64,000 bases of DNA from a virus. Below are positions 1 through 64,000 of the stretch, one piece after another (positions within the stretch are counted from its first letter, which is position 1; each line of letters opens with the position of its first letter). A program made the translations under genes and the position numbers. The notes under the pieces were generated by a model. It saw only the letters and a list, made by a program, of their open reading frames with translations, searched no databases and was not told where the DNA came from. The DNA is taken from IMG/VR virus record IMGVR_UViG_3300042878_000903, positions 1 through 64,000 of that record. One strand, given 5' to 3'.

Positions 1-219
1 ATGGCTGGACAATTTATAGATACGGTAGCAGAGCACATTACAGGTGCAATGATACAAGAAATTAGCGAAGACCTATTTGAGAATTGGTCTAATGCATGTT
101 TAGATGAAGGCGAAGATTATGCTGAACATGAGTTTATGGAATATGCTTCACCTGAGTTAAAGAAACAATATAATGATTTCTATGGGTATACAGAAAAGGA
201 TGAGTACTACTTATGCTAG
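1..219 (+). CDS. Hypothetical protein, 72 aa
   Basis: First gene of a small + strand operon. The frame opens with ATG at base 1, so the true start could lie before the window. The product is acidic and soluble-looking, with no membrane segment or recognised motif. It overlaps the next gene by 7 bases, which suggests translational coupling. I do not recognise the family. Confidence 0.6.
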   Translation: MAGQFIDTVAEHITGAMIQEISEDLFENWSNACLDEGEDYAEHEFMEYASPELKKQYNDFYGYTEKDEYYLC

Positions 220-395
220 GTTATACTGAATCTGATCTAAATAGAATGATTAATGCTATACATGACGCAAAGCTTTTTTATCTTAGGACCCCGTCCGATT
301 TAATGGATAAGTCACTCCTAGTTAATGATTTGCTAATGGCCAAGGATTTCCTTGACGGTCTATGGGCGGAGGGTTACTTTGACCACACAAACTAA
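213..395 (+). CDS. Hypothetical protein, 60 aa
   Basis: Small soluble, probably helical protein with no recognised domain. Its ATG overlaps the stop of the previous gene by 7 bases, and its 3' end overlaps the next gene. Tight packing and a shared strand support a real operon member. Function unknown. Confidence 0.6.
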   Translation: MLGYTESDLNRMINAIHDAKLFYLRTPSDLMDKSLLVNDLLMAKDFLDGLWAEGYFDHTN

Positions 396-576
396 GTCAT
401 CTTATTTCTTAGAGTATATGAAGATATATCTAATTAGTCTTAACCAGGACTTAGAGGATAATTATAATGTTCAATCTAAGATTAATATTCAAGGACAAAT
501 TATGGCAACTGAACATTTACTGTCAGTGGCTACTGATATAATGAATAAATCTAACGAAATGGTATATCATGAATAA
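379..576 (+). CDS. Hypothetical protein, 65 aa (TTG start)
   Basis: The frame is open from a TTG at 352, but I prefer the TTG at 379 because a strong ribosome-binding site (GGAGGG, 368-373) sits five bases before it. The first ATG in frame, at 418, is the alternative. The protein looks helical and has no recognised motif. It overlaps the next gene by 8 bases. Confidence 0.55.
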   Translation: MTTQTKSSYFLEYMKIYLISLNQDLEDNYNVQSKINIQGQIMATEHLLSVATDIMNKSNEMVYHE

Positions 577-811
577 TGAAGACATTGGGCTCCCGCCCCA
601 TTTACAACGTATGGTCAATGCTGGAGTATCGGGCCTTGATATCATGCACGGGGAACTAAAAAATCTAATGTTGATTGCTGAGCAGGATTTAACAGATACA
701 GAACCAAGCCATGTGCTGGAAGCAACGGGACGACTAGATACTCTAGTAGCACTGTATAAACTAACATATGATTTATCATTTGCTATAGGAGAAAAGGAAG
801 GGCAAAAATAA
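569..811 (+). CDS. Hypothetical protein, 80 aa
   Basis: Soluble, probably all-helical protein. Its start overlaps the previous gene, and its stop codon overlaps the next start as TAATG, a typical coupling signal. No recognised domain. Confidence 0.65.
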   Translation: MNNEDIGLPPHLQRMVNAGVSGLDIMHGELKNLMLIAEQDLTDTEPSHVLEATGRLDTLVALYKLTYDLSFAIGEKEGQK

Positions 812-1041
812 TGTCATACGAGCCAAGTCTAGAAATCCTGGAAATGGAATACTCTTGTTCACCTGGAGGAGTAGATACATTTGAAGTCTATGATAAAACA
901 AATATACTATCTGTTCCACTATATGAGACAGAATCTTTGACGGATGCTGTGCTCTACTGTTATAATTTGGGGAAAGACTTTACTGTCAAAACATTAGCGG
1001 AATGGAATGAGAGGGAGTTAGCATATGAAGCCAGCAGATAA
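811..1041 (+). CDS. Hypothetical protein, 76 aa
   Basis: Starts at an ATG within the TAATG junction with the previous gene, with a GGAAGGG ribosome-binding site upstream. Acidic protein ending in a helical segment. No recognised family. It overlaps the next gene by 17 bases. Confidence 0.65.
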   Translation: MSYEPSLEILEMEYSCSPGGVDTFEVYDKTNILSVPLYETESLTDAVLYCYNLGKDFTVKTLAEWNERELAYEASR

Positions 1042-1342
1042 AGATAAACTCAACGAATGTTTAAAGATTCTTGATACCACCGACCTTGGTTTATCCATGG
1101 TATGGCTATGGACATGGAGCACAATCAACAACATCCTAGAGGATGAGACCTTCAAGGCTAAGGCAACCAAGGATGAGATGTGGGACCACCTATGCGAGGC
1201 TGTCTCTGCGGGCCAGGGCTTCTCTCTGGAGTACGGGGCGGAACAGCACCACGAAGAAGTACAAGACTGGATGTTAAGCAGGGACTACATTGTAGACACA
1301 ATGTTTGAGGATGATGAAGAGGAGGAAGATGAAGACGAGTGA
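1025..1342 (+). CDS. Hypothetical protein with acidic tail, 105 aa
   Basis: Preceded by a GAGGGAG ribosome-binding site at good spacing. The protein ends in a run of about 13 mostly Asp/Glu residues. Acidic tails occur in ssDNA-binding and DNA-mimic phage proteins, but nothing else points to either. Its codons are more GC-rich than those of its neighbours (for example ACC, CTC and GGC around 1140-1260), a possible sign of separate origin. Confidence 0.65.
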   Translation: MKPADKDKLNECLKILDTTDLGLSMVWLWTWSTINNILEDETFKAKATKDEMWDHLCEAVSAGQGFSLEYGAEQHHEEVQDWMLSRDYIVDTMFEDDEEEEDEDE

Positions 1343-1475
1343 CAGATATGTCGATGATCAATTAAGTAAGGCCCAAGCTTTGCTATGGTCTGGATCCTTA
1401 CATGAAGTAGATGAAGCTCATAATATTATATCTAATCTAATTAAAGATAGAATAGAACAAACAGATCTATCATAG
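1329..1475 (+). CDS. Small hypothetical protein, 48 aa
   Basis: An ATG nested in the Glu/Asp-coding end of the previous gene opens a 48-codon frame. The GA-rich acidic-tail codons double as its ribosome-binding site (GGAGG just before the ATG). Soluble and helical in appearance. Last gene before the promoter at 1503. Confidence 0.55.
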   Translation: MKTSDRYVDDQLSKAQALLWSGSLHEVDEAHNIISNLIKDRIEQTDLS

Positions 1476-1502
1476 GGCAGAAAATATCGCTTACGGCAAC
1501 TA

Positions 1503-1531
1503 TTTACAAATCCGTGGAAAGTTGCTATAAT
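1503..1531 (+). promoter_or_regulatory. Sigma70-type promoter for the Lsr2-like gene
   Basis: TTTACA (1503-1508), 17 bases, TATAAT (1526-1531). It lies 33 bases before the ATG at 1564, with a GAAAGGGGA ribosome-binding site between. Confidence 0.75.
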
Positions 1532-1563
1532 AAATAAAACACCTCTCGAAAGGGGATTCTCAA

Positions 1564-1713
1564 ATGGCAACAAGGCGTGAATATCTAAAATCACAAGGCA
1601 TTACAGTAGGCGTCCGTGGACGCTTCTCAGGAGCTGCTAAGGTAGCTTTAGATGAGGCATCAAAAAAGGGCATTACATTTACTGCAGAGACACCTGTAAA
1701 GAAAGCTAAGTAG
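1564..1713 (+). CDS. Lsr2-like DNA-binding peptide, 49 aa
   Basis: Lsr2 is an actinobacterial nucleoid protein whose C-terminal domain binds AT-rich DNA through an RGR hook. This peptide has the same pattern: a helix ending in a turn (LKSQGITVGVRGRF), then a second helix ending DEA, matching the spacing of the Lsr2 C-terminal domain. The oligomerisation domain is absent. It could act as a small silencer or an antagonist of host Lsr2. It has its own promoter and is followed by a terminator, so it is a single-gene unit. The family call rests on motif pattern only. Confidence 0.6.
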   Translation: MATRREYLKSQGITVGVRGRFSGAAKVALDEASKKGITFTAETPVKKAK

Positions 1714-1723
1714 ATCCAGGGAC

Positions 1724-1760
1724 GGGGTCAGGGCTTCGTTGGTCCTTGACCCCTTCTCTT
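1724..1760 (+). terminator. Hairpin after the Lsr2-like gene
   Basis: GGGGTCA (1724-1730) pairs with TGACCCC (1747-1753), followed by a T-rich tail (TTCTCTTAATTTT). The 3' arm also contains the -35 hexamer of the next promoter. Confidence 0.6.
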
Positions 1761-1774
1761 AATTTTGGTATAAT
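1746..1774 (+). promoter_or_regulatory. Consensus promoter for the 91-aa gene
   Basis: TTGACC (1746-1751), 17 bases, TATAAT (1769-1774). The -35 overlaps the hairpin arm of the preceding terminator. The start codon at 1801 follows an AAGGCGG ribosome-binding site. Confidence 0.8.
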
Positions 1775-1800
1775 CTAAAGTTATAGTATGAAAGGCGGAT

Positions 1801-2076
1801 ATGGCTAAGGTATCATCAATAGAAACAAAAGCAGCAGATAAGGTATTAGAAGCAATGGATAGTCATTGGTTCAATCCGACTATCATGGCTAGAGAATTAG
1901 TCAATGGTTGTGGATATTATACTCAATCTAAGGTAATGGAACTATGTGTAGAAATTATTAAACAAACGGCGGGACAATTTGATAATGCGTGGGAGGAAGG
2001 ATTTACATCTGATGCATTATTTATGGCACAAAGACTATCAGACTACATAGACAACTTTGAGCCAATACATTCATAG
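1801..2076 (+). CDS. Hypothetical protein, 91 aa
   Basis: Monocistronic + strand gene with its own near-consensus promoter and a strong downstream terminator, so it is probably well expressed. The product looks helical and soluble. No recognised domain. It is the last gene before the transcription directions converge. Confidence 0.7.
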   Translation: MAKVSSIETKAADKVLEAMDSHWFNPTIMARELVNGCGYYTQSKVMELCVEIIKQTAGQFDNAWEEGFTSDALFMAQRLSDYIDNFEPIHS

Positions 2077-2102
2077 ATCAAACTAATCTAATATAGCCCA
2101 AT

Positions 2103-2144
2103 ATATCCACAGGATCTTCCACAGGTCTTGTGGATATCTTTTTA
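2103..2144 (+). terminator. Intrinsic terminator
   Basis: A nine-base perfect stem, ATATCCACA (2103-2111) with TGTGGATAT (2129-2137), extends by three more pairs including one G-U. The loop is 11 bases and TTTTT follows at 2139-2143. Confidence 0.85.
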
Positions 2145-2617
2145 TGTGTGGGCATGTGGGCCAAATTATCCGTTTACGACCAAGCTAAAAAAATCCCTGA
2201 AATATTCATAAGAATCTATTAGATTAGATATATTATCTATTAAAACATATATTAAATCTAGCATAATATACCCAGAATCTGTCAAAATATTATAACATTT
2301 TGTTATATAAATATGTCGACAATGTGGGCCAAATATGCTATTTACGAAGCTATTGACAATATCCCTGGAATATGCTACATGCCTCATATAGAGAATATGC
2401 CCTTTACGACATTACGGTGCATCTCATGGAAACGTTCTATTACATGTATATGTTTAAATAGATATAACTATAGTATATGATATAGAATCTATAGTATATA
2501 TTCTCCACTATACTCCACATTACTCCACTATATAAGCCTTCTAAGGGCTATATGAGACAAGAAAAACGGGAGGGGGATATAGTAGTTAGGAGCTAATATG
2601 TCCTATTTTGTGGAGCT
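2145..2617. other. Gene-free, repeat-bearing convergent intergenic region
   Basis: About 470 bases without a supportable gene. It holds two diverged copies of a roughly 55-base module, each starting near TGTGGGCCAAAT and carrying TTTACGA (2173 and 2341) then ATCCCTG-AATAT. A third partial copy has TTTACGA at 2403. A very AT-rich stretch lies at about 2455-2500. Three helically phased 10-base repeats follow at 2503-2532. A replication origin or a regulatory site are both possible. Confidence 0.5.
2503..2532. repeat. Three tandem 10-bp repeats (iteron-like)
   Basis: CTCCACTATA, CTCCACATTA, CTCCACTATA lie head to tail with no spacer. The period is one helical turn, so a bound protein would sit on one face of the DNA. 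They flank the AT-rich stretch at 2455-2500. Confidence 0.6.
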
Positions 2618-2737
2618 TCAGCAATTGTGTGTATAGCCACAATCTGGACATTTCTCTCCAGGACTTGAATTGCAATCATCACACCAATCTGGAGCATCTT
2701 TCCAAGATTTGCCTAATGGATCTAATTCTTCAGTCAT
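2618..2737 (-). CDS. Small zinc-ribbon-like protein, 39 aa
   Basis: Five cysteines, including CDDC and CPDC pairs, suggest one zinc site. It begins just after the stop of the next upstream gene, in the same transcription unit. Target unknown. It is the last - strand gene at this convergent junction. Confidence 0.65.
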   Translation of the reverse strand: MTEELDPLGKSWKDAPDWCDDCNSSPGEKCPDCGYTHNC

Positions 2738-2742
2738 TTGCT

Positions 2743-2934
2743 CTATTTACAGGACATGCAATAGCTTGGAACACGTATATTCTGTTTAGCTATATACTCT
2801 GATCTAGAACACCTAAAACATGTGGCCATAACTGTATCAGGATCTCCCAAATCAGTCCAATTTATCCGTATATCTCTTGTATAGAATACCTTGGTTAAAT
2901 ACCATGTAATGGCTATTAGTGATAGTTCTATCAT
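2743..2934 (-). CDS. Small protein with hydrophobic N-terminus and C-terminal Cys pairs, 63 aa
   Basis: The first ~15 residues are hydrophobic; the end carries CFRC and CMSC, a zinc-ribbon-like arrangement. It lies four bases downstream of the 38-aa membrane protein gene and five bases upstream of the 39-aa zinc protein, so all three are probably co-transcribed from the promoter at 3062-3090. Function unknown. Confidence 0.6.
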   Translation of the reverse strand: MIELSLIAITWYLTKVFYTRDIRINWTDLGDPDTVMATCFRCSRSEYIAKQNIRVPSYCMSCK

Positions 2935-2938
2935 TGTT

Positions 2939-3055
2939 CTAGCCCCGCCTTTTATTGATCAAGAATACAGCTAAGGTTATGGCTGCAGAAACTGCAAGAA
3001 TTAGTAACATTCTGTTTGAGTGATCATATGGATCTGTATGGGTTAAAAGGTTCAT
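2939..3055 (-). CDS. Single-pass membrane peptide, 38 aa
   Basis: Polar N-terminus, one hydrophobic segment (about residues 17-33) and a basic KRRG end, giving a likely N-out/C-in topology. The ATG falls exactly six bases after a -10 hexamer, so the transcript is probably leaderless. No ribosome-binding site is seen. First gene of a three-gene unit with two zinc-type small proteins. Confidence 0.65.
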   Translation of the reverse strand: MNLLTHTDPYDHSNRMLLILAVSAAITLAVFLINKRRG

Positions 3056-3061
3056 ATCTCT

Positions 3062-3090
3062 ATTGTACTATATTTGTCAGGTACTGACAA
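3062..3090 (-). promoter_or_regulatory. Operator-containing leaderless promoter
   Basis: On the - strand: TTGTCA (3090-3085), 17 bases, TACAAT (3067-3062), six bases, ATG (3055). An inverted repeat TTGTCAG-TAC-CTGACAA overlaps the -35. A GTGCGGCGG element lies upstream near 3105-3113. A near-copy occurs at 5336-5364. Confidence 0.75.
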
Positions 3091-3152
3091 GGGGGGTTCT
3101 TTCTGCCGCCGCACTTTTCACTTTCTAATCAGCCTATATACTGCAATATTAA

Positions 3153-3794
3153 CTAATTTTCCTTTATATCGTAATAATAGGAGTTTGAATCTTCCGTTAC
3201 CCATTTCTTGTTGTCTTCAACATCCCACTTACGATGATTGATTATTCTTTGGATTACTGGATTTCCGTATTTAGTTGTAAATGATGGTTCAAGAACAAAC
3301 ATTCTATTGTTAGGTTGGATGGCAAAGTTGCCATCATCTCGCTCTATAACGTGACCGCACTTGTGTTGATTAGGGCTCTCTGAGTACCCATCATCTAACC
3401 TGTTAGAGTCTGGGTTATGCCAGTCAAGGGTAAATAAATACTTACCATTTACCTTGGTCTTATTTCTGTCCACATAATGAAGACTTAAATTAGCTAGGTT
3501 ACTAAACTTGGTAGCAGTTATATATGGACTTAAAGAGTTCCACAATACTAAGTTGTATAGACTTTCTTCTGGCACACCTGGCTTTGTACAGAAGGCATTG
3601 AGAGGCATACGCCACCACAGGCCACCATCTTCCATCATAAAATGAAATAGTGGGCTTCTATTCTGTACGCTACTTACTCCAAATATTACGCAAGGGAAGT
3701 ACTTATCATGGCTGTCTTCTTGGTTACGCAAAAAATTGCCACGTACATAGCATTCAATCGGTGGTATATTTGCGTTTAATTCTGGCATCTGCAA
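3153..3794 (-). CDS. Conserved-looking hypothetical protein, 213 aa
   Basis: Soluble protein rich in aromatic residues, with a GGLWWRMP-type segment near residue 57 and many Asn and Tyr. I do not recognise the family. It lies ten bases downstream of a 2OG-Fe(II) oxygenase gene and so probably shares its transcript. Convincing length and no competing frame. Confidence 0.7.
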   Translation of the reverse strand: MQMPELNANIPPIECYVRGNFLRNQEDSHDKYFPCVIFGVSSVQNRSPLFHFMMEDGGLWWRMPLNAFCTKPGVPEESLYNLVLWNSLSPYITATKFSNLANLSLHYVDRNKTKVNGKYLFTLDWHNPDSNRLDDGYSESPNQHKCGHVIERDDGNFAIQPNNRMFVLEPSFTTKYGNPVIQRIINHRKWDVEDNKKWVTEDSNSYYYDIKEN

Positions 3795-3804
3795 CCCATC
3801 CTTA

Positions 3805-4359
3805 CTAATACACTCTTAAATTTGAAACACTTTTTAATGTTTCCCATTTATAAAATCTTACAACTGCATATCTAGTACCTGAAGTAACTTCATTGACTTT
3901 ATGAGAATATATATAGTTAGATGGGAATATTAAAGTATCCCCAGCCTTTGGCTTATATATTTTATTAAACCAGACATACTCTAAGTCTCCCCCAGAATAA
4001 TCGTTGTTTAAATACATTATGATGGAAACTGTTCTTGGATTTTCACAATCTTCATCTAGATGTGTTTTAAAATGTTGGCCTTCGCCATACCTAACAAGCT
4101 GCCACTGCTCAGGCATTAGTCCACGAATACCATATTTATTGCAATATTCATCTAAATTTTTATTAATAGAAGATTCTAATATTTTTTCAATTTGTATAAT
4201 GCTCTCATCTTTTGATCCTTCTTTGATAAAATAAAGACCTACATCTCTTGGGCCACCAAGCTCCATGTATTCAAGGTTTTTCATTAAACCCATAAGCGTA
4301 TCAATTTCTTCAACTGAATTTTTGTATATAGCAACACCTGGGAAAAGTTCTTCAGACAT
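3805..4359 (-). CDS. 2OG-Fe(II) dioxygenase (prolyl-4-hydroxylase-like), 184 aa
   Basis: The family uses Fe(II), O2 and 2-oxoglutarate to hydroxylate a substrate. The iron triad is visible as His100-x-Asp102 and His153, with Arg163 as the likely 2OG ligand in the usual GTRYAVVRF context, and the GGDLEY segment follows the HxD strand. Substrate unknown; protein, nucleotide or small molecule are all possible. Its start overlaps the end of the speD-like gene. One of five such enzymes in the window. Confidence 0.88.
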   Translation of the reverse strand: MSEELFPGVAIYKNSVEEIDTLMGLMKNLEYMELGGPRDVGLYFIKEGSKDESIIQIEKILESSINKNLDEYCNKYGIRGLMPEQWQLVRYGEGQHFKTHLDEDCENPRTVSIIMYLNNDYSGGDLEYVWFNKIYKPKAGDTLIFPSNYIYSHKVNEVTSGTRYAVVRFYKWETLKSVSNLRVY

Positions 4360-4756
4360 CTTTTTCTTCCTTAAAACTTAGGCTTCCTTCAGATTCAACC
4401 TTAAATCCATTTTCTCTATCAAATAAAACGTAGTCTAAAGTATCTACTTCAAAAGTATCTTTAAATAAAGATATTACCTTGTCTAGTTCTAATTGGCCAC
4501 AAGTGTAGAGATCAAATTGTATTAGTCCTGGTCTGACTTCATCCCATATGTGGAAAGCTATATGGCTAGTCTCTATCATAACTACGCCTGTTAACCCTCT
4601 GTTGCCCTTTACGTTTACATATGAGGCAAATGGTCCTTTGATAATCTTCATGTCAATTTTTTCAACTAGGTTGGTAAGGAATGCAATTCCCTGAGCCTCT
4701 GACATTACTGAGTTGTGTACTTTAGCATTTACTAATAAGTGTTTATGGTATATCAT
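4352..4756 (-). CDS. speD: S-adenosylmethionine decarboxylase proenzyme (SpeD-like), 134 aa
   Basis: SpeD decarboxylates S-adenosylmethionine to supply the aminopropyl group for spermidine. The prokaryotic proenzyme cleaves itself before a serine that becomes a pyruvoyl cofactor. Visible are that serine in ETSH (Ser64), His69 and the catalytic Cys86 in YTCG, at the family's usual spacing and length. The residue before Ser64 is Thr rather than the usual Glu, so self-cleavage may be altered. Phage spermidine could help package or neutralise DNA. It overlaps both neighbours by a few bases. Confidence 0.88.
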   Translation of the reverse strand: MIYHKHLLVNAKVHNSVMSEAQGIAFLTNLVEKIDMKIIKGPFASYVNVKGNRGLTGVVMIETSHIAFHIWDEVRPGLIQFDLYTCGQLELDKVISLFKDTFEVDTLDYVLFDRENGFKVESEGSLSFKEEKDV

Positions 4757-4902
4757 CTAAGTGGTCCCCTAAATGGAATTATTTTACTTCTTGGACCACC
4801 CCTGTGGCCCATATCAAAATCTTTTAGTTCGTCATACCCGTAGCCAGATTGATTTAGATCAGGTTGGGTATCGGTTATATTATCTTTATTTGAACACATC
4901 AT
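4753..4902 (-). CDS. Small hypothetical protein, 49 aa
   Basis: Starts with two Met codons inside a TAATG junction with the 80-aa gene; its stop overlaps the speD start as ATGA. Gly-, Asp- and Arg-rich with a GHRGGPRS stretch, probably disordered. The overlaps at both ends support a real coupled gene. Confidence 0.6.
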   Translation of the reverse strand: MMCSNKDNITDTQPDLNQSGYGYDELKDFDMGHRGGPRSKIIPFRGPLR

Positions 4903-5144
4903 TACTCTACATTAGTCCAATATCTTTTATGACCCGCCACTATGTCTTTAACCTGCCGACCCTGATCTTGTGTAACAGGTTTTACTGAGGCCGCACTTCC
5001 AATTGCCCCCATTTTTCTAGGTTTTATTTTGGGATTTTTAAAGTTAACTATTTGAATTTTTTCTGGCCATAAGCCAGCTGCTTTCATTTCTCTTTCCCAT
5101 TTATTAAGTTGGTGTGAGCTTGGGAATTTATTATTTTTATTCAT
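4902..5144 (-). CDS. Hypothetical basic protein, 80 aa
   Basis: Lys- and Arg-rich soluble protein with a helical N-terminus (HQLNKWEREMKAAGLW). No recognised domain. Stop and start overlaps with both neighbours place it in the speD operon. Confidence 0.6.
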   Translation of the reverse strand: MNKNNKFPSSHQLNKWEREMKAAGLWPEKIQIVNFKNPKIKPRKMGAIGSAASVKPVTQDQGRQVKDIVAGHKRYWTNVE

Positions 5145-5329
5145 TATTCAAAATCTCTCTGTGTCTCAAATAGGGCTTCAGGTGAAGGAATCGGACCTTC
5201 ATTGTCGGTTTCGGAAACCGCTCTACGACCATTATAGGAACCTGAACTGTCCCGTTCATTATCTATGCAGTGACAATTAGAGCAGGCTACTTGCCCGTCT
5301 AGGTCTAGTTCAAACTTATGGTCATGCAT
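5144..5329 (-). CDS. Small Cys-rich reading frame that overlaps a tRNA, 61 aa
   Basis: ATG at 5329 lies exactly six bases after a consensus -10, fitting a leaderless start. The first 30 residues look protein-like and carry CSNCHC. The second half is the tRNA-Arg sequence read in frame. Either the gene is real and its 3' half doubles as a tRNA, or the frame is accidental and the promoter serves the tRNA. The stop couples to the next start. Confidence 0.4.
   Translation of the reverse strand: MHDHKFELDLDGQVACSNCHCIDNERDSSGSYNGRRAVSETDNEGPIPSPEALFETQRDFE
5176..5246 (-). tRNA. tRNA-Arg (anticodon CCG)
   Basis: A complete cloverleaf: perfect 7-bp acceptor (TTCAGGT with ACCTGAA), D arm with GG in the loop, anticodon loop TTCCGAA, and T arm GAAGG/CCTTC with loop TCCGATT. 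Conserved U8, A14, A15-U48, U33, A37, G53-C61, C56 and A58 are present. Oddities are a G27-A43 mismatch, C55, C10-G25 and 3' CCC in place of CCA. It reads CGG codons. Confidence 0.72.
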
Positions 5330-5335
5330 GTAATA

Positions 5336-5364
5336 ATTATAGTATATATGACAGGTACTGTCAA
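5336..5364 (-). promoter_or_regulatory. Consensus promoter with embedded operator
   Basis: On the - strand: TTGACA (5364-5359), 17 bases, TATAAT (5341-5336), six bases, ATG (5329). The inverted repeat TGACAG-TAC-CTGTCA overlaps the -35, and GTGCGGCGG lies just upstream (about 5374-5382). It matches the promoter at 3062-3090 in layout. Confidence 0.85.
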
Positions 5365-5392
5365 TACCCTCTACCGCCGCACTTTTTTTGCA

Positions 5393-6043
5393 CTATATGG
5401 AGCCTGGAATTTTATTCATGTATGTAATATCCGTAGATATTCTTTTGCCACCTATAACCTCTTTAACAGCATGAGTTACATTTGAATCAAATATCATTAC
5501 CTGACCAGCTGAAGGCTTTATTGTAATATCATTATCGGTGTTAGTTTTGTGTTCACTGTTACCTAAACTTTGCTGAAAATTTATCTCAGTTTTATTTTCT
5601 TCATCAATAAAAGTAATTTCTCCACCTTCAAAGTCTGAAGACAAATAAAGAACAATACTTACTGATGGCACCATAACTTTCCCATCTTCTGAATCCCAAG
5701 AATCAGTATGGTGTCCTATGCTTGCACCAATATCATAAGTTTTAATCCAATAGGCTGGTTTACTCATAACATAGTTATTCATATCTAGCCCAAAATGATT
5801 AGTGTAAAATTTCATTGAATTTACCATTACTGGATGAATTTTTTCAAATATCTTATTAGATATCTCTATGCCTTCACTAGATTCTACTTCTATAAATGAT
5901 ATTATAGTGTGTGAACCAAGCCTACTGGAGCCCGTTGGTAATTCTTTTGATTTACAAAGATCTAGTATATAATTGATGTCTTCTTGAGATAGACAATTGT
6001 CTAAATAAAGACCATAATCTTTTATTTCCCGAACTATATTCAC
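5393..6043 (-). CDS. 2OG-Fe(II) dioxygenase, 216 aa
   Basis: The Fe(II) triad is seen as His112-x-Asp114 and His191, with Arg201 as the probable 2OG ligand; the double-stranded beta-helix strands around YLSSDFEGGE and GQVMIFDSNVTHAV are typical. An insert of about 30 residues (150-178) separates the core strands. Substrate unknown. The start is a GTG overlapping the stop of the sulfotransferase-like gene, suggesting the two enzymes work together. Terminal gene before the operator promoter at 5336. Confidence 0.87.
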   Translation of the reverse strand: MNIVREIKDYGLYLDNCLSQEDINYILDLCKSKELPTGSSRLGSHTIISFIEVESSEGIEISNKIFEKIHPVMVNSMKFYTNHFGLDMNNYVMSKPAYWIKTYDIGASIGHHTDSWDSEDGKVMVPSVSIVLYLSSDFEGGEITFIDEENKTEINFQQSLGNSEHKTNTDNDITIKPSAGQVMIFDSNVTHAVKEVIGGKRISTDITYMNKIPGSI

Positions 6044-6618
6044 TACGATCTGAATGAATCTTCAGACGGAAACTCTACATCAGAACTAATATTAATAAAT
6101 TTACATATTTTGCTACCGATTTCTGGATCAGAAAGTTCGACCTCTAAATAATTTTCTTTGTCTTTAAAAAAAGCATTTATTTTATTTAAATGCATTTCTC
6201 TTATTGTTAAAAGCTCATTTTCTGTTAAATCTTGAATTTTTGTTTTTCCAGTATTTAAATAAAAATTGCAATAAGCTTCCTCAAAAATATAAGGATCGTT
6301 TTCATGAGCCCACTTGCTACTTATTTTTCGCATTGATAAAATCCATTCTTCAGCGGGCCTAGTTATATTAATATATTTTGCTTCAGGGAATCTTTCATAC
6401 AATTTATCAAATATTAAACAATTTGGAATATCTGAATACACATCTGTTTCTTTTAAGGAATTAAAATGTTTTTCTATACCATAAGAATTTTCTTCAAATG
6501 AACCAAGCGCTAATGAATCATAATGGTAAAAATGTGTTGTGGTAAAACCAAGTTTTTGCATAAATCGATTAAAAGATTGTGTTCCATTTCTACCTAAACC
6601 TACAGAAAGTATTTTCAT
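6043..6618 (-). CDS. Sulfotransferase-like protein, 191 aa
   Basis: The N-terminus carries VGLGRNGTQSF, the phosphosulfate-binding loop typical of PAPS-dependent sulfotransferases (Sulfotransfer-type P-loop). The segment ending YINITRPAEEW matches the second nucleotide-binding motif, where an Arg and a Ser contact the 3'-phosphate. Shorter than many family members. It would transfer sulfate from PAPS to an unknown acceptor. An APS-kinase-like gene at 27542 could supply PAPS, though the loci are far apart. Coupled to a 2OG dioxygenase. Confidence 0.78.
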   Translation of the reverse strand: MKILSVGLGRNGTQSFNRFMQKLGFTTTHFYHYDSLALGSFEENSYGIEKHFNSLKETDVYSDIPNCLIFDKLYERFPEAKYINITRPAEEWILSMRKISSKWAHENDPYIFEEAYCNFYLNTGKTKIQDLTENELLTIREMHLNKINAFFKDKENYLEVELSDPEIGSKICKFINISSDVEFPSEDSFRS

Positions 6619-6908
6619 TACGAGTTCCTAGGGATTAGTGTTTGAGGGCCTTCTGTGCCGAATAGAGACTTCTTTACTGGTACGCAGTTAGGAACTCTTT
6701 TGCCATTCTTATCCTTCATTCCAACCTGCTTGTAACCGCTCCAGCAAGCTTTTTCTAGGTTATCCCAGTTATCTTCTTCTTCGTTGTCTGATTCGTAACC
6801 CTTTGAGATCTCTTCATCTGTAAGATCTTCTGGCTTAGGATCAATTGATTTTGACAGGCTATCTTGCAGCATGTCCTTGATCTCGTCTACAATCTTGTTT
6901 AATTCCAT
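6618..6908 (-). CDS. Acidic protein with C-terminal CxxGYxxxGxKxKxGxxVPNCV motif, 96 aa
   Basis: The N-terminal two thirds is highly acidic and probably disordered. The C-terminal third has a compact motif, Cys-x-x-Gly-Tyr...Val-Pro-Asn-Cys-Val, which I recall from the ends of several phage structural and scaffold-type proteins, where it may act as a small tag or zinc-binding module. Role not known. Its stop overlaps the sulfotransferase start. Confidence 0.6.
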   Translation of the reverse strand: MELNKIVDEIKDMLQDSLSKSIDPKPEDLTDEEISKGYESDNEEEDNWDNLEKACWSGYKQVGMKDKNGKRVPNCVPVKKSLFGTEGPQTLIPRNS

Positions 6909-6912
6909 AGTC

Positions 6913-7086
6913 TTAGTATACCATTCCTTTATTTTCTGTCCTAATGATTCTTTTGATCTGATAGCAACAATCAGGGCATTCTCCTATATGAAGCCATTTA
7001 CCTGACTCTAAGGATACTATTTCATTTAGCTTTCCGACCACATTCTTTTTGCATATAATACAATAAGCATTAACTTTTATTGTCAT
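6913..7086 (-). CDS. Small zinc-finger protein (DUF5679-like), 57 aa
   Basis: Pattern AYCIICKK...ECPDCC with about 25 residues between Cys pairs, as in DUF5679 treble-clef proteins common in actinophages. It starts within the last codons of the 92-aa gene upstream and ends five bases before the next start. Probably binds one zinc and mediates protein or nucleic-acid contacts. Confidence 0.68.
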   Translation of the reverse strand: MTIKVNAYCIICKKNVVGKLNEIVSLESGKWLHIGECPDCCYQIKRIIRTENKGMVY

Positions 7087-7348
7087 CTGCTTCTCTGAGC
7101 CATTGATCTTCCCATAAACCCATTAAAGATTTGTTTCCAATATCATCAAAGTAATACTTATTTTTTTCTGGGCTGTATGTCCATCCGTACCAAGTGTCTC
7201 CTTCAGACCAAGTTAGATTAGTTGGCCCTTCATTTTCTGCTTCTTTTAGCATAGCAAAGAGCTCGTCATTTTCCCTGACCACCTCCGAAATTGCTTCTCT
7301 AAAACGTTTAGGACGCATAAGGTATTTTTCTACTAAAAATTTAATCAT
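7070..7348 (-). CDS. Hypothetical protein, 92 aa
   Basis: N-terminal helix rich in Lys/Arg, then a Trp-rich C-terminal half (WYGWTY). No membrane segment and no recognised domain. Four bases downstream of the glutathione peroxidase gene and therefore probably co-transcribed with it. Confidence 0.62.
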   Translation of the reverse strand: MIKFLVEKYLMRPKRFREAISEVVRENDELFAMLKEAENEGPTNLTWSEGDTWYGWTYSPEKNKYYFDDIGNKSLMGLWEDQWLREADDNKS

Positions 7349-7351
7349 TAC

Positions 7352-7810
7352 TTAAGATAAAATCTGTGCAATGAATCCATCAATTTGTTCTGGAGTTGTT
7401 TGCGGCCCCATAGATCTAAATTGATCATCAATAAGAAACTTAGTAAAGTTCCATGGCACTTCATCAAAATCTGCCTGTGAGACTAAATACTTAAATAGCG
7501 GGTGTGCATCTGGGCCATTGACATCAATTTTTGTAGACATCAGAAAATCTACTCCATATGTTGTGCTACAAAATTCTTTAATGTCTTCGTCTGATCCTGG
7601 CTCTTGTCCGCCAAACTGATTGCATGGAAATCCGATTACAACCAAACCCTTGTCCGCATACTTCTTGTGCAGTGCTTGAAGCCCCTCGTATTGAGGTGTC
7701 ATTCCACATCGACTAGCAACATTAACAAGAAGCAATAACTTTCCCTTAAACTGTGCTAAATCTATTTCATTACCATTGTTATCTGTAAAGCTATAATTAA
7801 ATGCTGACAT
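7352..7810 (-). CDS. Glutathione-peroxidase family protein (BtuE-like), 152 aa
   Basis: Reduces hydrogen peroxide and organic peroxides, in bacteria usually with thioredoxin as electron donor. The catalytic tetrad is present: Cys35 (in VASRCGMTPQY), Gln (GFPCNQFG) and the Trp-Asn pair (PWNFTKFL). Length matches bacterial BtuE-type enzymes. Preceded by an AAAGGAT ribosome-binding site. With KatG, thioredoxin and a Dps-like protein in the same window it suggests a phage oxidative-stress kit; thioredoxin at 18061 is a plausible partner. Confidence 0.92.
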   Translation of the reverse strand: MSAFNYSFTDNNGNEIDLAQFKGKLLLLVNVASRCGMTPQYEGLQALHKKYADKGLVVIGFPCNQFGGQEPGSDEDIKEFCSTTYGVDFLMSTKIDVNGPDAHPLFKYLVSQADFDEVPWNFTKFLIDDQFRSMGPQTTPEQIDGFIAQILS

Positions 7811-7857
7811 GTTAATCCTTTCAGGTAAAAGCAGAATCGCTTTATGTATTAATAATA

Positions 7858-8094
7858 CTATTTTGTAAGGTGTTTGTCAAGGGTGTACCTGTCTGAATCC
7901 ATTATAATTTCATAATAAAGCATGTCTGGTATATTATGTCCCGCCTTTAAATGATCCTCTATGTGTATAAATAGATGCTCGTCGTCTTTTATTATTTCAG
8001 ATTCCTCAGACAACAGGCAAGCTGCACAATAAACATAACCCTCTACATGCGAATATATGTATATATCGCTGTCAAAGAACCTGCTGTAAGCCAC
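7858..8094 (-). CDS. Small Cys/His protein, 78 aa (GTG start)
   Basis: Begins at a GTG two bases after the stop of the 41-aa gene. Contains CAAC followed about 25 residues later by HIEDHLKAGH, a C2H2-like metal-binding arrangement. Function unknown. It may bind nucleic acid or protein. Confidence 0.55.
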   Translation of the reverse strand: MAYSRFFDSDIYIYSHVEGYVYCAACLLSEESEIIKDDEHLFIHIEDHLKAGHNIPDMLYYEIIMDSDRYTLDKHLTK

Positions 8095-8095
8095 T

Positions 8096-8221
8096 TTATC
8101 CCATGTACTTTAAATGGAAATGCTTGTCACACACGTCTATTACTTTACCAGTTTTTGGTTCTGGCTCTGAATATTTACTGTCTTGCGGACAGTAAAAGCA
8201 TGGAGGTATGTTGCTGTTCAT
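8096..8221 (-). CDS. Small zinc-type protein, 41 aa
   Basis: Contains CFYC and a CDKHFH segment, a plausible one-zinc site. Its ATG is exactly six bases after a TATAAT hexamer, so it is probably leaderless. Not recognised beyond this. Confidence 0.62.
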   Translation of the reverse strand: MNSNIPPCFYCPQDSKYSEPEPKTGKVIDVCDKHFHLKYMG

Positions 8222-8227
8222 ATATAT

Positions 8228-8255
8228 ATTATACCAGATTAAAGGGTTGCTTCAA
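8228..8255 (-). promoter_or_regulatory. Leaderless extended -10 promoter
   Basis: On the - strand: TTGAAG (8255-8250), 16 bases, TGG-TATAAT (-10 at 8233-8228), then six bases to ATG at 8221. The -35 overlaps the end of the upstream gene. Confidence 0.7.
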
Positions 8256-8364
8256 TTAGCTTAGCGCACCTATTGCATGTGTCATAGGATTTACCAGTAA
8301 ACGGGCATGCGCCAGCTTTAATTAAAATATGACCTTTAATTAAACAAATTATTTTTTTAATCAT
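8239..8364 (-). CDS. DUF1660-like small protein, 41 aa
   Basis: Pattern IICLIKGH...ACPFTGKSYDTCNRCAK resembles DUF1660 prophage proteins (Cys, Gly-His, then CxxC). Overlaps the stop of the dNMP kinase gene by 8 bases. Probably binds zinc. Function unknown. Confidence 0.62.
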   Translation of the reverse strand: MIKKIICLIKGHILIKAGACPFTGKSYDTCNRCAKLIEATL

Positions 8365-8902
8365 TATTTTTGCTTAAAAGCATATCTACAATATTATTCA
8401 AATCTAATACGCTATAGTCATTATCAATTATGTGATCAAAGCCGTATTCATCTAAGTCAATTTCTGATGAATGATTTGTTACTGGACCGATTCCATGTCT
8501 ATTAATTCTCCACACCTGTCCGCCAGATTTTTTAATAGCGTCTGCTTCATTTTTAAAACGAACATCACTAATAACGGCTTTATCTACATCAATTTTATTC
8601 AATGCAAGATCTACCCAAAAATTTGCTCCAAACATATCCCTTCCGACTTCTGTTCCAAACACTTGAAGCAATCTACGTATTTCAGGATAAGACTCTTTTG
8701 CTTTGTCTAATCCGTATGTGTCTACTAAATTTTTGTATTTGAAAGGGCCTATGCCGTCTGAGCCAACAATTGGATTTAATATATACATTGCTTCTTTCAT
8801 AGGTGCAGCAAAAGAATAGCGAACAAATCCGTGATTGTTAACTAAGCGGTCAGCAGCAGTATCTTTGCCAGACCTAGCATAACCAGATAAACCAATTATC
8901 AT
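8357..8902 (-). CDS. Deoxynucleoside monophosphate kinase, 181 aa
   Basis: Phosphorylates dNMPs to dNDPs, recycling host DNA into phage precursors. The P-loop GYARSGKDT is at residues 7-15, followed by the long helical lid (PEIRRLLQVFGTEVGRDMFG) and the DVRFKNEADAI segment typical of T4 gp1-like enzymes. Cytoplasmic. The gene overlaps a 2OG dioxygenase gene upstream and a DUF1660-like gene downstream; with the HAD phosphatase they form an operon led by the promoter at 9930. Confidence 0.9.
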   Translation of the reverse strand: MIIGLSGYARSGKDTAADRLVNNHGFVRYSFAAPMKEAMYILNPIVGSDGIGPFKYKNLVDTYGLDKAKESYPEIRRLLQVFGTEVGRDMFGANFWVDLALNKIDVDKAVISDVRFKNEADAIKKSGGQVWRINRHGIGPVTNHSSEIDLDEYGFDHIIDNDYSVLDLNNIVDMLLSKNND

Positions 8903-9456
8903 TTACTACTACCTTTTTCTTTAAAAACAAACTTTTGAATAACTATTCTTTCTCCACTAATATAATTTAAAACCTCGTGATTTGACTCAGACGGAAAAAT
9001 AATTAGGTCTCCGCTTTTTGGCTCTAAAAGAAAGTTAGAATCTGGAAATTCTAAATTTCCGCCTTCACATTCATGAGACAAATAAAATATAGCTGTTAAA
9101 AATGGTTGCTCAAATTCTGTACCAGTTAATGATACATCTGCTATATGATCATTGTGTAGTGGCATTCCTCTTTCTGGAACAGTCCAGCCAATTAGAATCC
9201 AATCTGAAAACCCATATTTTTCTTCAGGGTCTAATCCATACTCTTTAACATATTCTTCTAGGCACGGCGCAAAGTCTTCATCTAATTTATTGTTAGATGG
9301 CATAGTTTTGTCCATTACCATCCTATAACCAGTGTGATGCTCAATTAACAAATCTTTTCTTTTATTATATTCGCCAAGTATATCTTCTTTTAATTTAGGC
9401 AAATCTTTAGAAACATTTCCCCACACCATTATTCTATCAGAACGATTAGATATCAT
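8899..9456 (-). CDS. 2OG-Fe(II) dioxygenase, 185 aa
   Basis: The iron site is His101-Asn-Asp103 and His160, with Arg170 for 2-oxoglutarate; GGNLEFPD and SGDLIIFPS are the flanking core strands. Sandwiched between a polynucleotide-phosphatase-like gene and a dNMP kinase gene with 4-base overlaps. The company of two nucleic-acid enzymes raises the possibility of a nucleotide substrate, which is only inference. Confidence 0.87.
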   Translation of the reverse strand: MISNRSDRIMVWGNVSKDLPKLKEDILGEYNKRKDLLIEHHTGYRMVMDKTMPSNNKLDEDFAPCLEEYVKEYGLDPEEKYGFSDWILIGWTVPERGMPLHNDHIADVSLTGTEFEQPFLTAIFYLSHECEGGNLEFPDSNFLLEPKSGDLIIFPSESNHEVLNYISGERIVIQKFVFKEKGSSK

Positions 9457-9923
9457 TTTTTAATTCCGTCCCATGTTCCTATTTTAGTTGTTTCTATTCC
9501 ATTTTCTTCCCATAATTCAATTATACTTGGATTATCATCTACTGCATGCTTTATATCCCAGTATACTTTTACATGCTCAAGGATATCTTTTTTTACTGCG
9601 TAGTCTTCTCTGTAGTCCTCGTTTTGCCTCATAAATAAAGCATCGTGAATAACATTATTGTTTTTAAGCCATCTAGAAGTTAGGTTACGATATTTTTCTT
9701 TTCTAGCAGTAACTATAATAATATCAAAATCATTACGTGCTTTTATTGCCATATCGACTACATCTTTATGTGGCTCACAATATATAGACTCTTTATGAAA
9801 ATCATCATAGTTTTGTTTAAAAGAATCACTTGACCTATCTTGGTTTAATAATATGTTTAATATTGGATCTACATTTACAAGTGTCCCATCAACATCAAAT
9901 ATCCAGGCTGGTCTTTTAAGCAT
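9453..9923 (-). CDS. HAD-family phosphatase, polynucleotide 3'-phosphatase-like, 156 aa
   Basis: The HAD nucleophile motif is FDVDGTLV (Asp10 and Asp12), motif II is IIVTARKEKYR and the acidic motif is AVDDNPSIIELW. This order and the LFMR...DYREDYAVKKDIL segment match the phosphatase domain of phage polynucleotide kinase (T4 Pnkp). The kinase domain is missing, so it may only remove 3' phosphates from RNA or DNA ends. The ATG lies six bases after a -10, so it is probably leaderless and first in its operon. Confidence 0.82.
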   Translation of the reverse strand: MLKRPAWIFDVDGTLVNVDPILNILLNQDRSSDSFKQNYDDFHKESIYCEPHKDVVDMAIKARNDFDIIIVTARKEKYRNLTSRWLKNNNVIHDALFMRQNEDYREDYAVKKDILEHVKVYWDIKHAVDDNPSIIELWEENGIETTKIGTWDGIKK

Positions 9924-9929
9924 AAATAT

Positions 9930-9998
9930 ATTATCTCATTTCTGGTAAGTTTAGTCAATAGGTGTGGGGCAGTTTATAGTCATGCCTAGGACCTATTG
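9930..9998 (-). promoter_or_regulatory. Leaderless promoter abutting an inverted repeat
   Basis: On the - strand: TTGACT (9958-9953), 17 bases, TGA-GATAAT (-10 at 9935-9930), six bases, ATG at 9923. An 8-base inverted repeat CAATAGGT/ACCTATTG (arms at 9991-9998 and 9956-9963) ends inside the -35. The repeat may terminate or insulate the katG unit. Confidence 0.8.
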
Positions 9999-10009
9999 CA
10001 GCTACAAAG

Positions 10010-10126
10010 TTATTTAATCTTTGATTTTATCTTACTGTTAGCCTTTTTAAATCCTAGGCCATATGACCCTAGCATTAATAGAGCAATTGCTGAGGAATGC
10101 AATAAATAAAATAAGGATGTTCTCAC
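10010..10126 (-). CDS. Single-pass membrane peptide, 38 aa (GTG start)
   Basis: Its GTG overlaps the katG stop as GTGA, so translation is probably coupled to katG. One hydrophobic segment (residues 5-26) followed by a Lys-rich tail, giving a membrane anchor with cytoplasmic basic end. Function unknown. Confidence 0.6.
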
Positions 10127-12186
10127 TTTTTCCCTTTCTTTATATCAAATCTATCAAGTTCCATTACTTTTGACCACGCATTAGCAAAGTCTAGGAAGAA
10201 CTTCTCTCTAGCATCATTTGAGGCATATACTTCTGCAATTGCACGTAGCTCTGAGTTAGACGCAATGATAAGATCAACACGAGGAACGTTAATTGCCTCA
10301 CTAGCATTAGTGTAAGAAAGCAACTCGGATAGATAGGTGTTGTCTAAGTTATTGTTGTTTAGCATTCTAATTCCAGATAGTAATAACACAAGTTCTACTG
10401 GATTTAAATCTAATAAGTTAGCCTTTTCTACCAGCAATACTTCTTCTGGAGCAGTAACGGCCCAATTAATGTAGTTGCGGAAGCCATCAAACTTTGGCTC
10501 AAGAACTAAAAACGAATCAATGTCTGTTTGATTTTGTGTTGCATCTGTTCTACCTTGTGTAAATGGAACAGATACTTTAATCCCTGACTGTTCTGCTGAC
10601 TTTTCAATAGCAGCGCATCCACCAAGCACAATAAGGTCTGCAATTGACATTTCTGTTTTAATAGATTCTAAAACACTAAGAACCTTACTAATAGTGGCAG
10701 TATCATTTACATCCCAGGATATCTGTGGATGTAGTCTGATTCTTGCCCCATTTGCTCCGCCCCTCTTATCTGTTTTCCTAAAAGTAGAAGCAGAAGCCCA
10801 TGCGGTAATGACTAAATCTGAAATAGATAATTCTGAATCTAATATTTGCTTCTTTATCTTTTTAATATTTTTATCAGAAATCTTTTTGTTTTTTGTTAGC
10901 GGCACTGGATCTTGCCATATTAATATTTCTGAAGGCACTTCTTTACCAAGATACCTTGAAACTGGACCCATATCTCTATGAGTTAGCTTAAACCATGCAC
11001 GAGCAAATACGTCTGAGAAATATTCGAAGTCTTTTAAAAATTTCATTGAAATTTTGTTATACTCTGGATCAAATTTTAATGCTAGGTCTGCTGTAGTCAT
11101 CATTGGTGCATGAAATTTGCCATCTACATGTGCGTCTGGCACTAAATTAACAGCAGATTTATCTGTAGGAATCCATTGTGTAGCTCCAGCAGGACTTTTT
11201 GTTTGCTTCCAGTCATATGTAAACAATAACTCAAGATACGAGTTATCCCATTTAGTTGGTGTTGGGCTCCATGCGCCCTCTATACCACTTGTAATTGTAT
11301 CTTCTGCATTACCTTTGCCAAAAGAGTTCTTCCAACCAAGACCAAGCTCTTCAATTGGAGCTTCTTCTGGATTTGGGCCAACGTGTGAGGGATCTCCAGC
11401 ACCATGGGCTTTACCAAATGCGTGTCCTCCTGCAATTAATGCAACAGTCTCTTCGTCATTCATTGCCATACGAGCAAAAGTTTCACGGATATCTTTTGCA
11501 GAAAGAATTGGATCTGGATTACCATTTGGGCCTTCAGGATTTACATAAATTAATCCCATCTGAACTGCAGCTAATGGGTTTTCTAATTCACGATCACTGC
11601 TATATCTATTATCTGCTAGCCATTCTTTTTCGTTACCCCAATATGTATCATCTGATTCCCAAACATCTTCACGTCCGCCACCAAAACCGAATGTCTTAAA
11701 GCCCATGTTTTCAAGAGAAACGTTGCCTGCAAGAATCATTAGGTCTGCCCATGAAATCTTTTTGCCATACTTTTGTTTAATTGGCCATAATAAACGACGT
11801 GCTTTATCTAGATTACCATTATCTGGCCATGAGTTTTGTGGTGCAAATCTATGTAAACCTTCTCCAGAGCCGCCACGTCCATCTGCTGTTCTATATGTGC
11901 CTGCTGAGTGCCAAGCCATGCGAATAAAAAATGGTCCATAGTTACCATAATCTGCTGGCCACCATTCCTGCGATGTAGTTAAAAGATTATTAATGTCATT
12001 CTTAACAGCATCTAAATCTAGGCTTTCAAACTCTTTTGCATAATCAAAATCTTTTGTCATTGGGTCAGATTTTTCTGAATGTTTTCTTAATCCAGATAAA
12101 TCTAATCTATTAGGGAACCATTCTTTGTGCGTTTTTACTTCTGTACTTGTTGAATGCCCAGTTATTGGACACTTTGCTTCTGTCAT
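10123..12186 (-). CDS. katG: Catalase-peroxidase KatG, 687 aa
   Basis: Haem enzyme that destroys hydrogen peroxide by catalase and peroxidase reactions. All active-site residues are visible: distal Arg89, Trp92 and His93 ([11 protein letters not shown]), proximal His255 ([10 protein letters not shown]), and the Trp92-Tyr214-Met240 set that forms the covalent adduct needed for catalase activity. Both the active N-terminal and the degenerate C-terminal peroxidase domains are present. Slightly shorter than typical (about 720-740 aa), mainly at the N-terminus. The start has an AAAGGAAT ribosome-binding site. A whole katG is very unusual in a phage. Dependence of acI freshwater actinobacteria on catalase is reported in the literature, which makes it a plausible host-protection gene. 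Confidence 0.97.
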
Positions 12187-12221
12187 TTATTTTATTCCTT
12201 TGTCTAGGGTAAACCTTTTTG

Positions 12222-12294
12222 CTGCCTCACCTGGCCTCGATCCAGGGACACCCGCATTAACAGTGCGGTGCTCTACCAACTGAGCTATGAAGCA
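12222..12294 (-). tRNA. tRNA-Asn (GTT)
   Basis: Cloverleaf with acceptor TGCTTCA/TGAGGCA (one G-U), D arm GCTC/GAGC, anticodon stem CCGCA/TGCGG with loop CTGTTAA, T stem CCTGG/CCAGG, and discriminator G. The T loop is ATCGAGG, unusual at its first base. CCA is not encoded. It reads AAC and AAT. Confidence 0.93.
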
Positions 12295-12305
12295 TAGCTA
12301 ATAGT

Positions 12306-12334
12306 AGTATAGTATTTTTGTGCAATAAAGTCAA
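12306..12334 (-). promoter_or_regulatory. Promoter for tRNA-Asn (and katG)
   Basis: On the - strand: TTGACT (12334-12329), 17 bases, TATACT (12311-12306), 11 bases before the tRNA 5' end. The -35 overlaps the stop of the upstream 72-aa gene. Confidence 0.8.
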
Positions 12335-12549
12335 GGGGTATACCTGTTTTTTAGTCTTACCCATTTGCCATATGTATTTGGCTCTTTGCTGCCTATGTAC
12401 TCTTGTCCAGTTTCTAAGTCAATTAATAGCCATTTCCCAGGAGCTTTAGTATGAATAGTTAAATCTGTTGCTTCATCATATTCGGGGACTTCAACGCCCT
12501 GATACATTCTAGGCAAAAATGTGTATACGTTATTTAATAATTTTCTCAT
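12331..12549 (-). CDS. Hypothetical protein, 72 aa
   Basis: Short basic protein with an N-terminal helix and a beta-rich remainder (GKWLLIDLETGQEYIG). The central segment resembles small single-domain phage proteins annotated only as hypothetical. No catalytic motif. It lies 31 bases downstream of the PLP enzyme gene. Confidence 0.6.
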   Translation of the reverse strand: MRKLLNNVYTFLPRMYQGVEVPEYDEATDLTIHTKAPGKWLLIDLETGQEYIGSKEPNTYGKWVRLKNRYTP

Positions 12550-12580
12550 TTAATATTTTTCTAGCAGTTTTCTATCTGCT

Positions 12581-13630
12581 TTATGATTCCAATGCATATT
12601 TAATATCATTCCATAAATCTTCTGGGTCTTCGCAGCCAACTGAAAATCTAATTAAACTTTCTGAAATTAATTTACTTTCAAGAGGCCACCTTCTTCTTCT
12701 TTCCCACAAGGACTCTACGCTTCCAAGACTTGTTGCATTAGATATAATTCTAGAAGATGAGCATATTCTGTCTGCGCCTTCTGAATCAGTATTTACCTCA
12801 AATGATATCATGGCGCCAAATCCAGGATAATAAATTTTAGAAACCATTGGATGATCTGAAATTCTTTTTATTAATTTCTTTGCATTATCTTGGGCTTTTT
12901 CAAACCTTACTGGGAATGTTCTTATTCCTCTTAAAGCTAAATAGGCATCAAATGATTGAATTATAGTTCCACTTATTTTTCTTGAAAATTCTATTTTGTC
13001 AAACAAATCAGTGTTATTGATTGATATTGATCCACATAAAACGTCGCTGTGTCCAGCCAAATATTTAGTCACAGAATTCATGGAAATATCTGCACCCATT
13101 TTAAGGGGGTTTTGAAGTAGTGGTGTAGCAAATGTATTATCTACGCCCACTATAGTGTCCTGAGCCTTGCAGGCCCTTATTAGAGTACTTATGTCAGCCA
13201 CGTCTAGTCTGGGATTTGTAGGGCTTTCTATCCAAAGCATGTACGCTCCATCTAATTCTGATAAAACTTCAGCCGTATTCGATATATCTACAAACTTTGC
13301 AATTAATTTGCCTTGATCTTGCATTTGATTTAAGGTTGCATTTACTCCAGCGTATCCTTGGTTAGATGCAATTATTTTTGATCCCAGCGGAATATTATCA
13401 AAGACTGCTTTTATGGCAGACATTCCAGAATTAAATACTAAAGTTTTGCCGCCTTCTAATTTTCCTATTACTTCTTCTAATGAAGATGCTGTATCATTTC
13501 CATACCTTGCATACCCTACATCTCCGCCAGCATGATATGTAGAATTTAATGATATTGGAGTATTAATCGGGCCATCGTTGTCTGGCTTTGGTCTTCCGCT
13601 TAAAACTGAAATTGTGTATGGGCTTGTCAT
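12581..13630 (-). CDS. Cystathionine synthase/lyase-like PLP enzyme, 349 aa
   Basis: Fold-type I PLP enzyme of the Cys/Met metabolism family (cystathionine gamma-synthase, gamma- or beta-lyase). The PLP lysine is Lys189 in NSVTKYLAGHSD, with Asp164 (VGVDNTFATP) binding the pyridine nitrogen; SLGSVESL and the C-terminal IRFSVGCEDPEDL carry the substrate carboxylate site. About 30-40 residues shorter than typical, mainly in the C-terminal domain. Whether it makes cystathionine or releases H2S, cysteine or homocysteine cannot be told from motifs. Part of a sulfur-related cluster with an SsuD-like enzyme. Confidence 0.9.
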   Translation of the reverse strand: MTSPYTISVLSGRPKPDNDGPINTPISLNSTYHAGGDVGYARYGNDTASSLEEVIGKLEGGKTLVFNSGMSAIKAVFDNIPLGSKIIASNQGYAGVNATLNQMQDQGKLIAKFVDISNTAEVLSELDGAYMLWIESPTNPRLDVADISTLIRACKAQDTIVGVDNTFATPLLQNPLKMGADISMNSVTKYLAGHSDVLCGSISINNTDLFDKIEFSRKISGTIIQSFDAYLALRGIRTFPVRFEKAQDNAKKLIKRISDHPMVSKIYYPGFGAMISFEVNTDSEGADRICSSSRIISNATSLGSVESLWERRRRWPLESKLISESLIRFSVGCEDPEDLWNDIKYALES

Positions 13631-13645
13631 ATTAAATCCTAGTAG

Positions 13646-13735
13646 TTAAATAAAAGGTAGATCTAAAATTTTATCTACCGCATCATCAATTGTAGGGGCA
13701 TGTTCTTTGGAGCATGCCCCACAACTTTTACACAT
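13646..13735 (-). CDS. Mini-protein with MCxxCGxC N-terminus, 29 aa
   Basis: TAATG junction with the 66-aa gene. Starts MCKSCGAC, close to the MCxxCGC high-affinity metal site at the N-terminus of HypB. The same DNA forms a strong hairpin (GGGGCATG with CATGCCCC, 13693-13718) without a T-tract, so an RNA role is also possible. Confidence 0.5.
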   Translation of the reverse strand: MCKSCGACSKEHAPTIDDAVDKILDLPFI

Positions 13736-13935
13736 TATATCTTTTTTCTACCAGTCCTTTTAGGAGGCCTTGGCGTTGTATTTAGCTCACGACGTATACC
13801 ATGTCTATTTATGTCTGTTTTAAGACCTTGACGTGGATTCTTGCGTGTTACTGAATTACTAGTAACGGCACCTGCTGCTGCACCATTTGGTGGTGGAGTT
13901 GTTCCTGTGCCATCTTCTTTTTGAAAATTACTCAT
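13735..13935 (-). CDS. Basic, probably disordered protein, 66 aa
   Basis: Pro-, Gly- and Ala-rich N-terminal half and an Arg/Lys-rich C-terminal half (RPPKRTGRKK), suggesting nucleic-acid or surface binding without a fold. Overlaps both neighbours by a few bases within a run of mini-genes. Confidence 0.6.
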   Translation of the reverse strand: MSNFQKEDGTGTTPPPNGAAAGAVTSNSVTRKNPRQGLKTDINRHGIRRELNTTPRPPKRTGRKKI

Positions 13936-14077
13936 TGATGAATTGTCTTGTTTGCTCTGGGGTTGATGACATGCTTAAAGTTAAGCCTGAATCACCATCT
14001 CTTGAAACATCTACAACTGTAACTGGAGTTACACCTTTAGTGCTTCCTACTGACTCGCATCCGCATTCGTAACACAT
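13928..14077 (-). CDS. Mini-protein with MCxxCGC N-terminus, 49 aa
   Basis: Starts MCYECGCE, matching the HypB-type N-terminal metal-binding motif, followed by about 40 Ser/Thr/Val-rich residues. TAATG overlap with the upstream gene and 8-base overlap with the downstream gene. Metal storage or delivery is an inference from the motif only. Confidence 0.62.
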   Translation of the reverse strand: MCYECGCESVGSTKGVTPVTVVDVSRDGDSGLTLSMSSTPEQTRQFINE

Positions 14078-14256
14078 TATTTGCAATTCTCACAATCTTT
14101 AACATCACAATCGGCTTCGCCTCTTGTGTCTCTTGTGCACTTAGCAGCAGATACGACTGGCTTTGGTGCAATAGCTGCTTCTACAGGTTTAACTGCTTGT
14201 GCAACCGCTGCTTCAACTGTTGGAGCAGTAACTTCTTCTTGATCAAATAGACCCAT
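14077..14256 (-). CDS. Ala/Val-rich small protein with Cys-rich tail, 59 aa
   Basis: N-terminal 38 residues are Ala-, Val- and Pro-rich with no Cys. The last 20 hold four Cys (C-x10-C-x4-C-x2-C), a compact metal-binding tail. Coupled by TAATG to the MCYECGC gene. Unknown family. Confidence 0.6.
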   Translation of the reverse strand: MGLFDQEEVTAPTVEAAVAQAVKPVEAAIAPKPVVSAAKCTRDTRGEADCDVKDCENCK

Positions 14257-14258
14257 TT

Positions 14259-14408
14259 TTACTTTGGGCCCTGTGCTGATGCTTGGTTAGAAACATCTGA
14301 AGCTGGGAATGCAGCTGCTGGTGCCTCTGTGTAATTTTCTGTTGCCCATGGTGATGATCCTACTGGCTTTGTTTCGTTAAATCCTTTTAAATCTTTTCCG
14401 TCTGACAT
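14259..14408 (-). CDS. Small disordered protein, 49 aa
   Basis: Ser-, Ala- and Pro-rich, without Cys or membrane segment. A GGAG ribosome-binding site precedes the ATG. It sits between two Cys-rich mini-genes in the same direction. Function unknown. Confidence 0.58.
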   Translation of the reverse strand: MSDGKDLKGFNETKPVGSSPWATENYTEAPAAAFPASDVSNQASAQGPK

Positions 14409-14454
14409 GTTGTACTCCTATAGGTTATTTATTTAAGTAGTTCTAGAAATCTAC

Positions 14455-14553
14455 TCATTGGTCTATTATACCATCTGGTTGATTAGAATCGGAATCTTCA
14501 TCCCTTTTATTACCTAGGCCTATATGATCTGCACATCCACATAACCAACACAT
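14455..14553 (-). CDS. Mini-protein with MCxxCGC N-terminus, 32 aa
   Basis: Starts MCWLCGCAD, then becomes Asp/Asn-rich. Its start overlaps the radical SAM gene stop as TAATG, giving direct translational coupling to that enzyme. Third member of the local MCxxCG group. Confidence 0.6.
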   Translation of the reverse strand: MCWLCGCADHIGLGNKRDEDSDSNQPDGIIDQ

Positions 14554-15554
14554 TAGTCGCCCCAAATGGCCGCAGAGCAGCTTCTACACATATTAGAGTA
14601 GCTATTTTCAACCATGTCAGACCTATTTTTGCTATGCCATATTTCTTTTATTGAAGTATTAAATGCATTTCCATATACCGTTTCAAAATCATAATCAGCG
14701 CAGCATATAAATAGATCTCCATTGGGGTTTATATGTATCCACTCATTAGTTCTACTTCTTACCTCTATGCCACCAGAGCAGCCTATAACACGACTACCCT
14801 TTGGCATTAAATATTTTTCTATAGCTGGACCTTGAGTCATTATTTTATATGTTTCTAAATGCGCTGCCCTATCATATAAATGATTAGCTGTACTTATGCT
14901 CAGGCTAGGGAACATTTCTTTAAATCGGTCATGCTCTTTTTTTAAATCTCCTGTTTGAACATCTAAATCTAATTTTGGTGCATTTTCAAGAAGATCTAGC
15001 CAGCCACCATTTTTAGTTAAAGATAAATCGTTAATGCCATTAATCATCAAATGAATAAAGATTGGCTTATCTAACTTATTGTTTTCTTCTATAAAATACT
15101 TTACATTTTCTATAACTTTTGGAAATAGTTTTACATTCATTTTAACGTATTTAGACCAGGTATCGGCTTCAGATGATGGAATGTTTAATAATATTCCATC
15201 AATAGAATCCCTGTGCTTTATTAAAATCTCTGTTTTAGATTTAGTTAAATTAACTCCATTAGTGAGTATATTTGTTCTAAAATTATATTTTGAATATAGA
15301 TCCATCATGGCATCAAATTCTTTATATAAAAGAACTTCGTTGTAATTAGCTGAATATACCATTTTTAATTCTGGATCTACAAAATCACCTTTGCCATCAG
15401 TTAATTGAATAAATATATTTTCTATTTCTGACAGAGGCATATCTCTTATTGCAGATTTTGGATTACCTGCATATGCAACTGGACAAAACCAGCATGCTGA
15501 ATTACACAGCCCGTTAACATCGAGCTGCACTGCCTTTATCATGTATTTATTCAT
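14553..15554 (-). CDS. Radical SAM protein with SPASM-like C-terminus, 333 aa
   Basis: The radical SAM [4Fe-4S] motif C-x3-C-x2-C is Cys17, Cys21 and Cys24. The C-terminal third has GCSGG, ICCADYD, YGN and a final CRSC, the cysteine pattern of SPASM/twitch domains that bind auxiliary clusters. Such enzymes modify peptides, proteins or sugars using a 5'-deoxyadenosyl radical. Substrate unknown. Downstream Cys-rich mini-proteins are coupled to it, upstream is a 40-aa Cys protein. A peptide-modifying role is possible but unproven. Confidence 0.88.
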   Translation of the reverse strand: MNKYMIKAVQLDVNGLCNSACWFCPVAYAGNPKSAIRDMPLSEIENIFIQLTDGKGDFVDPELKMVYSANYNEVLLYKEFDAMMDLYSKYNFRTNILTNGVNLTKSKTEILIKHRDSIDGILLNIPSSEADTWSKYVKMNVKLFPKVIENVKYFIEENNKLDKPIFIHLMINGINDLSLTKNGGWLDLLENAPKLDLDVQTGDLKKEHDRFKEMFPSLSISTANHLYDRAAHLETYKIMTQGPAIEKYLMPKGSRVIGCSGGIEVRSRTNEWIHINPNGDLFICCADYDFETVYGNAFNTSIKEIWHSKNRSDMVENSYSNMCRSCSAAIWGD

Positions 15555-15676
15555 TACACCTTATACAATTCTTGATAACAATCTGCACACATATCTATTA
15601 TGCCAGACTCAGGTAAACTTCCTATTCTGGATGCCTTACCCTTACAATCTTTTATTTCACATAGCCCATTAAGCAT
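15554..15676 (-). CDS. Small Cys-containing protein, 40 aa
   Basis: Has C-x4-C near the start and CADC near the end, a zinc-knuckle-like spacing. Its stop overlaps the radical SAM start as TAATG, so it is probably co-translated with it. Confidence 0.6.
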   Translation of the reverse strand: MLNGLCEIKDCKGKASRIGSLPESGIIDMCADCYQELYKV

Positions 15677-15679
15677 ATA

Positions 15680-15898
15680 TTATTTTAATTTACTCCCAAA
15701 CTTGGCCCATGCTCTTTCATGAATGAAGTATCCCACTATTTCACATGCAGTGTACACAATTGCAAATGCTCCAGCATACTCCCAGTGGGCTTCTCCAGTT
15801 ATAATTTTTTCAAAAGAATACACCATCGTGCTAACAAATCCAATATGGACGGCTGGCCATGTAATTGATTTGTATAAACTTCTTTTATTTGATTCCAT
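15680..15898 (-). CDS. DUF2061-like membrane protein, 72 aa
   Basis: Two hydrophobic segments, with the characteristic start (RSLYKSITWPAVH) and end (YFIHERAW) of DUF2061 small membrane proteins. Role unknown. A second, diverged copy lies at 27253-27456. Preceded by a GGAGA ribosome-binding site inside the end of the flavin monooxygenase gene. Confidence 0.78.
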   Translation of the reverse strand: MESNKRSLYKSITWPAVHIGFVSTMVYSFEKIITGEAHWEYAGAFAIVYTACEIVGYFIHERAWAKFGSKLK

Positions 15899-16682
15899 TT
15901 TGTTCTCCTATCATTTCTTTTATTAAATAATGTATTGATGAGACATTACTATCCTCTGGATGAGGACTAACTAATAAATCAGTTGCTCCTAATTTCTTTA
16001 AATCAATCAACTGTTTTTTAACACTATCTTTATTCCCGTATATTGTCCATCTATCAGAACCTAGACTTCTGGACATCATATCCTTTATTTCTGATTCTGA
16101 TTCATTTATAATGATACTAAATGAAAGCATTTGTTTTTTATTTTTAATAAAATTTGGATCCTCATAAGATTGCTTATGCATGTTTAGCATTGCAAGGTGT
16201 GTAGCATTATACTTTTCGGCCATTAGCCTTGTTTCGTTGGAATGCCCGCCCATAACTATTTCTGATACTGTATTGCCAGCTAGAGTATTAAATTTTAAAA
16301 TCCATTCATCTGTATATTTTAATCTTTTTTCTGGAGTATTTAGATCTTTACCAAACCAGATTATGTCTTCTACCGAAGTCTCTTCTTCGTGCAAATCTCC
16401 AGATACAATGTTAAGCATAAGTCTGTCTGGGGATATATTATAAAAAGCTTTGCATATCATTGCACAATATTCTGGGCTAATGGCGTATGTTCTAATTGCA
16501 GGCATGTACTTAAATTTATGGCCTTTATCTAAGACTCTAGCGGCTTTAATCCAATTATCATCAATTTTTGAATGATACACAAGAAGAATGGACTCGTACC
16601 CAAACTCATCAACTATATTGGAAATTGTATTGAGATGGTCAATGCTAGTATCTCCGCCTCTTTCCATCCAATGAAATCTCAT
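15885..16682 (-). CDS. SsuD/luciferase-like flavin monooxygenase, 265 aa
   Basis: Luciferase-like TIM barrel. The segments KFKYMPAIRTYAISP and RLMLNIVSGDLHEEE align by eye with alkanesulfonate monooxygenase SsuD, which uses FMNH2 and O2 to release sulfite from sulfonates. At 265 aa it is about 100 residues shorter than SsuD, so substrate and activity may differ. The ATG is six bases after a -10 hexamer, predicting a leaderless transcript. Heads a unit with DUF2061, the 40-aa Cys protein and radical SAM genes. Confidence 0.82.
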   Translation of the reverse strand: MRFHWMERGGDTSIDHLNTISNIVDEFGYESILLVYHSKIDDNWIKAARVLDKGHKFKYMPAIRTYAISPEYCAMICKAFYNISPDRLMLNIVSGDLHEEETSVEDIIWFGKDLNTPEKRLKYTDEWILKFNTLAGNTVSEIVMGGHSNETRLMAEKYNATHLAMLNMHKQSYEDPNFIKNKKQMLSFSIIINESESEIKDMMSRSLGSDRWTIYGNKDSVKKQLIDLKKLGATDLLVSPHPEDSNVSSIHYLIKEMIGEQNGIK

Positions 16683-16688
16683 ATGTTA

Positions 16689-16717
16689 ATTCTATCATTT
16701 AAATGATAAAGGGGCAA
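16689..16717 (-). promoter_or_regulatory. Leaderless promoter overlapping a terminator
   Basis: On the - strand: TTGCCC (16717-16712), 17 bases, TGA-TAGAAT (-10 at 16694-16689), six bases, ATG at 16682. The -35 lies in the 3' arm of the terminator hairpin at 16708-16737. Confidence 0.65.
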
Positions 16718-16737
16718 GGCCTAAGCCCTGCCCCTTT
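16708..16737 (-). terminator. Strong terminator hairpin after the secreted protein gene
   Basis: A 13-bp stem with one G-U pair, AAAGGGGCA-core, and a 4-base loop, ending in TTT. It follows the stop at 16749 on the - strand by 11 bases. Confidence 0.85.
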
Positions 16738-16748
16738 AATTAAATTAA

Positions 16749-17771
16749 TTACTTAATCCAATTTACCTTTAGCTTAGGAAACTTTGCGTTCCACTTTTTA
16801 GCCAAAGCATTGAACTTTGTCTTTAGATCTGCAATAGTCTTCTTTAGGGCTTCGTTCTCTGCCTTTAAAGTTGCTGTTGCTGAATCTGATGAAGTCTTTG
16901 CATCTGCAAGTGCCTTATCTGATGCAATCTTATCTGCTGCACGAGCCGCTCTTTCTGCTGCCAACGCTGCGTTAACTACCGCAAGCTCTGATACAACATC
17001 ACGTACTACAATTGTAGCGCTTACAGAACCGATTGGTGCTGCTAAACCTGTTACGGCTGTTGCTACTGTTGCATATGCAACTACTGTTACTGAACCAGTA
17101 GCAGGCATTGTTACTGTCTGCTCTTTTGTTCCAAGTGTCGCTGTTGTTGAGTCAGTTGTTAGCGCTGTTGATAGTGCTGTTCCAGAGCTTGAAACTAAAG
17201 TATTAATTGTGGCTCCACTCTTTAGATTTCCGAATACATCGTATCCAGATACCTTAAGAACTTGTGATGTACCTGCTGCTGCTGATGCTGGAGCAGACAA
17301 AGTAATTGAGTTCAAAGCACCTGCGGTACCTTGTACATAATAAACTGTTGTTGTTCCTGCACGAGTAATAGATACTGAACCTACTGCTGTACTTTTAGTA
17401 TATACATAAAAGTCTGCTGCTGTTCCAGTTCCTGTCGCAATTGACAGTGTTGATGTTCCAGAAGATGCTGTTACTGCTGTCGCAGTAGTTGCAAGTGCTG
17501 GCACAAGAGTTGCATTTACTGCAACTGCTGTTACTACAGTTCCAGTGTCTACACCAGTAACTGCAATTTTCAACGCATCTGCTGCGTCGATGCTGTTATC
17601 TGCTGGCACTGGTAGTGATACAGGTGTTGTTACAACTGTTCCACCCGTTGCTGCAGATCCCGCCACTGTTAGTGTGACAGTTCCAGCGTTAGCGTTAGCT
17701 GCTGGCGTTACAAGCATTGTGCTAGTCAGGGCTGCAGCGATGATTAGCGATATTTTCTTAAATGAGTTCAT
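16749..17771 (-). CDS. Secreted Ala/Thr/Val-rich protein with C-terminal coiled coil, 340 aa
   Basis: A clear signal peptide (KK, hydrophobic stretch, cleavage near ANANAG) is followed by about 220 residues of Ser/Thr/Ala/Val-rich beta sequence, probably Ig-like sandwiches, then a heptad-like Ala/Glu/Lys helix (residues 265-320) ending KLKVNWIK. No catalytic motif. It resembles host-type exported proteins more than virion parts, so it may act at the surface of the infected cell. Its leader carries a hairpin and an inverted repeat, and the gene ends at a strong terminator, so it is monocistronic. Confidence 0.75.
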   Translation of the reverse strand: MNSFKKISLIIAAALTSTMLVTPAANANAGTVTLTVAGSAATGGTVVTTPVSLPVPADNSIDAADALKIAVTGVDTGTVVTAVAVNATLVPALATTATAVTASSGTSTLSIATGTGTAADFYVYTKSTAVGSVSITRAGTTTVYYVQGTAGALNSITLSAPASAAAGTSQVLKVSGYDVFGNLKSGATINTLVSSSGTALSTALTTDSTTATLGTKEQTVTMPATGSVTVVAYATVATAVTGLAAPIGSVSATIVVRDVVSELAVVNAALAAERAARAADKIASDKALADAKTSSDSATATLKAENEALKKTIADLKTKFNALAKKWNAKFPKLKVNWIK

Positions 17772-17793
17772 TTAATTTATTCTCCTTATTTCC

Positions 17794-17833
17794 TCTGTAT
17801 TATTTAAATACAGAATTTTGTGACATGTTCACA
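17794..17833 (-). promoter_or_regulatory. 5' leader hairpin and inverted repeat before the secreted protein
   Basis: An 8-bp perfect hairpin (TCTGTATT/AATACAGA, 17794-17814) lies just upstream of the AAGGAG ribosome-binding site, and TGTGA-ACATG-TCACA (17819-17833) lies upstream of that. A -35/-10 pair is not clear. Confidence 0.5.
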
Positions 17834-17869
17834 CTATGTAAGACGTTTTTCTTTATCAAATGTCGCTGT

Positions 17870-18070
17870 TTAGTGTAATTCATGTAGTTTTACGTGGAAT
17901 GAGCATGGATCTCCACCCTCTTCCCAATCAATCATTTCGGCATCTGATAATGGAGGGCCTTCGTGTGTATCGCAAAATACGTCCGATACCCATCCTCGAT
18001 CATAACCATTCTTCAGCCATATTTGAAACTCTAAATGGCTAGAATCTTCCGAATCAAACTCTAAATCCAT
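17870..18070 (-). CDS. Conserved-type actinophage small protein, 66 aa
   Basis: Acidic; the segment YDRGWVSDVFCDTHEGPP...DWEEGGDPC is a pattern I recall from hypothetical proteins of actinobacteria and their phages. Cys and His could bind metal. Overlaps the end of the thioredoxin gene by 10 bases, so co-translated with it. Confidence 0.68.
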   Translation of the reverse strand: MDLEFDSEDSSHLEFQIWLKNGYDRGWVSDVFCDTHEGPPLSDAEMIDWEEGGDPCSFHVKLHELH

Positions 18071-18363
18071 TCTGATAACTCCTCAAGTAACACGTGCTTT
18101 GGCTTTGCTCCTGTTATTGTCTTGACTGGTTTACCATAACTAAATAGTATCATGGTTGGGATAGTCTTTATGTCAAATTCATCTGATTTCAATGGATTCT
18201 CATCAACATTTAACTTTCCAACCCAGAGCCCGCACTCATTTGATATCTCATCTAGTATTGGAGATACTTTTTTGCAAGGACCACACCATTCAGCCCAAAA
18301 GTCGATAAGGATTAAATTGTGGGCTTTAAGAACCTTATCAAAACTTTCGTCTGTTACTATCAT
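18061..18363 (-). CDS. trxA: Thioredoxin, 100 aa
   Basis: Disulfide reductase with the WCGPC active site (Cys27 and Cys30) and a cis-Pro in IKTIPTMILF. Standard single-domain length. It could reduce ribonucleotide reductase, the phage glutathione-peroxidase-like enzyme or host proteins; some phages use thioredoxin as a polymerase clamp, but no such link is seen here. Four-base overlap with the 68-aa gene upstream. Confidence 0.95.
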   Translation of the reverse strand: MIVTDESFDKVLKAHNLILIDFWAEWCGPCKKVSPILDEISNECGLWVGKLNVDENPLKSDEFDIKTIPTMILFSYGKPVKTITGAKPKHVLLEELSEWI

Positions 18364-18566
18364 TTGTCTTTAAGTTCCTCTGCTGCTGCGTTAAATCTAT
18401 TCATGAAGTCTTGTATTACGAACAGGGTTGTTTCGTGTGCATTTTTTGACATTGCACTAAAGGCTTGTTCGTTCTTTTCATCATCAGGCATTGCTGAGAC
18501 CCATTTTTTATATAGGCCCTCAGCAACCTCCCCGACAATTTCATCCATTACTGTTAATTCAGCCAT
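18360..18566 (-). CDS. Helical hypothetical protein, 68 aa
   Basis: The ATG at 18566 is chosen over an upstream one because it forms an 8-base overlap with the protease stop. Acidic, probably all-helical. Lies between protease and thioredoxin genes in the same transcript. No family recognised. Confidence 0.62.
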   Translation of the reverse strand: MAELTVMDEIVGEVAEGLYKKWVSAMPDDEKNEQAFSAMSKNAHETTLFVIQDFMNRFNAAAEELKDK

Positions 18567-19734
18567 TAAGCTTTGCCAGCCAAAGTGCTTTGGTTGCAGC
18601 AAGTTTATCCTGTGCAATTTTTAGTTCATTCTGATATTGTGTTTCTGCTGCAGCAATTGCTGCATTGACCTCAGATTGTAATTTTGCTTTTGCTGCTGCT
18701 TTTGCTGCTGCATCGGCTGCTGCTTTTGCTGCTGCATCGGCTGCTGCTTTTGCTGCTGCATCGGCTGCTGCTTTTGCTGCTGCATCGGCTGCTGAAGTAT
18801 TAATTGGTGTTGCAAGTATTGTGGATACAGAAGAGGTAATCCTTTTCTTAAAAGATCCTTGTCTTCCAGAAGTATTAGCAGCATTTGCCTTCATTATTTC
18901 AATTAGCTCACTGCCAGATTTACCAGTACTTACAGATAAAGATATATAAGTTGCTGCTGCAACCTGTGTAGCAGAAGAAGTTCCAGCGATATTCTTAGTA
19001 ATGTTTCCTGGCCCAACTGCAGGCATATTGCCTAGAGCAAAGAAATCTAATAGCGCAGAATCGTTATTACTATAAGAAGTAATCTCACCAATTTGATCTA
19101 CTGCACCTACAGATACTACATCTGGGATACATGATGGCCAATCAATTCTTGAGTAACTACGTGCATTACCTACTGCAGAAAATACTGGAATAGACATTGC
19201 ATTTAAAGATTGAACTGCTGTTATTGTTCTTGGGAATGTTGGGCAGTATTGTGTTCCAGCCTGACCAAGCATACCGCTACTTCCTTGTGAAATAGAAACT
19301 GCTTTTACATTATATCTAGCAGCATTTTCCTGTAACCAAAATAGCGCTGCTGAAATTGTTGATTCACCAGTTGGCTTTCTCAGACCTTCTGGAGTATTTG
19401 CAATAATTTTAATAAAAAGAACTTTTAGATTGGGATTATATTGAACTGCAGTGCTAGCCATAAGTGTTCCATGGTCAAACCCATTTTTAGTAATTAAGTT
19501 TGATGGCATAGAAGCAGCTCCGCTGCCTTCTTGAAAATTAGTTCCGTTTGGACATAAAGCGTATTCTAGGATACAAACTTCTCCTACGATCTTACCTTGA
19601 AGACCTGGAATTGATGTATCGATTGCTGTGTCTAGGATTGCTAGAACTGGTGCGTTTGCACCAGATGCCTGTGAAATTGCTACAGGAGATAGAAGTGATA
19701 AAGTAAGTACCGCCGTTATTAGTTTATTTTTCAT
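18559..19734 (-). CDS. Secreted subtilisin-like protease (S8) with Ala-rich helical tail, 391 aa
   Basis: A signal peptide (residues 1-25) precedes a subtilase domain with the catalytic Asp (LAILDTAID), His (FDHGTLMAS, DHGT in place of GHGT) and Ser (AGTSSATQVAA). After about residue 305 comes an Ala/Asp/Lys repeat of 8 residues repeated four times, then a coiled coil to the end. The repeat may form a rigid surface stalk. A secreted protease is unusual for a phage; processing surface proteins or recycling peptides are guesses. The ATG is six bases after TATAAT, giving a leaderless transcript. Confidence 0.88.
   Translation of the reverse strand: MKNKLITAVLTLSLLSPVAISQASGANAPVLAILDTAIDTSIPGLQGKIVGEVCILEYALCPNGTNFQEGSGAASMPSNLITKNGFDHGTLMASTAVQYNPNLKVLFIKIIANTPEGLRKPTGESTISAALFWLQENAARYNVKAVSISQGSSGMLGQAGTQYCPTFPRTITAVQSLNAMSIPVFSAVGNARSYSRIDWPSCIPDVVSVGAVDQIGEITSYSNNDSALLDFFALGNMPAVGPGNITKNIAGTSSATQVAAATYISLSVSTGKSGSELIEIMKANAANTSGRQGSFKKRITSSVSTILATPINTSAADAAAKAAADAAAKAAADAAAKAAADAAAKAAAKAKLQSEVNAAIAAAETQYQNELKIAQDKLAATKALWLAKLNG
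18693..18792 (-). repeat. 24-bp tandem repeat inside the protease gene
   Basis: The hexamer CATCGG recurs at 18711, 18735, 18759 and 18783, exactly 24 bases apart, within near-identical GCT-rich units. Each unit encodes eight residues (Ala-rich with one Asp and one Lys). Copy number could vary by slippage. Confidence 0.85.
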
Positions 19735-19740
19735 ATCTTA

Positions 19741-19768
19741 ATTATACTAAATAAAAGCTGATTGTCAA
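19741..19768 (-). promoter_or_regulatory. Leaderless consensus promoter of the protease operon
   Basis: On the - strand: TTGACA (19768-19763), 16 bases, TATAAT (19746-19741), six bases, ATG at 19734. The -35 overlaps the stop of the 51-aa gene. Confidence 0.88.
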
Positions 19769-19920
19769 GACTTGTCTTTGTACCATTTCCCAGCGTCTAA
19801 ATCGGACTTTTTATTGTTTTTGTCCATAATATCGTTAACTAATGATATTAGGGTTTGTGTCATTATGCTTAGTTCGTCTATTCTAGATTCTAAATCTTTG
19901 ATTTTTTTAGATTTCCTCAT
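19765..19920 (-). CDS. Small coiled-coil protein, 51 aa
   Basis: Basic start (MRKSKKIKDL), then heptad-like Leu/Ile positions through residue 32. Overlaps the end of the 123-aa gene upstream. Likely an oligomerising peptide of unknown role. Confidence 0.55.
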   Translation of the reverse strand: MRKSKKIKDLESRIDELSIMTQTLISLVNDIMDKNNKKSDLDAGKWYKDKS

Positions 19921-20278
19921 GATTAGCCTTATCTATTGGTGTTGGTGCGGTTGCAAAGCTACCGCACATTAGACATTCCATGTCTAAAAAGTAATTGGAT
20001 ATTTCATAGTCTACAAATGTAACTTTAAGTAGCCAAACTTGTGACCCGCATGGGCAAACATGTGTCGGTGTGCCTCTTAGATCCATTGCCTTATCATAAT
20101 CAACGGGTGGGATATATCTTGGATCTTTTTTTTCTATTTCGCTTATAGCATCTTGCACTGCTTCTTCATATTTATCTATGTAGTATATGCCAACCTTGAA
20201 CCTTCTTGCAAAGATTCTTAGAAAAAAACTCAATAAAATGATTGATATGGTAGCCGATATTATGAGAGCAATCTTCAT
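19907..20278 (-). CDS. Membrane-anchored zinc-ribbon protein, 123 aa
   Basis: The ATG at 20278 is chosen because it lies six bases after TATAAT and avoids a 37-base overlap with the upstream gene. An N-terminal hydrophobic helix (residues 3-24) is followed by a soluble domain with CPCG and CLMCG, a zinc ribbon. Predicted to face the cytoplasm or be tail-anchored; partner unknown. Confidence 0.65.
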   Translation of the reverse strand: MKIALIISATISIILLSFFLRIFARRFKVGIYYIDKYEEAVQDAISEIEKKDPRYIPPVDYDKAMDLRGTPTHVCPCGSQVWLLKVTFVDYEISNYFLDMECLMCGSFATAPTPIDKANHEEI

Positions 20279-20284
20279 ATTATT

Positions 20285-20313
20285 ATTATACCTTAAACCT
20301 GAATGTATGTATA
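20285..20313 (-). promoter_or_regulatory. Leaderless promoter
   Basis: On the - strand: TATACA (20313-20308), 17 bases, TATAAT (20290-20285), six bases, ATG at 20278. The -35 is weak. The promoter overlaps the end of the Ntn-hydrolase gene. Confidence 0.65.
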
Positions 20314-20856
20314 GGGTCCTGCTACGCACATATTAAACTCAGTTGCCGCTTCTAAAGCAGCCTTAAGTCTAAGTCTAGGGTTTCTTTGTTTTTTTGTTGC
20401 ATGCAAGGCTCCTAGTGCTAATGCACCGCCACTTCCTTCTGCCATGTAGTTTACAACATTTTCTCCTACATGAAAGTCTTCATCAATTGTAAAAAGTCTG
20501 CCGCATACGCCAACCATAAAGACTCCTCCGCTGTCTCCATCATTTTCGCTAGATGTACCATAGCTTCCGTAGCCATTTTCCTTAAAAGCGTCTTTAACAG
20601 AATCAATAAACTTAGTTCTCATAAATTTGTCTAATCCAGAATTAGTTTTTGTTGGAGTATATTTTGGTGGGGCCCATGAGTATTGAAGTATCTGACCCAT
20701 TCTAAATGAATCAGTAAATGCTATTCCGTATTGCCCCACCTTAAAACACTTTGGCTCTCTTCTGGAAATAATTACTCCGCTTTTATCATCTGATGCGGCA
20801 TGATCGGAAGCCATATATACGGTTCCGTTTTGGGCAATAGCTACTATACAGGTCAT
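20293..20856 (-). CDS. Proteasome-like Ntn hydrolase, 187 aa
   Basis: After Met removal, the N-terminal Thr of MTCIVAIA would be the nucleophile, as in HslV and proteasome beta subunits, with Asp17 (MASD) and a Lys near mature position 35. The C-terminal half has the GSGGALALGAL segment seen in HslV-type proteins (GSGG.yAl.AA). No partner ATPase (HslU) is seen in the window. It may degrade or process proteins alone, or be used in head maturation. The ATG is six bases after a -10 hexamer. Confidence 0.82.
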   Translation of the reverse strand: MTCIVAIAQNGTVYMASDHAASDDKSGVIISRREPKCFKVGQYGIAFTDSFRMGQILQYSWAPPKYTPTKTNSGLDKFMRTKFIDSVKDAFKENGYGSYGTSSENDGDSGGVFMVGVCGRLFTIDEDFHVGENVVNYMAEGSGGALALGALHATKKQRNPRLRLKAALEAATEFNMCVAGPYTYIQV

Positions 20857-20862
20857 GTTTTT

Positions 20863-20891
20863 AGTATACTATTTTTAAAATTATTTGTCTA
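20863..20891 (-). promoter_or_regulatory. Leaderless promoter of the Ntn-hydrolase gene
   Basis: On the - strand: TAGACA (20891-20886), 17 bases, TATACT (20868-20863), six bases, ATG at 20856. Confidence 0.75.
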
Positions 20892-21207
20892 TTTGGAGCG
20901 TATCATCAGCGTCAATATGGACGCCTATGTGCTCTAGTTTAAGCAATGACTCTTCTAGGTCAGATTTTACATGAATTAATTCTTGCAGGGCATCGTAGTA
21001 TTTTTGCTTCCACTCATCTAAATCTCTTTCTAGTTTATACAGTTTTATTTGTAAATCTTTGAGTTCAATTAAAAGGCCATCGTGTTGTTTTTCTGCTAAT
21101 CGAACTAATTCTTTTTTCTTTGCTTGCTTATAATTAAAGAATACGCCTATTAGTCCACTACAAAGTGCGGCAGACAGAGTTATTATTAATTGGGTAAGAT
21201 TAAACAT
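20881..21207 (-). CDS. Membrane-anchored coiled-coil protein, 108 aa
   Basis: One N-terminal membrane segment (residues 4-25), then a charged coiled coil to about residue 95. This layout resembles inner-membrane spanins or other lysis accessory proteins, but no partner is adjacent and spanins are not expected in a host with a single membrane. A TATAAT lies eight bases before the ATG, so the leader is at most a few bases. Confidence 0.6.
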   Translation of the reverse strand: MFNLTQLIITLSAALCSGLIGVFFNYKQAKKKELVRLAEKQHDGLLIELKDLQIKLYKLERDLDEWKQKYYDALQELIHVKSDLEESLLKLEHIGVHIDADDTLQIDK

Positions 21208-21234
21208 TATATCTAATTATACCCTAAAAAGTGT

Positions 21235-21471
21235 TTAAACTAACAGTTCTGCAGCCTTTATGTCTTCTCCAACATATCTTTTCTTAGATATATAATCTTT
21301 TACAATTTCGTGTCCGTGTTGTCTACCACACAAAATTATTGTCCATCTAGGTTCAAATTTATTGTTTATGCATGTCTCACACATAAGTAAATTTATTGCA
21401 AGCAAGCTGGATCTCTTTAGGTTTAAATTAGCCTTACTTTTATTGCAGCAATAGCATAATACTTTCTCCAT
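21235..21471 (-). CDS. Zinc-finger-like protein, 78 aa
   Basis: Begins with CYCC and has CETC about 25 residues later, consistent with one zinc site; later HGHE may add to it. Coupled to the 64-aa gene by a one-base stop/start overlap. Unknown function. Confidence 0.62.
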   Translation of the reverse strand: MEKVLCYCCNKSKANLNLKRSSLLAINLLMCETCINNKFEPRWTIILCGRQHGHEIVKDYISKKRYVGEDIKAAELLV

Positions 21472-21665
21472 TAATTTTCCTCCGTATTATTAATCCCAAT
21501 TTCATTTGAAATAATGAAATCGCTTGTATCAAAAAGCTCAACAACTTCTTCAAAACCATCGTGGTATCTTATAGAAGACATGTATGCCCCCTGTGATACT
21601 ATTACTCCATATCTTTGCTCAGGAATAATATAAACAATGGATGCAACATCACCCTGCTCTTCCAC
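21471..21665 (-). CDS. Hypothetical protein, 64 aa (GTG start)
   Basis: An ATG at 21698 is possible, but the GTG at 21665 has GGAGGGG seven bases upstream and reduces overlap with the 107-aa gene from 50 to 17 bases, so it is preferred. Acidic, beta-rich; the YGVIVSQGAYMSSIRYHDGFEEVVE segment is probably a small barrel-like domain. Family unknown. Confidence 0.6.
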   Translation of the reverse strand: MEEQGDVASIVYIIPEQRYGVIVSQGAYMSSIRYHDGFEEVVELFDTSDFIISNEIGINNTEEN

Positions 21666-21972
21666 CTGGTTTCCCCTCCAACTCGACTCGTACCCCATAT
21701 GATTCTAGGATCCTTTTAACCATTTCGATATAATCTATAACTCTCATTCTCATACTGCCATCGTACTGTGAAAAATTGTTTTCATATAATCTTATTGCTA
21801 AAAATTCAGGATACTTTACAATATCCATCTGTAAGTCGTGTGAAGGGCTTTTTAATTCTCTCACTTTTTTTGCCATTTCTTTTGTGTAAAAAACTGGCTT
21901 GTTGGCTTCTCCAGTCCATTCGTTAACGCCATACTGGAAATGATTTTTGTCTTTATCTATAAAGTTAGCCAT
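21649..21972 (-). CDS. Hypothetical protein, 107 aa
   Basis: Soluble, mixed alpha/beta, no recognised motif. Starts within the end of the WhiB gene (8-base overlap). Immediately downstream of a transcription factor, in one transcript with the three following small genes. Confidence 0.65.
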   Translation of the reverse strand: MANFIDKDKNHFQYGVNEWTGEANKPVFYTKEMAKKVRELKSPSHDLQMDIVKYPEFLAIRLYENNFSQYDGSMRMRVIDYIEMVKRILESYGVRVELEGKPGGRAG

Positions 21973-22273
21973 GTAGTCCCTTTATTTTTTTGTTTATTTC
22001 TTTTGTCTTATGTGCATTTTTTGATTTATCTGGTGTGCCAGAACTTAGATAAACTCCGCCCCAAACACCGTAATTATCTGACTCTACTCCATATTTATAG
22101 CACATGGCAATTACAGGACAAGACATGCATGCCTGATCAATACTTTTTGCTATGTTAATATCCGTTTCGTATGAATCAAAAAATAGGTTGGTGTCCATGC
22201 CAAGACATAGTGCTAGGTCTTGCCATTGAAGTAGGTCTTTATCTATTCCTAAATTATTTAAAATTTTTGACAT
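21965..22273 (-). CDS. WhiB-family iron-sulfur regulator, 102 aa
   Basis: WhiB proteins occur only in actinobacteria and their phages. They bind a [4Fe-4S] cluster and the sigma factor to change promoter choice or sense NO and redox state. The four cluster cysteines are Cys23, Cys49, Cys52 and Cys58 (CMSCPVIAMC), followed by the GVWGG turn at 69-73. The ATG at 22273 is preferred because an earlier one (22339) would overlap the previous gene by 86 bases. It is direct evidence for the host group and may redirect host sigma factor. Confidence 0.93.
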   Translation of the reverse strand: MSKILNNLGIDKDLLQWQDLALCLGMDTNLFFDSYETDINIAKSIDQACMSCPVIAMCYKYGVESDNYGVWGGVYLSSGTPDKSKNAHKTKEINKKIKGLHG

Positions 22274-22484
22274 ATTGTGTTGGGAGCTTCCATAGCCCAT
22301 CATCGTTGATTGCAATTTTTTCTGCAATTCCCCACTCATTTTTGAATAGACCGTTTTTATTTGTGAACCCAGAACTATTTTTCTTCCAGATAATTAAAGA
22401 GTAATTGTCCCAAAAAGAATGTAAGACTTTAGAATTAGATCTCTTTATAAAAACATCTACGCCTAATTCAGTTAAGTTAAGCAA
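22254..22484 (-). CDS. Hypothetical protein, 76 aa
   Basis: Trp- and Lys-rich, with an AVRPR-like beta pattern but no motif I can name. Lies 16 bases downstream of tRNA-Leu and just upstream of WhiB, so it may be read from the tRNA promoter. Confidence 0.55.
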   Translation of the reverse strand: MLNLTELGVDVFIKRSNSKVLHSFWDNYSLIIWKKNSSGFTNKNGLFKNEWGIAEKIAINDDGLWKLPTQYVKNFK

Positions 22485-22500
22485 TGAACTTCCTGTCTAT

Positions 22501-22584
22501 TACCCATAATCGGATTTAAACCGACACTCCACGGTTGGAGGCAAACTTTAGGTTTGCTGCGTCTGCCAATTCCGCTATATGGGC
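22501..22584 (-). tRNA. tRNA-Leu (TAA), with two unusual bases
   Basis: Class II tRNA: acceptor GCCCATA/TATGGGT, anticodon stem GCAAA/TTTGC, long variable arm CTCC...GGAG, T stem GTCGG/CCGAT. The anticodon loop is CCTAAAG, so position 33 is C rather than the near-universal U. The T loop is TTTAAAT, so position 56 is U instead of C. It may be degenerate or adapted. Confidence 0.85.
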
Positions 22585-22599
22585 ATAGTGCTTAGTATT

Positions 22600-22628
22600 A
22601 TTATACTTGCCCAAAAGGCCAATGTCAA
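22600..22628 (-). promoter_or_regulatory. Perfect consensus promoter for tRNA-Leu
   Basis: On the - strand: TTGACA (22628-22623), 17 bases, TATAAT (22605-22600), 15 bases before the tRNA 5' end. Confidence 0.92.
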
Positions 22629-22632
22629 CCCT

Positions 22633-22776
22633 TTATTTATTTTTTATTTCAATTATTTTAGCAGATCTAATTTCATCATCTACGCCAAAAATATCATTGG
22701 CATAGTCTCTAGCATCATCTTCATCAAAGGCCTCTATTTCTGCCTCTATTTCTAATTTAACCCTATATGTATTCAT
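22633..22776 (-). CDS. Small conserved-type phage protein, 47 aa
   Basis: Pattern TYRVKLEIEAEIEAFDEDDARDY...VDDEIRSAKI recurs in short phage proteins I recall as hypothetical; it suggests a beta-strand, helix, beta-strand fold. Starts directly after the endolysin stop. Confidence 0.68.
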   Translation of the reverse strand: MNTYRVKLEIEAEIEAFDEDDARDYANDIFGVDDEIRSAKIIEIKNK

Positions 22777-23412
22777 TTATTTAGAGATAGAGTATCCATT
22801 TTTAGTTAATAGATCTATAGCTGCCTTTATTTTAGGGTCTATCTTTGCTGGTATCTTTTGTGATGCCTCTGTTTTTGATGCAGGTTTAGTCTCATTTTTT
22901 GCTGTACCACCAAACTTTGGGCGACCAAAGCCAACAATCGAAATCATTACACCCTTTTTGTTTTTCTTAAAGGCACGAAGTTTCTTGCAGGTTTCTCCGC
23001 CGTTTCTTTGGCTACCTTTTTTACCGTCTCCTGTTGTATTTCCTTCAATACACCAAACAGTTCCATCACCATTGTCTTCAATAACAATTCCTACGTGAGA
23101 AATTCTATCGACACCATCTGATGGGAAATCAAAATAAGCTATGTCTCCTGGTTCTGGATCTGCAATGTCTCCGTCAACCCATGAGCCTGCTTTTTTAAAA
23201 GCAGCCGCACCACTTGGAGTGTAAACAGTATTTGGGATTTTAACTCCCGCCTCATTACCACACCAATTTACAAATGAACCGCACCAAGGTTGGAAATCTG
23301 CTTTAGTAAATTTTCCATACTTGGTTTCATTATCTTTAGGACCTTCAATATAACCAACTTCTGCCTTAGCAACTTCAATTAAACGTGCTGCTGTATTTTG
23401 CTCTGACATCAT
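22777..23412 (-). CDS. CHAP-domain endolysin, 211 aa
   Basis: Peptidoglycan amidase or endopeptidase that opens the host wall at lysis. The CHAP catalytic residues are Cys44 (QPWCGSFVNW), His (RISHVGIVI) and the CIEGN polar residue. After about residue 160 a Lys/Pro/Ala linker leads to a short C-terminal helical region that could bind the wall. No signal peptide, so a holin is expected; candidates lie just upstream (23555 and 24172). Confidence 0.88.
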   Translation of the reverse strand: MMSEQNTAARLIEVAKAEVGYIEGPKDNETKYGKFTKADFQPWCGSFVNWCGNEAGVKIPNTVYTPSGAAAFKKAGSWVDGDIADPEPGDIAYFDFPSDGVDRISHVGIVIEDNGDGTVWCIEGNTTGDGKKGSQRNGGETCKKLRAFKKNKKGVMISIVGFGRPKFGGTAKNETKPASKTEASQKIPAKIDPKIKAAIDLLTKNGYSISK

Positions 23413-23555
23413 TTACTACCTTTTTTTACTTTGTGTGGACCTAAGTCCGCTTTAATACTACCGTCTTTTCTTAAACGAACAATTCTGCCATCTTTAATTT
23501 GCATTGCATTAAATCCATGATCTTTAAAGTAAGAAGCTGATGACTTATTGGCCAT
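23409..23555 (-). CDS. Small basic protein, 48 aa
   Basis: Lys-rich with a KDGRIVRLRKDGSI beta-hairpin. TAATG overlap with the 135-aa gene and a 4-base overlap with the endolysin start, firmly placing it in the lysis operon. Role unknown. Confidence 0.62.
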   Translation of the reverse strand: MANKSSASYFKDHGFNAMQIKDGRIVRLRKDGSIKADLGPHKVKKGSK

Positions 23556-23962
23556 TATTTATTCCAATCAGTATCTACTGGCTGTTCTGCTGGCATTGCT
23601 CCGTCTGGCTTTGCTGCTAAACGTGCAGCCGTTGCATCAATTTCTGCCTCAAGTGTTTTGTCTGCTGCAGTATTCTTAGCGTCCATCTCTTTATTTGCTA
23701 ATTGCGCTGACATTACATCTTTAGCTCCAGATGATCCAATTAATAAGCCAGCAAGTGTTCCCGTGATAAATGTTGCAACGCTTCCGAGAACATTGAAGAA
23801 CATCTTATCGTTTTCTGATTGACCAGTAACTGGCTGTGTGACAAATATCAACGCATACATGATTCCCGTTGCAGTTATAAATAAAATTGATCCTAGAGTT
23901 ATTCCTAAAATAAATTTAAGTCTTGCGTCTAAATCTTGTGGTGATAATCTTTCTCTAGCCAT
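23555..23962 (-). CDS. Two-pass membrane protein, holin candidate, 135 aa
   Basis: Two hydrophobic helices (about residues 15-42 and 55-77) with a charged Ala-rich C-terminal tail. Position directly upstream of the endolysin makes a holin or holin-like role plausible, though the long soluble tail is unusual. It could instead be a membrane scaffold. Confidence 0.6.
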   Translation of the reverse strand: MARERLSPQDLDARLKFILGITLGSILFITATGIMYALIFVTQPVTGQSENDKMFFNVLGSVATFITGTLAGLLIGSSGAKDVMSAQLANKEMDAKNTAADKTLEAEIDATAARLAAKPDGAMPAEQPVDTDWNK

Positions 23963-24152
23963 TTGATGGTTCCTTCATCTCTACTAAATCTTCTGGACAA
24001 GCTCCGTTAGCCGTACAGATTGGTGGTTTGCACTCTGCGCTTTCCCAATTAACAGGATTTTGACACGGATAACGATAGTGACCGTCATAGCCGCATGCAC
24101 TTAATGATAGCATTAGTATGCCTGATAAAGCAATAGGGATTAATTTCTTCAT
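23955..24152 (-). CDS. Small lipoprotein, 65 aa
   Basis: The signal peptide ends in a lipobox (LSAC, Cys20), so the protein is probably lipidated and held on the outer face of the membrane. Five more Cys follow. Phage lipoproteins often block superinfection, but the function here is not shown. Overlaps the next gene by 8 bases within the lysis region. Confidence 0.72.
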   Translation of the reverse strand: MKKLIPIALSGILMLSLSACGYDGHYRYPCQNPVNWESAECKPPICTANGACPEDLVEMKEPSNG

Positions 24153-24171
24153 AACCCTATTATAGCATTTA

Positions 24172-24354
24172 TTACTCTTTGTCGGATCGCTCTCTTATCC
24201 CTATAGTCAAGAACCATAGGGCTACTGAGGCTAGAGTTACATATCCTACTACTGTTTTTGCGCTGCCTTCAAGAACTACCCAGGCCACAAAAAATCCCAA
24301 GAATGTAAAGTTTTCATTTAAGGCGGCAAAGCCCCATTTCTTTAGCCAGTTCAT
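24172..24354 (-). CDS. Two-pass membrane protein, second holin candidate, 60 aa
   Basis: Two hydrophobic segments and a charged end (IRERSDKE), matching small class II holins. The ATG at 24354 is six bases after TATAAT; an ATG at 24360 touches the hexamer and is unlikely to be used. Close to the endolysin gene in the same direction. Confidence 0.62.
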   Translation of the reverse strand: MNWLKKWGFAALNENFTFLGFFVAWVVLEGSAKTVVGYVTLASVALWFLTIGIRERSDKE

Positions 24355-24360
24355 ATTCAT

Positions 24361-24390
24361 ATTATACCTTCCTTCTGTATGCTGTGCCAA
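24361..24390 (-). promoter_or_regulatory. Leaderless promoter of the lysis genes
   Basis: On the - strand: TTGGCA (24390-24385), 18 bases, TATAAT (24366-24361), six bases, ATG at 24354. It overlaps the last codons of the surface protein gene. Confidence 0.75.
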
Positions 24391-26998
24391 GAACTATCTG
24401 GCCAGCTATTATTGTTACAACTACAATGTCTTCTGCTTTTTCACGTTCTGGAATAGACATATCCGCACCTATGTTAATTAATGCTTTGCCTAGTTCACAT
24501 TTTTGCTCTTCCGTCAAACCTTCGATTGCCTCGTCTGGATTAAAACAAGTAGCGATTGCATTTGCTAATGCCACTGGGCCTTCTAGCACAAGTAACGCTG
24601 AGGCCACTTCTGCTTGAATTACTACGGGGTTACCGTTTGCATCTTCTCTTACCTCTACTGGAATTGTTGGAGGAAGGTCTCTATATTCAAGCCCAGCTGC
24701 TTCTATGTTATTTGCTGTTACTGGTGCTCCTTCTGCTGATGAGACTAATACATCTGCAACTAAATCTTTTTCTACTAAAGTAAACTTACCATCTTCGCTT
24801 AATGCTTCTGATAAATTGACAACTTCAGCAGTAGTTATTTCCCCGTCTGCAGAAAGCATTTCTGTAATAAACTCTGCTTCTGATTCTGTTAGTCCACCTT
24901 CTGATAAAGACTCAGACACTTCAGCAGCAATCTCTGTAGATACTTCTCCGCCTTCAGCAATTGCTTCTAGTACTGCAGAAATCTCAGATGCATCTAAACT
25001 GCTATCACTAATTAAATCAGTAACAACTTCTTGAATATCTTCTACAGAAAGATTTGCACCACTTTCTGATATTTCTTCAATAGAAACTTCACTTTCTTCA
25101 AATACGATTTCTGCCTCTTCTGCAGGAGTATCTACTGGTTCTGTGTCTACTGGTTCTGTGTCTACTGGTTCTGTGTCTACTGGTTCTGTATCAACTGGTT
25201 CTGTATCAACTGGTTCTGTATCAACTGGCTCTGTATCAACTGGTTCTGTATCAACAGGCTCTGTATCAACTGGTTCTGTGTCTACTGGTTCTGTATCTAC
25301 AGGGGTTGTGTCTATTGGAGTTGTATCTATTGGTGAACTATTGCCACCAGTAGTTAAATTGGAACCTTGTGGTGCGGGTACAGAAATAACAGTCTCAGTA
25401 TATTGACTTACAGGTCCAGACCAGTTAGCAACTCTAACAGTATAGGTAGCCCCCTCTGTCAAACCACTTAACTGAATAGATGCAGGAGCACCATCAGTGT
25501 TTAAGGTTTGTCCTTCATATGGATTTTCTGCATCTGGATCATCTGTTACTACTTGATAGAACCAAGTGTTTGCTGTATACCCTGCTGGTAATTCAGGTGT
25601 AATTGTTACAGTAGTGCCAGCAATAATTGGTTCCGCAAGTACTGGAGCGGGAGTAGGAATGTTATTATTGATGGCAGATGTTAATTGACCTGCTTTAGTG
25701 TTTAATGTTGATTGCAAAGAAGTCTTTGTTGATACCGCTGAGTTTACGGTATTGGTTAAAGATGTTGTATTAATTGCATTTATATTAGAAGTATTTGTTG
25801 TATTTTGAGCAACGACTGGAGTAAGGCTTGAGTTTAATTGTGCAATAGTTGCATTTGCTGCATCAACTGCAGCTTGAACTGTTCCTGTGTTTGGATCTAC
25901 ATATGGAGTAAATGCTGCACCTTGACTTATTTGTCCAGCAAAACTTGCTCCAACATTAGTATCTGTAATTGCAGTTACTGTTCCACCAGTTGTTTCTCTA
26001 TAATTAAATCTTGCTTGATTTGGTATTGGCCCATTAGCAGTTACATCTGCTATCCATGCTCCATTATTAGGATTAATATCAGCATTAAATCTAATTTGAA
26101 CCATTTGTGTAGAAGCATCCTGTTGCGGAAATGGGCGAAGGTCCCAAGCAATATCTAAACTTGTTCCAGTAGTTGCATAAGTAATACCTGTTCCTGTACT
26201 CCAAGTTGTCCAGTCCCAGCCAGCAATAGATACAGAAGGTGCTCCTGGTGTATCCCAATACACATGACCTTCATTTGTTCCAAATGTTATAGTTGCATTA
26301 GATCCGACATAAACATTGTTATAAACGGTGCCACCCATTTGCATTCCGAATGGAAGATTCATTTGAACACCAGCATCGTCTACTCCAGCAAGCACATTTG
26401 TACTAGTTCCTATAGTTGCTTGTAAATTATTTACCGCAGTCTGAGCAGCATCAATGGCAAGGTTTGCTTGGGTTAGTTCGGTTTGAGCAGTTGCCTGTGC
26501 TGTAGAGGCTTCTGTTTTTGCTGCAACGGCTTCAGATATTGCTGTCTGAGCTTCTGTTATTTGTGTTGTTATATTATTTATAGCAGTGGTTGCAGTAGTT
26601 ACTGTAGCCTTTGCATCTTGAACTACCTGAGAACTTTGATCTATTGGGGTAACAGATAAATCAACACTACTAATAGTATTAATAGCAGTTTGAACGTTTG
26701 TGATTTCTGAATTAGCCACAGATATCTTTGATGCCACCTCTGCTGTGACACCTTGGGCTTGGGAGTATTCAGTTTGTGCCTGTGTTATCTCCACTATGGC
26801 ATTGTTTGTGGCTGTAGTGGCTTGTCCAACCTCTGTGGTTGCGGTAGTAATAGCGTCATTAACTGCTTGTTGAGCTGGACTAACAACAACTTGTTCTTGC
26901 CCGCCATTATCTGTAGCCCACGCATAACTTGGTCCAATAAAAAAGAGCCAACCTGTAACAAACAGGCTAGCTAAAAAATATTTTAACTTTCTAGTCAA
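24362..26998 (-). CDS. Large surface-anchored repeat protein, 878 aa
   Basis: Order: signal peptide (1-28); Ala/Thr-rich coiled coil (40-195); a beta domain (200-345) with lectin- or adhesin-like strands; a second helical region; a fibronectin-like domain (about 440-540); a PVDTEP repeat stalk (about 555-630); a very acidic helical region; and a C-terminal membrane helix followed by RRK. The layout matches a cell-surface protein held by its C-terminus, so it probably decorates the infected cell or blocks other phages. The TTG start at 26998 follows AGGGGAT; no better start is visible. It ends at the lysis promoter. Confidence 0.75.
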   Translation of the reverse strand: MTRKLKYFLASLFVTGWLFFIGPSYAWATDNGGQEQVVVSPAQQAVNDAITTATTEVGQATTATNNAIVEITQAQTEYSQAQGVTAEVASKISVANSEITNVQTAINTISSVDLSVTPIDQSSQVVQDAKATVTTATTAINNITTQITEAQTAISEAVAAKTEASTAQATAQTELTQANLAIDAAQTAVNNLQATIGTSTNVLAGVDDAGVQMNLPFGMQMGGTVYNNVYVGSNATITFGTNEGHVYWDTPGAPSVSIAGWDWTTWSTGTGITYATTGTSLDIAWDLRPFPQQDASTQMVQIRFNADINPNNGAWIADVTANGPIPNQARFNYRETTGGTVTAITDTNVGASFAGQISQGAAFTPYVDPNTGTVQAAVDAANATIAQLNSSLTPVVAQNTTNTSNINAINTTSLTNTVNSAVSTKTSLQSTLNTKAGQLTSAINNNIPTPAPVLAEPIIAGTTVTITPELPAGYTANTWFYQVVTDDPDAENPYEGQTLNTDGAPASIQLSGLTEGATYTVRVANWSGPVSQYTETVISVPAPQGSNLTTGGNSSPIDTTPIDTTPVDTEPVDTEPVDTEPVDTEPVDTEPVDTEPVDTEPVDTEPVDTEPVDTEPVDTEPVDTPAEEAEIVFEESEVSIEEISESGANLSVEDIQEVVTDLISDSSLDASEISAVLEAIAEGGEVSTEIAAEVSESLSEGGLTESEAEFITEMLSADGEITTAEVVNLSEALSEDGKFTLVEKDLVADVLVSSAEGAPVTANNIEAAGLEYRDLPPTIPVEVREDANGNPVVIQAEVASALLVLEGPVALANAIATCFNPDEAIEGLTEEQKCELGKALINIGADMSIPEREKAEDIVVVTIIAGQIVLGTAYRRKV
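25128..25320 (-). repeat. 18-bp tandem repeat encoding PVDTEP
   Basis: About eleven near-identical 18-base units encode Pro-Val-Asp-Thr-Glu-Pro, flanked by PIDTTP variants. Silent third-base changes separate the copies into two groups, which suggests duplication in blocks. Confidence 0.9.
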
Positions 26999-27008
26999 TT
27001 AGGATCCC

Positions 27009-27049
27009 CTAAGTAATGCAATACTTTTGCTTACTTAGTAATTATAACA
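27009..27049 (-). promoter_or_regulatory. Extended -10 promoter and leader hairpin of the surface protein
   Basis: On the - strand, TGT-TATAAT (-10 at 27046-27041) is followed by a perfect 8-bp hairpin (CTAAGTAA/TTACTTAG, 27009-27038) and then the AGGGGAT ribosome-binding site. A hairpin also precedes the site at 17794, before the other large secreted protein. Confidence 0.6.
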
Positions 27050-27064
27050 TAATTTTAGTTTAAA

Positions 27065-27253
27065 TTACTTAGGGTTATCTGTTTTGTAAAAACCATTTCC
27101 TTTAAACTTTATGCCAAAAGGACTAAAATGTCTAATCATTTTTGAATTGCATTCTTGACACAAATAACCTGGATCATCTTCTGATATAGATCTTGTTACT
27201 GCAAGAAGTGCGTGTGCATCATCTTGATTACATTTATATTCGTATACTGGCAT
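27065..27253 (-). CDS. FmdB-like zinc-ribbon protein, 62 aa
   Basis: Starts MPVYEYKC and has CQEC about 25 residues on, the pattern of FmdB/PhnA-type regulatory zinc ribbons (MPxYxYxC...CPxC). Usually one zinc. Role in this phage unknown. One-base overlap with the DUF2061 gene. Confidence 0.8.
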   Translation of the reverse strand: MPVYEYKCNQDDAHALLAVTRSISEDDPGYLCQECNSKMIRHFSPFGIKFKGNGFYKTDNPK

Positions 27254-27456
27254 TACTTTCTACCCCATTGAATCATATTCCAACCACGTTCGTGTGCATA
27301 GTAGATAAATACTTTAACTACTGTTTCCCAAAACGCAATTGTTACAGAAAGTGAAGCATTCTTTGTTATAACATAAGCAACTGCAACAGATGACAATGTT
27401 CCCCAAATGCGGTAACTTAATGCCTTAGTAAGCGATCTTGCTCTTGTTACTGTCAT
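27253..27456 (-). CDS. DUF2061-like membrane protein, 67 aa
   Basis: Two membrane segments, RSLTKALSYRIWG near the start and YYAHERGW near the end are the DUF2061 signature. A diverged second copy is at 15680-15898. Coupled by ATGA to a 30-aa membrane peptide upstream. Confidence 0.82.
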   Translation of the reverse strand: MTVTRARSLTKALSYRIWGTLSSVAVAYVITKNASLSVTIAFWETVVKVFIYYAHERGWNMIQWGRK

Positions 27457-27545
27457 TCACCGTCACCATATCCACCATACTTATGTGAAAAGTAAATAAG
27501 AAATAATCCAAACAAAGATAAAGAAATTATTTCTAAAATGTTCAT
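27453..27545 (-). CDS. Single-pass membrane peptide, 30 aa
   Basis: ATGA overlaps at both ends tie it to the kinase fusion upstream and DUF2061 downstream. Residues 5-19 are hydrophobic; the tail is Gly/Tyr-rich. Function unknown. Confidence 0.58.
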   Translation of the reverse strand: MNILEIISLSLFGLFLIYFSHKYGGYGDGE

Positions 27546-28303
27546 ATGCCCATCTCCTTGCGTTTTTGTGTAGCAGAAATAGCATGAATATCTGCCCCCA
27601 AATCTACTTGCTCAATCTTATATCCTACATCACGACCATATACGATGTTAGTAATGTTAGGAAGTCTTAATACCAATGCGCCATCCATAAATTCATCCTT
27701 AGCAATATACTCTTTAACCTGATCGAACTTAAGCGGATCTTTTTCACTTGTGTTGTATGTATTACGGACTCCAAGAAGAACTTGGTCTGTTCTCTTCCCC
27801 GCCTCTTTGTAAAGAGCGTGGTGGCCTTCGTGCCAAGGCTGGTATCTCCCTAGCATAAGTGTTGTTGGTGCAGACCAATCGTGTAATTCAAATGTTTTTA
27901 TAAGAATGCTAGCCTTTTCATTTTGATCTAAATCATGGTTGCTAAATTTAAAGTCATATGCTTCTGGCTTTTCAAACATCCTGTTGGTGTCTTCAAAGCG
28001 ACCCTCTGTAATAGTATCCATAAAGATCAAGATATCTGGCTTACCAAATGCCTGTCTGGTGCCTTCTGTGGGACACACAAAATCTACAATTACTGGAGCT
28101 ACACCTTGCTTTGATATTAGTCTAGCCATTTCTCCCATACGACGAGATTGTTCTAGTCTATCTTCTGGAGTAAATCCTAGATCTGAGTTAACAGTTGCTC
28201 TTACTTCATCTGCATTAAAATGAATGGCGTTAATTCTTTCCTTTAAAGCTTTTGCCAACTCTGTCTTACCAGAACCTGGTAGCCCAATAATTTGAATAAT
28301 CAT
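27542..28303 (-). CDS. APS-kinase-like / HxGH nucleotidyltransferase fusion, 253 aa
   Basis: The N-terminal domain (1-110) has the P-loop GLPGSGKT and the DLGFTPEDRLEQSRR segment diagnostic of adenylylsulfate kinase, which makes PAPS from APS and ATP. The C-terminal domain (about 145-253) has GRYQPWHEGHHAL (HxGH) and a final ISAT-x3-R motif of nucleotidyltransferases such as NMN adenylyltransferase or cytidylyltransferases. The fusion could make and then activate a small substrate. The ATG at 28303 is preferred; an upstream TTG (28351) would add 16 residues of structured leader. Confidence 0.82.
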   Translation of the reverse strand: MIIQIIGLPGSGKTELAKALKERINAIHFNADEVRATVNSDLGFTPEDRLEQSRRMGEMARLISKQGVAPVIVDFVCPTEGTRQAFGKPDILIFMDTITEGRFEDTNRMFEKPEAYDFKFSNHDLDQNEKASILIKTFELHDWSAPTTLMLGRYQPWHEGHHALYKEAGKRTDQVLLGVRNTYNTSEKDPLKFDQVKEYIAKDEFMDGALVLRLPNITNIVYGRDVGYKIEQVDLGADIHAISATQKRKEMGI

Positions 28304-28312
28304 ATCAATCTC

Positions 28313-28343
28313 TCTGTTAGTGAGCAGTTTAAGGACATACTCA
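28313..28343 (-). promoter_or_regulatory. Leader hairpin shared with the 30629 leader
   Basis: On the - strand, CCTGAG-T-ATG...AAACTGCTC folds as GAGTA with TGCTC around an 11-base loop. The same pattern with a C-G pair replacing the U-G pair occurs at about 30650-30675. Probably a conserved RNA element. Confidence 0.45.
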
Positions 28344-28353
28344 GGTCTCAATG

Positions 28354-28770
28354 TTATTTGATTTTTAAAATTTTAGGCTGTTTCTCTTTAGGTAGATTTC
28401 TAATCATACGGATATTAAGCATTCCGTCTTTTAGCTCTACATTTGAAACTTCCATGTATTCACTTAATTCAAAGATTCTTGTGAACTTACGTGCAGCAAT
28501 TCCTTTGTGAACTACCTCTGCATCTGTTACCTCTGTAATTTCACCTGTAATCCAAAGACTTCCGTCTTCAATTGATACAGTTAGATCTTCTCTTGTAAAT
28601 CCAGCAACTGCCAGCGTAAGCTGATAGTTATCTTCGTCCAGCTTTAGCAAATCATAAGGCGGGAATGCTGTATTGTTTACTTTACTTAAGTTATTAAAAC
28701 GTTCCAACTCTCGGTTGAAACCAATAAAAAATGGATCCTTAAACAGATCCATTGCAAATTGTGTTACCAT
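28354..28770 (-). CDS. Small heat shock protein Hsp20, 138 aa
   Basis: Alpha-crystallin domain from about residue 38 to 125, with the DNYQLTLAVAGFTREDLTVSIEDGSLWITGE pattern and the KDGMLNIRM strand; an IxI-like end (ILKIK) is present. ATP-independent holdase that keeps unfolding proteins soluble, found in a subset of phages where it may aid virion assembly or host survival. AAAGGAG ribosome-binding site. Upstream is a CIRCE-like inverted repeat, suggesting heat-shock-type control. Confidence 0.93.
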   Translation of the reverse strand: MVTQFAMDLFKDPFFIGFNRELERFNNLSKVNNTAFPPYDLLKLDEDNYQLTLAVAGFTREDLTVSIEDGSLWITGEITEVTDAEVVHKGIAARKFTRIFELSEYMEVSNVELKDGMLNIRMIRNLPKEKQPKILKIK

Positions 28771-28796
28771 TTTGTGCTCCTTTTAAGCGAGTTAAA

Positions 28797-28823
28797 TTAG
28801 TACCCCCATTTGGCAGGTACTAA
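28797..28823 (-). promoter_or_regulatory. CIRCE-like inverted repeat upstream of hsp20
   Basis: TTAGTACC (28797-28804) and GGTACTAA (28816-28823) are perfect arms. Counted as 9-base arms the spacer is exactly nine bases, the geometry of the HrcA operator CIRCE (TTAGCACTC-N9-GAGTGCTAA). It sits between the -10 and the start codon. Confidence 0.55.
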
Positions 28824-28826
28824 TGT

Positions 28827-28835
28827 ATTATATCA
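28827..28835 (-). promoter_or_regulatory. Extended -10 promoter of hsp20
   Basis: On the - strand TGA-TATAAT, with the hexamer at 28832-28827. No good -35 is seen. It lies inside the end of the upstream gene. Confidence 0.55.
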
Positions 28836-29604
28836 TTACCTTTGAAATTATGCTAGTCAATATCTTATCATAATACTTAGGGGTCAAATGATCATTGTAT
28901 GCCATATTTATTGGTTTTTTAAATTGCATGTCTGGCTCTATCCATTCAGCATTAAGAATTTCAGAAATATTAATTGGTTCATCTAAACCAGAGGATATGC
29001 ACTTGCTCTTTAGTTTTTCAGTAAATTCTAAATGATAGGAATATCTATCTTCAAACTGTATTTCTGGGTCACTTGAGAAGACTGACCATTTTGTTGTTGC
29101 TACAACTAAAAATTGTGGCATAGGGTTTATAAATACTATTTTAGACTTTTTAAACTTTTTAATAGTTTTTTCTACATACGCATCAACAACTTGTTCGGTG
29201 TTTTTATAATTATTTAGATTGGTTTGAGGAAGCCAGTTTTTTATATCTATATATCCGTACCATGGCATAACAACACTATCTTTACTGTCCCATTGAGAAG
29301 TATAATCATAAAAATCATAATCTAGATTTAATGCAGATCTTCCTGGTGTGCTTGCTATGCTAATACTTTTGTCTTCAGATTCTATAGATGCTAGGCTATA
29401 GGAAATTACATGAAAATCGTTATTGCCATTTGCATCTATATGATCAACAACTTCCTCGCATATGTTAAAATTTCTGCGAGTATAATCCTTTGGATTCACA
29501 TTTATAAACTTTTCGCTTGGCGCATATTTTTTATACATATTGTCAAATAGTACCTTAGACATTTTGCCAGCGTGTGAATCTCCTGTTATATATAAGGACT
29601 TCAT
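28828..29604 (-). CDS. SGNH-hydrolase-like protein, 258 aa
   Basis: The N-terminal TGDSHAGK carries the block I Gly-Asp-Ser nucleophile motif, and the C-terminal NDHLTPKYYDKI gives the Asp-x-His of block V. The middle is not clearly typical (blocks II and III are weak). Family members are esterases or sugar O-acyl hydrolases. A role in modifying surface sugars is possible. No signal peptide. It is separated from the thermonuclease gene by one base. Confidence 0.68.
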   Translation of the reverse strand: MKSLYITGDSHAGKMSKVLFDNMYKKYAPSEKFINVNPKDYTRRNFNICEEVVDHIDANGNNDFHVISYSLASIESEDKSISIASTPGRSALNLDYDFYDYTSQWDSKDSVVMPWYGYIDIKNWLPQTNLNNYKNTEQVVDAYVEKTIKKFKKSKIVFINPMPQFLVVATTKWSVFSSDPEIQFEDRYSYHLEFTEKLKSKCISSGLDEPINISEILNAEWIEPDMQFKKPINMAYNDHLTPKYYDKILTSIISKVMI

Positions 29605-29605
29605 G

Positions 29606-30013
29606 TTATTTTTTAGATTTAGACCTGGCTTTAGATAATGCCTCGAAGTCTTTAACCTTAGTGTCTCCTAGATACCCCCAGGCATATCCGTCGTTAATCA
29701 TTTTTTGATTTATTGAAATTTCTGATCCATCTAAAAATACCCACCCAAGAATTCTTCCGTATTTTTCAGATGAGTCCATTTTTTCTGTTTTAATTACAAC
29801 GGTTTTAGATGCATCAATTGCTTTTTTTAAGTACTCTTTAGACTCAAGGCCTAAAGCTTTTTCTATTTTATCTGTAGTACGACTTTCGGGGGTATCAATT
29901 CCAGCTAATCTAACTCTTGAGCTAAAGGAAATGTCAAAGCCAAGGTCTATGTCCACATCAATAGTATCTCCATCAACAACCTTGCTTACTTTTTTTACAT
30001 AATATTCAAACAT
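29606..30013 (-). CDS. Thermonuclease (SNase family), 135 aa
   Basis: Staphylococcal-nuclease fold: VVDGDTIDV, then RVRLAGIDTPES with catalytic Arg and Asp, a following Glu in the SKEYL helix, and YGRILGWVF with the second Arg. Cleaves DNA and RNA with Ca2+. No signal peptide, so it should act inside the cell, perhaps on host DNA. It has a GGAG ribosome-binding site; the start follows the 2OG gene stop by three bases. Confidence 0.9.
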   Translation of the reverse strand: MFEYYVKKVSKVVDGDTIDVDIDLGFDISFSSRVRLAGIDTPESRTTDKIEKALGLESKEYLKKAIDASKTVVIKTEKMDSSEKYGRILGWVFLDGSEISINQKMINDGYAWGYLGDTKVKDFEALSKARSKSKK

Positions 30014-30016
30014 GTT

Positions 30017-30628
30017 TTACTCCACGGGATTTTCATATAGATATGCAGAAGTTACAAATCTTTCACCTGAAATAAGAGTTTTAACACCATGCTCTAAATT
30101 ACTAGGGAATATTAATACCGAAGCCGTTTCTGGCTTTACAATTAAATTTAAATCAGGAAATTCTAATTCGCCGCCATCAAAATTTTCGTTAAACCATAGA
30201 AGTGCTGTAAACGCTGGCTCAAGGCCAACTCCACCATCATTATGTGCAAACATAAATGACCCTTCTGTATATTTACGCACAACCATATTTTTTTGATCTA
30301 CCCAAGTACGTTCTGGCATCCAATTTATATCTATATTATTCTCAATTGGCGATGTAATATTTAAAGAAAGCCTTTCTTTATTTTTTTCAACATAATCTTC
30401 AAATACATTTTTAAATATAGCCATGACGTCATAATAATGACTCATATTTGGCCAAACAATCACAGCGGCGCCTTTAATTCCACTATGGCATTCTGTACCA
30501 TCTGGATTTAAACCATTTGTATATTCAAACCAATTGTTTTGTTCTTGTATTTTTTTTAACAATATAGAGATATTTTCATCTACATTTTTATAATACCAGA
30601 TATCCTCCGTCAGCCTAACGTGTTCCAT
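30017..30628 (-). CDS. 2OG-Fe(II) dioxygenase, 203 aa
   Basis: Iron ligands His129-Asn-Asp131 and His180, with Arg190 as probable 2OG ligand; GGELEFPDLNLIVKPE and VLIFPSNLEHGV are core strands, closely like the enzyme at 8899. AAAGGAG ribosome-binding site. The 130-base structured leader upstream suggests RNA-level control. Substrate unknown. Confidence 0.88.
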   Translation of the reverse strand: MEHVRLTEDIWYYKNVDENISILLKKIQEQNNWFEYTNGLNPDGTECHSGIKGAAVIVWPNMSHYYDVMAIFKNVFEDYVEKNKERLSLNITSPIENNIDINWMPERTWVDQKNMVVRKYTEGSFMFAHNDGGVGLEPAFTALLWFNENFDGGELEFPDLNLIVKPETASVLIFPSNLEHGVKTLISGERFVTSAYLYENPVE

Positions 30629-30758
30629 TTTTCTCCTTTAAAATAAAGAGCAGTTTTTAAAAAGTCATGCTCAGGACTATGTCAGATATTTAACGTCGCT
30701 GTCTCCTCCGACAAATCTGCGACTCCCCGATGAAGGGGTGCAGAATACTATTATACTA
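30629..30758 (-). promoter_or_regulatory. Structured 5' leader (riboswitch- or attenuator-like)
   Basis: On the - strand, after TAGTATAAT near 30738, two stems compete for the same bases: TCTGC...GCAGA (holding CCCC/GGGG) and GTCGC...GCGAC (holding TGTC/GACA). A third stem GAGCA/TGCTC is followed by TTTATTTT, terminator-like, just before the AAAGGAG site. I do not recognise a known riboswitch class. Confidence 0.5.
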
Positions 30759-31802
30759 CTAAACCCTACTACCAGACTCTCTAGCAGAAGATGGGGAAAC
30801 CTCTATATACTCCAAATTACTTTGAAATTCTTTTATATTAGGCGCACCTGAATATGTAAATGCGCTTCTTATATTATTCAATATATTGTATATGCCTTCT
30901 AATGCTGGGCCTTTAGGATTTACTTCACCAGTAACCCCTTCAAAGCTTATTATAGGATTTTTTACATCCTCTATCCCTTTTTCTTTTAATATATATTCCC
31001 TTGATGCCAATCCACTAAGATAATATTTCCCGTCTATGGATTCGCATTCGTTATGTCCAGCAAGCATCGATCCTAGCATAACAGCACTTGCACCAGCACC
31101 CAAAGCCTTTACTATATCGCCAGAATTTTTAATACCGCCATCTGCAACTATTCCATTTACATAATCATTTTTTACATGTTCATAAATATTCATTATAGAG
31201 GCTAGCGTTGGCGCCCCAAAGCCCGTTACAAGCCTTGTAGTGCAGGCTGCGCCTCCTCCTATTCCTACACGTACAGAATCAGCTCCAGCATCCATTAGCA
31301 TTTTGTATGCACCGTACGACGCTACATTTCCACACATTATATGTGTGCTAGATGGCACCATTGATCTTAAATCAGATACACAATCTGCTGCTAACTTTAA
31401 ATGTCCATTTGCAACATCTAATAAAATAATCTTAATTCCTTTAGAAACAATTATATCTATTGTTTTGCAGTCATAAATATCTGCAGTAGTTATTGTTATT
31501 CCAATTGTATTTTTGTTTATATCACAGGATTTTTTTAACTTTATGTCTAAATTTTCTGACCTACATGTCATTCCAATTGATCCAGATTTATTAAGTGCAT
31601 AAAGCATTTCATAAGAAGATATGGAATCCATTGGAGCAGAAATAATAGGGCCATTAAGATTTAATATTGCATCTGGATTGTTTGGGTTGCCAATTTTTGT
31701 GGTCAGATCTATGTGCGATCTGCTTATTACTGGAGATGAATCATGAGGAATCAATAATATGTCGTCAAAACATAAACCATTAATTGAAGTATTTTTTTTC
31801 AT
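30759..31802 (-). CDS. IMP dehydrogenase / GMP reductase family protein, 347 aa
   Basis: TIM-barrel purine enzyme. The catalytic Cys loop is GIGGGAACTTRLVTGFG; the phosphate site DGGIKNSGDIVKALGAGASAVMLGSMLAG follows. It lacks the CBS domains of most IMP dehydrogenases, and its 347 residues and the TYSGA segment resemble GMP reductase, which returns GMP to IMP. IMPDH activity (guanine synthesis) cannot be excluded. The active-site loop has GGGA instead of GPGS. Useful for balancing nucleotide pools in an AT-rich phage. Confidence 0.85.
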   Translation of the reverse strand: MKKNTSINGLCFDDILLIPHDSSPVISRSHIDLTTKIGNPNNPDAILNLNGPIISAPMDSISSYEMLYALNKSGSIGMTCRSENLDIKLKKSCDINKNTIGITITTADIYDCKTIDIIVSKGIKIILLDVANGHLKLAADCVSDLRSMVPSSTHIMCGNVASYGAYKMLMDAGADSVRVGIGGGAACTTRLVTGFGAPTLASIMNIYEHVKNDYVNGIVADGGIKNSGDIVKALGAGASAVMLGSMLAGHNECESIDGKYYLSGLASREYILKEKGIEDVKNPIISFEGVTGEVNPKGPALEGIYNILNNIRSAFTYSGAPNIKEFQSNLEYIEVSPSSARESGSRV

Positions 31803-31812
31803 TGCTGGGCCT

Positions 31813-32499
31813 TTACTTTAATATTTTTACAGCTACTGCGTGTTCTGAATAAGCTATATACTTATAGTTTATTGAATTTTGTAAAACAAATTCTTGAAAA
31901 GCTTTATATTCGTGATTTCTCCAATTTGGATAACCAAAGTACTCATCGAATATAATTATTGTGTTTTCCCGAATTAAGTCATTTAAATTGCTTAATGCGT
32001 CAATGGTTGGGTCATACATGTCTGAGTCCATGTGAATTAAATCTATTCCTTCTTTAAAATTATTGTTTTTAAAAAATTCTGGGACAGTATCTTTGTATAA
32101 GCCATTGTAAATAGTAACATTTTTTTTAACCGATGGACTTTTTCCATTTAAATTAAACATACCTTTAGCCAAATTCCAGCCAGACCAATCTTTGTCAAGT
32201 CCTAGGAAAGAATCGAAACCAAACACGGAAGCTTTAGGTAACTCCTTTGCAAAATAATTAATTGAATTACCAGACCAAACTCCAAATTCTACTACAACCG
32301 CTTCGCTTTTGTTTTTTATTAAATTACAACAATATTTTCTTAAGTGTTCTCTATTCGAAAACATCATTGCTTCTTGCATTTTTTCTATAGCATAATTCGC
32401 CGAGTCTTTAGCTGCATGATGCAGTATTTGATACATTACTCCAGGGAAATTTTGTATCCCAAATTCATCTGCAGCTACAATATCTCTTTGAAATTCCAT
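31813..32499 (-). CDS. TylF-type SAM-dependent methyltransferase-like protein, 228 aa
   Basis: Class I methyltransferase pattern: motif I VVEFGVWSGNSINYFA, then FGFDSFLGL, the acidic DLIHMDSDMYDPT (metal site) and IIFDEYFGYPNWRNHEYKAF, as in macrocin O-methyltransferase (TylF) relatives. These methylate sugars or small molecules and also occur in surface-glycan clusters. Substrate unknown. 10 bases upstream of the IMPDH-like gene. Confidence 0.78.
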   Translation of the reverse strand: MEFQRDIVAADEFGIQNFPGVMYQILHHAAKDSANYAIEKMQEAMMFSNREHLRKYCCNLIKNKSEAVVVEFGVWSGNSINYFAKELPKASVFGFDSFLGLDKDWSGWNLAKGMFNLNGKSPSVKKNVTIYNGLYKDTVPEFFKNNNFKEGIDLIHMDSDMYDPTIDALSNLNDLIRENTIIIFDEYFGYPNWRNHEYKAFQEFVLQNSINYKYIAYSEHAVAVKILK

Positions 32500-32510
32500 A
32501 GAATATTACG

Positions 32511-32981
32511 TTAGTCCTTTAATGATTTCCATGGATTTGGCGGCAACTTAAGGCTTGATTCTAAGAACCAATTCCATTCCATATGTTTTTTAGTTGCTAA
32601 ATTTAAATGTTCAAGCAATGAGAATTGTTTTTGTATCATAGCAAGTTCTGATAAAACCTTTAACTCTTCAATGACTTTTTTATTAATTGGAACCAAATGC
32701 GTTGCCATTTCAACCCCACAGTACGTATCTGGCTTCACATTGCCAAGAGTTTGGTGATATGAAAATTCTTCTAATGTATATGGTGCTTCCGCTCCAAGCC
32801 TTCTTAACCATAATGATGTTTCCATCAAAATTTCGTCGGCAGTGAGATACATTTCTTTGTAGACAATTTGTGATTGTCTCATCAGTACAGATTCTGTATT
32901 AAGATAAAAACCTTTTACCAAATTCATAAATACTACAGAATTAGATTGGAATGATTGTAAAGATTTAATTAATTGTTTCAT
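32511..32981 (-). CDS. Dps/ferritin-like protein, 156 aa
   Basis: All-helical; the order VKGFYLNTES...YKEMYLTADEI...WLRRLGAEAPYTLEEFSYHQ and the late KKHMEWNWFLESSL helix follow the Dps plan (DNA protection and iron storage during starvation). The usual ferroxidase ligands are mostly missing: the HxNVxG His is Asn here and the second His is not in place, while the later Asp is kept. It may protect DNA by binding rather than iron oxidation. Leaderless start six bases after TATACT. Confidence 0.68.
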   Translation of the reverse strand: MKQLIKSLQSFQSNSVVFMNLVKGFYLNTESVLMRQSQIVYKEMYLTADEILMETSLWLRRLGAEAPYTLEEFSYHQTLGNVKPDTYCGVEMATHLVPINKKVIEELKVLSELAMIQKQFSLLEHLNLATKKHMEWNWFLESSLKLPPNPWKSLKD

Positions 32982-32987
32982 AATATC

Positions 32988-32996
32988 AGTATACCA
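32988..32996 (-). promoter_or_regulatory. Leaderless extended -10 promoter of the Dps-like gene
   Basis: On the - strand TGG-TATACT (hexamer 32993-32988), six bases, ATG at 32981. No strong -35; the TG extension probably compensates. Confidence 0.7.
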
Positions 32997-33033
32997 TTTT
33001 CTGTTATAAAATTGCTAGTGTTAGCAAATTTGG

Positions 33034-33105
33034 AGCCCCCCGTCAGGATTGAACTGACGACCTACGCATTACAAGTGCGTTGCTCTACCACTGAGCTAGA
33101 GAGGC
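33034..33105 (-). tRNA. tRNA-Thr (TGT)
   Basis: Acceptor GCCTCTC/GGGGGGC with two G-U pairs, D arm GCTC/GAGC, anticodon stem ACGCA/TGCGT with loop CTTGTAA, T stem GTCAG/CTGAC. Discriminator T is followed by an encoded CCA (33033-33031). It reads ACA codons. Confidence 0.95.
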
Positions 33106-33110
33106 TTTTG

Positions 33111-33184
33111 TGCGACAGGTAGGACTCGAACCTACGATTACCGAATTATGAGTTCGGGGCTTTAACCAACTAAGCTACTGGCGC
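33111..33184 (-). tRNA. tRNA-Met (CAT)
   Basis: Acceptor GCGCCAG/CTGTCGC with one C-T mismatch, D arm GCTT/AAGC, anticodon stem CCGAA/TTCGG with loop CTCATAA, T stem GTAGG/CCTAC. The CAT anticodon could also be an Ile2 tRNA if C34 is lysidinylated. Five bases before tRNA-Thr, so both come from one transcript. Confidence 0.93.
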
Positions 33185-33193
33185 CTTAATTCA

Positions 33194-33221
33194 ATTGTAC
33201 TATATTAATGCTGGCTGTCAA
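33194..33221 (-). promoter_or_regulatory. Promoter of the tRNA-Met/tRNA-Thr pair
   Basis: On the - strand: TTGACA (33221-33216), 16 bases, TACAAT (33199-33194), nine bases before the tRNA-Met 5' end. It overlaps the end of the 78-aa gene. Confidence 0.85.
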
Positions 33222-33441
33222 TAACAGACTCTACTATTTGCTGTACATATTCAGAAAAATGTTTTCTTATATTGCCAGCTGGCCTCGAACCGTATGACTC
33301 CCATATTCTTTTATATTCAATTACATTATCGTATGTTGTTGGACATAAAATAACTTTATTATATTTTTTTAGTGTTGTAGGAAGTGGTACGTGCTTTGTG
33401 CAACATTTACATTCCTTGGCTCTTTCTTGGTACTCGCTCAT
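33205..33441 (-). CDS. Small zinc-type protein after the terminase gene, 78 aa
   Basis: CKCCTKHVPLPTTL near the start and a later Cys suggest metal binding. ATGA overlap with the terminase gene and a GGAG ribosome-binding site. It may be a terminase-associated factor, by position only. Confidence 0.65.
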   Translation of the reverse strand: MSEYQERAKECKCCTKHVPLPTTLKKYNKVILCPTTYDNVIEYKRIWESYGSRPAGNIRKHFSEYVQQIVESVIDSQH

Positions 33442-35240
33442 ATTATCTCCATATTTTCTATTGATCTTGCTAAACTTTCAGGCATCCTTGGTGCCCTAAT
33501 CATGTTGTATACGTTTTCAACTTCGCCATCACTGACTCCAAAGTCATTGTCGTAACTCATAGAATCATAGTCATGAATTTTTATTTCTTCGTCTCTACGC
33601 ATTCTAGTTCTACTAATTGAATTATATACTGCTCCGCATACAGCATCTGCCAAATCCTTTGATCCTTTTCTTGGGTGGTCAACTTTATCTCTCATAATTC
33701 TTAATTGAAGTAATTCGTCTATTAGTAGTGGTATATGTGGGCCAGATAATCTTTCTTCTAAAACAACCATTGCCATATCGTCATAGTGTTTTTTAGATAC
33801 TGAAAGAATTTCGGTATTAATACCGTATTTTTTTAATTGTTGCATCATGTCGTGGGAATTCCATCTATCAAATGTGCAAGTTTTTATATTAAACCCTCTT
33901 GTTCTTAAAGACAATATGTAGTCTTTTACTTCTGTAAAATCTACTGATTTGTCTGGAGTTGGAGTCCAAAATCTAACCGCATCAATGTTTACAATTGGAG
34001 CTGGTTGGGAGTATGTATCTGTTACCTTTATGTCAACCCATTTACTTACATGGCCCATTGCAACCGCACAATGATCGTGCTTTTGAGCTAAGTCTACGTG
34101 TATAAAATAATCTTTTTCTAGGTCTGGCTTAAACCAATCTTCAAGTCTTCCAAATTTATCTACGGCTAGACCTGCTTGGTTAAAAGCCTTTTCAATTTTT
34201 TCTCTAGATTTAAAAAATGCATCTACGGCGTCTGATGGCATACAGGCAAATCTGCCAAGTGCATCTGGTGCATTTTTATGAAAAGCAACAGTAAAGTCTG
34301 TTATTTTTTTTGTTGGATTTACTTCCCATGTTGGTCTTTTGAGTGCAAATACTCTGGGGTAAACATAAGAAACTATATGATCTTCCTCCCAGGCTACCTC
34401 AAACTCATTGCCTTCTGTGCCGTTTGGCAAGTCTTGATCTAATTTTAATATCTCTGTCCTAACAATTGTTTCTTTTTCCGCTATGACTGATTCATAAAAT
34501 TTTTGTATTGGATCATTTTTAAATCTAGGAAAAGAAAGCAGGATCACCTTGCCCACATCTGGAAAACGTGAGTCAACTGATGCTCTATACATGTCATATA
34601 TTGCATCGGCTGTTTTAGCCTGATCATGACCGCTAGTATTTTCTGTTGCAAATCCAGATATTTCGTCTAGAATTACTACCATAACGTTATATCCTTCCCA
34701 GGCTTCTCTTTCTGAGTGTCCAGAATGAACTGTTATAGATTTATCAAATTTAATTTCTGAAGCTTTGTCTGTATATTTACCAGCAAACCAAGGAGAGTTT
34801 TCAATTCTCATTTTAAATCCTTTAAAAAAAACATTATTAGCCTGCTGTGCGTTAATAGCAATATTTAATATGTCTATGGCATCTTTTGGCGGCTTTCCAT
34901 AATATGCCGCTGGATCTTTAAGACACAATAACAAATAAACAATGTAAGCTACAGAAATTGTTGACGAGTAATCTTTTCCAGAGCCTTTACCCAACTGAGC
35001 AATAACCTCAACACATGTTTGATTAAACACATGTTTGCCTAATTCTTCTCCATAAAGCTTAATGAGAGTAGACTCTTTGTATATTTGAGAACTTTTTTCA
35101 ATAAGCGTATATTGATTTTCTGAAAGTGGTGGTAGTCCCAAGTAATCTGGGCTTGTTACAAAAGTCCGTAGGTCTACTGGCTTTTGCTCAAACTCGTCTC
35201 CATCTAATATGTCTATGAACTCTGAAAAATCAAATGACAT
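33438..35240 (-). CDS. Terminase large subunit, 600 aa
   Basis: Packaging motor and nuclease. The ATPase domain has a Walker A-like GKGSGKD near residue 85 (deviating from GxxGxGKT), Walker B VMVVILDEIS, and the LLSFPRF coupling motif. The C-terminal RNase H-like nuclease has HVDLAQKHD, a central TFDRWNSHDM segment and a final KGSKDLADAVCGAV with Asp ligands. Standard length. The small subunit gene is immediately upstream. Confidence 0.92.
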   Translation of the reverse strand: MSFDFSEFIDILDGDEFEQKPVDLRTFVTSPDYLGLPPLSENQYTLIEKSSQIYKESTLIKLYGEELGKHVFNQTCVEVIAQLGKGSGKDYSSTISVAYIVYLLLCLKDPAAYYGKPPKDAIDILNIAINAQQANNVFFKGFKMRIENSPWFAGKYTDKASEIKFDKSITVHSGHSEREAWEGYNVMVVILDEISGFATENTSGHDQAKTADAIYDMYRASVDSRFPDVGKVILLSFPRFKNDPIQKFYESVIAEKETIVRTEILKLDQDLPNGTEGNEFEVAWEEDHIVSYVYPRVFALKRPTWEVNPTKKITDFTVAFHKNAPDALGRFACMPSDAVDAFFKSREKIEKAFNQAGLAVDKFGRLEDWFKPDLEKDYFIHVDLAQKHDHCAVAMGHVSKWVDIKVTDTYSQPAPIVNIDAVRFWTPTPDKSVDFTEVKDYILSLRTRGFNIKTCTFDRWNSHDMMQQLKKYGINTEILSVSKKHYDDMAMVVLEERLSGPHIPLLIDELLQLRIMRDKVDHPRKGSKDLADAVCGAVYNSISRTRMRRDEEIKIHDYDSMSYDNDFGVSDGEVENVYNMIRAPRMPESLARSIENMEII

Positions 35241-35771
35241 TTAAGCCTCTTGAGATATTATAATAGGCTCTACGATTCCAGTAATCTGAGACAATCTTTT
35301 AGCAACTTCTACTTTACAGTGATTGCAGCTAGATGTAACTTCTTTTAATATGCCAACTAGCATATCTTGCTTTTTTTCATTTTCTAATATTTGCGATGCA
35401 ATTTCATTATTTTCAAGAACTCCTACTGACTGCAACATTGCGATTCTTTTGCCTTCTATGTCTGCAATTAGTTTTAATGTTCCAGACTTTACGTTAAGTT
35501 GGCCTTGAGTGTCTGCATCCTCTACTGTTTTCCATGCCTCTTTAATTAATATATCATAGTGTTGGTCTGCTCCAAGAAGGGCTTCTCTAGCACGTTCTCT
35601 AACATTAGTATCATTGTGGACCACAGACTTCCACTCATCAATATACTCTAAAACATCTTTTCTGTTCATACCAGTTATGGTGGCAATTTGTGTAGCTGAA
35701 TTACCCTTTAACAACTCTGAAACAACTTTATTCATTTTGTCAAAGTGGATGGATGGCTCTATTTCTGTCAT
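35241..35771 (-). CDS. Terminase small subunit-like protein, 176 aa
   Basis: An N-terminal helix-turn-helix (SATQIATITGMNRKDVLEYI) precedes a long helical oligomerisation region and a CNHC pair near residue 148. Directly abuts the large-subunit gene. The call rests on this position and the HTH. The ATG is six bases after a consensus promoter. Confidence 0.78.
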   Translation of the reverse strand: MTEIEPSIHFDKMNKVVSELLKGNSATQIATITGMNRKDVLEYIDEWKSVVHNDTNVRERAREALLGADQHYDILIKEAWKTVEDADTQGQLNVKSGTLKLIADIEGKRIAMLQSVGVLENNEIASQILENEKKQDMLVGILKEVTSSCNHCKVEVAKRLSQITGIVEPIIISQEA

Positions 35772-35777
35772 TAAATG

Positions 35778-35806
35778 ATTATACTTCTAGTCAACCAAAA
35801 TGTCAA
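35778..35806 (-). promoter_or_regulatory. Perfect consensus leaderless promoter of the terminase operon
   Basis: On the - strand: TTGACA (35806-35801), 17 bases, TATAAT (35783-35778), six bases, ATG at 35771. Confidence 0.92.
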
Positions 35807-35953
35807 TTAACGCCTAGGTTTTATACCAAATTTTTCTATATATCTCTGTATAGTCATGGCTGATACACCACATTCCCTAGATATTTCTACAATAGTCTTT
35901 TTCTGAATATTATATCTATTATAAAGCCAGTCTTTATTTTGATAAAGTTTCAT
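35807..35953 (-). CDS. Small helix-turn-helix protein, 48 aa
   Basis: Residues 18-40 (KTIVEISRECGVSAMTIQRYI) form a clear HTH. ATGA overlap with the RuvC-like gene. It ends at the -35 of the terminase promoter, so it is well placed to regulate that operon, though this is inference. Confidence 0.72.
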   Translation of the reverse strand: MKLYQNKDWLYNRYNIQKKTIVEISRECGVSAMTIQRYIEKFGIKPRR

Positions 35954-36516
35954 CGTTGCGTCAGGACCTTATTAGCGTAATGGGCAATTCCAAATGAATC
36001 TGCTACATCAAAATCTGATATTGACAGGCTGTACTTATTATTAAAGTAATCCGCCGTTCTTTGCTTTCTCATATTCCTTAATTGATTTTTATACCATGAG
36101 TCTGCATATCCTGGATTAGATAATCTTATTGCCGATTTTTCTTCTTTAGTAGGATTCTTATTACCAATATAGGCCTGCCATGAAGTTGGAGCAATTGTTA
36201 TAACCTTAGCTCCAGTTGACATAAGCTCTGCAATAACAACCCCGTACACATAAGATAGTTTTATAACAGCATCTGCTGATCTAACTAAAACTGCTCCTTC
36301 AACTGCGATATAATCTGCTTGCAATTCATCTAACATTACACTCATCTTAATTTTTGCATCGTAAATTTTTTCATAAATATCATTTCCAGATAGGTTAATT
36401 TTGCCCCACTTTAATGGCACGTCATTTTCCATAAGGCAAAAAGCTATTGAGTTTGTAGATGCATCAATACCAAGCACTTTAGATGCTCTAGTCTTTACTA
36501 AACTAGCCAATGTCAT
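35950..36516 (-). CDS. RuvC-like Holliday-junction resolvase, 188 aa
   Basis: RNase H-fold resolvase: GIDASTNSIAF (first Asp), YIAVEGAVLV (Glu) and FDVADSFGIAHYA (final Asp pair) give the acidic metal site. Cuts four-way junctions during recombination and before packaging. Overlaps a zinc protein gene upstream by 14 bases, and its position next to the terminase fits late DNA processing. Confidence 0.85.
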   Translation of the reverse strand: MTLASLVKTRASKVLGIDASTNSIAFCLMENDVPLKWGKINLSGNDIYEKIYDAKIKMSVMLDELQADYIAVEGAVLVRSADAVIKLSYVYGVVIAELMSTGAKVITIAPTSWQAYIGNKNPTKEEKSAIRLSNPGYADSWYKNQLRNMRKQRTADYFNNKYSLSISDFDVADSFGIAHYANKVLTQR

Positions 36517-36781
36517 CTATTATACCCATTAAATATTTTTTATCTTTAAAGCGTTTAGATTTTATGCATTTCGAGCAATACATTTCTGTATTGTATCTGC
36601 TTAAAAATCCTGGACATCCCTTGCATTTTCTTGGAGCGCCATTCTTAATAGCTTTTTTTTCGTAATATTTTTGCATAATTCTTTTATTGGTTGCAACTCT
36701 GCAGCATTCGTCAGAACAATACTTTTGATTATGTGTCTTAGGGTTAAAATCTTTAGCACATTCAATACTAAAACATTTCAT
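36503..36781 (-). CDS. Cys-rich zinc-binding protein, 92 aa
   Basis: Two zinc units: C-x4-C...YCSDEC (with Arg-rich helix after, a pattern seen in small nuclease-associated fingers) and CKGC...YCSKC. Likely binds DNA with the neighbouring nucleases. ATGA overlap with the RecB-like gene. Confidence 0.72.
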   Translation of the reverse strand: MKCFSIECAKDFNPKTHNQKYCSDECCRVATNKRIMQKYYEKKAIKNGAPRKCKGCPGFLSRYNTEMYCSKCIKSKRFKDKKYLMGIIDDIG

Positions 36782-37569
36782 TGTTTAGCAACTCTCATTA
36801 AATCAATTTCAACTGTTCCAGGATTAGATCCTTTTGCCCAGCATTCTTTCTTTACTGGACAATATGTGCAAGGAAGTTTATATTTGGTTGCGCCTTCAGG
36901 ACGTTTTGGCAAATCTCCTTCTTTAAAATTATCCCAAACATCTCTCATCCATTGAAATGCATCCTCAATTATTTTCTTGTTTTTATCATTCATAGAAATT
37001 GGGATTATTAATATCTCTTGAGTATTCTTATTTTCATACAAGAAGAAACCTTCTTTGGCATTCTTTAGCTTCATATATGTTAGTAGCTGAAGCATATGAT
37101 TAGGAGAAGATTTCATTTCAGCTTGCCTTGTATCCCAAACTTCTTGCTTGGCTGTTTTGATTTCACCGATAACCGTCTCGCCATCATACTCCATAATTAA
37201 ATCTATAAAGCCTCTAATAGGGGGATACTCATTTACGATCTCTTCTTCTTCCGCTTTCCACTCAGGCATAGTCTTAATAAGACTCTGTAGTCTTTCATGA
37301 GCCTGTGTGCCCTGGGCCATGTTTGCCACAGCAACAGCATCATTCTCATCAATAAAGACAGCCCCAGTAAATGCCATATACCAGTATCTTGGACATGTAC
37401 CATGCCCGTAACCTAGTAAGCTTGGGCTAAAAGACTTCTTTGTGGTGTCTCCATCTGGACGTTTTGTATTTCTATAAGATTCGTCAAGAAGCTGGGCAAA
37501 CTTTTCTGGGTCAAAGAAATTCCCAACATGCTTTTTAAATTTAAGGTTCTTTACTATATCTCTACCCAT
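36778..37569 (-). CDS. RecB/Cas4-like PD-(D/E)XK exonuclease, 263 aa
   Basis: Nuclease core: RGFIDLIMEYDGETVIGEIKTAK gives the D...ExK site, followed by the QLLTYM motif of RecB-type nucleases. A first Cys (GTCPRYW) and three late Cys (PCTYCPVKKEC) are arranged to hold an iron-sulfur cluster as in AddB/Cas4. Start at 37569 chosen because it overlaps the PduO-type stop by 8 bases; no CRISPR genes are near. Probably processes DNA ends for recombination. Confidence 0.88.
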   Translation of the reverse strand: MGRDIVKNLKFKKHVGNFFDPEKFAQLLDESYRNTKRPDGDTTKKSFSPSLLGYGHGTCPRYWYMAFTGAVFIDENDAVAVANMAQGTQAHERLQSLIKTMPEWKAEEEEIVNEYPPIRGFIDLIMEYDGETVIGEIKTAKQEVWDTRQAEMKSSPNHMLQLLTYMKLKNAKEGFFLYENKNTQEILIIPISMNDKNKKIIEDAFQWMRDVWDNFKEGDLPKRPEGATKYKLPCTYCPVKKECWAKGSNPGTVEIDLMRVAKQ

Positions 37570-38059
37570 TGTTTGGCACCCACATTTTTTCTTTTCCTTT
37601 GTTGTGATATCTAGCCATAACAAACAGTAGGTCTGATAGACGATTTAAATATTTAGCAATGTTTGGATTAATATTTTCTATTTTCCAAACTTCACGCTCT
37701 GCTCTTCTAACGATAGTTCTTGCATTATGCAATGCTCCAGTAGGCAAAACAAAAGATCTAAGTGGCTCTAGGTATTCATTATAGTCATCAATTACATTCT
37801 CTAAATATATAATCCTGTTTTCAGATATTTTTATTGTTTCGGCACCTGCAAGCTCTGCGCCAAGGTCAAATAGGTCGCTTTGAACTCTTTCGATAACGTC
37901 ATTATATTCATCGATTGCCATTCCAATAGCAGAGTTAGCCTCATCTACGGCGCCGATGGCTTCCATGATAGGGCTAGTCTTAGAAACTCTATCGTTGTTG
38001 GCATTAGACGTTTGGCCATCATCACCTGTTTTGGTATAAATCTTACTTAGTATTACCAT
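37562..38059 (-). CDS. ATP:cob(I)alamin adenosyltransferase (PduO type), 165 aa
   Basis: Makes adenosylcobalamin (coenzyme B12). Conserved motifs are IYTKTGDDGQTS (ATP site) near the start, RRAEREVW and YLNRLSDLLFVMAR. The ATG at 38059 is chosen because AAGGG precedes it and it forms a TGATG junction with the gene upstream. Rare in phages. The next gene but one upstream is a secreted protein with a possible transcobalamin-like fold, so a B12-related set is plausible. No B12-dependent enzyme is recognised in the window. Confidence 0.92.
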   Translation of the reverse strand: MVILSKIYTKTGDDGQTSNANNDRVSKTSPIMEAIGAVDEANSAIGMAIDEYNDVIERVQSDLFDLGAELAGAETIKISENRIIYLENVIDDYNEYLEPLRSFVLPTGALHNARTIVRRAEREVWKIENINPNIAKYLNRLSDLLFVMARYHNKGKEKMWVPNNG

Positions 38060-38205
38060 CAGTGTCCCTTTATCGCTCTCCAAATATCAATTCCAATTTT
38101 ATTAACAATATACATTATGAATAACGTAACTGCTAGCTGAATTGCATACTCTATAGATATTTTGTTTTTTGTTTTATTTGGCTTATCCAATAAATTTAAG
38201 GCCAT
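38059..38205 (-). CDS. Single-pass membrane peptide, 48 aa
   Basis: One hydrophobic segment (residues 20-36) with basic ends. Overlaps both the secreted protein upstream and the adenosyltransferase downstream (TGATG). It might be part of a B12 uptake or handling set by position only. Confidence 0.6.
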   Translation of the reverse strand: MALNLLDKPNKTKNKISIEYAIQLAVTLFIMYIVNKIGIDIWRAIKGH

Positions 38206-38645
38206 CTCAATTCCCCATCACTTGAAAAAACCAACCCTATACTGTCACCAGCGTACAAGGTTGTTTCATTAATTGCTTTTTCTGCCCAGCCCCACTCATT
38301 TCTTGGGAAAAGAAGAACCTGCTTCTTTTTTATAATTACTGCCCAGTATGCATCTTCAGGAGGCATCTCACTACAAGATTCCTCTTTGCTTGAAGGAAGA
38401 TTGTTTAACCTACATAATACTGCATCTCCGTATTTAACGGTTCCCTCTGTACTGTATCCAGATTGTTTTATAAAATCTAATGCATTTATATTGTCTTGCT
38501 CTATGCATTCGTTAAATTTATTTTGTTTGGTAAGAGATCCATAGTCTACATATAGATTTATGCAAGAAGGCTTTACTACAAACGCTTGTATCGTAAATGC
38601 AAAAGAAACTGCTACAAATAACGATATGATTATTCTGTTTTTCAT
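38196..38645 (-). CDS. Secreted DUF4430-like protein, 149 aa
   Basis: The signal peptide (residues 1-22) is followed by a beta-rich domain with the ALDFIKQSGY helix, a short LCRLNNLPS loop, YWAVIIKKK, and a C-terminal LYAGDSIGLVF. This order matches DUF4430, the fold of the C-terminal domain of transcobalamin and intrinsic factor. Cys positions could form two disulfides. With the adenosyltransferase it suggests cobalamin capture; direct binding is not shown. Confidence 0.6.
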   Translation of the reverse strand: MKNRIIISLFVAVSFAFTIQAFVVKPSCINLYVDYGSLTKQNKFNECIEQDNINALDFIKQSGYSTEGTVKYGDAVLCRLNNLPSSKEESCSEMPPEDAYWAVIIKKKQVLLFPRNEWGWAEKAINETTLYAGDSIGLVFSSDGELRWP

Positions 38646-38980
38646 GAGTTATATCTAACTACGTATTTAAGTGCATCTACAAGTTTGTCGATGGACTCTT
38701 TTACTGAATAGTAAATATTTTTCTTGTTGTTGTTTACTGTGCCAGCTTTGTCTTTAGCAATTGTTGAATATACTGAAGCAAGTACCGCAAATTTAGTAGA
38801 CATGGCCTGAAGCTCCATAATTAAATGCGGGGCTTTTGCAGAAGGAACATCTGGATTCAGCAAAAGCTTTACAACAATAGCCAGAGCCTTGTCTAAGTGC
38901 TCATCCTGCATAAACTCATGCAGATCATTAAACTCAGTTATATTACTAATGAGTTCAAGTGTATTCTTGTCCTCTGTCAT
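38642..38980 (-). CDS. Helical hypothetical protein, 112 aa
   Basis: All-helical, soluble. The segment LHEFMQDEHLDKALAIVVKLL...MELQAMSTKFAVLA is a pattern I recall from hypothetical actinophage proteins near replication genes. Four-base overlap with the secreted gene. Confidence 0.68.
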   Translation of the reverse strand: MTEDKNTLELISNITEFNDLHEFMQDEHLDKALAIVVKLLLNPDVPSAKAPHLIMELQAMSTKFAVLASVYSTIAKDKAGTVNNNKKNIYYSVKESIDKLVDALKYVVRYNS

Positions 38981-39075
38981 TTTTTAATCCTCTTATCTAA
39001 TTTGTCTATAAATAAACCTAATGGGTAGCCAACTAAAAATCCTATTGCTATACCGCTAAGCAAAAACATTTCCAT
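38977..39075 (-). CDS. Single-pass membrane peptide, 32 aa
   Basis: Residues 3-24 are hydrophobic with Gly-rich packing; the tail is basic (KLDKRIKK). TAATG overlap with the DUF6065-like gene and ATGA with the 112-aa gene. Function unknown. Confidence 0.58.
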   Translation of the reverse strand: MEMFLLSGIAIGFLVGYPLGLFIDKLDKRIKK

Positions 39076-39770
39076 TACTTATTATCCTTTTCATAGTTTA
39101 CGTTTAGCCTTATTTTATCTACTTCATGTTTTCCTATTGTTTTGCCTGTATGATCAATTCCCCTTTTATACATCCTGGGCCTAATACCTTCAGAATTTTT
39201 TTCTTTTAAATAACTCATATATTCTTCACTATCTTGAATTTTTTCAAATGGCCACTTAGAATTTTTAATATTAAAGCTTGAGCCCTGTATCGATCCAATT
39301 GATATTGGAAGTACGCATGCTATATTTGTTCCAGCTGGCACAAAATATTCTTTATTGGGAGTATCAAGTTTCCAAACAATAGTAAATGTACCAGTAAATA
39401 CTGATGTAGACAATATTGTACTTAAAACTTGTGCTCCGTCCAGATACTCATTTGGAACTGGCATTGTGAGCATACTAGTATTTTCATCGGTTTTAAATAT
39501 TAAATTGGTGGTAAAACTTACTGTTCCCTCTCCTCTACCGACCCAAATATTTTCTTTACCAATAATGCCAACTGCTCCGTCGTGTTTAGAGCCATCCCAA
39601 ATAAAAGATATGTCGTGTTCAAAATAAATACCGTATCCTAAAGTATTTGCCATTGCTATTGGATGGCAATTATAAACATATGAATGCATCCAGTCTCTTT
39701 GAAGCTCTAGTGGTCTAATTTTTGCTGTTGGGAAAGATGTGTCATCTATATAAACATCTACGCTATGCAT
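39075..39770 (-). CDS. DUF6065-like protein, 231 aa
   Basis: The early segment RDWMHSYVYNCHPIAMANTLGYGIYFEHD resembles DUF6065, proteins of unknown function found in phages and bacteria. Beta-rich, soluble; late Arg/Lys-rich segment. It overlaps the 101-aa gene by 8 bases. Confidence 0.65.
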   Translation of the reverse strand: MHSVDVYIDDTSFPTAKIRPLELQRDWMHSYVYNCHPIAMANTLGYGIYFEHDISFIWDGSKHDGAVGIIGKENIWVGRGEGTVSFTTNLIFKTDENTSMLTMPVPNEYLDGAQVLSTILSTSVFTGTFTIVWKLDTPNKEYFVPAGTNIACVLPISIGSIQGSSFNIKNSKWPFEKIQDSEEYMSYLKEKNSEGIRPRMYKRGIDHTGKTIGKHEVDKIRLNVNYEKDNK

Positions 39771-40068
39771 TATTATCCTCCCAGCATTTAATTAATTCTT
39801 CTAAAATTGCCCACTCTATTATACCAAGTCGGACTTTGCTTTCTTTACCTATAATAATTTTTAAGGCTGGGTGCATATCTCTATTTACTTTAAATGTATC
39901 TGTACAGATCTTAGACCAAACTTCTTTATTCAATGTAAATGTAGATCCCGCCTCCTTATAATCAACTAAAAATTGATTCCACTGAGCATCACCTTTTTGG
40001 TAATCTCCTCGCCCGCTATTTTTTTGTGCTTTAGCACTATCTCTTTTTACTTCGGCTCTTTCAGACAT
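39763..40068 (-). CDS. Possible Holliday-junction-resolvase-like small nuclease, 101 aa
   Basis: The pattern GRGDYQKGDAQWNQFLVDYKEAGSTFTL with VDYK resembles small phage resolvases of the PD-(D/E)XK type (Asp, then x-x-Lys). The C-terminal half is helical. The call is tentative; the RuvC-like protein at 35950 would be a second resolvase. Confidence 0.45.
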   Translation of the reverse strand: MSERAEVKRDSAKAQKNSGRGDYQKGDAQWNQFLVDYKEAGSTFTLNKEVWSKICTDTFKVNRDMHPALKIIIGKESKVRLGIIEWAILEELIKCWEDNNA

Positions 40069-40071
40069 TTA

Positions 40072-40944
40072 CTAGCCTTTAACTTCTATAAGGTTAGATG
40101 GGATAGACAGCTTTATGGTTTGTAAATCTTTTTCTACATAAGATTCTTCTGTATTAACATTATTTAAATTGTCTTGTCCAAGTGTTATGTCGTATTGTTT
40201 TTTCCACTCGATTTCGTCTTTAACATCAGAATCAATAAACGCTCTTAAAAAATACCTATCTGATTTACTAAATGGTTTTACTCCGTGATAAAATGGTTCT
40301 GTTGACGGCATTATAACGGCATCTCCAGGCATAGGCTTATACATGTATGTGTTATTTGATATAGAATCGTATACACAAATTTCCCCTCCGTCATAATTAT
40401 TATTTAAATAAAAATTAACAGTAGCAACGTGCCTCTTTGTTTTTGTTTCCCCAGGTACTGGCAATTCGTCTACATGGTATTCCATGATTAATCCAGAAGG
40501 GTTTACCTTTCCTTGAAAACCTACGTCATATCTAAAAAAATCAATCCAGTATTTTTTGTTTGTATCTTTTAACAATTCCCAATCTTTTATAAATAAGGGC
40601 CATATTCCATTTTCTTTTCCAAACTCATTAAGATAGTCTTTTCTAATAAAATTCATACATTCATTTATTTCTAGTATGTATTCTTTTTCTAGATTGAGAA
40701 ATGTATTGGTTCCAGGATCTATAGTATCTAAAAGACTAAAGTCTGCGTCTCTTCTAAATCCTTGACCATACCAGCCTCTCCATTCATTAAAGAAAGAAAT
40801 TTCTCTACTGTCCTGCAACAAATCAATTATTTCTTTGCTGTTTTTAAATATGTTTTTATATATTACAATTTGTGGAGCCACTACAATTTTTTTTATAGAG
40901 CTGAAGTCCGTATTCAATCTACCCCACCCTAACTTCGTTTTCAT
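40072..40944 (-). CDS. 2OG-Fe(II) dioxygenase, 290 aa
   Basis: Largest of the five. Iron ligands His157-Val-Asp159 and His220, with Arg230 for 2OG; the core strand motifs are FYLNNNYDGGEICVY and GDAVIMPST. Longer N-terminal extension than the others (about 130 residues), which may bind a partner. The start is uncertain: ATG 40944 overlaps the 62-aa gene, while TTG 40917 follows a GGGTGGGG ribosome-binding site. Substrate unknown; it sits between recombination genes. Confidence 0.85.
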   Translation of the reverse strand: MKTKLGWGRLNTDFSSIKKIVVAPQIVIYKNIFKNSKEIIDLLQDSREISFFNEWRGWYGQGFRRDADFSLLDTIDPGTNTFLNLEKEYILEINECMNFIRKDYLNEFGKENGIWPLFIKDWELLKDTNKKYWIDFFRYDVGFQGKVNPSGLIMEYHVDELPVPGETKTKRHVATVNFYLNNNYDGGEICVYDSISNNTYMYKPMPGDAVIMPSTEPFYHGVKPFSKSDRYFLRAFIDSDVKDEIEWKKQYDITLGQDNLNNVNTEESYVEKDLQTIKLSIPSNLIEVKG

Positions 40945-41107
40945 GTCCATCAGGACATTCCCATGCAAGGACCATAGAATCTGGATCCCAAAAAGATTCT
41001 TCTGCATTCTTATCACACTTAGAACATGGTTTTACTCCATGGATAGACTCTAAGTTTTGTTTAACAACTACCTGTGGTTTATTAATAAACTCGTTAAGAT
41101 TTGGCAT
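40919..41107 (-). CDS. Zinc-type small protein downstream of recA, 62 aa
   Basis: Start at 41107 chosen to overlap recA's end by 14 bases. CSKCDKN and a later CPDGH give a zinc-ribbon-like site. Ends just before the 2OG oxygenase. Unknown role. Confidence 0.62.
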   Translation of the reverse strand: MPNLNEFINKPQVVVKQNLESIHGVKPCSKCDKNAEESFWDPDSMVLAWECPDGHENEVRVG

Positions 41108-42098
41108 TAATTTCCTCAATCAAGGCGCCAGCAACTTTTGGGTTATCTCTAAGGTATGCTATTGCTTTAGCTCTGCCCTGAAAACGCTCTTTATTAATTG
41201 TGTACCATGCTCCGCCTTTTTCTACTAAACCGTACATTTCTGCAACATCTAGCGTTTCACCAATACGATCAACTCCTAAAGACTCTCCTTGGTAGTAAAA
41301 ATCGTATTGTCCTGAAAGGTTAGGGGGGCCGAGCTTGTTGTAATCAATAATCCAATTGACTGGTCTCCCGACACGCTGTTCAATAATTTTGTCCCCGACT
41401 TGAACGCCAGCTTTGATAGCATTAGCTTCAGCTTCTGAAGACCAGAGTTTGATAACGGTACTAGAGAAAAATTTAACTGCCATTCCTCCTGTTGGGATGT
41501 GTGAAGCATGCATTGACCCAAACTGATTTCTTTGTTGGGAGATAAGAACAAGTAGTGTGTTTTTGTTTGCATAATTTAACATTTTGACTGCGTGAGTCAT
41601 ATCCTTTGCTTCTGCGCCGATTTGCTTTGTGTCTTGCAAATCTTTCATTTCATTTCCATCTTTTTCAAAATATATACCAGGAAGCAAGGCAGAGATAGAG
41701 TCTACAACAATTACATCTACGCCAGCCTCCATTAGCTTTACACCAACGTCTACCATGTCATTTACTGTTTTAGCTTGAGAATAAATAAGGGAAGACGAAT
41801 CTACTCCCAGCTGCTCTGCCCAAGATTGGTCATAAGATGCTTCTGAATCAATCCATGCACAAGTTTTGCCTTCTTGTTGCGCTAGCGCTATCATTTGTAA
41901 ACAAAAAGAAGATTTGCCAGCAGACTTATTACCCCAAACTAATATTTGTCTTCCATATCCCAAGCCACCTTTTAAAGCAACATTTAATCCTATGCTGGGA
42001 GTCAATTGTTTATGAACTTGAACATTTTGTGCAGACTGGACTCTTGCACGTGTTTTGGGGTCTAACTTTGACATTATATCTTCTAGGGAAATAGTCAT
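41094..42098 (-). CDS. recA: RecA/UvsX-type recombinase, 334 aa
   Basis: Strand-exchange ATPase. Walker A GNKSAGKSS at about residue 53, Walker B VIVVDSISALLPG, then a MAVKFFSST segment in the L2 region. The N-terminal polymerisation helix and the C-terminal domain are short, making it phage-type. Leader of 23 bases with an AGAGAGAAG ribosome-binding site from the promoter at 42122. Works with DnaE, SSB and RecB-like enzymes in this region. Confidence 0.95.
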   Translation of the reverse strand: MTISLEDIMSKLDPKTRARVQSAQNVQVHKQLTPSIGLNVALKGGLGYGRQILVWGNKSAGKSSFCLQMIALAQQEGKTCAWIDSEASYDQSWAEQLGVDSSSLIYSQAKTVNDMVDVGVKLMEAGVDVIVVDSISALLPGIYFEKDGNEMKDLQDTKQIGAEAKDMTHAVKMLNYANKNTLLVLISQQRNQFGSMHASHIPTGGMAVKFFSSTVIKLWSSEAEANAIKAGVQVGDKIIEQRVGRPVNWIIDYNKLGPPNLSGQYDFYYQGESLGVDRIGETLDVAEMYGLVEKGGAWYTINKERFQGRAKAIAYLRDNPKVAGALIEEINAKS

Positions 42099-42121
42099 TT
42101 ATATTCTTTCTTCTCTCTACT

Positions 42122-42150
42122 AGTATACCATTTAAATCAGGGTCTGTGAA
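42122..42150 (-). promoter_or_regulatory. Promoter of recA
   Basis: On the - strand: TTCACA (42150-42145), 17 bases, TGG-TATACT (-10 at 42127-42122). 23-base leader to the ATG at 42098. Confidence 0.75.
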
Positions 42151-42161
42151 GCCCGATAGAA

Positions 42162-42359
42162 TTAATCTTTTTGCTTAAGCTTAAATGTAAATGTCTGATC
42201 ATCTTCATTATAATCTACTTGTAACTCTTTGTCTTCATTAGCTGCCTTTAAAAATTTTTCAACTGGTAAAGAAAGTTCTCCAAGGCTTTCAATTGCGGCA
42301 ACAAGTATTTTAGTAATGTTTAGTTGTGCATAAACATCTTCTATTTTTATATCACTCAT
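42162..42359 (-). CDS. Hypothetical protein, 65 aa
   Basis: Acidic helix-strand protein with no motif. ATGA overlap with the DNA polymerase stop, so co-translated with it; could be a small polymerase accessory factor, by position only. Confidence 0.65.
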   Translation of the reverse strand: MSDIKIEDVYAQLNITKILVAAIESLGELSLPVEKFLKAANEDKELQVDYNEDDQTFTFKLKQKD

Positions 42360-45300
42360 TTTATTTCCTTTACATTCATAGTTCCATCGTCTAGTTTTGA
42401 TAGAACAACCCTACATTTCATTCCCTCACGCATTTTTGCAAGGGTCATTTTATACATAGTTGGAAAAGCAATTGCTCTTGTCAACTCTTTATTTCTATTT
42501 GACAACACTATGTGGCTCATAGTTTTGCCTGCCTTTGTTACATATGGGGTAAAGTTTACAACTATATATTCGTCTTCTTCTAAGTCATATTCTTTACGAT
42601 ATAGGTAATCTACAAACATATCGTTTGATGAGGGGTCTATATCTGAAACCTTTATGTATCTTGCAATTCTATTATCTCCAACAAGAATAAAGTACATCTG
42701 GCCTACTTCAATTTGTGTTTGCTCATTATGAAAGAGCCCTATTGAACCAGTCTCATCTACAATCTCTACTCTTGCCCAACCTGTTCCACGTTTAATTCCC
42801 TTTACCATTCCAAACATAACAAACGATCCTAGGTCATCAAACTCTTCAATTGGTCTAGCCTGAGCTTTAACTCTTGGGGGAATACCTTCTAAATTAAATG
42901 TTGGTATACCCAGATACTCATAATAATTATCTTTTTCATTTCCACTTCTAGGATTATCTTTAAACGCTGCAGCACCAATTGCATTAAGTGAACTAATTGC
43001 TCTACTATTTATACCGCTTCCTTTAGCAGAAGAAATAGAAATAAAATGATTGTAGTCAATATAAGGTCTACTGTCAATAATTTTATTTGCGATGTTATCA
43101 GATATAAATTTAACTTCAGATAATCCAAATCGAATTGCATTTTCTTGAAGTGAAAAATCAAGACCTGATTCATTAATGTGAGGCAGCAGTACCTTTAATC
43201 CTAAGCGTTTAGCCTCAATTAAATATTCCGTCCTAGCATCTTTATCATTTTCGTTTTTAAGAATTGAAAACATGAACTCAAGCGGATAATAAAACTTAAG
43301 CCAAGCAGTATAATAACTAAGCATAGAGTAAGCAACGGCATGAGAACGATTAAAAGAATAACCAGCATGCGCTTCAAAATCGTGCCAGAGCGCCTCTGCC
43401 TTTTTCTTAGTAATGTGTTTTGAAGCCCCAATAACAAACCTATCTTTGAACTGGTCAAATTCTTTTGCATCTTTTTTCTTTCCAATAATCTTGCGGACCT
43501 TATCAGCCTCTGCCCAAGTCATACCGCCCAAGTGTACGCATGCCTGCATAACTTGTTCTTGATATATGATAACACCATAAGTGTTCTCGGTAAACGGCTT
43601 CATAATTGTATGCATATAATCTACAGCCTCATTGCCGTGTTTACGTTTAATATATGCAGCACCAACTGTATTCATGGCTCCTGGCCTTACAAGTGCATTA
43701 GATGCGACTAGGTCCTCAAACTTATCTGTTCCCATTTTAATAAGAAGATTAGTGTATGGTGTTGCTTCAGCTTGGAATACACCCTTAGTAAATCCTTCAC
43801 TAAGCATTTTATAAACTTCTGGATCATCAAGCGTCATGTTCGATAAAATGATATCTTTGCCTGTCCTAGATTTAATTGATTTAAGAGTATCAGAAATTAC
43901 AGACAAGGTCTTAAGTCCTAGTGCATCTAGTTTGATAAGACCTATATCTGCAACCGTATCCATATCGTATGCAACGACAGGAATTCTTCCTGATACTTTG
44001 TCTTGTGCGTCTTCTCTTGATTCAACAGGAGCATAATTTCTCAAATCATCTTTTGCCACTACAACACCTGCAGCGTGTACTCCAACGGATCTAATTCTTC
44101 CACGCAATCTGTCTGCAAGCCAAACTACTTCTGGGTATTTAACTCTAAATTCTTTTGTATTCGGGGAAGAAATAAAGTCTTCAAAAGTGTCAATTGATTT
44201 CATTGCACGATTAACTTCTTGAAGTGGGACCATAAAAATTCTTGCTGCGTCTCTAATTACACCCTTATCTTTAAAGTAAGTGTATGTAGAAATAGACGCA
44301 ACGTGTTTAAACTTTTTCTTTAAATAATCTTTAACCTCTTTACGACGACGGTCTTCAAAATCAGTATCAATATCTGGAAAGTCATTACGTTCTGGATTAA
44401 TAAAACGGAAGAACAATAAATCGTACTCTATTGGGTCCACATCAGTAATTCCTAATGTGTAACAAACTAAAGATCCAGCTGCTGAACCACGGCCAGGACC
44501 GACCATAATATTATTTTCTTTAGCCCAGTTAATCATATCTGCTACCACTAAAAAATATGATGCAAAAGATTTGTTTCTAATTACTTCTAATTCTTCCATT
44601 AATCTTTGCTCATACACATCATTGCCTAGCCAGCCGTCTGTTAAACGTAGCCTTTCTAGGCCCTGGAAGGCCATCTCAGCCAGTTTCTGGTCGGCATTGG
44701 TCTTGGGTACAGGGAGTAGGTCTAAACCACTGTTAAAATCGTATTCTTCAATTTTGTCAGATATCTCAATAGTATTATCATATATATCTGTACGAGTAAT
44801 ATCAGCCTTATTAAAATCTGCTTCAATCTCTTCTCTAGACTGAATAAACAAATTATAGTCTTGGAAAGAAATTCTACGGTCTGGGTATAGATAGTTAAAT
44901 CTTTCCATCATGTCTTTAATGTTGCGTGACATTTCAAAGTCTGAGTCTTTGTCAATTTTAGGAGATGTGGATAAGATAAGTAGTGCTTCTTCTAGTATTC
45001 TATCTTCTTCTTTGGCAAAGTGGGCATCTCCTGTTGCTACCGCCTTAATGCCAAGTTCATCTGCAAGATCTAGTAGCTTTGCATTTATTTCTGGCGGGTT
45101 GTGAGACTGTACCTCAACATAAAAGTCTTCAGAAAAAGTTTTCTTAAAATTTTGTAAAAGAAGTTTGGCCTCTCCAAATTCTCCTTTTTCAATAGCCTTA
45201 GACATAAGACCATTGAGACATCCAGAAAGTACAATGATACCTTCACTATATTCATTTAATATCTCCCTATCAATACGTGGTTTATGATAGAAACCTTCGT

Positions 45301-45637
45301 TCCAAGCAAGCTCCTGCAATATATTAATATTCTCCAGCCCCTTTTTATTTTTCGCTAGCAAAATAATATGGTTATAGGCCTGAATAGATTTATCGGTTTT
45401 AGATGATCTATCAAATCTATCGGTTGGAGATATGTACGCCTCAACACCAAGAATTGGCTTAATGCCAGTTTCCTTTGCGGCAATTTGCATATCTCTATGT
45501 GAAGAGAGAGTGCCATGGTCTGTAATTGCAATCGCAGTTTGTCCAGCATCTAACGCCGCTTGACATAATTCTTTAGGTGAATTTAGTCCATCCATTAATG
45601 AATAGTATGAATGAACGTGGAGATGTGTAAAACTCAT
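42356..45637 (-). CDS. dnaE: DNA polym. III alpha subunit (DnaE type), 1093 aa
   Basis: C-family replicative polymerase. The N-terminal PHP domain keeps its metal ligands (HLHVHSYYS, ITDHGTL, GVEAYIS, TGDAHF), so it may proofread or remove pyrophosphate. The polymerase core has PDIDTDFEDRRR with catalytic Asp residues and the usual palm/thumb. The C-terminal OB-like domain is shortened. The ATG at 45637 was chosen for its TAATG junction and because it gives the usual MSFTHLHVHS start. No separate epsilon exonuclease or sliding clamp is visible in the window. Confidence 0.97.
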   Translation of the reverse strand: MSFTHLHVHSYYSLMDGLNSPKELCQAALDAGQTAIAITDHGTLSSHRDMQIAAKETGIKPILGVEAYISPTDRFDRSSKTDKSIQAYNHIILLAKNKKGLENINILQELAWNEGFYHKPRIDREILNEYSEGIIVLSGCLNGLMSKAIEKGEFGEAKLLLQNFKKTFSEDFYVEVQSHNPPEINAKLLDLADELGIKAVATGDAHFAKEEDRILEEALLILSTSPKIDKDSDFEMSRNIKDMMERFNYLYPDRRISFQDYNLFIQSREEIEADFNKADITRTDIYDNTIEISDKIEEYDFNSGLDLLPVPKTNADQKLAEMAFQGLERLRLTDGWLGNDVYEQRLMEELEVIRNKSFASYFLVVADMINWAKENNIMVGPGRGSAAGSLVCYTLGITDVDPIEYDLLFFRFINPERNDFPDIDTDFEDRRRKEVKDYLKKKFKHVASISTYTYFKDKGVIRDAARIFMVPLQEVNRAMKSIDTFEDFISSPNTKEFRVKYPEVVWLADRLRGRIRSVGVHAAGVVVAKDDLRNYAPVESREDAQDKVSGRIPVVAYDMDTVADIGLIKLDALGLKTLSVISDTLKSIKSRTGKDIILSNMTLDDPEVYKMLSEGFTKGVFQAEATPYTNLLIKMGTDKFEDLVASNALVRPGAMNTVGAAYIKRKHGNEAVDYMHTIMKPFTENTYGVIIYQEQVMQACVHLGGMTWAEADKVRKIIGKKKDAKEFDQFKDRFVIGASKHITKKKAEALWHDFEAHAGYSFNRSHAVAYSMLSYYTAWLKFYYPLEFMFSILKNENDKDARTEYLIEAKRLGLKVLLPHINESGLDFSLQENAIRFGLSEVKFISDNIANKIIDSRPYIDYNHFISISSAKGSGINSRAISSLNAIGAAAFKDNPRSGNEKDNYYEYLGIPTFNLEGIPPRVKAQARPIEEFDDLGSFVMFGMVKGIKRGTGWARVEIVDETGSIGLFHNEQTQIEVGQMYFILVGDNRIARYIKVSDIDPSSNDMFVDYLYRKEYDLEEDEYIVVNFTPYVTKAGKTMSHIVLSNRNKELTRAIAFPTMYKMTLAKMREGMKCRVVLSKLDDGTMNVKEIK

Positions 45638-45843
45638 TAATATCCGCCCATGCATTCGTTTCTTGTATGATAAAGTCTTATCTTAATCATAGTTTTTTTG
45701 TTTGGTGCGTAAAGCTTTTCTCCGCAACATGCAGTTTTTAAATACCATTCTTTTGTAAAGAAATCGTACAGCATGCCTTTATAGTGTTTATATTTATTAG
45801 CAACAAATGTCTCAAATGGGTCTGGGATTTCATATGTTAGCAT
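45637..45843 (-). CDS. Small Cys-containing protein, 68 aa
   Basis: Leads the polymerase operon. Basic, with CC and a later Cys. Starts six bases after TAGAAT (leaderless) and couples to dnaE by TAATG. Unknown function. Confidence 0.65.
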   Translation of the reverse strand: MLTYEIPDPFETFVANKYKHYKGMLYDFFTKEWYLKTACCGEKLYAPNKKTMIKIRLYHTRNECMGGY

Positions 45844-45849
45844 AATGTT

Positions 45850-45878
45850 ATTCTACTAAATAAAGCAGGGGCAGTCAA
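45850..45878 (-). promoter_or_regulatory. Leaderless promoter of the polymerase operon
   Basis: On the - strand: TTGACT (45878-45873), 17 bases, TAGAAT (45855-45850), six bases, ATG at 45843. The -35 runs from the loop into the 3' arm of the terminator at 45866. Confidence 0.85.
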
Positions 45879-45891
45879 TAGACTGCCCCTG
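45866..45891 (-). terminator. Intrinsic terminator after the SSB gene
   Basis: Perfect 11-bp stem (CAGGGGCAGTC with its complement) and a 4-base loop, then CTTTATTT on the - strand. 12 bases after the SSB stop. Confidence 0.88.
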
Positions 45892-45902
45892 ACTATAAAT
45901 AG

Positions 45903-46574
45903 TTACCAGACTAAATTGCTGTCTGAAGCAGAAGACTCTTCTTGATTTCCACCTTCGCCCATGTAGAAAGATTCTTGCTCTGCATAGGTAACGTGACGAA
46001 CTGCAGTCTTTTCTAGGTCATATAATTCTAAACTAGAAAAATCAAATGGAGCTTCATCCTTACCTAATGGAATAATCGTGTAGCTTGTGTCTGTCTTTGA
46101 ACCGTTACGCTTAATTCTCCACATCAAGTTTGTGATGCTTCCCATTTCGCCAGCATATTCAATTAAGGTAGGTGTGATTGTCTTGCCACTTGTTCCTTGT
46201 GAAAGAATTGCTACATAAGGCTCTTCTTTGCCATCGTCTACCAAGACGTTAATGTACAAACGAGTTCTGGCTTTCCAGCCAGCTTTTGGATCCTTGCGAT
46301 GTTGTTCATTTGCCCAGTCACGTCCTTCTGTCTCCATTGTATCTAGAGCCTTGCGACGGTAATCTTTTGGATTTGTGTGCTCTAATGCAATAAACCCACA
46401 ACCAAGCTTGTCATCATATGTTGGTGAATCAGGATCTAGTTCTTGCAAGAAACGAACTTTTACGCTTTCTCCATCCTCAATCTTTAACCAACGGCCTTTA
46501 TTTTCATCCCCACCACTGTAGGTAGGCTTATCTAGTGCTTTGTTTAAGTCTTTTAGACCTTTTACGATACTCAT
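45903..46574 (-). CDS. Single-stranded DNA-binding protein, 223 aa
   Basis: Phage SSB of the type with a long N-terminal region, beta-rich OB-like core (GESVKVRFLQEL...LYINVLVD...WRIKRNG) and an acidic, Ser-rich C-terminal tail ending in hydrophobic LVW, as in other SSBs that recruit partners. A perfect AAAGGAG site precedes the ATG. Single-gene unit bounded by its own promoter and a terminator. The call is from architecture and neighbours. Confidence 0.75.
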   Translation of the reverse strand: MSIVKGLKDLNKALDKPTYSGGDENKGRWLKIEDGESVKVRFLQELDPDSPTYDDKLGCGFIALEHTNPKDYRRKALDTMETEGRDWANEQHRKDPKAGWKARTRLYINVLVDDGKEEPYVAILSQGTSGKTITPTLIEYAGEMGSITNLMWRIKRNGSKTDTSYTIIPLGKDEAPFDFSSLELYDLEKTAVRHVTYAEQESFYMGEGGNQEESSASDSNLVW

Positions 46575-46622
46575 TGTATCTCCTTTTTATATAGTTGACG
46601 GTATAAATCCATCTGTTGTTTT

Positions 46623-46651
46623 AGTATATCATATCCATGAGCGATATTCAA
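46623..46651 (-). promoter_or_regulatory. Promoter of the SSB gene
   Basis: On the - strand: TTGAAT (46651-46646), 17 bases, TGA-TATACT (-10 at 46628-46623). 48-base leader with AAAGGAG. Confidence 0.7.
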
Positions 46652-47624
46652 TATCTGATACGGATTTTTTTATGCATGTTTTTATTTCTTCTTCGGTTAA
46701 ATCTCCAGCATCCTTAGCCTTATTTGGGTATATTTCACGATATCCAAAAGAAGCCCAAGAAATATCTTTGTTGCGTAGCTTACTAGAAATAGATTTACCT
46801 AACTCTCTGCCAGCTTCATCAGCATCAGTCATAATAATTATCTTATTAAAATGTCTGTTTAATAAAGACTGCTGTTCATTAGATAAAAATCCTCCCAGTG
46901 TAGCAACAACATTTGGAAAGCCCGCTTGGTGAATTCTTATTGCATCAAAATTAGATTCGCAAACTATTACTTGGTCACCAATTTTCTTAGCCCTGTGAAT
47001 ATTAAATAGAGTTTTGCTCTTAGGCAAGTTTGTGCTATTTTTAAAAGACTTGCCCTCAATAGACCTTCCGACTATTCCAATTGGAATTCCATCTGGGCTA
47101 TGAACTGGAGTAACAACCATATTCATTGATGGCGAATAGCCAAGACCAAAGTGTTTCATAGACTCTACGCTAATACCTCTAGACTCTAAATAGGTTCTGG
47201 CATTACCGTTACCAGCAAGATCGGAATGAAGTCTATCTAATGTTTCTTGTGAAAATTTATCAAAAGATGGTTTTTCTGAAAGCATTTCTTCCATTAGGCT
47301 ATCAAAATTATTTAACGATTCAGTTTCTTTAGCCGCAATTAATCTTAACGCTTGAAAGTCATTCTTATCCATAGTACGTTTAATTAAATCAATTAAAGTT
47401 CCAGTTTCCCCACATGCAGGATTAAAGCATATAAATGCCCCAGATGTTTGGCTTACGCTAAAACTAGACGTATGCCTATTAGAATGAAATGGACAGTAGC
47501 ATAGGAAATCATTGCCTGTTGCGCCAACAATATTAAGTCCTATTTCAGCTAAGACTGATTTAATATGGCTTGGGGCGTAGTCCTTGGTATCAATTTGTTT
47601 TGAGTTATACCCTCGAATTGCCAT
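46629..47624 (-). CDS. dnaG: DnaG-type primase, 331 aa
   Basis: Zinc-finger domain CYCPFH...CFNPAC (CHC2 type), then a Toprim core with VIVCESNFDAIRI and IIIMTDADEAG (Glu and DxD catalytic set). It lacks the full-length C-terminal helicase-binding domain of bacterial DnaG. The ATG at 47624 follows an AGGAAG site and gives a 76-base overlap with the gene upstream. Makes RNA primers with the adjacent DnaB-like helicase. Confidence 0.9.
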   Translation of the reverse strand: MAIRGYNSKQIDTKDYAPSHIKSVLAEIGLNIVGATGNDFLCYCPFHSNRHTSSFSVSQTSGAFICFNPACGETGTLIDLIKRTMDKNDFQALRLIAAKETESLNNFDSLMEEMLSEKPSFDKFSQETLDRLHSDLAGNGNARTYLESRGISVESMKHFGLGYSPSMNMVVTPVHSPDGIPIGIVGRSIEGKSFKNSTNLPKSKTLFNIHRAKKIGDQVIVCESNFDAIRIHQAGFPNVVATLGGFLSNEQQSLLNRHFNKIIIMTDADEAGRELGKSISSKLRNKDISWASFGYREIYPNKAKDAGDLTEEEIKTCIKKSVSDIEYRSWI

Positions 47625-47851
47625 GCTTTCTTCCTTCCCACATATATCCCGTGAAGAGTCATTAAGAATCTCCATGTTGCTCCAGTAAACTCTATTGAAA
47701 AAGCTGGATCAATATCTAATACTCTTACGTATCCTTTACCACGCATATCTTGTATTAATAAGTTTTCGTACTGAGGTCTTAAGCTTATAATCTGACTATC
47801 GTCATTAAACTCTACCTCAATTTGAAACCTTTTAATTCTTTTGTGCGTCAT
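47549..47851 (-). CDS. Hypothetical protein overlapping the primase start, 100 aa
   Basis: Start at 47851 overlaps the helicase end. Beta-rich and basic (RIKRFQIEVEF...RPQYENLL). Its last 25 codons overlap the first codons of the primase in another frame. Unknown function; it may be a small replication accessory protein. Confidence 0.6.
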   Translation of the reverse strand: MTHKRIKRFQIEVEFNDDSQIISLRPQYENLLIQDMRGKGYVRVLDIDPAFSIEFTGATWRFLMTLHGIYVGRKKAWQFEGITQNKLIPRTTPQAILNQS

Positions 47852-49079
47852 TTGCAAACGGATTTTCGTAAATCTCTTTGACAATACCCCTGTTAATATC
47901 CCAATCTAGGAATACACCGAAGTCGTGTCCGTGTCTATTTTTTCTAGAAACAATTTCGATCATGTCTGTGCCCTTGTACTTATGAATAGCCATAGCCATG
48001 TCTGCATCGTATTCAATTGCTTTTGACCAAGCAACTTGACTCATCATAGGAGGGTTATCTTGGTCTGTAATATCGTCTGCTGTAGCAGCAGTAATATCAA
48101 TAATAGGAATATTATTCCTTACTGCTAAATTTTTAAATTCACGAGAAATATTCATATTGCGCTCTGTAGGAGCCTTTGAATTATTATTATCAGTAAACAA
48201 CTGATGATAATCAAGAATAACAATGTCTGGCTTGTGTTGATCTATCTTAGCCTGAATAGCATTTGGAGTTACATTACCAGAGCCTTCATTTGATACTAAA
48301 ATAAACTTATTCTTGTCTACAAATTTTTTCCCCGACCAGGTTCTAAAATCGTCAATATTAATATCACCCTTTGCAAAATCGCTAGCCTTAAATAAACCTG
48401 AGCCAAGCATTGTATAAATTCTGTCACGCATATTTTCTGGTGTCATTTCAAGAGAAACAATCATAGGCTTAAATCCCTGCTCCCATGCCTTGCAGGCAAG
48501 GTAGGATGTAAACCATGTCTTTCCTTTCCCTGGCCAGCCAATAGCCACTATAAGGTGTCCTGGAGCCATTCCAGTGGGGTATGCAAGGTCAATTGACTGG
48601 AACCCAGTCTTAATGCCTGGAGAACCTCCCATCTCGGCTGTACGGGCCTTTAGAGCCTCTAAATGCTTAATTGCTTTATCTGCATCAGTTATATCTAGGT
48701 CACGGACATTATTCGTATATTTATTTAAGCTAGAAAGCTGGGACTGAAGTTCGGCAATAACCCTAGAAGCGACATCTTCTTTAAGCATTGATCCGCCACG
48801 AATTAAAATACTTTTTAGTCTGCTAGATAAGAATTCATTCTTTAGGTTATCTAGGTAATATGCAGTCTCTGCAGTTGCATTTAGGTCTGGCTCAAAGTCT
48901 TTAAACTTTTCTTGTAGGATTCCAATTTCTGGTATAGCCTTAAACTTATTATAATAAGACTTTAGACCATCCCAAACATCTCCGTGAGAGGTAAATAGCT
49001 CATCAACATTTTCTGCCATAACAGTGCTTATATCTTTATTCTTGCATATAGCAGAAATTAGTGTTGCTTCTGTATTCAT
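47832..49079 (-). CDS. dnaB: DnaB-like replicative helicase, 415 aa
   Basis: RecA-fold hexameric helicase: Walker A GWPGKGKTW about residue 181, Walker B IVILDYHQLF, and an arginine-finger region near the end. N-terminal domain (1-150) helical as in DnaB. Works with the primase just downstream. ATGA overlap with the gene upstream. Confidence 0.93.
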   Translation of the reverse strand: MNTEATLISAICKNKDISTVMAENVDELFTSHGDVWDGLKSYYNKFKAIPEIGILQEKFKDFEPDLNATAETAYYLDNLKNEFLSSRLKSILIRGGSMLKEDVASRVIAELQSQLSSLNKYTNNVRDLDITDADKAIKHLEALKARTAEMGGSPGIKTGFQSIDLAYPTGMAPGHLIVAIGWPGKGKTWFTSYLACKAWEQGFKPMIVSLEMTPENMRDRIYTMLGSGLFKASDFAKGDINIDDFRTWSGKKFVDKNKFILVSNEGSGNVTPNAIQAKIDQHKPDIVILDYHQLFTDNNNSKAPTERNMNISREFKNLAVRNNIPIIDITAATADDITDQDNPPMMSQVAWSKAIEYDADMAMAIHKYKGTDMIEIVSRKNRHGHDFGVFLDWDINRGIVKEIYENPFANDAQKN

Positions 49080-49396
49080 AGCCCGCCCTCTTCCACCATC
49101 TTTTTAGTAGACTCTCGCAGTAGTCGGCGTGTCTCAATATCCTTTTGTAACTCTATTCTAGCATTTTCCATTTTATCAAAGTTATAATAAAAGAATTGTA
49201 GTGGGTGCCCTGTTTTTTCTAGGCTAAAATAATAATTCAACAAGTCATTTGCCTTATGAAATCCTACGCTATCAATTACATCCTGCATGGCCCATTTTTC
49301 TCTAAATTTATTTAATACAGGAAGCCTGCCATATCTTTCTTTATAAAGATTTTGGTAATTTGTCATAAGGATATATGGCTCTCTGTTATTTGCCAC
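49076..49396 (-). CDS. Hypothetical replication-associated protein, 106 aa
   Basis: Helical and basic, between a small conserved gene and the helicase; a helicase-loader role is a guess from position. Start is uncertain: GTG 49396 or ATG 49366. Confidence 0.6.
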   Translation of the reverse strand: MANNREPYILMTNYQNLYKERYGRLPVLNKFREKWAMQDVIDSVGFHKANDLLNYYFSLEKTGHPLQFFYYNFDKMENARIELQKDIETRRLLRESTKKMVEEGGL

Positions 49397-49589
49397 TTTT
49401 CAGCTCTTTCTCTATTTCACCAATTTTTTCAATTAGCTTTTTTTCTACAAATTGGTAAACTCTTTCCGTAGCAATATCAACTGTTTCTCCAGAACGGGCA
49501 TCATCTTCTATGCCAACATTTATCCTGATGCTTTCATAATTACCAAGATTTCTGGTAAAAGAAAGATCAACCTTTACTCTTGTTGTCAT
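49386..49589 (-). CDS. Conserved-type actinophage protein, 67 aa
   Basis: Pattern VKVDLSFTRNLGNYESIRINVGIEDDARSGET is one I recall from many actinophage genomes as a hypothetical protein; short beta then a C-terminal helix. ATGA overlap with the zinc-finger gene upstream. Confidence 0.75.
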   Translation of the reverse strand: MTTRVKVDLSFTRNLGNYESIRINVGIEDDARSGETVDIATERVYQFVEKKLIEKIGEIEKELKSGK

Positions 49590-49699
49590 TTATGCTCCGC
49601 CTTCTTATGTCTAGTTAATGTATCGCTGGCAAATATTCCCCAGCGAACTTCTATATCCCGTTTACAAATATCACAGGTAGCTAACCTACTTTTTTCCAT
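49586..49699 (-). CDS. C2H2-type small zinc finger, 37 aa
   Basis: CDIC about residue 9 and an H-x5-H pair near the end (RHKKAEH) form a C2H2 finger. Overlaps the upstream gene by 14 bases. Confidence 0.65.
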   Translation of the reverse strand: MEKSRLATCDICKRDIEVRWGIFASDTLTRHKKAEHK

Positions 49700-49817
49700 C
49701 TTCTACCTTCTTTATTATAACGGGGCCGTTCTTAGAATTCCACTCCTCAACTTCTTTTTCTCTTTTACGTTTTTTAGAAGCACCAGTCTCAAGTGTATAT
49801 ATTGCGTTGTAACTCAT
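49686..49817 (-). CDS. Small basic protein, 43 aa
   Basis: Lys/Arg-rich central run (KKRKREKEVEEW) suggests nucleic-acid binding. It overlaps the downstream finger gene by 14 bases. Confidence 0.55.
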   Translation of the reverse strand: MSYNAIYTLETGASKKRKREKEVEEWNSKNGPVIIKKVEDGKK

Positions 49818-49819
49818 TA

Positions 49820-49957
49820 TTACGCCTTCCATACTGCAGTAAACTCAAACTTACTAATACATTTAACGCAAATGGCAAAAATATCTGGCTGCATAATAAC
49901 TGGATACACCTTAGCTTTTGCACCTAAATTCCTACCGCATTCTTCACAAGAATTCAT
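49820..49957 (-). CDS. Small zinc-ribbon protein, 45 aa
   Basis: CEEC and CVKC about 25 residues apart form a zinc-ribbon pattern. TAATG overlap with the HTH gene upstream. Its C-terminal VWKA matches the C-terminal VWKAE of that gene, with similar DNA, hinting at a local duplication. Confidence 0.65.
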   Translation of the reverse strand: MNSCEECGRNLGAKAKVYPVIMQPDIFAICVKCISKFEFTAVWKA

Positions 49958-50439
49958 TACTCCGCCTTCCATACTGGTACAAAGCCATCAACGGTCTTAG
50001 TATACAATATAAAGCTGTGTTTGAGAAGGGCCAATAATTCTGCCTTAGACGGAACATTTTTAGAATGCCCTGCCTCTAATATATATTGATGTAAATCTAA
50101 TATATCTTTATCGCTAAACATATACTTATACCAAACATCTTCTGAAGCACTACCTATAGGATAAATTTTTTGTGGAGATTTAATTTTTCCTTCTAGAATA
50201 TATTCTTGTATCGTAACCCTATGTTTATTTAACATTGAGGCAACCTGAACAATACTATACGCACTGCCCATATTTTTATCTACTTCTGAATATGGGTAAA
50301 GCATTCTTTTCTTATCTAAATACGACCAAGCAATTAGTTGATCTTTAGCTCTAGATAAGCTAAGAGTCTTGTGTATTTTTTCGTTTAAGAAGAAATACCG
50401 TACTTCTTTGAGTGATTTTCTTCTAGTGTCTCTAGCCAT
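49957..50439 (-). CDS. HTH-type DNA-binding protein, 160 aa
   Basis: AYSIVQVASMLNKHRVTIQEYILEGKI (about residues 60-86) is a MerR/excisionase-like helix-turn-helix with a wing. N-terminal basic region. Could regulate replication genes or direct DNA processing. Its start overlaps the 62-aa zinc-ribbon gene by 55 bases, so the true start may be later. Confidence 0.7.
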   Translation of the reverse strand: MARDTRRKSLKEVRYFFLNEKIHKTLSLSRAKDQLIAWSYLDKKRMLYPYSEVDKNMGSAYSIVQVASMLNKHRVTIQEYILEGKIKSPQKIYPIGSASEDVWYKYMFSDKDILDLHQYILEAGHSKNVPSKAELLALLKHSFILYTKTVDGFVPVWKAE

Positions 50440-50573
50440 TTGCCCATCTTATTTGTACTTTTATTCATCATCCAGCGCTTGCCGCACATGATGCAAAACA
50501 ATTCCATATGCATTTTTTGAGAAAATACTCTGTCTACAAATACTCTCCCACCGCATTTATTGCATTTAATCAT
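50385..50573 (-). CDS. Zinc-ribbon protein, 62 aa
   Basis: CNKCG and CIMCG about 28 residues apart. Start at 50573 chosen because it gives an ATGA overlap with the phosphoesterase stop; an in-frame ATG upstream would overlap by 34 bases. Function unknown. Confidence 0.7.
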   Translation of the reverse strand: MIKCNKCGGRVFVDRVFSQKMHMELFCIMCGKRWMMNKSTNKMGKWLETLEENHSKKYGISS

Positions 50574-51385
50574 ACCTGAAATAACTTTCCATCTACTACA
50601 CAAGTATAATCTGGAGATACGTGTATCATATTAACGTGTGGATACTTTCCATTTTCAATATGAGCTATTGCAAATCCTTTTTGCCAGTCATGATGCTGTG
50701 TATATTTCATACCTGGACCCTTTTCATCACACATGTGGCCAATCTCATACCCACGTAAAGTTTCTCCTTTGCCTTTATTTCTAAGCTCGTAAGTAACCAT
50801 GTGTGAAGCAATCCTATGAGAATGACCTCTAATTAAAGACACCTGCATATCTTCCATATCTTTTCTAACAGATCCAGTTGCTGCAATAGACATTCCATGA
50901 TGAACATGTATATCTCCAAAACGGCGCTCTGGCAATTCGTTATAATAAATATAATCGTAGCCCAATGAATCTAAACTCCATAGAGCTTCTGGTGTTACAT
51001 GCTTTGCATATTCAGGTATTTTTTTATCTAGATAATCAAAAATTCTAATATCATGGTTTCCTAGTGCTGAGAACAGCTGGGAGTCTGGAAGCATTTTTCT
51101 TGTTCTTTCATAAAATTCTCTAGCGCCGCTTGCTTCAATCTTCATATCTTTTAGCATTAGCTCTAAATCATTTGTCACGTCATCATTCTTATATGCCTTT
51201 AAAAATTCTGTCGGTTTGCCATCTGTATATTTACTATAACAGGCTTGATCGTCTGTGTCACCAAGGTAATCGACAACGTCTGGCTTAAACCATTTCATAA
51301 CTTTAAACCAAAGCTCGATCATCTTGTCGTCCTGATATGGAAATTGCTGATCTGAGGACAGCATCCATTTTAAGTCGTTAGTCAT
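50570..51385 (-). CDS. Calcineurin-like metallophosphoesterase, 271 aa
   Basis: Metal-binding motifs are SSDQQ near the start, DYLGDTDD, SALGNHD and VHHG...RGHSHR, the order of the metallophosphatase superfamily (Mre11, SbcD and others). In this neighbourhood a nuclease or phosphodiesterase role in DNA metabolism is likely. The AAGG site precedes ATG 51385. First gene of the replication block under the promoter at 51441. Confidence 0.88.
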   Translation of the reverse strand: MTNDLKWMLSSDQQFPYQDDKMIELWFKVMKWFKPDVVDYLGDTDDQACYSKYTDGKPTEFLKAYKNDDVTNDLELMLKDMKIEASGAREFYERTRKMLPDSQLFSALGNHDIRIFDYLDKKIPEYAKHVTPEALWSLDSLGYDYIYYNELPERRFGDIHVHHGMSIAATGSVRKDMEDMQVSLIRGHSHRIASHMVTYELRNKGKGETLRGYEIGHMCDEKGPGMKYTQHHDWQKGFAIAHIENGKYPHVNMIHVSPDYTCVVDGKLFQV

Positions 51386-51403
51386 TGTTTACCTTAATGT
51401 CAG

Positions 51404-51468
51404 TAGGCCATGAATATTCATGGCCTATAGTCTAAATCAAATTGTAGCATAGTGCTACATATTGTCAA
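51404..51468 (-). promoter_or_regulatory. Promoter with operator and a 24-base leader palindrome
   Basis: On the - strand: TTGACA (51468-51463), 16 bases, TACAAT (51446-51441). The inverted repeat TGTAGCA-CTA-TGCTACA (51443-51459) spans the -10. A perfect 24-base palindrome (51404-51427) lies in the leader. It probably controls the replication genes. Confidence 0.7.
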
Positions 51469-51471
51469 TAC

Positions 51472-51897
51472 CTAAGTCGTGCTACAAGCAATCCAATTTA
51501 CGTAAAGACTTCCGCTAGCACTGGCGCCTACATTCTGCATTTGTATTGAAAACCCTGTAGTGGATGCAGCAGTCACTATTGGCTGAAACTTATTAACTAA
51601 TATTGCACTAGCTGAAGGTTGCCAAATCGTACACACGATATTTGGCTGAGCATCAAAATCCCTTTTAAATTTTACTGCGGTAACTGTCTTTCCGTCTTTA
51701 TTGGCAGTAATTTTCAGTCTGCCAGACTCAATTTGTGTTTGAACACTCGACCCAGGAGGTGGTGTTGAGCTGCCACTATCGTTAATAGAATTTGATAAAC
51801 TATTTATTATATTTATATTAGACACAATGTTGGACAATAACTCTGATGTTATTGGATCCCCTGGATTTACAGGCATTGGTTGCAATTGTTCAGCCAT
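51472..51897 (-). CDS. Putative virion or tail-associated protein, 141 aa
   Basis: N-terminal helical region, a Ser/Pro linker (SSTPPPGSS) then a beta-rich C-terminal domain (about 60-141), typical of short tail-fibre or receptor-binding accessory proteins. AAAGGAG site. Ends before the 51441 promoter. Function inferred from position next to the fibre genes. Confidence 0.6.
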   Translation of the reverse strand: MAEQLQPMPVNPGDPITSELLSNIVSNINIINSLSNSINDSGSSTPPPGSSVQTQIESGRLKITANKDGKTVTAVKFKRDFDAQPNIVCTIWQPSASAILVNKFQPIVTAASTTGFSIQMQNVGASASGSLYVNWIACSTT

Positions 51898-51899
51898 TT

Positions 51900-52061
51900 T
51901 TACTCCTTTGGTTTTTCCTTTGGTGCCTCTAGTTCTTGAATTTTTAATGACAACTGAGTAATCTCGGCACGAAGAACAGCAATACTTGTCTCATATTGTG
52001 AGACAATTTCTCCAATACGTTGCTGTAATGCTGTTACAATTAATTCTAATCTATTATCCAT
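51900..52061 (-). CDS. Small coiled-coil protein, 53 aa
   Basis: Heptad Leu/Ile positions span nearly the full length. TAATG overlap with the fibre gene, so made together with it; could trimerise with the fibre or assist folding. Confidence 0.6.
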   Translation of the reverse strand: MDNRLELIVTALQQRIGEIVSQYETSIAVLRAEITQLSLKIQELEAPKEKPKE

Positions 52062-54589
52062 TATATACCCTTCAGTGTATTTACTTCTTGTTGTAATGAT
52101 TCTACCATATTTGACAATTCTTGTATAGCTTTGGTTAGCGGTGAAATAAATTCTTCATAAACCAAAGCCTGGCTAGACTCTGGATCATCCTTGTCGGCTA
52201 GCGTCCAAAAAGCTGCTGAGTCATATATACCTGATTGGTCTAAAGCTTCTTTTACTTCTTGAGCTACAAACCCGTAATGATTTCTTAATCCTGGGTCATT
52301 CAAATTTGGCTCAGTTATTGGCTTATCAGAATTTTCATGTAATATTTGGTTACCGTCTTCATCTATAACTGGCTTAACGGATCTTGAATTCAGTTTGTAT
52401 TTTCTTGGATTCAATTTTTTAATAAAATCTAGGCCTAGATCTGAAACCTGTATGTTATTTTTATTTCTATTATCTGAGCTTACGTTTGGACTATTTATTA
52501 AAAATACGTTTCTCCATCTAAGGTTAAAAGGGGAGCTTACAAATCCGAGTGAAGCGTCGTCAGTATAATACGGATACCAATTTGAAAGAGTTCCAGCTGA
52601 TCCCGCAGACATCATGTTTATAGCATTTACTGCTAAAGCCTCAATCGAGGTACCAGTTCGTATAGACTTTGTTTTAAAATAATAAGAATTAGTCAATGAT
52701 CCAACTGTAATGGTTGGGGTTGTAATAGCTACACTTGCACCAATTGTTCCAGCAGTAATTTTATCTGCGTTGATATTAAATGCTGAAATAAAAGTTGAAA
52801 CAACTGCATCTGAAGATATTGTTCCAGCTGTTATTTTACCTCCGCTAATTGTAGTTGTTGTAGTAGAACTGTTAATGCTATTAACAATTGCATCCCTGTT
52901 AAAACTACTAGATGGTAAAGCGGCATCTGCCGTTGCTTTTGCAGCCTGAGCAGCAATTTTTGCGGTATTGGCATCTGATGCAGCAGTTGTTGCGGTGGTA
53001 GAAACAGTAGTTAACTGTGTAGATGTTGCGTACCCAGAAATACTTGAGCCCGCTCCAAAAACTGCACCTGTCGCATAAAGAGTTCCATCAGATTTAATTT
53101 TAAACTTTGCGTTTGCATCTGGTGTATTGTTGCCAGCCCACATAAGAAATGTGTCGCTACCAGAAACTTCTGTTCCTAAATAAATACTATTTTGTGCACT
53201 TGCCCCAACTTGTATTTTGCCATTACCAGTGCTATCTAATATAATATTGTTTTTAGAAAAAGTATTATCTCCCAATGCCCAACCAGCAATACTTCCACCA
53301 TTTGCGGTTATAGTTCCTGTTGCAGCAGATATAGTTACAGACTTTGTGCCATTAGCAACTTTAAGTCCTGTTGAGTTTAATGCAAATCCATTGCCTGTTA
53401 AGTTTCCAGTTGTAGCATCAATTGTTCCGCTATATATAGATGCTCCAGTTGTAGACATAAATATATTACCGCTAAACTGCCCACCTCTAGCTGTTATGTT
53501 ACCATCTACAGCAAATGTAGAGCCGTCCCACAAAAGGTAGTTTGAGGTTGACCCTCCAACTTTAAGTCTGGCACTGTTTGCTGCATTAATATACCAATAG
53601 TTGCTGGCATCAAAATATAAACCTTTATTTGTTGCAACTGATCCCACCCCTACTCCAAATTCAAAATCTCCGCCCTTAATAAAATTTGTTACTGATGGAG
53701 TTCCAGTAACCGTAACATCTGGTCCAGATGTATACAAAGAAGATGTATTATTATATTCATCATATGTAGCAACTGCTATTTTATAGGTTGAGCCAATTAC
53801 TAATCCAGCAAGTTTATATGTTGTTCCAGTTCCTGGAGAATCGACATAAGAATAAGTGGCTCCGCTATCATTACTAAATCTAATTCTATATCCTCTTATG
53901 CCACCTCCCGTTACTGCTGGCCAAGATATGTTTGCGTAAGCATTGAATCCCAAGTATCCAGATGTATCAATTCCACTTTCAGTAGTCACGGAAGTTACGT
54001 TTGCTGGTCCAGTTGTATCTACAACAATTGGGTCTATTGCTTTGAATGGGCCAAAAGAAACACTTTTCTTTCTATAATCTTGATCTCGTGTGTCAACTCT
54101 TATCCACCTGTTTGCCGTATTTGAAACAAGTATGGTTGCAGAATTTCCGTTCCCATTCCAAACTAAATATTCTTCTCCTGCAAATGCTCCAGTTAAACTT
54201 TCGTATATTTGTATATCAATAAGCCATTTGTTTGCAACCAAAGCTTTATCTATTAAAGTCCAGTTTACTCCATAAGAAAGAAGTGAAGGTGTTACAACAA
54301 GGTTGGTAACTGGCTGAGTTAAATCAGGAGTTTGTAGCGTAAATACAAAGTTTGGGGACCTAGTTCCAGGAATAAGGTTTGAAGCATTATTTGGATCAGA
54401 GTATAAATACGAAAATGAGAATTGATATTTACCATTCATTACAACATTTAATCCTGATTTTTTAACAGTAAAGGAATCTGCGCTTTTTGTATTGGCCGCT
54501 GTAGCCGCTTCTGCATTTGTTTTGCTTAAGTCTGCTGGTATATATCTTCCACTTACTGGATCATATCTGCCTGGGGAATATTTATCCAT
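52061..54589 (-). CDS. Tail fibre with S74 intramolecular chaperone, 842 aa
   Basis: Fibronectin-like domains in the N-terminal third, a long beta-repeat middle rich in Thr/Ser/Gly (phage fibre type), and a C-terminal peptidase S74 domain: SSDNRNKNNI (Ser and Lys catalytic), YGFVAQEV and a final coiled coil. The chaperone trimerises the fibre and then cleaves itself off. A Cys-free beta-helical body suits host binding. The small coiled-coil and 141-aa genes follow. Confidence 0.92.
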   Translation of the reverse strand: MDKYSPGRYDPVSGRYIPADLSKTNAEAATAANTKSADSFTVKKSGLNVVMNGKYQFSFSYLYSDPNNASNLIPGTRSPNFVFTLQTPDLTQPVTNLVVTPSLLSYGVNWTLIDKALVANKWLIDIQIYESLTGAFAGEEYLVWNGNGNSATILVSNTANRWIRVDTRDQDYRKKSVSFGPFKAIDPIVVDTTGPANVTSVTTESGIDTSGYLGFNAYANISWPAVTGGGIRGYRIRFSNDSGATYSYVDSPGTGTTYKLAGLVIGSTYKIAVATYDEYNNTSSLYTSGPDVTVTGTPSVTNFIKGGDFEFGVGVGSVATNKGLYFDASNYWYINAANSARLKVGGSTSNYLLWDGSTFAVDGNITARGGQFSGNIFMSTTGASIYSGTIDATTGNLTGNGFALNSTGLKVANGTKSVTISAATGTITANGGSIAGWALGDNTFSKNNIILDSTGNGKIQVGASAQNSIYLGTEVSGSDTFLMWAGNNTPDANAKFKIKSDGTLYATGAVFGAGSSISGYATSTQLTTVSTTATTAASDANTAKIAAQAAKATADAALPSSSFNRDAIVNSINSSTTTTTISGGKITAGTISSDAVVSTFISAFNINADKITAGTIGASVAITTPTITVGSLTNSYYFKTKSIRTGTSIEALAVNAINMMSAGSAGTLSNWYPYYTDDASLGFVSSPFNLRWRNVFLINSPNVSSDNRNKNNIQVSDLGLDFIKKLNPRKYKLNSRSVKPVIDEDGNQILHENSDKPITEPNLNDPGLRNHYGFVAQEVKEALDQSGIYDSAAFWTLADKDDPESSQALVYEEFISPLTKAIQELSNMVESLQQEVNTLKGI

Positions 54590-55476
54590 TATAAAAATCC
54601 TAAGTCTATCTTATATTCAATGTCCATTTCTATTCCAAGTGTTTTAACTAATGGGGTAGACAAGACTGATCTACTAATTAAACCATATTGGCTATTATAT
54701 CTGTCTTCATCATTTAATCTTAGCCCGTCTAATAAAACATTTGTAGCCCCTGAAACCTTAGCCTTAGCCCCTATTTCTATTATAGTAATTTGAGAAAAGT
54801 CTGTTGCTCCAGCGGATGAAAATGTAGAGTTAAATAGGCTAGATAACTTAAGTGATAAAATTTTATGTCCTATAGACGTTGTTGCTGCAAATCTTATTTC
54901 TTTATAATTGGTTGGTGAGCTATAAAATCTAACATAAATATAATCTAGGTTTAAATCTGTTTGATAAAAAGCAAGGGAAATTGAATCATCCACTCCGTAT
55001 CCAGCAAGATCAAAAACGGTGTCTAGGCTGTATGATTTTGATTGATTGCTTGCTGCGGTAATAGAAAAATATGAAGAGCCTATTCTGGGAGTTGGAGTTG
55101 AAACTGATATTGGCTGTTCACCATTTGAATCTTTCCAGCTTGTTGTGTTTTCAAAAGAAGATATGTATTTAGATGAATAGTCTGTATTTTGCAAAAACCC
55201 AGTAGGGAAAATTCCAATTTCTGATATTATTCCTTCAACATCTGTTGGTAGGGTGGTCTTATAAACTACGGAATATGTTGTTACTCCATTTGTTGTATTT
55301 GTTTGTATGTCAGAACTTCCAAGGAAAACTCCTGATCGATAAAATTCAAATTGCATGTCTGAGTCATTTACAGTTGGGGCTTGAGACCCTATTCCTACTG
55401 CAATGTCTTTTTGATTAAAATTAAGTCCGCTTGCCAAATAAGATGTTATAAACCTTTTACCAAATTTTGTTATCAT
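54589..55476 (-). CDS. Putative tail/baseplate protein, 295 aa
   Basis: Beta-rich with no catalytic motif, no membrane segments. Abuts the fibre gene and overlaps the 136-aa gene by 4 bases, so made with the tail genes. The N-terminal part (FGKRFITSYLASGLNF) resembles phage tail-end proteins. Exact role unknown. Confidence 0.65.
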   Translation of the reverse strand: MITKFGKRFITSYLASGLNFNQKDIAVGIGSQAPTVNDSDMQFEFYRSGVFLGSSDIQTNTTNGVTTYSVVYKTTLPTDVEGIISEIGIFPTGFLQNTDYSSKYISSFENTTSWKDSNGEQPISVSTPTPRIGSSYFSITAASNQSKSYSLDTVFDLAGYGVDDSISLAFYQTDLNLDYIYVRFYSSPTNYKEIRFAATTSIGHKILSLKLSSLFNSTFSSAGATDFSQITIIEIGAKAKVSGATNVLLDGLRLNDEDRYNSQYGLISRSVLSTPLVKTLGIEMDIEYKIDLGFL

Positions 55477-55883
55477 ATTATCATTACTCCCTTTACAATC
55501 TCTCCAACACTATTTTTAACTTCAAAAGTAACTCTAAGCAGCCTATTATTATTCCCATCGTAATATATTTCTGGATCGGTTATTGTTTGGCCAGAAGAAT
55601 ATCTTTTTCCAGTTGTTCCAATTAAAACTATGTCCTCTAAATTTGGGGCATCCGAAGTATCTATTGGTTCATCTGGTGCGGTATCATCATCGTCATCTTC
55701 AACGTCTCCATTATCACCTGGAGATGAAGCAACATATGTTTTATCTACTTTATTAGTGTATATATTTACAATATCATATTGATCGCTTTTTAATACGTCA
55801 ATTAGGGGTGAGTCTTGGGGTAGCTGGACTTTAACTCCACCAGCAATTTGCGACTTTCCTATTCTTGGTTTTTTTGTAGCCAT
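55473..55883 (-). CDS. Tail-associated hypothetical protein, 136 aa
   Basis: Acidic middle (GDVEDDDDDTAPDEP) between two beta-rich segments. ATGA overlap with the next gene. Likely virion-associated by position; no motif. Confidence 0.62.
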   Translation of the reverse strand: MATKKPRIGKSQIAGGVKVQLPQDSPLIDVLKSDQYDIVNIYTNKVDKTYVASSPGDNGDVEDDDDDTAPDEPIDTSDAPNLEDIVLIGTTGKRYSSGQTITDPEIYYDGNNNRLLRVTFEVKNSVGEIVKGVMII

Positions 55884-55903
55884 ATTAAGATTCTACCATT
55901 TCA

Positions 55904-58900
55904 TTAAACATAAATCGACCTACAAGTAAGTTTTGTAGACGGGGCTTGGCTATAACCCTGCTCAATATCCAAAACAATATATTTACCAGCCGTTTGCCCA
56001 GTATCTTCAGTTGAATAAATCATATTATTTGGATATGATATTTCAACTACATCTCCCGTTTCAATAATAGGGTTTGGGAAAACGTCTATTTGAATAACTG
56101 TTTGTTGCTTAGACCATTGAGTTCTCATCCATTTAGAAAGCTCTTTAGCTTCAGATTCTTTTTGTATCCACATAGATTCAAATGCTACTTGCTCATCATT
56201 TTTAGTTGCAGATAAATCTGGATCAAGATACTCGAACGGGTCTAGGGGAGCTACTGTTTCTCCTACTACGATAAAGCTTTTTTGACCACCGTCTGCTAAA
56301 TCAACAAATGCTCCTGTGTTATTTAAAATATAAGCATCAATTCCAAATGAGTTTGCATCGTACCCAAGTAGAGTTACGTTGGGGTTTAATATTATTTGAG
56401 GGTATTTAACAAAACCTGGTCTTGTTGCATACCTGGTTGATATTTTTTTAATTTCTCTGGCTACTGGCCCAAATTCTTTTATCCATGGACTCGATAAAGT
56501 AGAGGCAGATCCAATAGCAATAAAGTCGCCAAACACATTTTTTAGTTCCGTGGCAGAACCAACGTATGAGCCGTAATTGTCATAAGAATAAGATCCAGTA
56601 AAATCTTCTTTCTTTAATGAAGCTATATATGCATAGTCAAATGCTGATTCACCTTGTATGCCAATTAATGCAATTTTGTTGCCCATTGTTGTGGCTGCAG
56701 AATCAGTTGCTGTTATTACGGCATTGTTAAATTTAATTTTAAATATTCTTTGACCTGTTGTTGCTTGAGAAACTCTTACGTCTACTCTATAAAATTCTCC
56801 TCCAGATACTCCAGTAATTGATGCCTCTTCTGTCTTTTGAGTATCAGAAACTGGTGTCTCTACTCCGTTAACTATTTTAAATAGTTGTACATCTCTATAA
56901 TTCAATCCTTTGTTTGCTACGTTTTGAGAAGTTCCAATTTTTAAAATATAGCCGTTTAAATTATTGGCGTCAAGACCAATGCCTAGTCCAGCAGAAACAA
57001 ACTGTTCCCCAGTAACTCTTCCATTGCTACCTTTAGCAAGCTTAAAGAATAAAGCTGTTCCAATTGAAAAATATTTTTGTGATGTAAAATTAACATCTGG
57101 ATTAATTGAAGCGCAATAGTATTCTTTAGATGCCGTGGGTGCAACTATTGTAAGCAAGGATCTAGATATTAAAGAACCTGATCCATCTGTTTGTCTTAAT
57201 GAAAATACTGATTGATCTTCAACATTTGTTTTTGCAGACAAGTTTAGTTTAGATCCTGTCCATTGATTTTTTAATTCGTCAATATTTACTGAGTGGCTAT
57301 CGCCTACACCGATGCCTTTACCAGTTGCATTAAATGCATTTCTTTCTTTAATTCTATATCTTAGGGTAGGCTTAAAAGAATTTATCTTGCTTTCCCCAAG
57401 AAATTTAGCAATGTCTGAGTCTGACGTTATCCATTTCTTTATAACTGTATTTGGTGCAGATAGAGGTTCATATTGAAATTCAATTGCATCATATTCAATT
57501 ATTTCATTGTTTATTAAAAAATACCCAGCTTTATTATAAAAAGATGTATCTGCTAAGTCGCTGTAAATACTAATTGGAGACAAGGATACAACTCCTTTGT
57601 CGGCATTTGTTTCGGCTGGTGCCGTTGCCAATAAAGTAGTTTGTAACGCAGCTGCACCAATTGCGGCTGGCGGAGAAACATAAAGGTTGTCTGATGAGCC
57701 CTGATAGTTTGTGCTAATAATCGGAGTGTAAATTACTTTTACTGCCTTAACAGAAGGAACTGTTTCTTTGGTTAAAGATATTATGTTAGGAATATTAACC
57801 CCCTTAGATTCACTTCTAAACTTAAATCCAGATGTCCTTGTTGGATCAAACAAATAATCTCTAGGATAAAACTGCAGAATATCATTATTATCAAATGTTG
57901 CTATCATCTGTGTGTCTCTACATAGATCTTGAATGTGTTGCCATACAGTTTTTGTGTCTTCTGTAAACCAGTACAAAGGGACTATGGTGGCGGAGTCAAC
58001 TTTATTTGCATCCCCCTTGCCATAAGTATTAAAGTTGTACCCAGTAAATCCTACGCTATCTAAAAGCCTTCTTATGATTGCTTGTGATGGAGCATTTTGA
58101 ATTACAATATCTGGAGCTAGTATTTCTTGTAGAAATTTTGCTCCGTCTAATCCCTGTATGTCGATGTCTCCAAATTCAGACAAAGTGAATGAGTCTATGT
58201 AAAATACACCCTGTGGAATAACATCATCTCCTATTTTATTAAATGGAGAAACTTTTACATTCTTATATAGGTTAATGTTGTCTTTGTTAAATGGCATTGT
58301 TTTATCATACTCAATACCCCTTTTATCGTAGCCCTCAAGCGACATAGATAAGGCATTTGAAGTTACAGATCCAACTGGAACAATACCAGATGAGTCATCG
58401 GATGAGGTTTTTGAAACTTGAAAAGAAACTATTCTATTTGACACATCTTGTATATATCTGGCTCCGACCTCTATTATTCCAAGATACGAGTTGGCAACAC
58501 TGATTGTATTAACAGTGACAATAATCTTTTTAATATTTACTGGGGCCGACGGAGTTGTAAATTTTGTCGTTGACCATGAGGATCCATTCCAATATAATTG
58601 AAACACTCCATTGTCTGGAACAACTCCATTTGTAGATATTGTTGTTTCTGTACCAGCGTGATCTTGTATTTTAATAGACCATGTAGATGGCTTAGAGTAA
58701 GAAGTTTCAAATTTAACAAGTATGGTATTAGTAACAGCAGTTTTTGATATTGGATAATCTACAGTAAAACTAAAATTACTTAATGTTGTGCCGCCAGATT
58801 TAGGTGAAACCCAAAACTTGTATTGATTTTTAGGACTAGAAAAATAAGTTCTTACTGGAAGATCTGAAGAAACGTTATATTTTGGTATGCTATTTGTAAC

Positions 58901-59167
58901 ATTTGGGTTTAATATAAAATAATTAATTCCTGCTGCCGAAGGTCTTCTTGGGTCTATTATGCTGGTTAATGGAAATAATTTTTTAAATGGCTGATATGTT
59001 TTACCAGTAATTGGGTCTGTTTGAGTTGCAGTTTCAGCTGGTGTAGCCGTAACAGATGCATTTAAAATTAAATCGTTCATATTATATTCTAGCCAGCATC
59101 CGCCTGACATTGAATATGAAGCAGATGTATTTAGTTTATCTAGAGTTGTTTGGCTTACTGATTGCAT
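55904..59167 (-). CDS. Large minor tail protein, 1087 aa
   Basis: The start at 59167 is chosen because the ATG falls in a TAATG-type junction with the upstream gene. Beta-rich, with a segment of Ser/Thr/Asn strands; the position between the tape measure and fibre genes is that of baseplate hub or tip proteins. The C-terminal third has WIQKESEAKELSKWMRTQWSKQQT, common in phage tail-tip proteins. No enzymatic motif seen. Confidence 0.78.
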   Translation of the reverse strand: MQSVSQTTLDKLNTSASYSMSGGCWLEYNMNDLILNASVTATPAETATQTDPITGKTYQPFKKLFPLTSIIDPRRPSAAGINYFILNPNVTNSIPKYNVSSDLPVRTYFSSPKNQYKFWVSPKSGGTTLSNFSFTVDYPISKTAVTNTILVKFETSYSKPSTWSIKIQDHAGTETTISTNGVVPDNGVFQLYWNGSSWSTTKFTTPSAPVNIKKIIVTVNTISVANSYLGIIEVGARYIQDVSNRIVSFQVSKTSSDDSSGIVPVGSVTSNALSMSLEGYDKRGIEYDKTMPFNKDNINLYKNVKVSPFNKIGDDVIPQGVFYIDSFTLSEFGDIDIQGLDGAKFLQEILAPDIVIQNAPSQAIIRRLLDSVGFTGYNFNTYGKGDANKVDSATIVPLYWFTEDTKTVWQHIQDLCRDTQMIATFDNNDILQFYPRDYLFDPTRTSGFKFRSESKGVNIPNIISLTKETVPSVKAVKVIYTPIISTNYQGSSDNLYVSPPAAIGAAALQTTLLATAPAETNADKGVVSLSPISIYSDLADTSFYNKAGYFLINNEIIEYDAIEFQYEPLSAPNTVIKKWITSDSDIAKFLGESKINSFKPTLRYRIKERNAFNATGKGIGVGDSHSVNIDELKNQWTGSKLNLSAKTNVEDQSVFSLRQTDGSGSLISRSLLTIVAPTASKEYYCASINPDVNFTSQKYFSIGTALFFKLAKGSNGRVTGEQFVSAGLGIGLDANNLNGYILKIGTSQNVANKGLNYRDVQLFKIVNGVETPVSDTQKTEEASITGVSGGEFYRVDVRVSQATTGQRIFKIKFNNAVITATDSAATTMGNKIALIGIQGESAFDYAYIASLKKEDFTGSYSYDNYGSYVGSATELKNVFGDFIAIGSASTLSSPWIKEFGPVAREIKKISTRYATRPGFVKYPQIILNPNVTLLGYDANSFGIDAYILNNTGAFVDLADGGQKSFIVVGETVAPLDPFEYLDPDLSATKNDEQVAFESMWIQKESEAKELSKWMRTQWSKQQTVIQIDVFPNPIIETGDVVEISYPNNMIYSTEDTGQTAGKYIVLDIEQGYSQAPSTKLTCRSIYV

Positions 59168-59616
59168 TATACTTCTTCCAGCGAAATACTTACATCCCAA
59201 AATGCCTGTGCTGCATCCGCCGTTTTTTCCTTTACATTTCTTTTGATCATATTAAATGAGCATGAAGTAAAGCTTGCGGCAAAATCTTCGGTTCTGGCTG
59301 AGTTATAGGCTATTCTTACATTAAATGTTCCTTGGCCCTTAGCACTTAAATAAAATGCTTTTATATCTTCTGCTCCCCAGCCTGCATCTACGGTCATGGT
59401 GGAATATGACGGAACCATGCTCCAGGAGGTGGATATGTTCTTCTTATCGGCTATAAACAGCTTTCTAAGGCTTCCATTGGCCATCCTAGAGGTCTGCTCA
59501 AAGCGTTGTACATCTACGGATATTGGGGACCTATTATGTTCAGTTAATTTTTGCCATACGCTATTAGCATCTTGTATAAACAATGCTGAGCCGACTGGTA
59601 ATACTAAAGCTGCCAT
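59167..59616 (-). CDS. Tail protein (distal tail or tube-like), 149 aa
   Basis: Beta-rich single-domain protein, located just after the tape measure gene as distal tail proteins often are. One-base overlap with the tape measure stop. No specific motif; call is by context. Confidence 0.68.
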   Translation of the reverse strand: MAALVLPVGSALFIQDANSVWQKLTEHNRSPISVDVQRFEQTSRMANGSLRKLFIADKKNISTSWSMVPSYSTMTVDAGWGAEDIKAFYLSAKGQGTFNVRIAYNSARTEDFAASFTSCSFNMIKRNVKEKTADAAQAFWDVSISLEEV

Positions 59617-62600
59617 TATATATTCTTCCCTTGTCCAACCATTTTAACATTAACTTTAGCCTTTTGTCCAATAACAACTTCTGCTTTTTTAATAATCATA
59701 TTTGATAATGCCTCAACATCCATTCCATCAGATGCGTATATGTTTTGATTTACAACATATGATGCTCCAATTGCTCCATCGCCTTTTACATTATATGACC
59801 TCTTGTCAAAGCTATATCTTGGAGATGCGGCAGCCAATGTATTCATAACATCGTTTGGCATAATATTGGCACGATTTTTTAAGTGAACAAACTCTGGTCC
59901 CTTTTCTCCAACAAGATACATTCCGCTAGCGCCACCCTGTACGCCAGCAGCAGCTTTACCCATGAAAACAATATTTCCATTTGTTTTGCTCTTGCCATAC
60001 CTTTGACCATTCCAAATAAAGGTCTCACCTATTTGTAGGTCTTGGTTATTTGCAATTGATCTTCTAGCCTGTGCATTTAAAACCTTTGTCTTAACTCCAT
60101 TAAATTCTTTTTCTTCCATTGCATTTGAATAATTTCCTGAAACAGCAATATCTTTTCTTAATGCTGGCTTGCCATTTACACCCTTTACCGCATCTACAAC
60201 ATCTTTAAGAGATGCTCCGCCTTTAATGCTATTTGCAAGTGCTTCATTTACAGCAGATCCCGCTCCCGATTTTGCCAATATGCTTAGTGCATTTGCTTGT
60301 GGAGAAACTGGAATTTTATTAGTTACTACTTTTCCACCTTCATAATTTGAATACTCGGTGTATCTTGGCATTTTTTCGCCAGTAGCAGCTTCTACTGCAG
60401 CTACTAATCCTGCTGCTGCTTCTTTATTTGTTTTAACATAATCTTCTACAGATTTACCAGCAGCTTGTGCATTACCATAAAGCGCAGTCATGGAGTTATT
60501 AACTTTGTCTATTGCTGCAATTGCTTCAGCTTGTTTTTTGCGGTACGAATCTAGACTTTCTCCAGCAAGTGCTGCGCTATCTGCAAGGTCCTGTTGTTTA
60601 TTTCCAAGAGCTTCGATGGCGGCCTTAAGAGGTGCATTTGCTGCTTCAGTTGCCTTATCAATAGCTTTTGATTGCGACTCTGTTTGTTGTTGACTTGTTA
60701 ATGATTCTAAATCAAGTCTAAGCTCTTGAGACTTTTGAGTATCTCCAGTTGCTTCAGCATTTTGCATTGCAAGTCTAGTCTTTTCAATTTGTCTGCCAAG
60801 ATCCGCATCTGCTTGTGCGGCAGATAATGCTTTCTTTCTAGCTTCTGCCAGTTTATTATTTGCTTCAATTTGCTTGTTAAGTGAAGACAACTTATCTCTA
60901 TCAGATATTTGCTGTGAAACTGTTTGTCCCTTTAGTGCTTTTGTATAAGACTTAATCTTATCTTCTAGCTTAGCAAGTGCACTATATTGTTTCGATAGAA
61001 GCCCGTCTTTGCTTGAATTTGTTGCCACTACAGATGTATTTATAGCTGCAAATGAATCGGCAATTAATTTTGTTTGTGCAGCATTTAATTGAGAAAGATC
61101 TCCAGTAAATCCTTGCGCCTGCAGCCTAATCTTTTCCCACACACTTACAACCGTATCAGATCCATTAATCATTTTCTTAACCTCTGGATTTGTTTTGGCC
61201 ATTTCATCAACTGTTCCCTGAGTAATTACTGCCCCAGCTTCTTTTGATTTATTTATTTGATCAAGCATTATTTTTTCAGCTTCTGCATAACTGAGAGACT
61301 TTGTTTTTCCAGTTAAATCTTTTGCTACTAGTCTTTCTCTCTTTGCGATTAAATCATTAATTCCAGTCTCGGTAGCCATAAGAGCTGTGTTTAATGATGC
61401 TGCTTTTTCTTTATTTCCTTGGTCTTTTGTATCAGCCCCAAAACTTGTAACTGCAGAAACTGCAGCAGTTTGAGGATCTGTAATTGCTTTAAATGCTGCA
61501 TTGCCAAGTGTTGCAGTAATTGATTGGTCTTTCTTATTTGAAAGCTGAAGCATTGTATATACTTTCTTGGTTGCTTCTTCTGCAGACATCCCAGCAGCAA
61601 TTAACTGCTCTTTAATTCTTCGAACTGCATCTGGAACCTTATTAGATGGCTGTCTATCTAGTGCCTTAATCTGTTCACCAAATGTTTCTTTTACTTCAAT
61701 CTTTAATTTTTTGTATTCTGCAATAGTCATTTGGAATGGAGTTCCGCCATCCTTCATGCTTTCGTAAATTAATTTATTTGCATCAGCTAAATCTTTTGCG
61801 TCTTGTATAGTATCTTTAATTTTTAAACCAAAGTCTGTGAATCTAAGTCCAGCTTTTTTAGCTGCTTCTGCGGTTAAACCAAATGTAGCTATATTAAGAG
61901 TTTGTCCTTCTTTATAATTTTTCCATGCTTTGTAACCAGCAATTACTGCTACTGTTACCGCTGCTAATGGTGCAACTAGTCCTGCTGCTGCTGCTGCAGT
62001 TGCGCCAAATCCTGCAGAAGCTAATCCTGCTGTTGCTGCGCTGGCCGCTGCACGTTTTGTGATCATTCCACCAATTTTTGGAAGAAGCATTTGGCCACCC
62101 ATCATTCCAGCCATGCTACCCATCATTGCGCCATTTTGACCACCAAGTTTTCCACCTATTGCTCCACCTGCTGCCATTCCGCCCATCATACCAACCATGT
62201 TTGCGCCAGCACCTTGACCAAACTCTGGATTTAATCCTTTTGTCTTTAAGTATTGTATTGGGTGCATAATTGCTGCTGTTGAGTATGCGGCATTAGTTTT
62301 AAATGAACTAGCCATTCTTGCAGCACGATCTTCTTTTCCACCTGGGAATGCTCCTGGTACTCCAGCAACTAATATTTCAGAACCACCACGTTTGTAAGAC
62401 GAACCAATGGATTTAGCTGCTGATGTTATAGAGTTTGCATATAATTTTGATCCGTCTACAAGTGATCTTATTGAATAAGATACCTGATCATTAATCATTC
62501 TTGTGCTTGTTATTAATTTATTTGAGCCTGCTTTAAGAGAAGAAGCTATTGATGAGAAAGCAGAGTCTATAGATGAGCCTGCTCCTGATAAGGGAAGTTT

Positions 62601-64000
62601 TAATCCTGGTGCATAAGGGAAAGATCTTTGGCCCCCGTAAGATTTAGCTGCTTCAGCACGTGCTGCTTTTTCTGCAAGTTGTTCTGCACGTTTTGCTGGA
62701 TTTCCACTAAGCCCATATGAGTCTTTATCATTCCTAATAACTCCGCCAATTTCATATCCTGGAATAATTTTTCCACTTTGAAGTGGTCTAAATATTTCTG
62801 GTCCTTTTTCTCCAACAACATAATTTTGTCCTGGAGATACTGGCCCACCCATTTCTCTATTTCCTCTAATATCAAATATTTTCTTTTTAAGCTCTTCTGT
62901 CATTGGGGTATTTTGTTTTGAATCCCAAGTTAAATATTTATTTTTTAATATGTCTTTATCTATTGGAGAAAGCTGTCTTATAATATTTCTGTCAGCAATT
63001 AAATCATTAGCAGCCTGTCTAATAATTGAATCTAGTACGTCTGGCTCAAGACCATGCTTTAAAGCACCAGTCTTTGGATCTTTAACATATCCGTACGGCT
63101 TTTCTTTTGCCATAGCCGCTGCAAACTTGTCATAGAATAATTTTTGTGTATTTTTTCTTAAGCCAGAATTTGCAAATAATGTTTCTGCCATTCCTATTGA
63201 AAGTGAGTTAACTCCCCATGGCGCTGACTCATACATACTAGGCTTAGGAGCTCCAGTTGGTCCAAATCCTGCACCAATTCTTCTCATAGCTAAGCCCTTT
63301 AAAACATTGCCAATTATTCCTCCGTTATTAAACTTAGGCATCATGTGTGCCAGTGCGGTAGGTTCTCCATTAATTTTTTCTATTCCATAATTACGATATG
63401 ATCCCATGTACCGTGTACCATTGGCATCATTTGCTTCCATAAGTTTTGCTAAATCTGTTTTACCATATGGGTTTAAAGCAGTCTCTGCTTGAATTCCCCT
63501 AGCAACTGGGTCAGTTGAATGTGCTCTTCTTTGTCCTGGTACATTTAAGCTTTCTAAATATTCTTTTCTTAAACGAAGTTCTTTGGCTATTGAAAGGTAT
63601 TCTTTGTGTTGAAGCCTTGACCATTCTGCTTCTCCAATTTTTCCAGTACCAGATAAACCAGAAACTATGTTTGTTCTAGCACGATCAGTTAATAGTGCTA
63701 TTTTATCTGGAGGTACTTTGTTTACCTGTAAGAATCTGGTAAGTGAAGGTAAAGCCTGTTGAGATGAGCCATGCATTAAATCGCTTACAATGTCAGCTTT
63801 TTTAGCAGCACCATGAGAAAGAGCTGTATTAACACTTGCTCTTAATCTTCCGCCCCAATTTCCTACGAAATAATATTGCCTACTTAATTCTTTGGATGAC
63901 GATCTAAGCGCAGTTCCAAAAACACTGTCTTGGTATGCTCTAGCTTCTGCACCAGACAAAGACATATCTCTGCCTCGAAGCATTTCTCTTGAAAGCTTTG
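59616..64000 (-). CDS. Tape measure protein (5' end outside window), at least 1460 aa
   Basis: Sets tail length and leaves through the tail with DNA. Long helical protein with a Gly/Ala/Met-rich hydrophobic segment near residues 585-690 (from the first in-window Met), typical of tape measures, then coiled coils. Repeated VGEKGPE motifs, common in tape measure C-terminal parts, are seen twice. The frame is open to the window edge with no stop, so the gene starts beyond 64000; the first ATG here (63983) is probably internal. Confidence 0.9.
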   Translation of the reverse strand, partial: KLSREMLRGRDMSLSGAEARAYQDSVFGTALRSSSKELSRQYYFVGNWGGRLRASVNTALSHGAAKKADIVSDLMHGSSQQALPSLTRFLQVNKVPPDKIALLTDRARTNIVSGLSGTGKIGEAEWSRLQHKEYLSIAKELRLRKEYLESLNVPGQRRAHSTDPVARGIQAETALNPYGKTDLAKLMEANDANGTRYMGSYRNYGIEKINGEPTALAHMMPKFNNGGIIGNVLKGLAMRRIGAGFGPTGAPKPSMYESAPWGVNSLSIGMAETLFANSGLRKNTQKLFYDKFAAAMAKEKPYGYVKDPKTGALKHGLEPDVLDSIIRQAANDLIADRNIIRQLSPIDKDILKNKYLTWDSKQNTPMTEELKKKIFDIRGNREMGGPVSPGQNYVVGEKGPEIFRPLQSGKIIPGYEIGGVIRNDKDSYGLSGNPAKRAEQLAEKAARAEAAKSYGGQRSFPYAPGLKLPLSGAGSSIDSAFSSIASSLKAGSNKLITSTRMINDQVSYSIRSLVDGSKLYANSITSAAKSIGSSYKRGGSEILVAGVPGAFPGGKEDRAARMASSFKTNAAYSTAAIMHPIQYLKTKGLNPEFGQGAGANMVGMMGGMAAGGAIGGKLGGQNGAMMGSMAGMMGGQMLLPKIGGMITKRAAASAATAGLASAGFGATAAAAAGLVAPLAAVTVAVIAGYKAWKNYKEGQTLNIATFGLTAEAAKKAGLRFTDFGLKIKDTIQDAKDLADANKLIYESMKDGGTPFQMTIAEYKKLKIEVKETFGEQIKALDRQPSNKVPDAVRRIKEQLIAAGMSAEEATKKVYTMLQLSNKKDQSITATLGNAAFKAITDPQTAAVSAVTSFGADTKDQGNKEKAASLNTALMATETGINDLIAKRERLVAKDLTGKTKSLSYAEAEKIMLDQINKSKEAGAVITQGTVDEMAKTNPEVKKMINGSDTVVSVWEKIRLQAQGFTGDLSQLNAAQTKLIADSFAAINTSVVATNSSKDGLLSKQYSALAKLEDKIKSYTKALKGQTVSQQISDRDKLSSLNKQIEANNKLAEARKKALSAAQADADLGRQIEKTRLAMQNAEATGDTQKSQELRLDLESLTSQQQTESQSKAIDKATEAANAPLKAAIEALGNKQQDLADSAALAGESLDSYRKKQAEAIAAIDKVNNSMTALYGNAQAAGKSVEDYVKTNKEAAAGLVAAVEAATGEKMPRYTEYSNYEGGKVVTNKIPVSPQANALSILAKSGAGSAVNEALANSIKGGASLKDVVDAVKGVNGKPALRKDIAVSGNYSNAMEEKEFNGVKTKVLNAQARRSIANNQDLQIGETFIWNGQRYGKSKTNGNIVFMGKAAAGVQGGASGMYLVGEKGPEFVHLKNRANIMPNDVMNTLAAASPRYSFDKRSYNVKGDGAIGASYVVNQNIYASDGMDVEALSNMIIKKAEVVIGQKAKVNVKMVGQGKNI

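Follow-up and report, generated by a model that had tools for sequence, protein, structure and literature searches.

What three very small genes with a shared cysteine pattern at their start may do beside a radical SAM enzyme is the question raised by this viral locus. The window, that is, the whole stretch of 64,000 nucleotides analysed here, is taken from a viral contig of 110 kb (IMG/VR IMGVR_UViG_3300042878_000903), of which it makes up the first 64 kb. An earlier note on the window had described genes starting with MCWLCGC, MCYECGC and MCKSCGAC at positions 14455, 13928 and 13646, and a direct reading of the minus strand finds all three there; they are referred to below as W, Y and K. The MCxxCGC label that it gave them is exact for W and Y, whereas K reads MCxxCGxC. 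On the minus strand, the order runs from the radical SAM/SPASM gene through W, a 49-aa ORF, a 59-aa ORF, Y, a 66-aa ORF and K to the gene of a PLP enzyme:

15554..15676, minus strand: 40-aa ORF with a CEIKDC...CADC pattern, directly upstream of the radical SAM gene; no family match
14553..15554, minus strand: radical SAM/SPASM protein, 333 aa, with CxxxCxxC and the C-terminal cysteines 259, 284, 285, 323 and 326
14455..14553, minus strand: W, 32 aa, start MCWLCGC, sequence MCWLCGCADHIGLGNKRDEDSDSNQPDGIIDQ; TAATG overlap with the stop of the radical SAM gene
14259..14408, minus strand: 49-aa ORF, Cys-free, with a Shine-Dalgarno-like AGGAG; first gene of the mini cassette
14077..14256, minus strand: 59-aa ORF with a Cys-rich C-terminal tail, CTRDTRG..C..KDCENC (CTRDTRGEADCDVKDCENCK), kept in relatives (e.g., L009 and L015)
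13928..14077, minus strand: Y, 49 aa, start MCYECGC, sequence MCYECGCESVGSTKGVTPVTVVDVSRDGDSGLTLSMSSTPEQTRQFINE; TAATG overlap with the stop of the 59-aa ORF
13735..13935, minus strand: 66-aa ORF, basic, between Y and K (..HGIRRELNTTPRPPKRTGRKKI), kept in relatives
13646..13735, minus strand: K, 29 aa, start MCKSCGAC, sequence MCKSCGACSKEHAPTIDDAVDKILDLPFI; TAATG overlap with the stop of the 66-aa ORF
12581..13630, minus strand: PLP enzyme of the cystathionine gamma-synthase/lyase group (Pfam Cys_Met_Meta_PP, 1.8e-82), the downstream neighbour

The coupling by TAATG or short overlaps that had been claimed for these genes is borne out by the TAATG starts of W, Y and K, and by the 66-aa ORF, which shares 8 nt with the end of Y, as read directly from the sequence. 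The Cys-rich tail claimed for the gene at 14077 is likewise present.

In the window and its group, W, Y and K lie in a region of modification genes (thioredoxin, luciferase-like, radical SAM, oxygenases and the PLP enzyme), which is not adjacent to the capsid genes; in L016-L019, the PLP enzyme is placed between the radical SAM gene and W. An actinobacterial host is likely, since the contig terminase shares 60-64% identity with its counterparts in large, Gilson-related Streptomyces phages, and a WhiB-family protein is encoded at 21965-22339 (minus strand; PF02467, E 7.6e-12). Genes that by eye resemble those of catalase-peroxidase and glutathione-peroxidase-type proteins lie at 10123-12186 and 7352-7810 (both minus strand) and, together with the thioredoxin at 18061-18363, represent unusually many redox genes for a phage. 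In a dozen other phage loci, the thioredoxin and an Ala/Thr/Val-rich, secreted-looking protein with a signal-like N-terminus (16749-17771, minus strand) are kept together upstream of the cassette. The window also encodes an S-adenosylmethionine decarboxylase (PF02675; 4352-4756, minus strand) and a sulfotransferase (PF17784; 6043-6618, minus strand).

Conservation of the mini-genes

The pattern ATGTGY-N6-TGYGG has three occurrences in the window, where shuffling predicts 0.06, and none of 100 shuffles reached this count. The same three sites are the only ones in the whole 110 kb contig, in which the reversed pattern does not occur. Among 20 related viral loci, which were retrieved by the radical SAM protein alone, W was found in all 20, an MCxxCGC mini-protein in the Y slot of 14, and K in 13, and substitution in these relatives is mostly synonymous (pS 0.85 vs pN 0.06 for W, and pS 0.65 vs pN 0.17 for K). 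The earlier note had allowed for a motif that is random in related phages, which is not what these loci present. The W, Y and K mini-genes are real, conserved genes and, judging from the codon substitutions, purifying selection is acting on them. Chance occurrence of the motif is ruled out by the shuffles, the reversed patterns, the codon statistics and a frame-shifted scan, described below.

The Y slot is occupied across the relatives by MCxxCGC mini-proteins with two or more unrelated tails. In L009, L010, L011 and L015, for example, the tails are unrelated to that of Y in the window, and every one of these proteins starts with MCxxCGC; on this comparison, the N-terminal start is the conserved part of the slot.

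A wide class of coupled mini-proteins

The search of phage databases for short proteins with an N-terminal MCxxCGC, as the earlier note had proposed, was run as a scan of a TAATG-MCxxCGC DNA pattern over 2.9 million viral contigs, and all of its figures are given among the matches listed. The control was the same pattern shifted by one base, found in 97 stretches of the whole collection. The scan returned many coupled ORFs of 25-90 aa: among the matches listed, 95% of the in-frame matches examined were of this kind, against 16% in the frame-shifted control, and an upstream ORF of at least 30 codons ended in the overlap in 89% of them, against 9% in the control. The types among the matches listed include MCATCGCGKPKDKHG..., MCLECGCNQPxxxHG..., MCATCGCKHINYNHR..., MCAACGCGKKKGEPGFGKG... 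and MCVECGC..VGS..., as well as MCKSCGCGCSKPGCKGACKK..., which has an EF-hand-like tail whose Dockerin and EF-hand matches fall below the cut-off. Again among the matches listed, the mini-genes often stand in tandem, by twos or threes, and the tails across the class are unrelated to each other. Mini-proteins with an EF-hand- or dockerin-like DxDKDGKLEGSDF and a Lys tail are encoded in L105, L114, L124 and L146.

By their sequences, W, Y and K belong to this large, loose and widespread class of mini-proteins of uncultivated aquatic phages, the shared part of which is the N-terminal start. No family of Pfam, PHROG or NCBIfam names them and the literature search found no paper on them, in agreement with the earlier statement that no named family was known. 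Searches of cultured phages returned no significant match for three mini-proteins and none for the radical SAM protein, and the MCxxCGC motif is absent from five related isolate phage records. In one late-module group, the capsid protein is 82% identical to that of phage E7, which was isolated on Ca. Planktophila (PMC10202952). The MCxxCGC mini-proteins of this group are accessory genes, since E7 lacks MCxxCGC and carries a Lys-rich, Cys-free mini-protein in the same slot.

The commonest site of these genes, among the matches listed, is the late module, between the major capsid or portal genes and the head-tail connector, sheath or tube genes. Most of the structural-module types have Lys-rich tails and 43 of the 69 distinct coupled mini-proteins among the matches listed are strongly basic. 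Taken together with the other Lys-rich mini-protein that fills the slot in E7, this placement may suggest that they are minor components of the virion or of head assembly, either zinc-knuckle-like cement or basic peptides inside the particle, and that the cassette in the window is a displaced version of such genes. This explanation is unlikely, given that W, Y and K of the window group lie away from the capsid genes, that the tails are unrelated and in some cases acidic, and that the same start is also found on enzymes.

W and the radical SAM enzyme

The radical SAM protein of the window exceeds the Pfam cut-offs (SPASM 6.6e-11, Radical_SAM 9.2e-8), has the CxxxCxxC motif, and its cysteines are conserved across 15 sequences. 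It resembles BtrN by sequence and DesII, SuiB and BtrN by predicted fold (model mean pLDDT 75), and shares with them the fold and the cluster-binding pattern at low identity. The fold neighbours of the predicted model also include the peptide-modifying enzymes SuiB, SkfB and EpeE. The likeness to BtrN, DesII and SuiB would be compatible with either a sugar or a peptide substrate, and does not settle the choice.

The N-terminal block of W, MCW[LMI]CGC, is invariant, and is followed by an acidic spacer and an NQ..IID tail; the signature may be written MCW.CGCADH[VI]G, and the 15 N-terminal residues, including Trp3, are extremely conserved. A DNA search for W alone recovered 46 contigs, all of which have the radical SAM gene (45 within the fetched stretch, the 46th being the L019 contig). 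A profile search for the radical SAM protein found W at 41 of the 43 loci in which the enzyme is at least 58% identical, the exceptions being L286, without W, and L285, in which the N-terminus has been lost. W was found at 0 of the 37 loci with an enzyme of at most 50% identity, and there the neighbours include glycosyltransferase-like and epimerase-like genes, named by eye, and 2OG oxygenase-like genes, the oxygenases alone clustering with those of the window. From this distribution, W is inherited with one clade of the radical SAM enzyme and not with the family, and a partnership with the family in general is ruled out by the same 37 loci. At L285 (2344-2450), the hook of W is lost, while the VDPNQLNDIIDS tail and an intact radical SAM gene are kept.

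The Y and K types are also found in contigs without a radical SAM gene; in the close relative L157, an oxygenase-like gene occupies the position of the enzyme and W, and Y and K are still present. The loci of the generic scan (L100-L176) gave no radical SAM match within the stretches fetched, and most copies of the mini-genes among the matches listed are far from any such gene. The suggestion of the earlier note that the cluster as a whole might provide chaperones or substrates for the radical SAM enzyme is disfavoured, given that the enzyme is tracked by W alone, in one clade, and that Y, K and other mini-proteins occur without it; such a role would concern W at most.

For W itself, a role as the peptide substrate of the enzyme, similar to a RiPP precursor with CWxCGCADHVG as the N-terminal core and NQLNDIID as the C-terminal recognition tail, would agree with its position beside the gene, with the strict pairing inside one clade (41 of 43), with the conservation of the 15 N-terminal residues, and with the presence of SuiB, SkfB and EpeE among the fold neighbours. 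It is nevertheless improbable, as the enzymes of at most 50% identity have no such peptide (0 of 37) and often lie beside glycosyltransferase and epimerase genes, DesII and BtrN, enzymes of the sugar type, are also among the top neighbours by fold and sequence, neither a transporter nor a protease was seen beside the locus, the enzyme of L285 persists next to a decayed W, and Y and K have no link to the enzyme.

The N-terminal hook and its probable metal binding

Among the matches listed, 52 of the 69 distinct coupled mini-proteins (75%) have exactly three cysteines, and 23 of these 52 have His14; W, Y and K have three cysteines each, and K also has His12. Among 11 coupled proteins with the motif at residue 3, none has just three cysteines and nine have a second CxxC, so that a second CxxC is found in 9% of the position-2 mini-proteins and in 82% of the position-3 proteins, both samples being matches listed rather than full counts. 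By this pattern, the coupled position-3 proteins are ordinary zinc ribbons. The mini-proteins share the CxxCG knuckle of zinc ribbons and knuckles (CxxCG...CxxC), and differ from them in that most lack the second CxxC and the motif is fixed at residue 2. For approximately 30 position-3 matches, among the matches listed, the motif belongs to the C-terminal end of a longer protein that is encoded upstream of the terminase; in L434, L441, L452 and some 28 others, this protein lies just upstream of a terminase-like gene and has a conserved, zinc-ribbon-like C-terminus, CPxCG..KxKLMAC[SA][STG]CGC[SK].

In the N-terminal CXXCGC of Escherichia coli HypB, Cys2, Cys5, Cys7 and the terminal amine bind nickel with a sub-picomolar Kd (PMC7055735). 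Three cysteines anchored at residue 2 are in keeping with a site that the terminal amine completes, as it does in this protein, and the resemblance to HypB that had been noted earlier extends to the same positions of Met1, Cys2, Cys5, Gly6 and Cys7. The HypB_prefix models of NCBIfam gave weak, sub-threshold matches to several mini-proteins (best 21.1 bits, against a cut-off of 30 or 35 bits). By this analogy, the hook, as the shared start may be called, likely binds metal. Unlike HypB, however, the mini-proteins are stand-alone (29-49 aa for W, Y and K), with no GTPase domain and with unrelated tails, and no hydrogenase genes were seen. They recall the metallothioneins in their very small size and clustered cysteines, and some viral types have six to eight (MCKSCGCGCSKPGCKGACKK... 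and MCASCGCKCTK...CKCQCNTCK), but W, Y and K have only three and no many-Cys CxC/CxxC cluster, and no Pfam metallothionein model was matched.

The identity of the motif with the HypB site (PMC7055735), the weak HypB_prefix matches, and a HypB-like protein (L241) found in a scan of cellular genomes might point to nickel chaperones or nickel sponges. A search for the cobW/HypB-type GTPase (PF02492) found none in 20 carrier contigs, with a control that was positive in 13 of 14 genomes, and every HypB_prefix match is below the curated cut-off, which together make such a role very improbable; nickel, one of the metals named in the earlier note, is not favoured. A search for Ni-SOD gave no match, and its control was likewise silent.

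The cysteines might also serve for protein binding rather than metal, in regulatory or host-directed peptides with redox-active thiols or in inhibitors of host or defence proteins. The small, fast-changing tails and the presence or absence of these genes among otherwise syntenic phages would be expected of such peptides, which are nonetheless quite unlikely here, as the N-terminus and position of W are coupled to one enzyme clade and the three-cysteine geometry is retained across unrelated tails.

In L022 and in L067/L269, a 2OG-Fe(II) oxygenase (PF13640) itself begins with MC[TN][TS]CGC, on some 30 extra residues. Its orthologues begin at residue 31-35, where the extension ends, and several of them have K ending just upstream; K immediately precedes a 2OG-Fe(II) oxygenase gene in several relatives. 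A search with one fused oxygenase recovered two loci, and the wider comparison is with loci retrieved by other searches. The window contig has ten PF13640 matches, nine of them above the curated cut-off, and several relatives have 7-10. Because two oxygenases carry the hook and the contig has these nine matches, iron is favoured for the window lineage. PF13640 oxygenases are missing from the carrier contigs L111 (89 kb) and L136 (100 kb), so that supplying such enzymes with iron cannot explain the class in general.

The best reading of these data is that of N-terminal metal-binding mini-proteins with a buffer or accessory role, which we consider about evenly poised between right and wrong. Each peptide would hold a single transition metal ion, of the soft or borderline kind, by its three thiolates, the fourth ligand being the terminal amine or, in some types, a histidine, in the manner of the HypB N-terminus in E. 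coli. Placement of the metal-loaded peptide would fall to the unrelated tails, which are acidic with an NQ..IID end in W, IDD..ID in K, and Lys-rich in most structural-module types. The peptides may serve as metal buffers or carriers of small size, produced along with the late or modification genes, W would be an accessory co-inherited with one radical SAM clade, and two phages would have the same hook joined straight onto a 2OG-Fe(II) oxygenase. Iron would be the most likely cargo in the window lineage, and no single metal is assigned to the class as a whole. Several observations weigh against this reading, namely the two oxygenase-free carriers, the dispensability of the hook in E7, the absence of W beside the radical SAM enzymes of at most 50% identity, the intact enzyme beside the W of L285, and the late-operon site near the capsid genes, which suits a virion role equally well.

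A further possibility, advanced tentatively and itself rather doubtful, is that a portable seven-residue metal hook has been joined to unrelated mini-proteins and some enzymes as a metal-handling layer of the phages, in which W would serve one radical SAM clade as a dedicated partner subunit for metal or cluster. Should the metal-binding reading hold, production of tiny metal-binding proteins of their own would be common among aquatic phages, an aspect of infection biology absent from the papers and family libraries searched, and the hook would represent a minimal HypB-type site for metal chemistry. The sequence signature of the class is simple, and it offers ready pairs, such as W with its radical SAM enzyme and the oxygenases with and without the hook.

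The hook is also used in small proteins of cells, given that a scan for a pattern across 85,000 species genomes recovered, in addition to L241, a stand-alone family MCYNCGCxxPDDDMG...EEAKKNTLELLKK in Patescibacteria, Acidobacteria, Chloroflexi, Nitrospiraceae and Syntrophaceae. The pattern was meant for HG at residues 14-15 and its CAYGG was mostly met out of frame (xMG), so that the matches do not reflect the abundance of the family, which is nonetheless a true one. The members (L216-L244), mostly of 53-65 aa, read MCYNCGCxxPDDDMGxxxNIT..TFEEAAKAAGQTxEEAKKNTLELLKK, and have no Pfam or NCBIfam match above the cut-off. As in the phages, the same hook opens a small stand-alone protein, but these proteins are found in cellular genomes and have a conserved, helical-looking tail that is absent from the phage mini-proteins. 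In the locus L177, a Cys-rich hook and a longer protein that has Gly/Ala-rich segments are fused in a 248-aa ORF, which starts with MCASCGCGCKPGKEQKGCKCTCKTC from approximately base 367.
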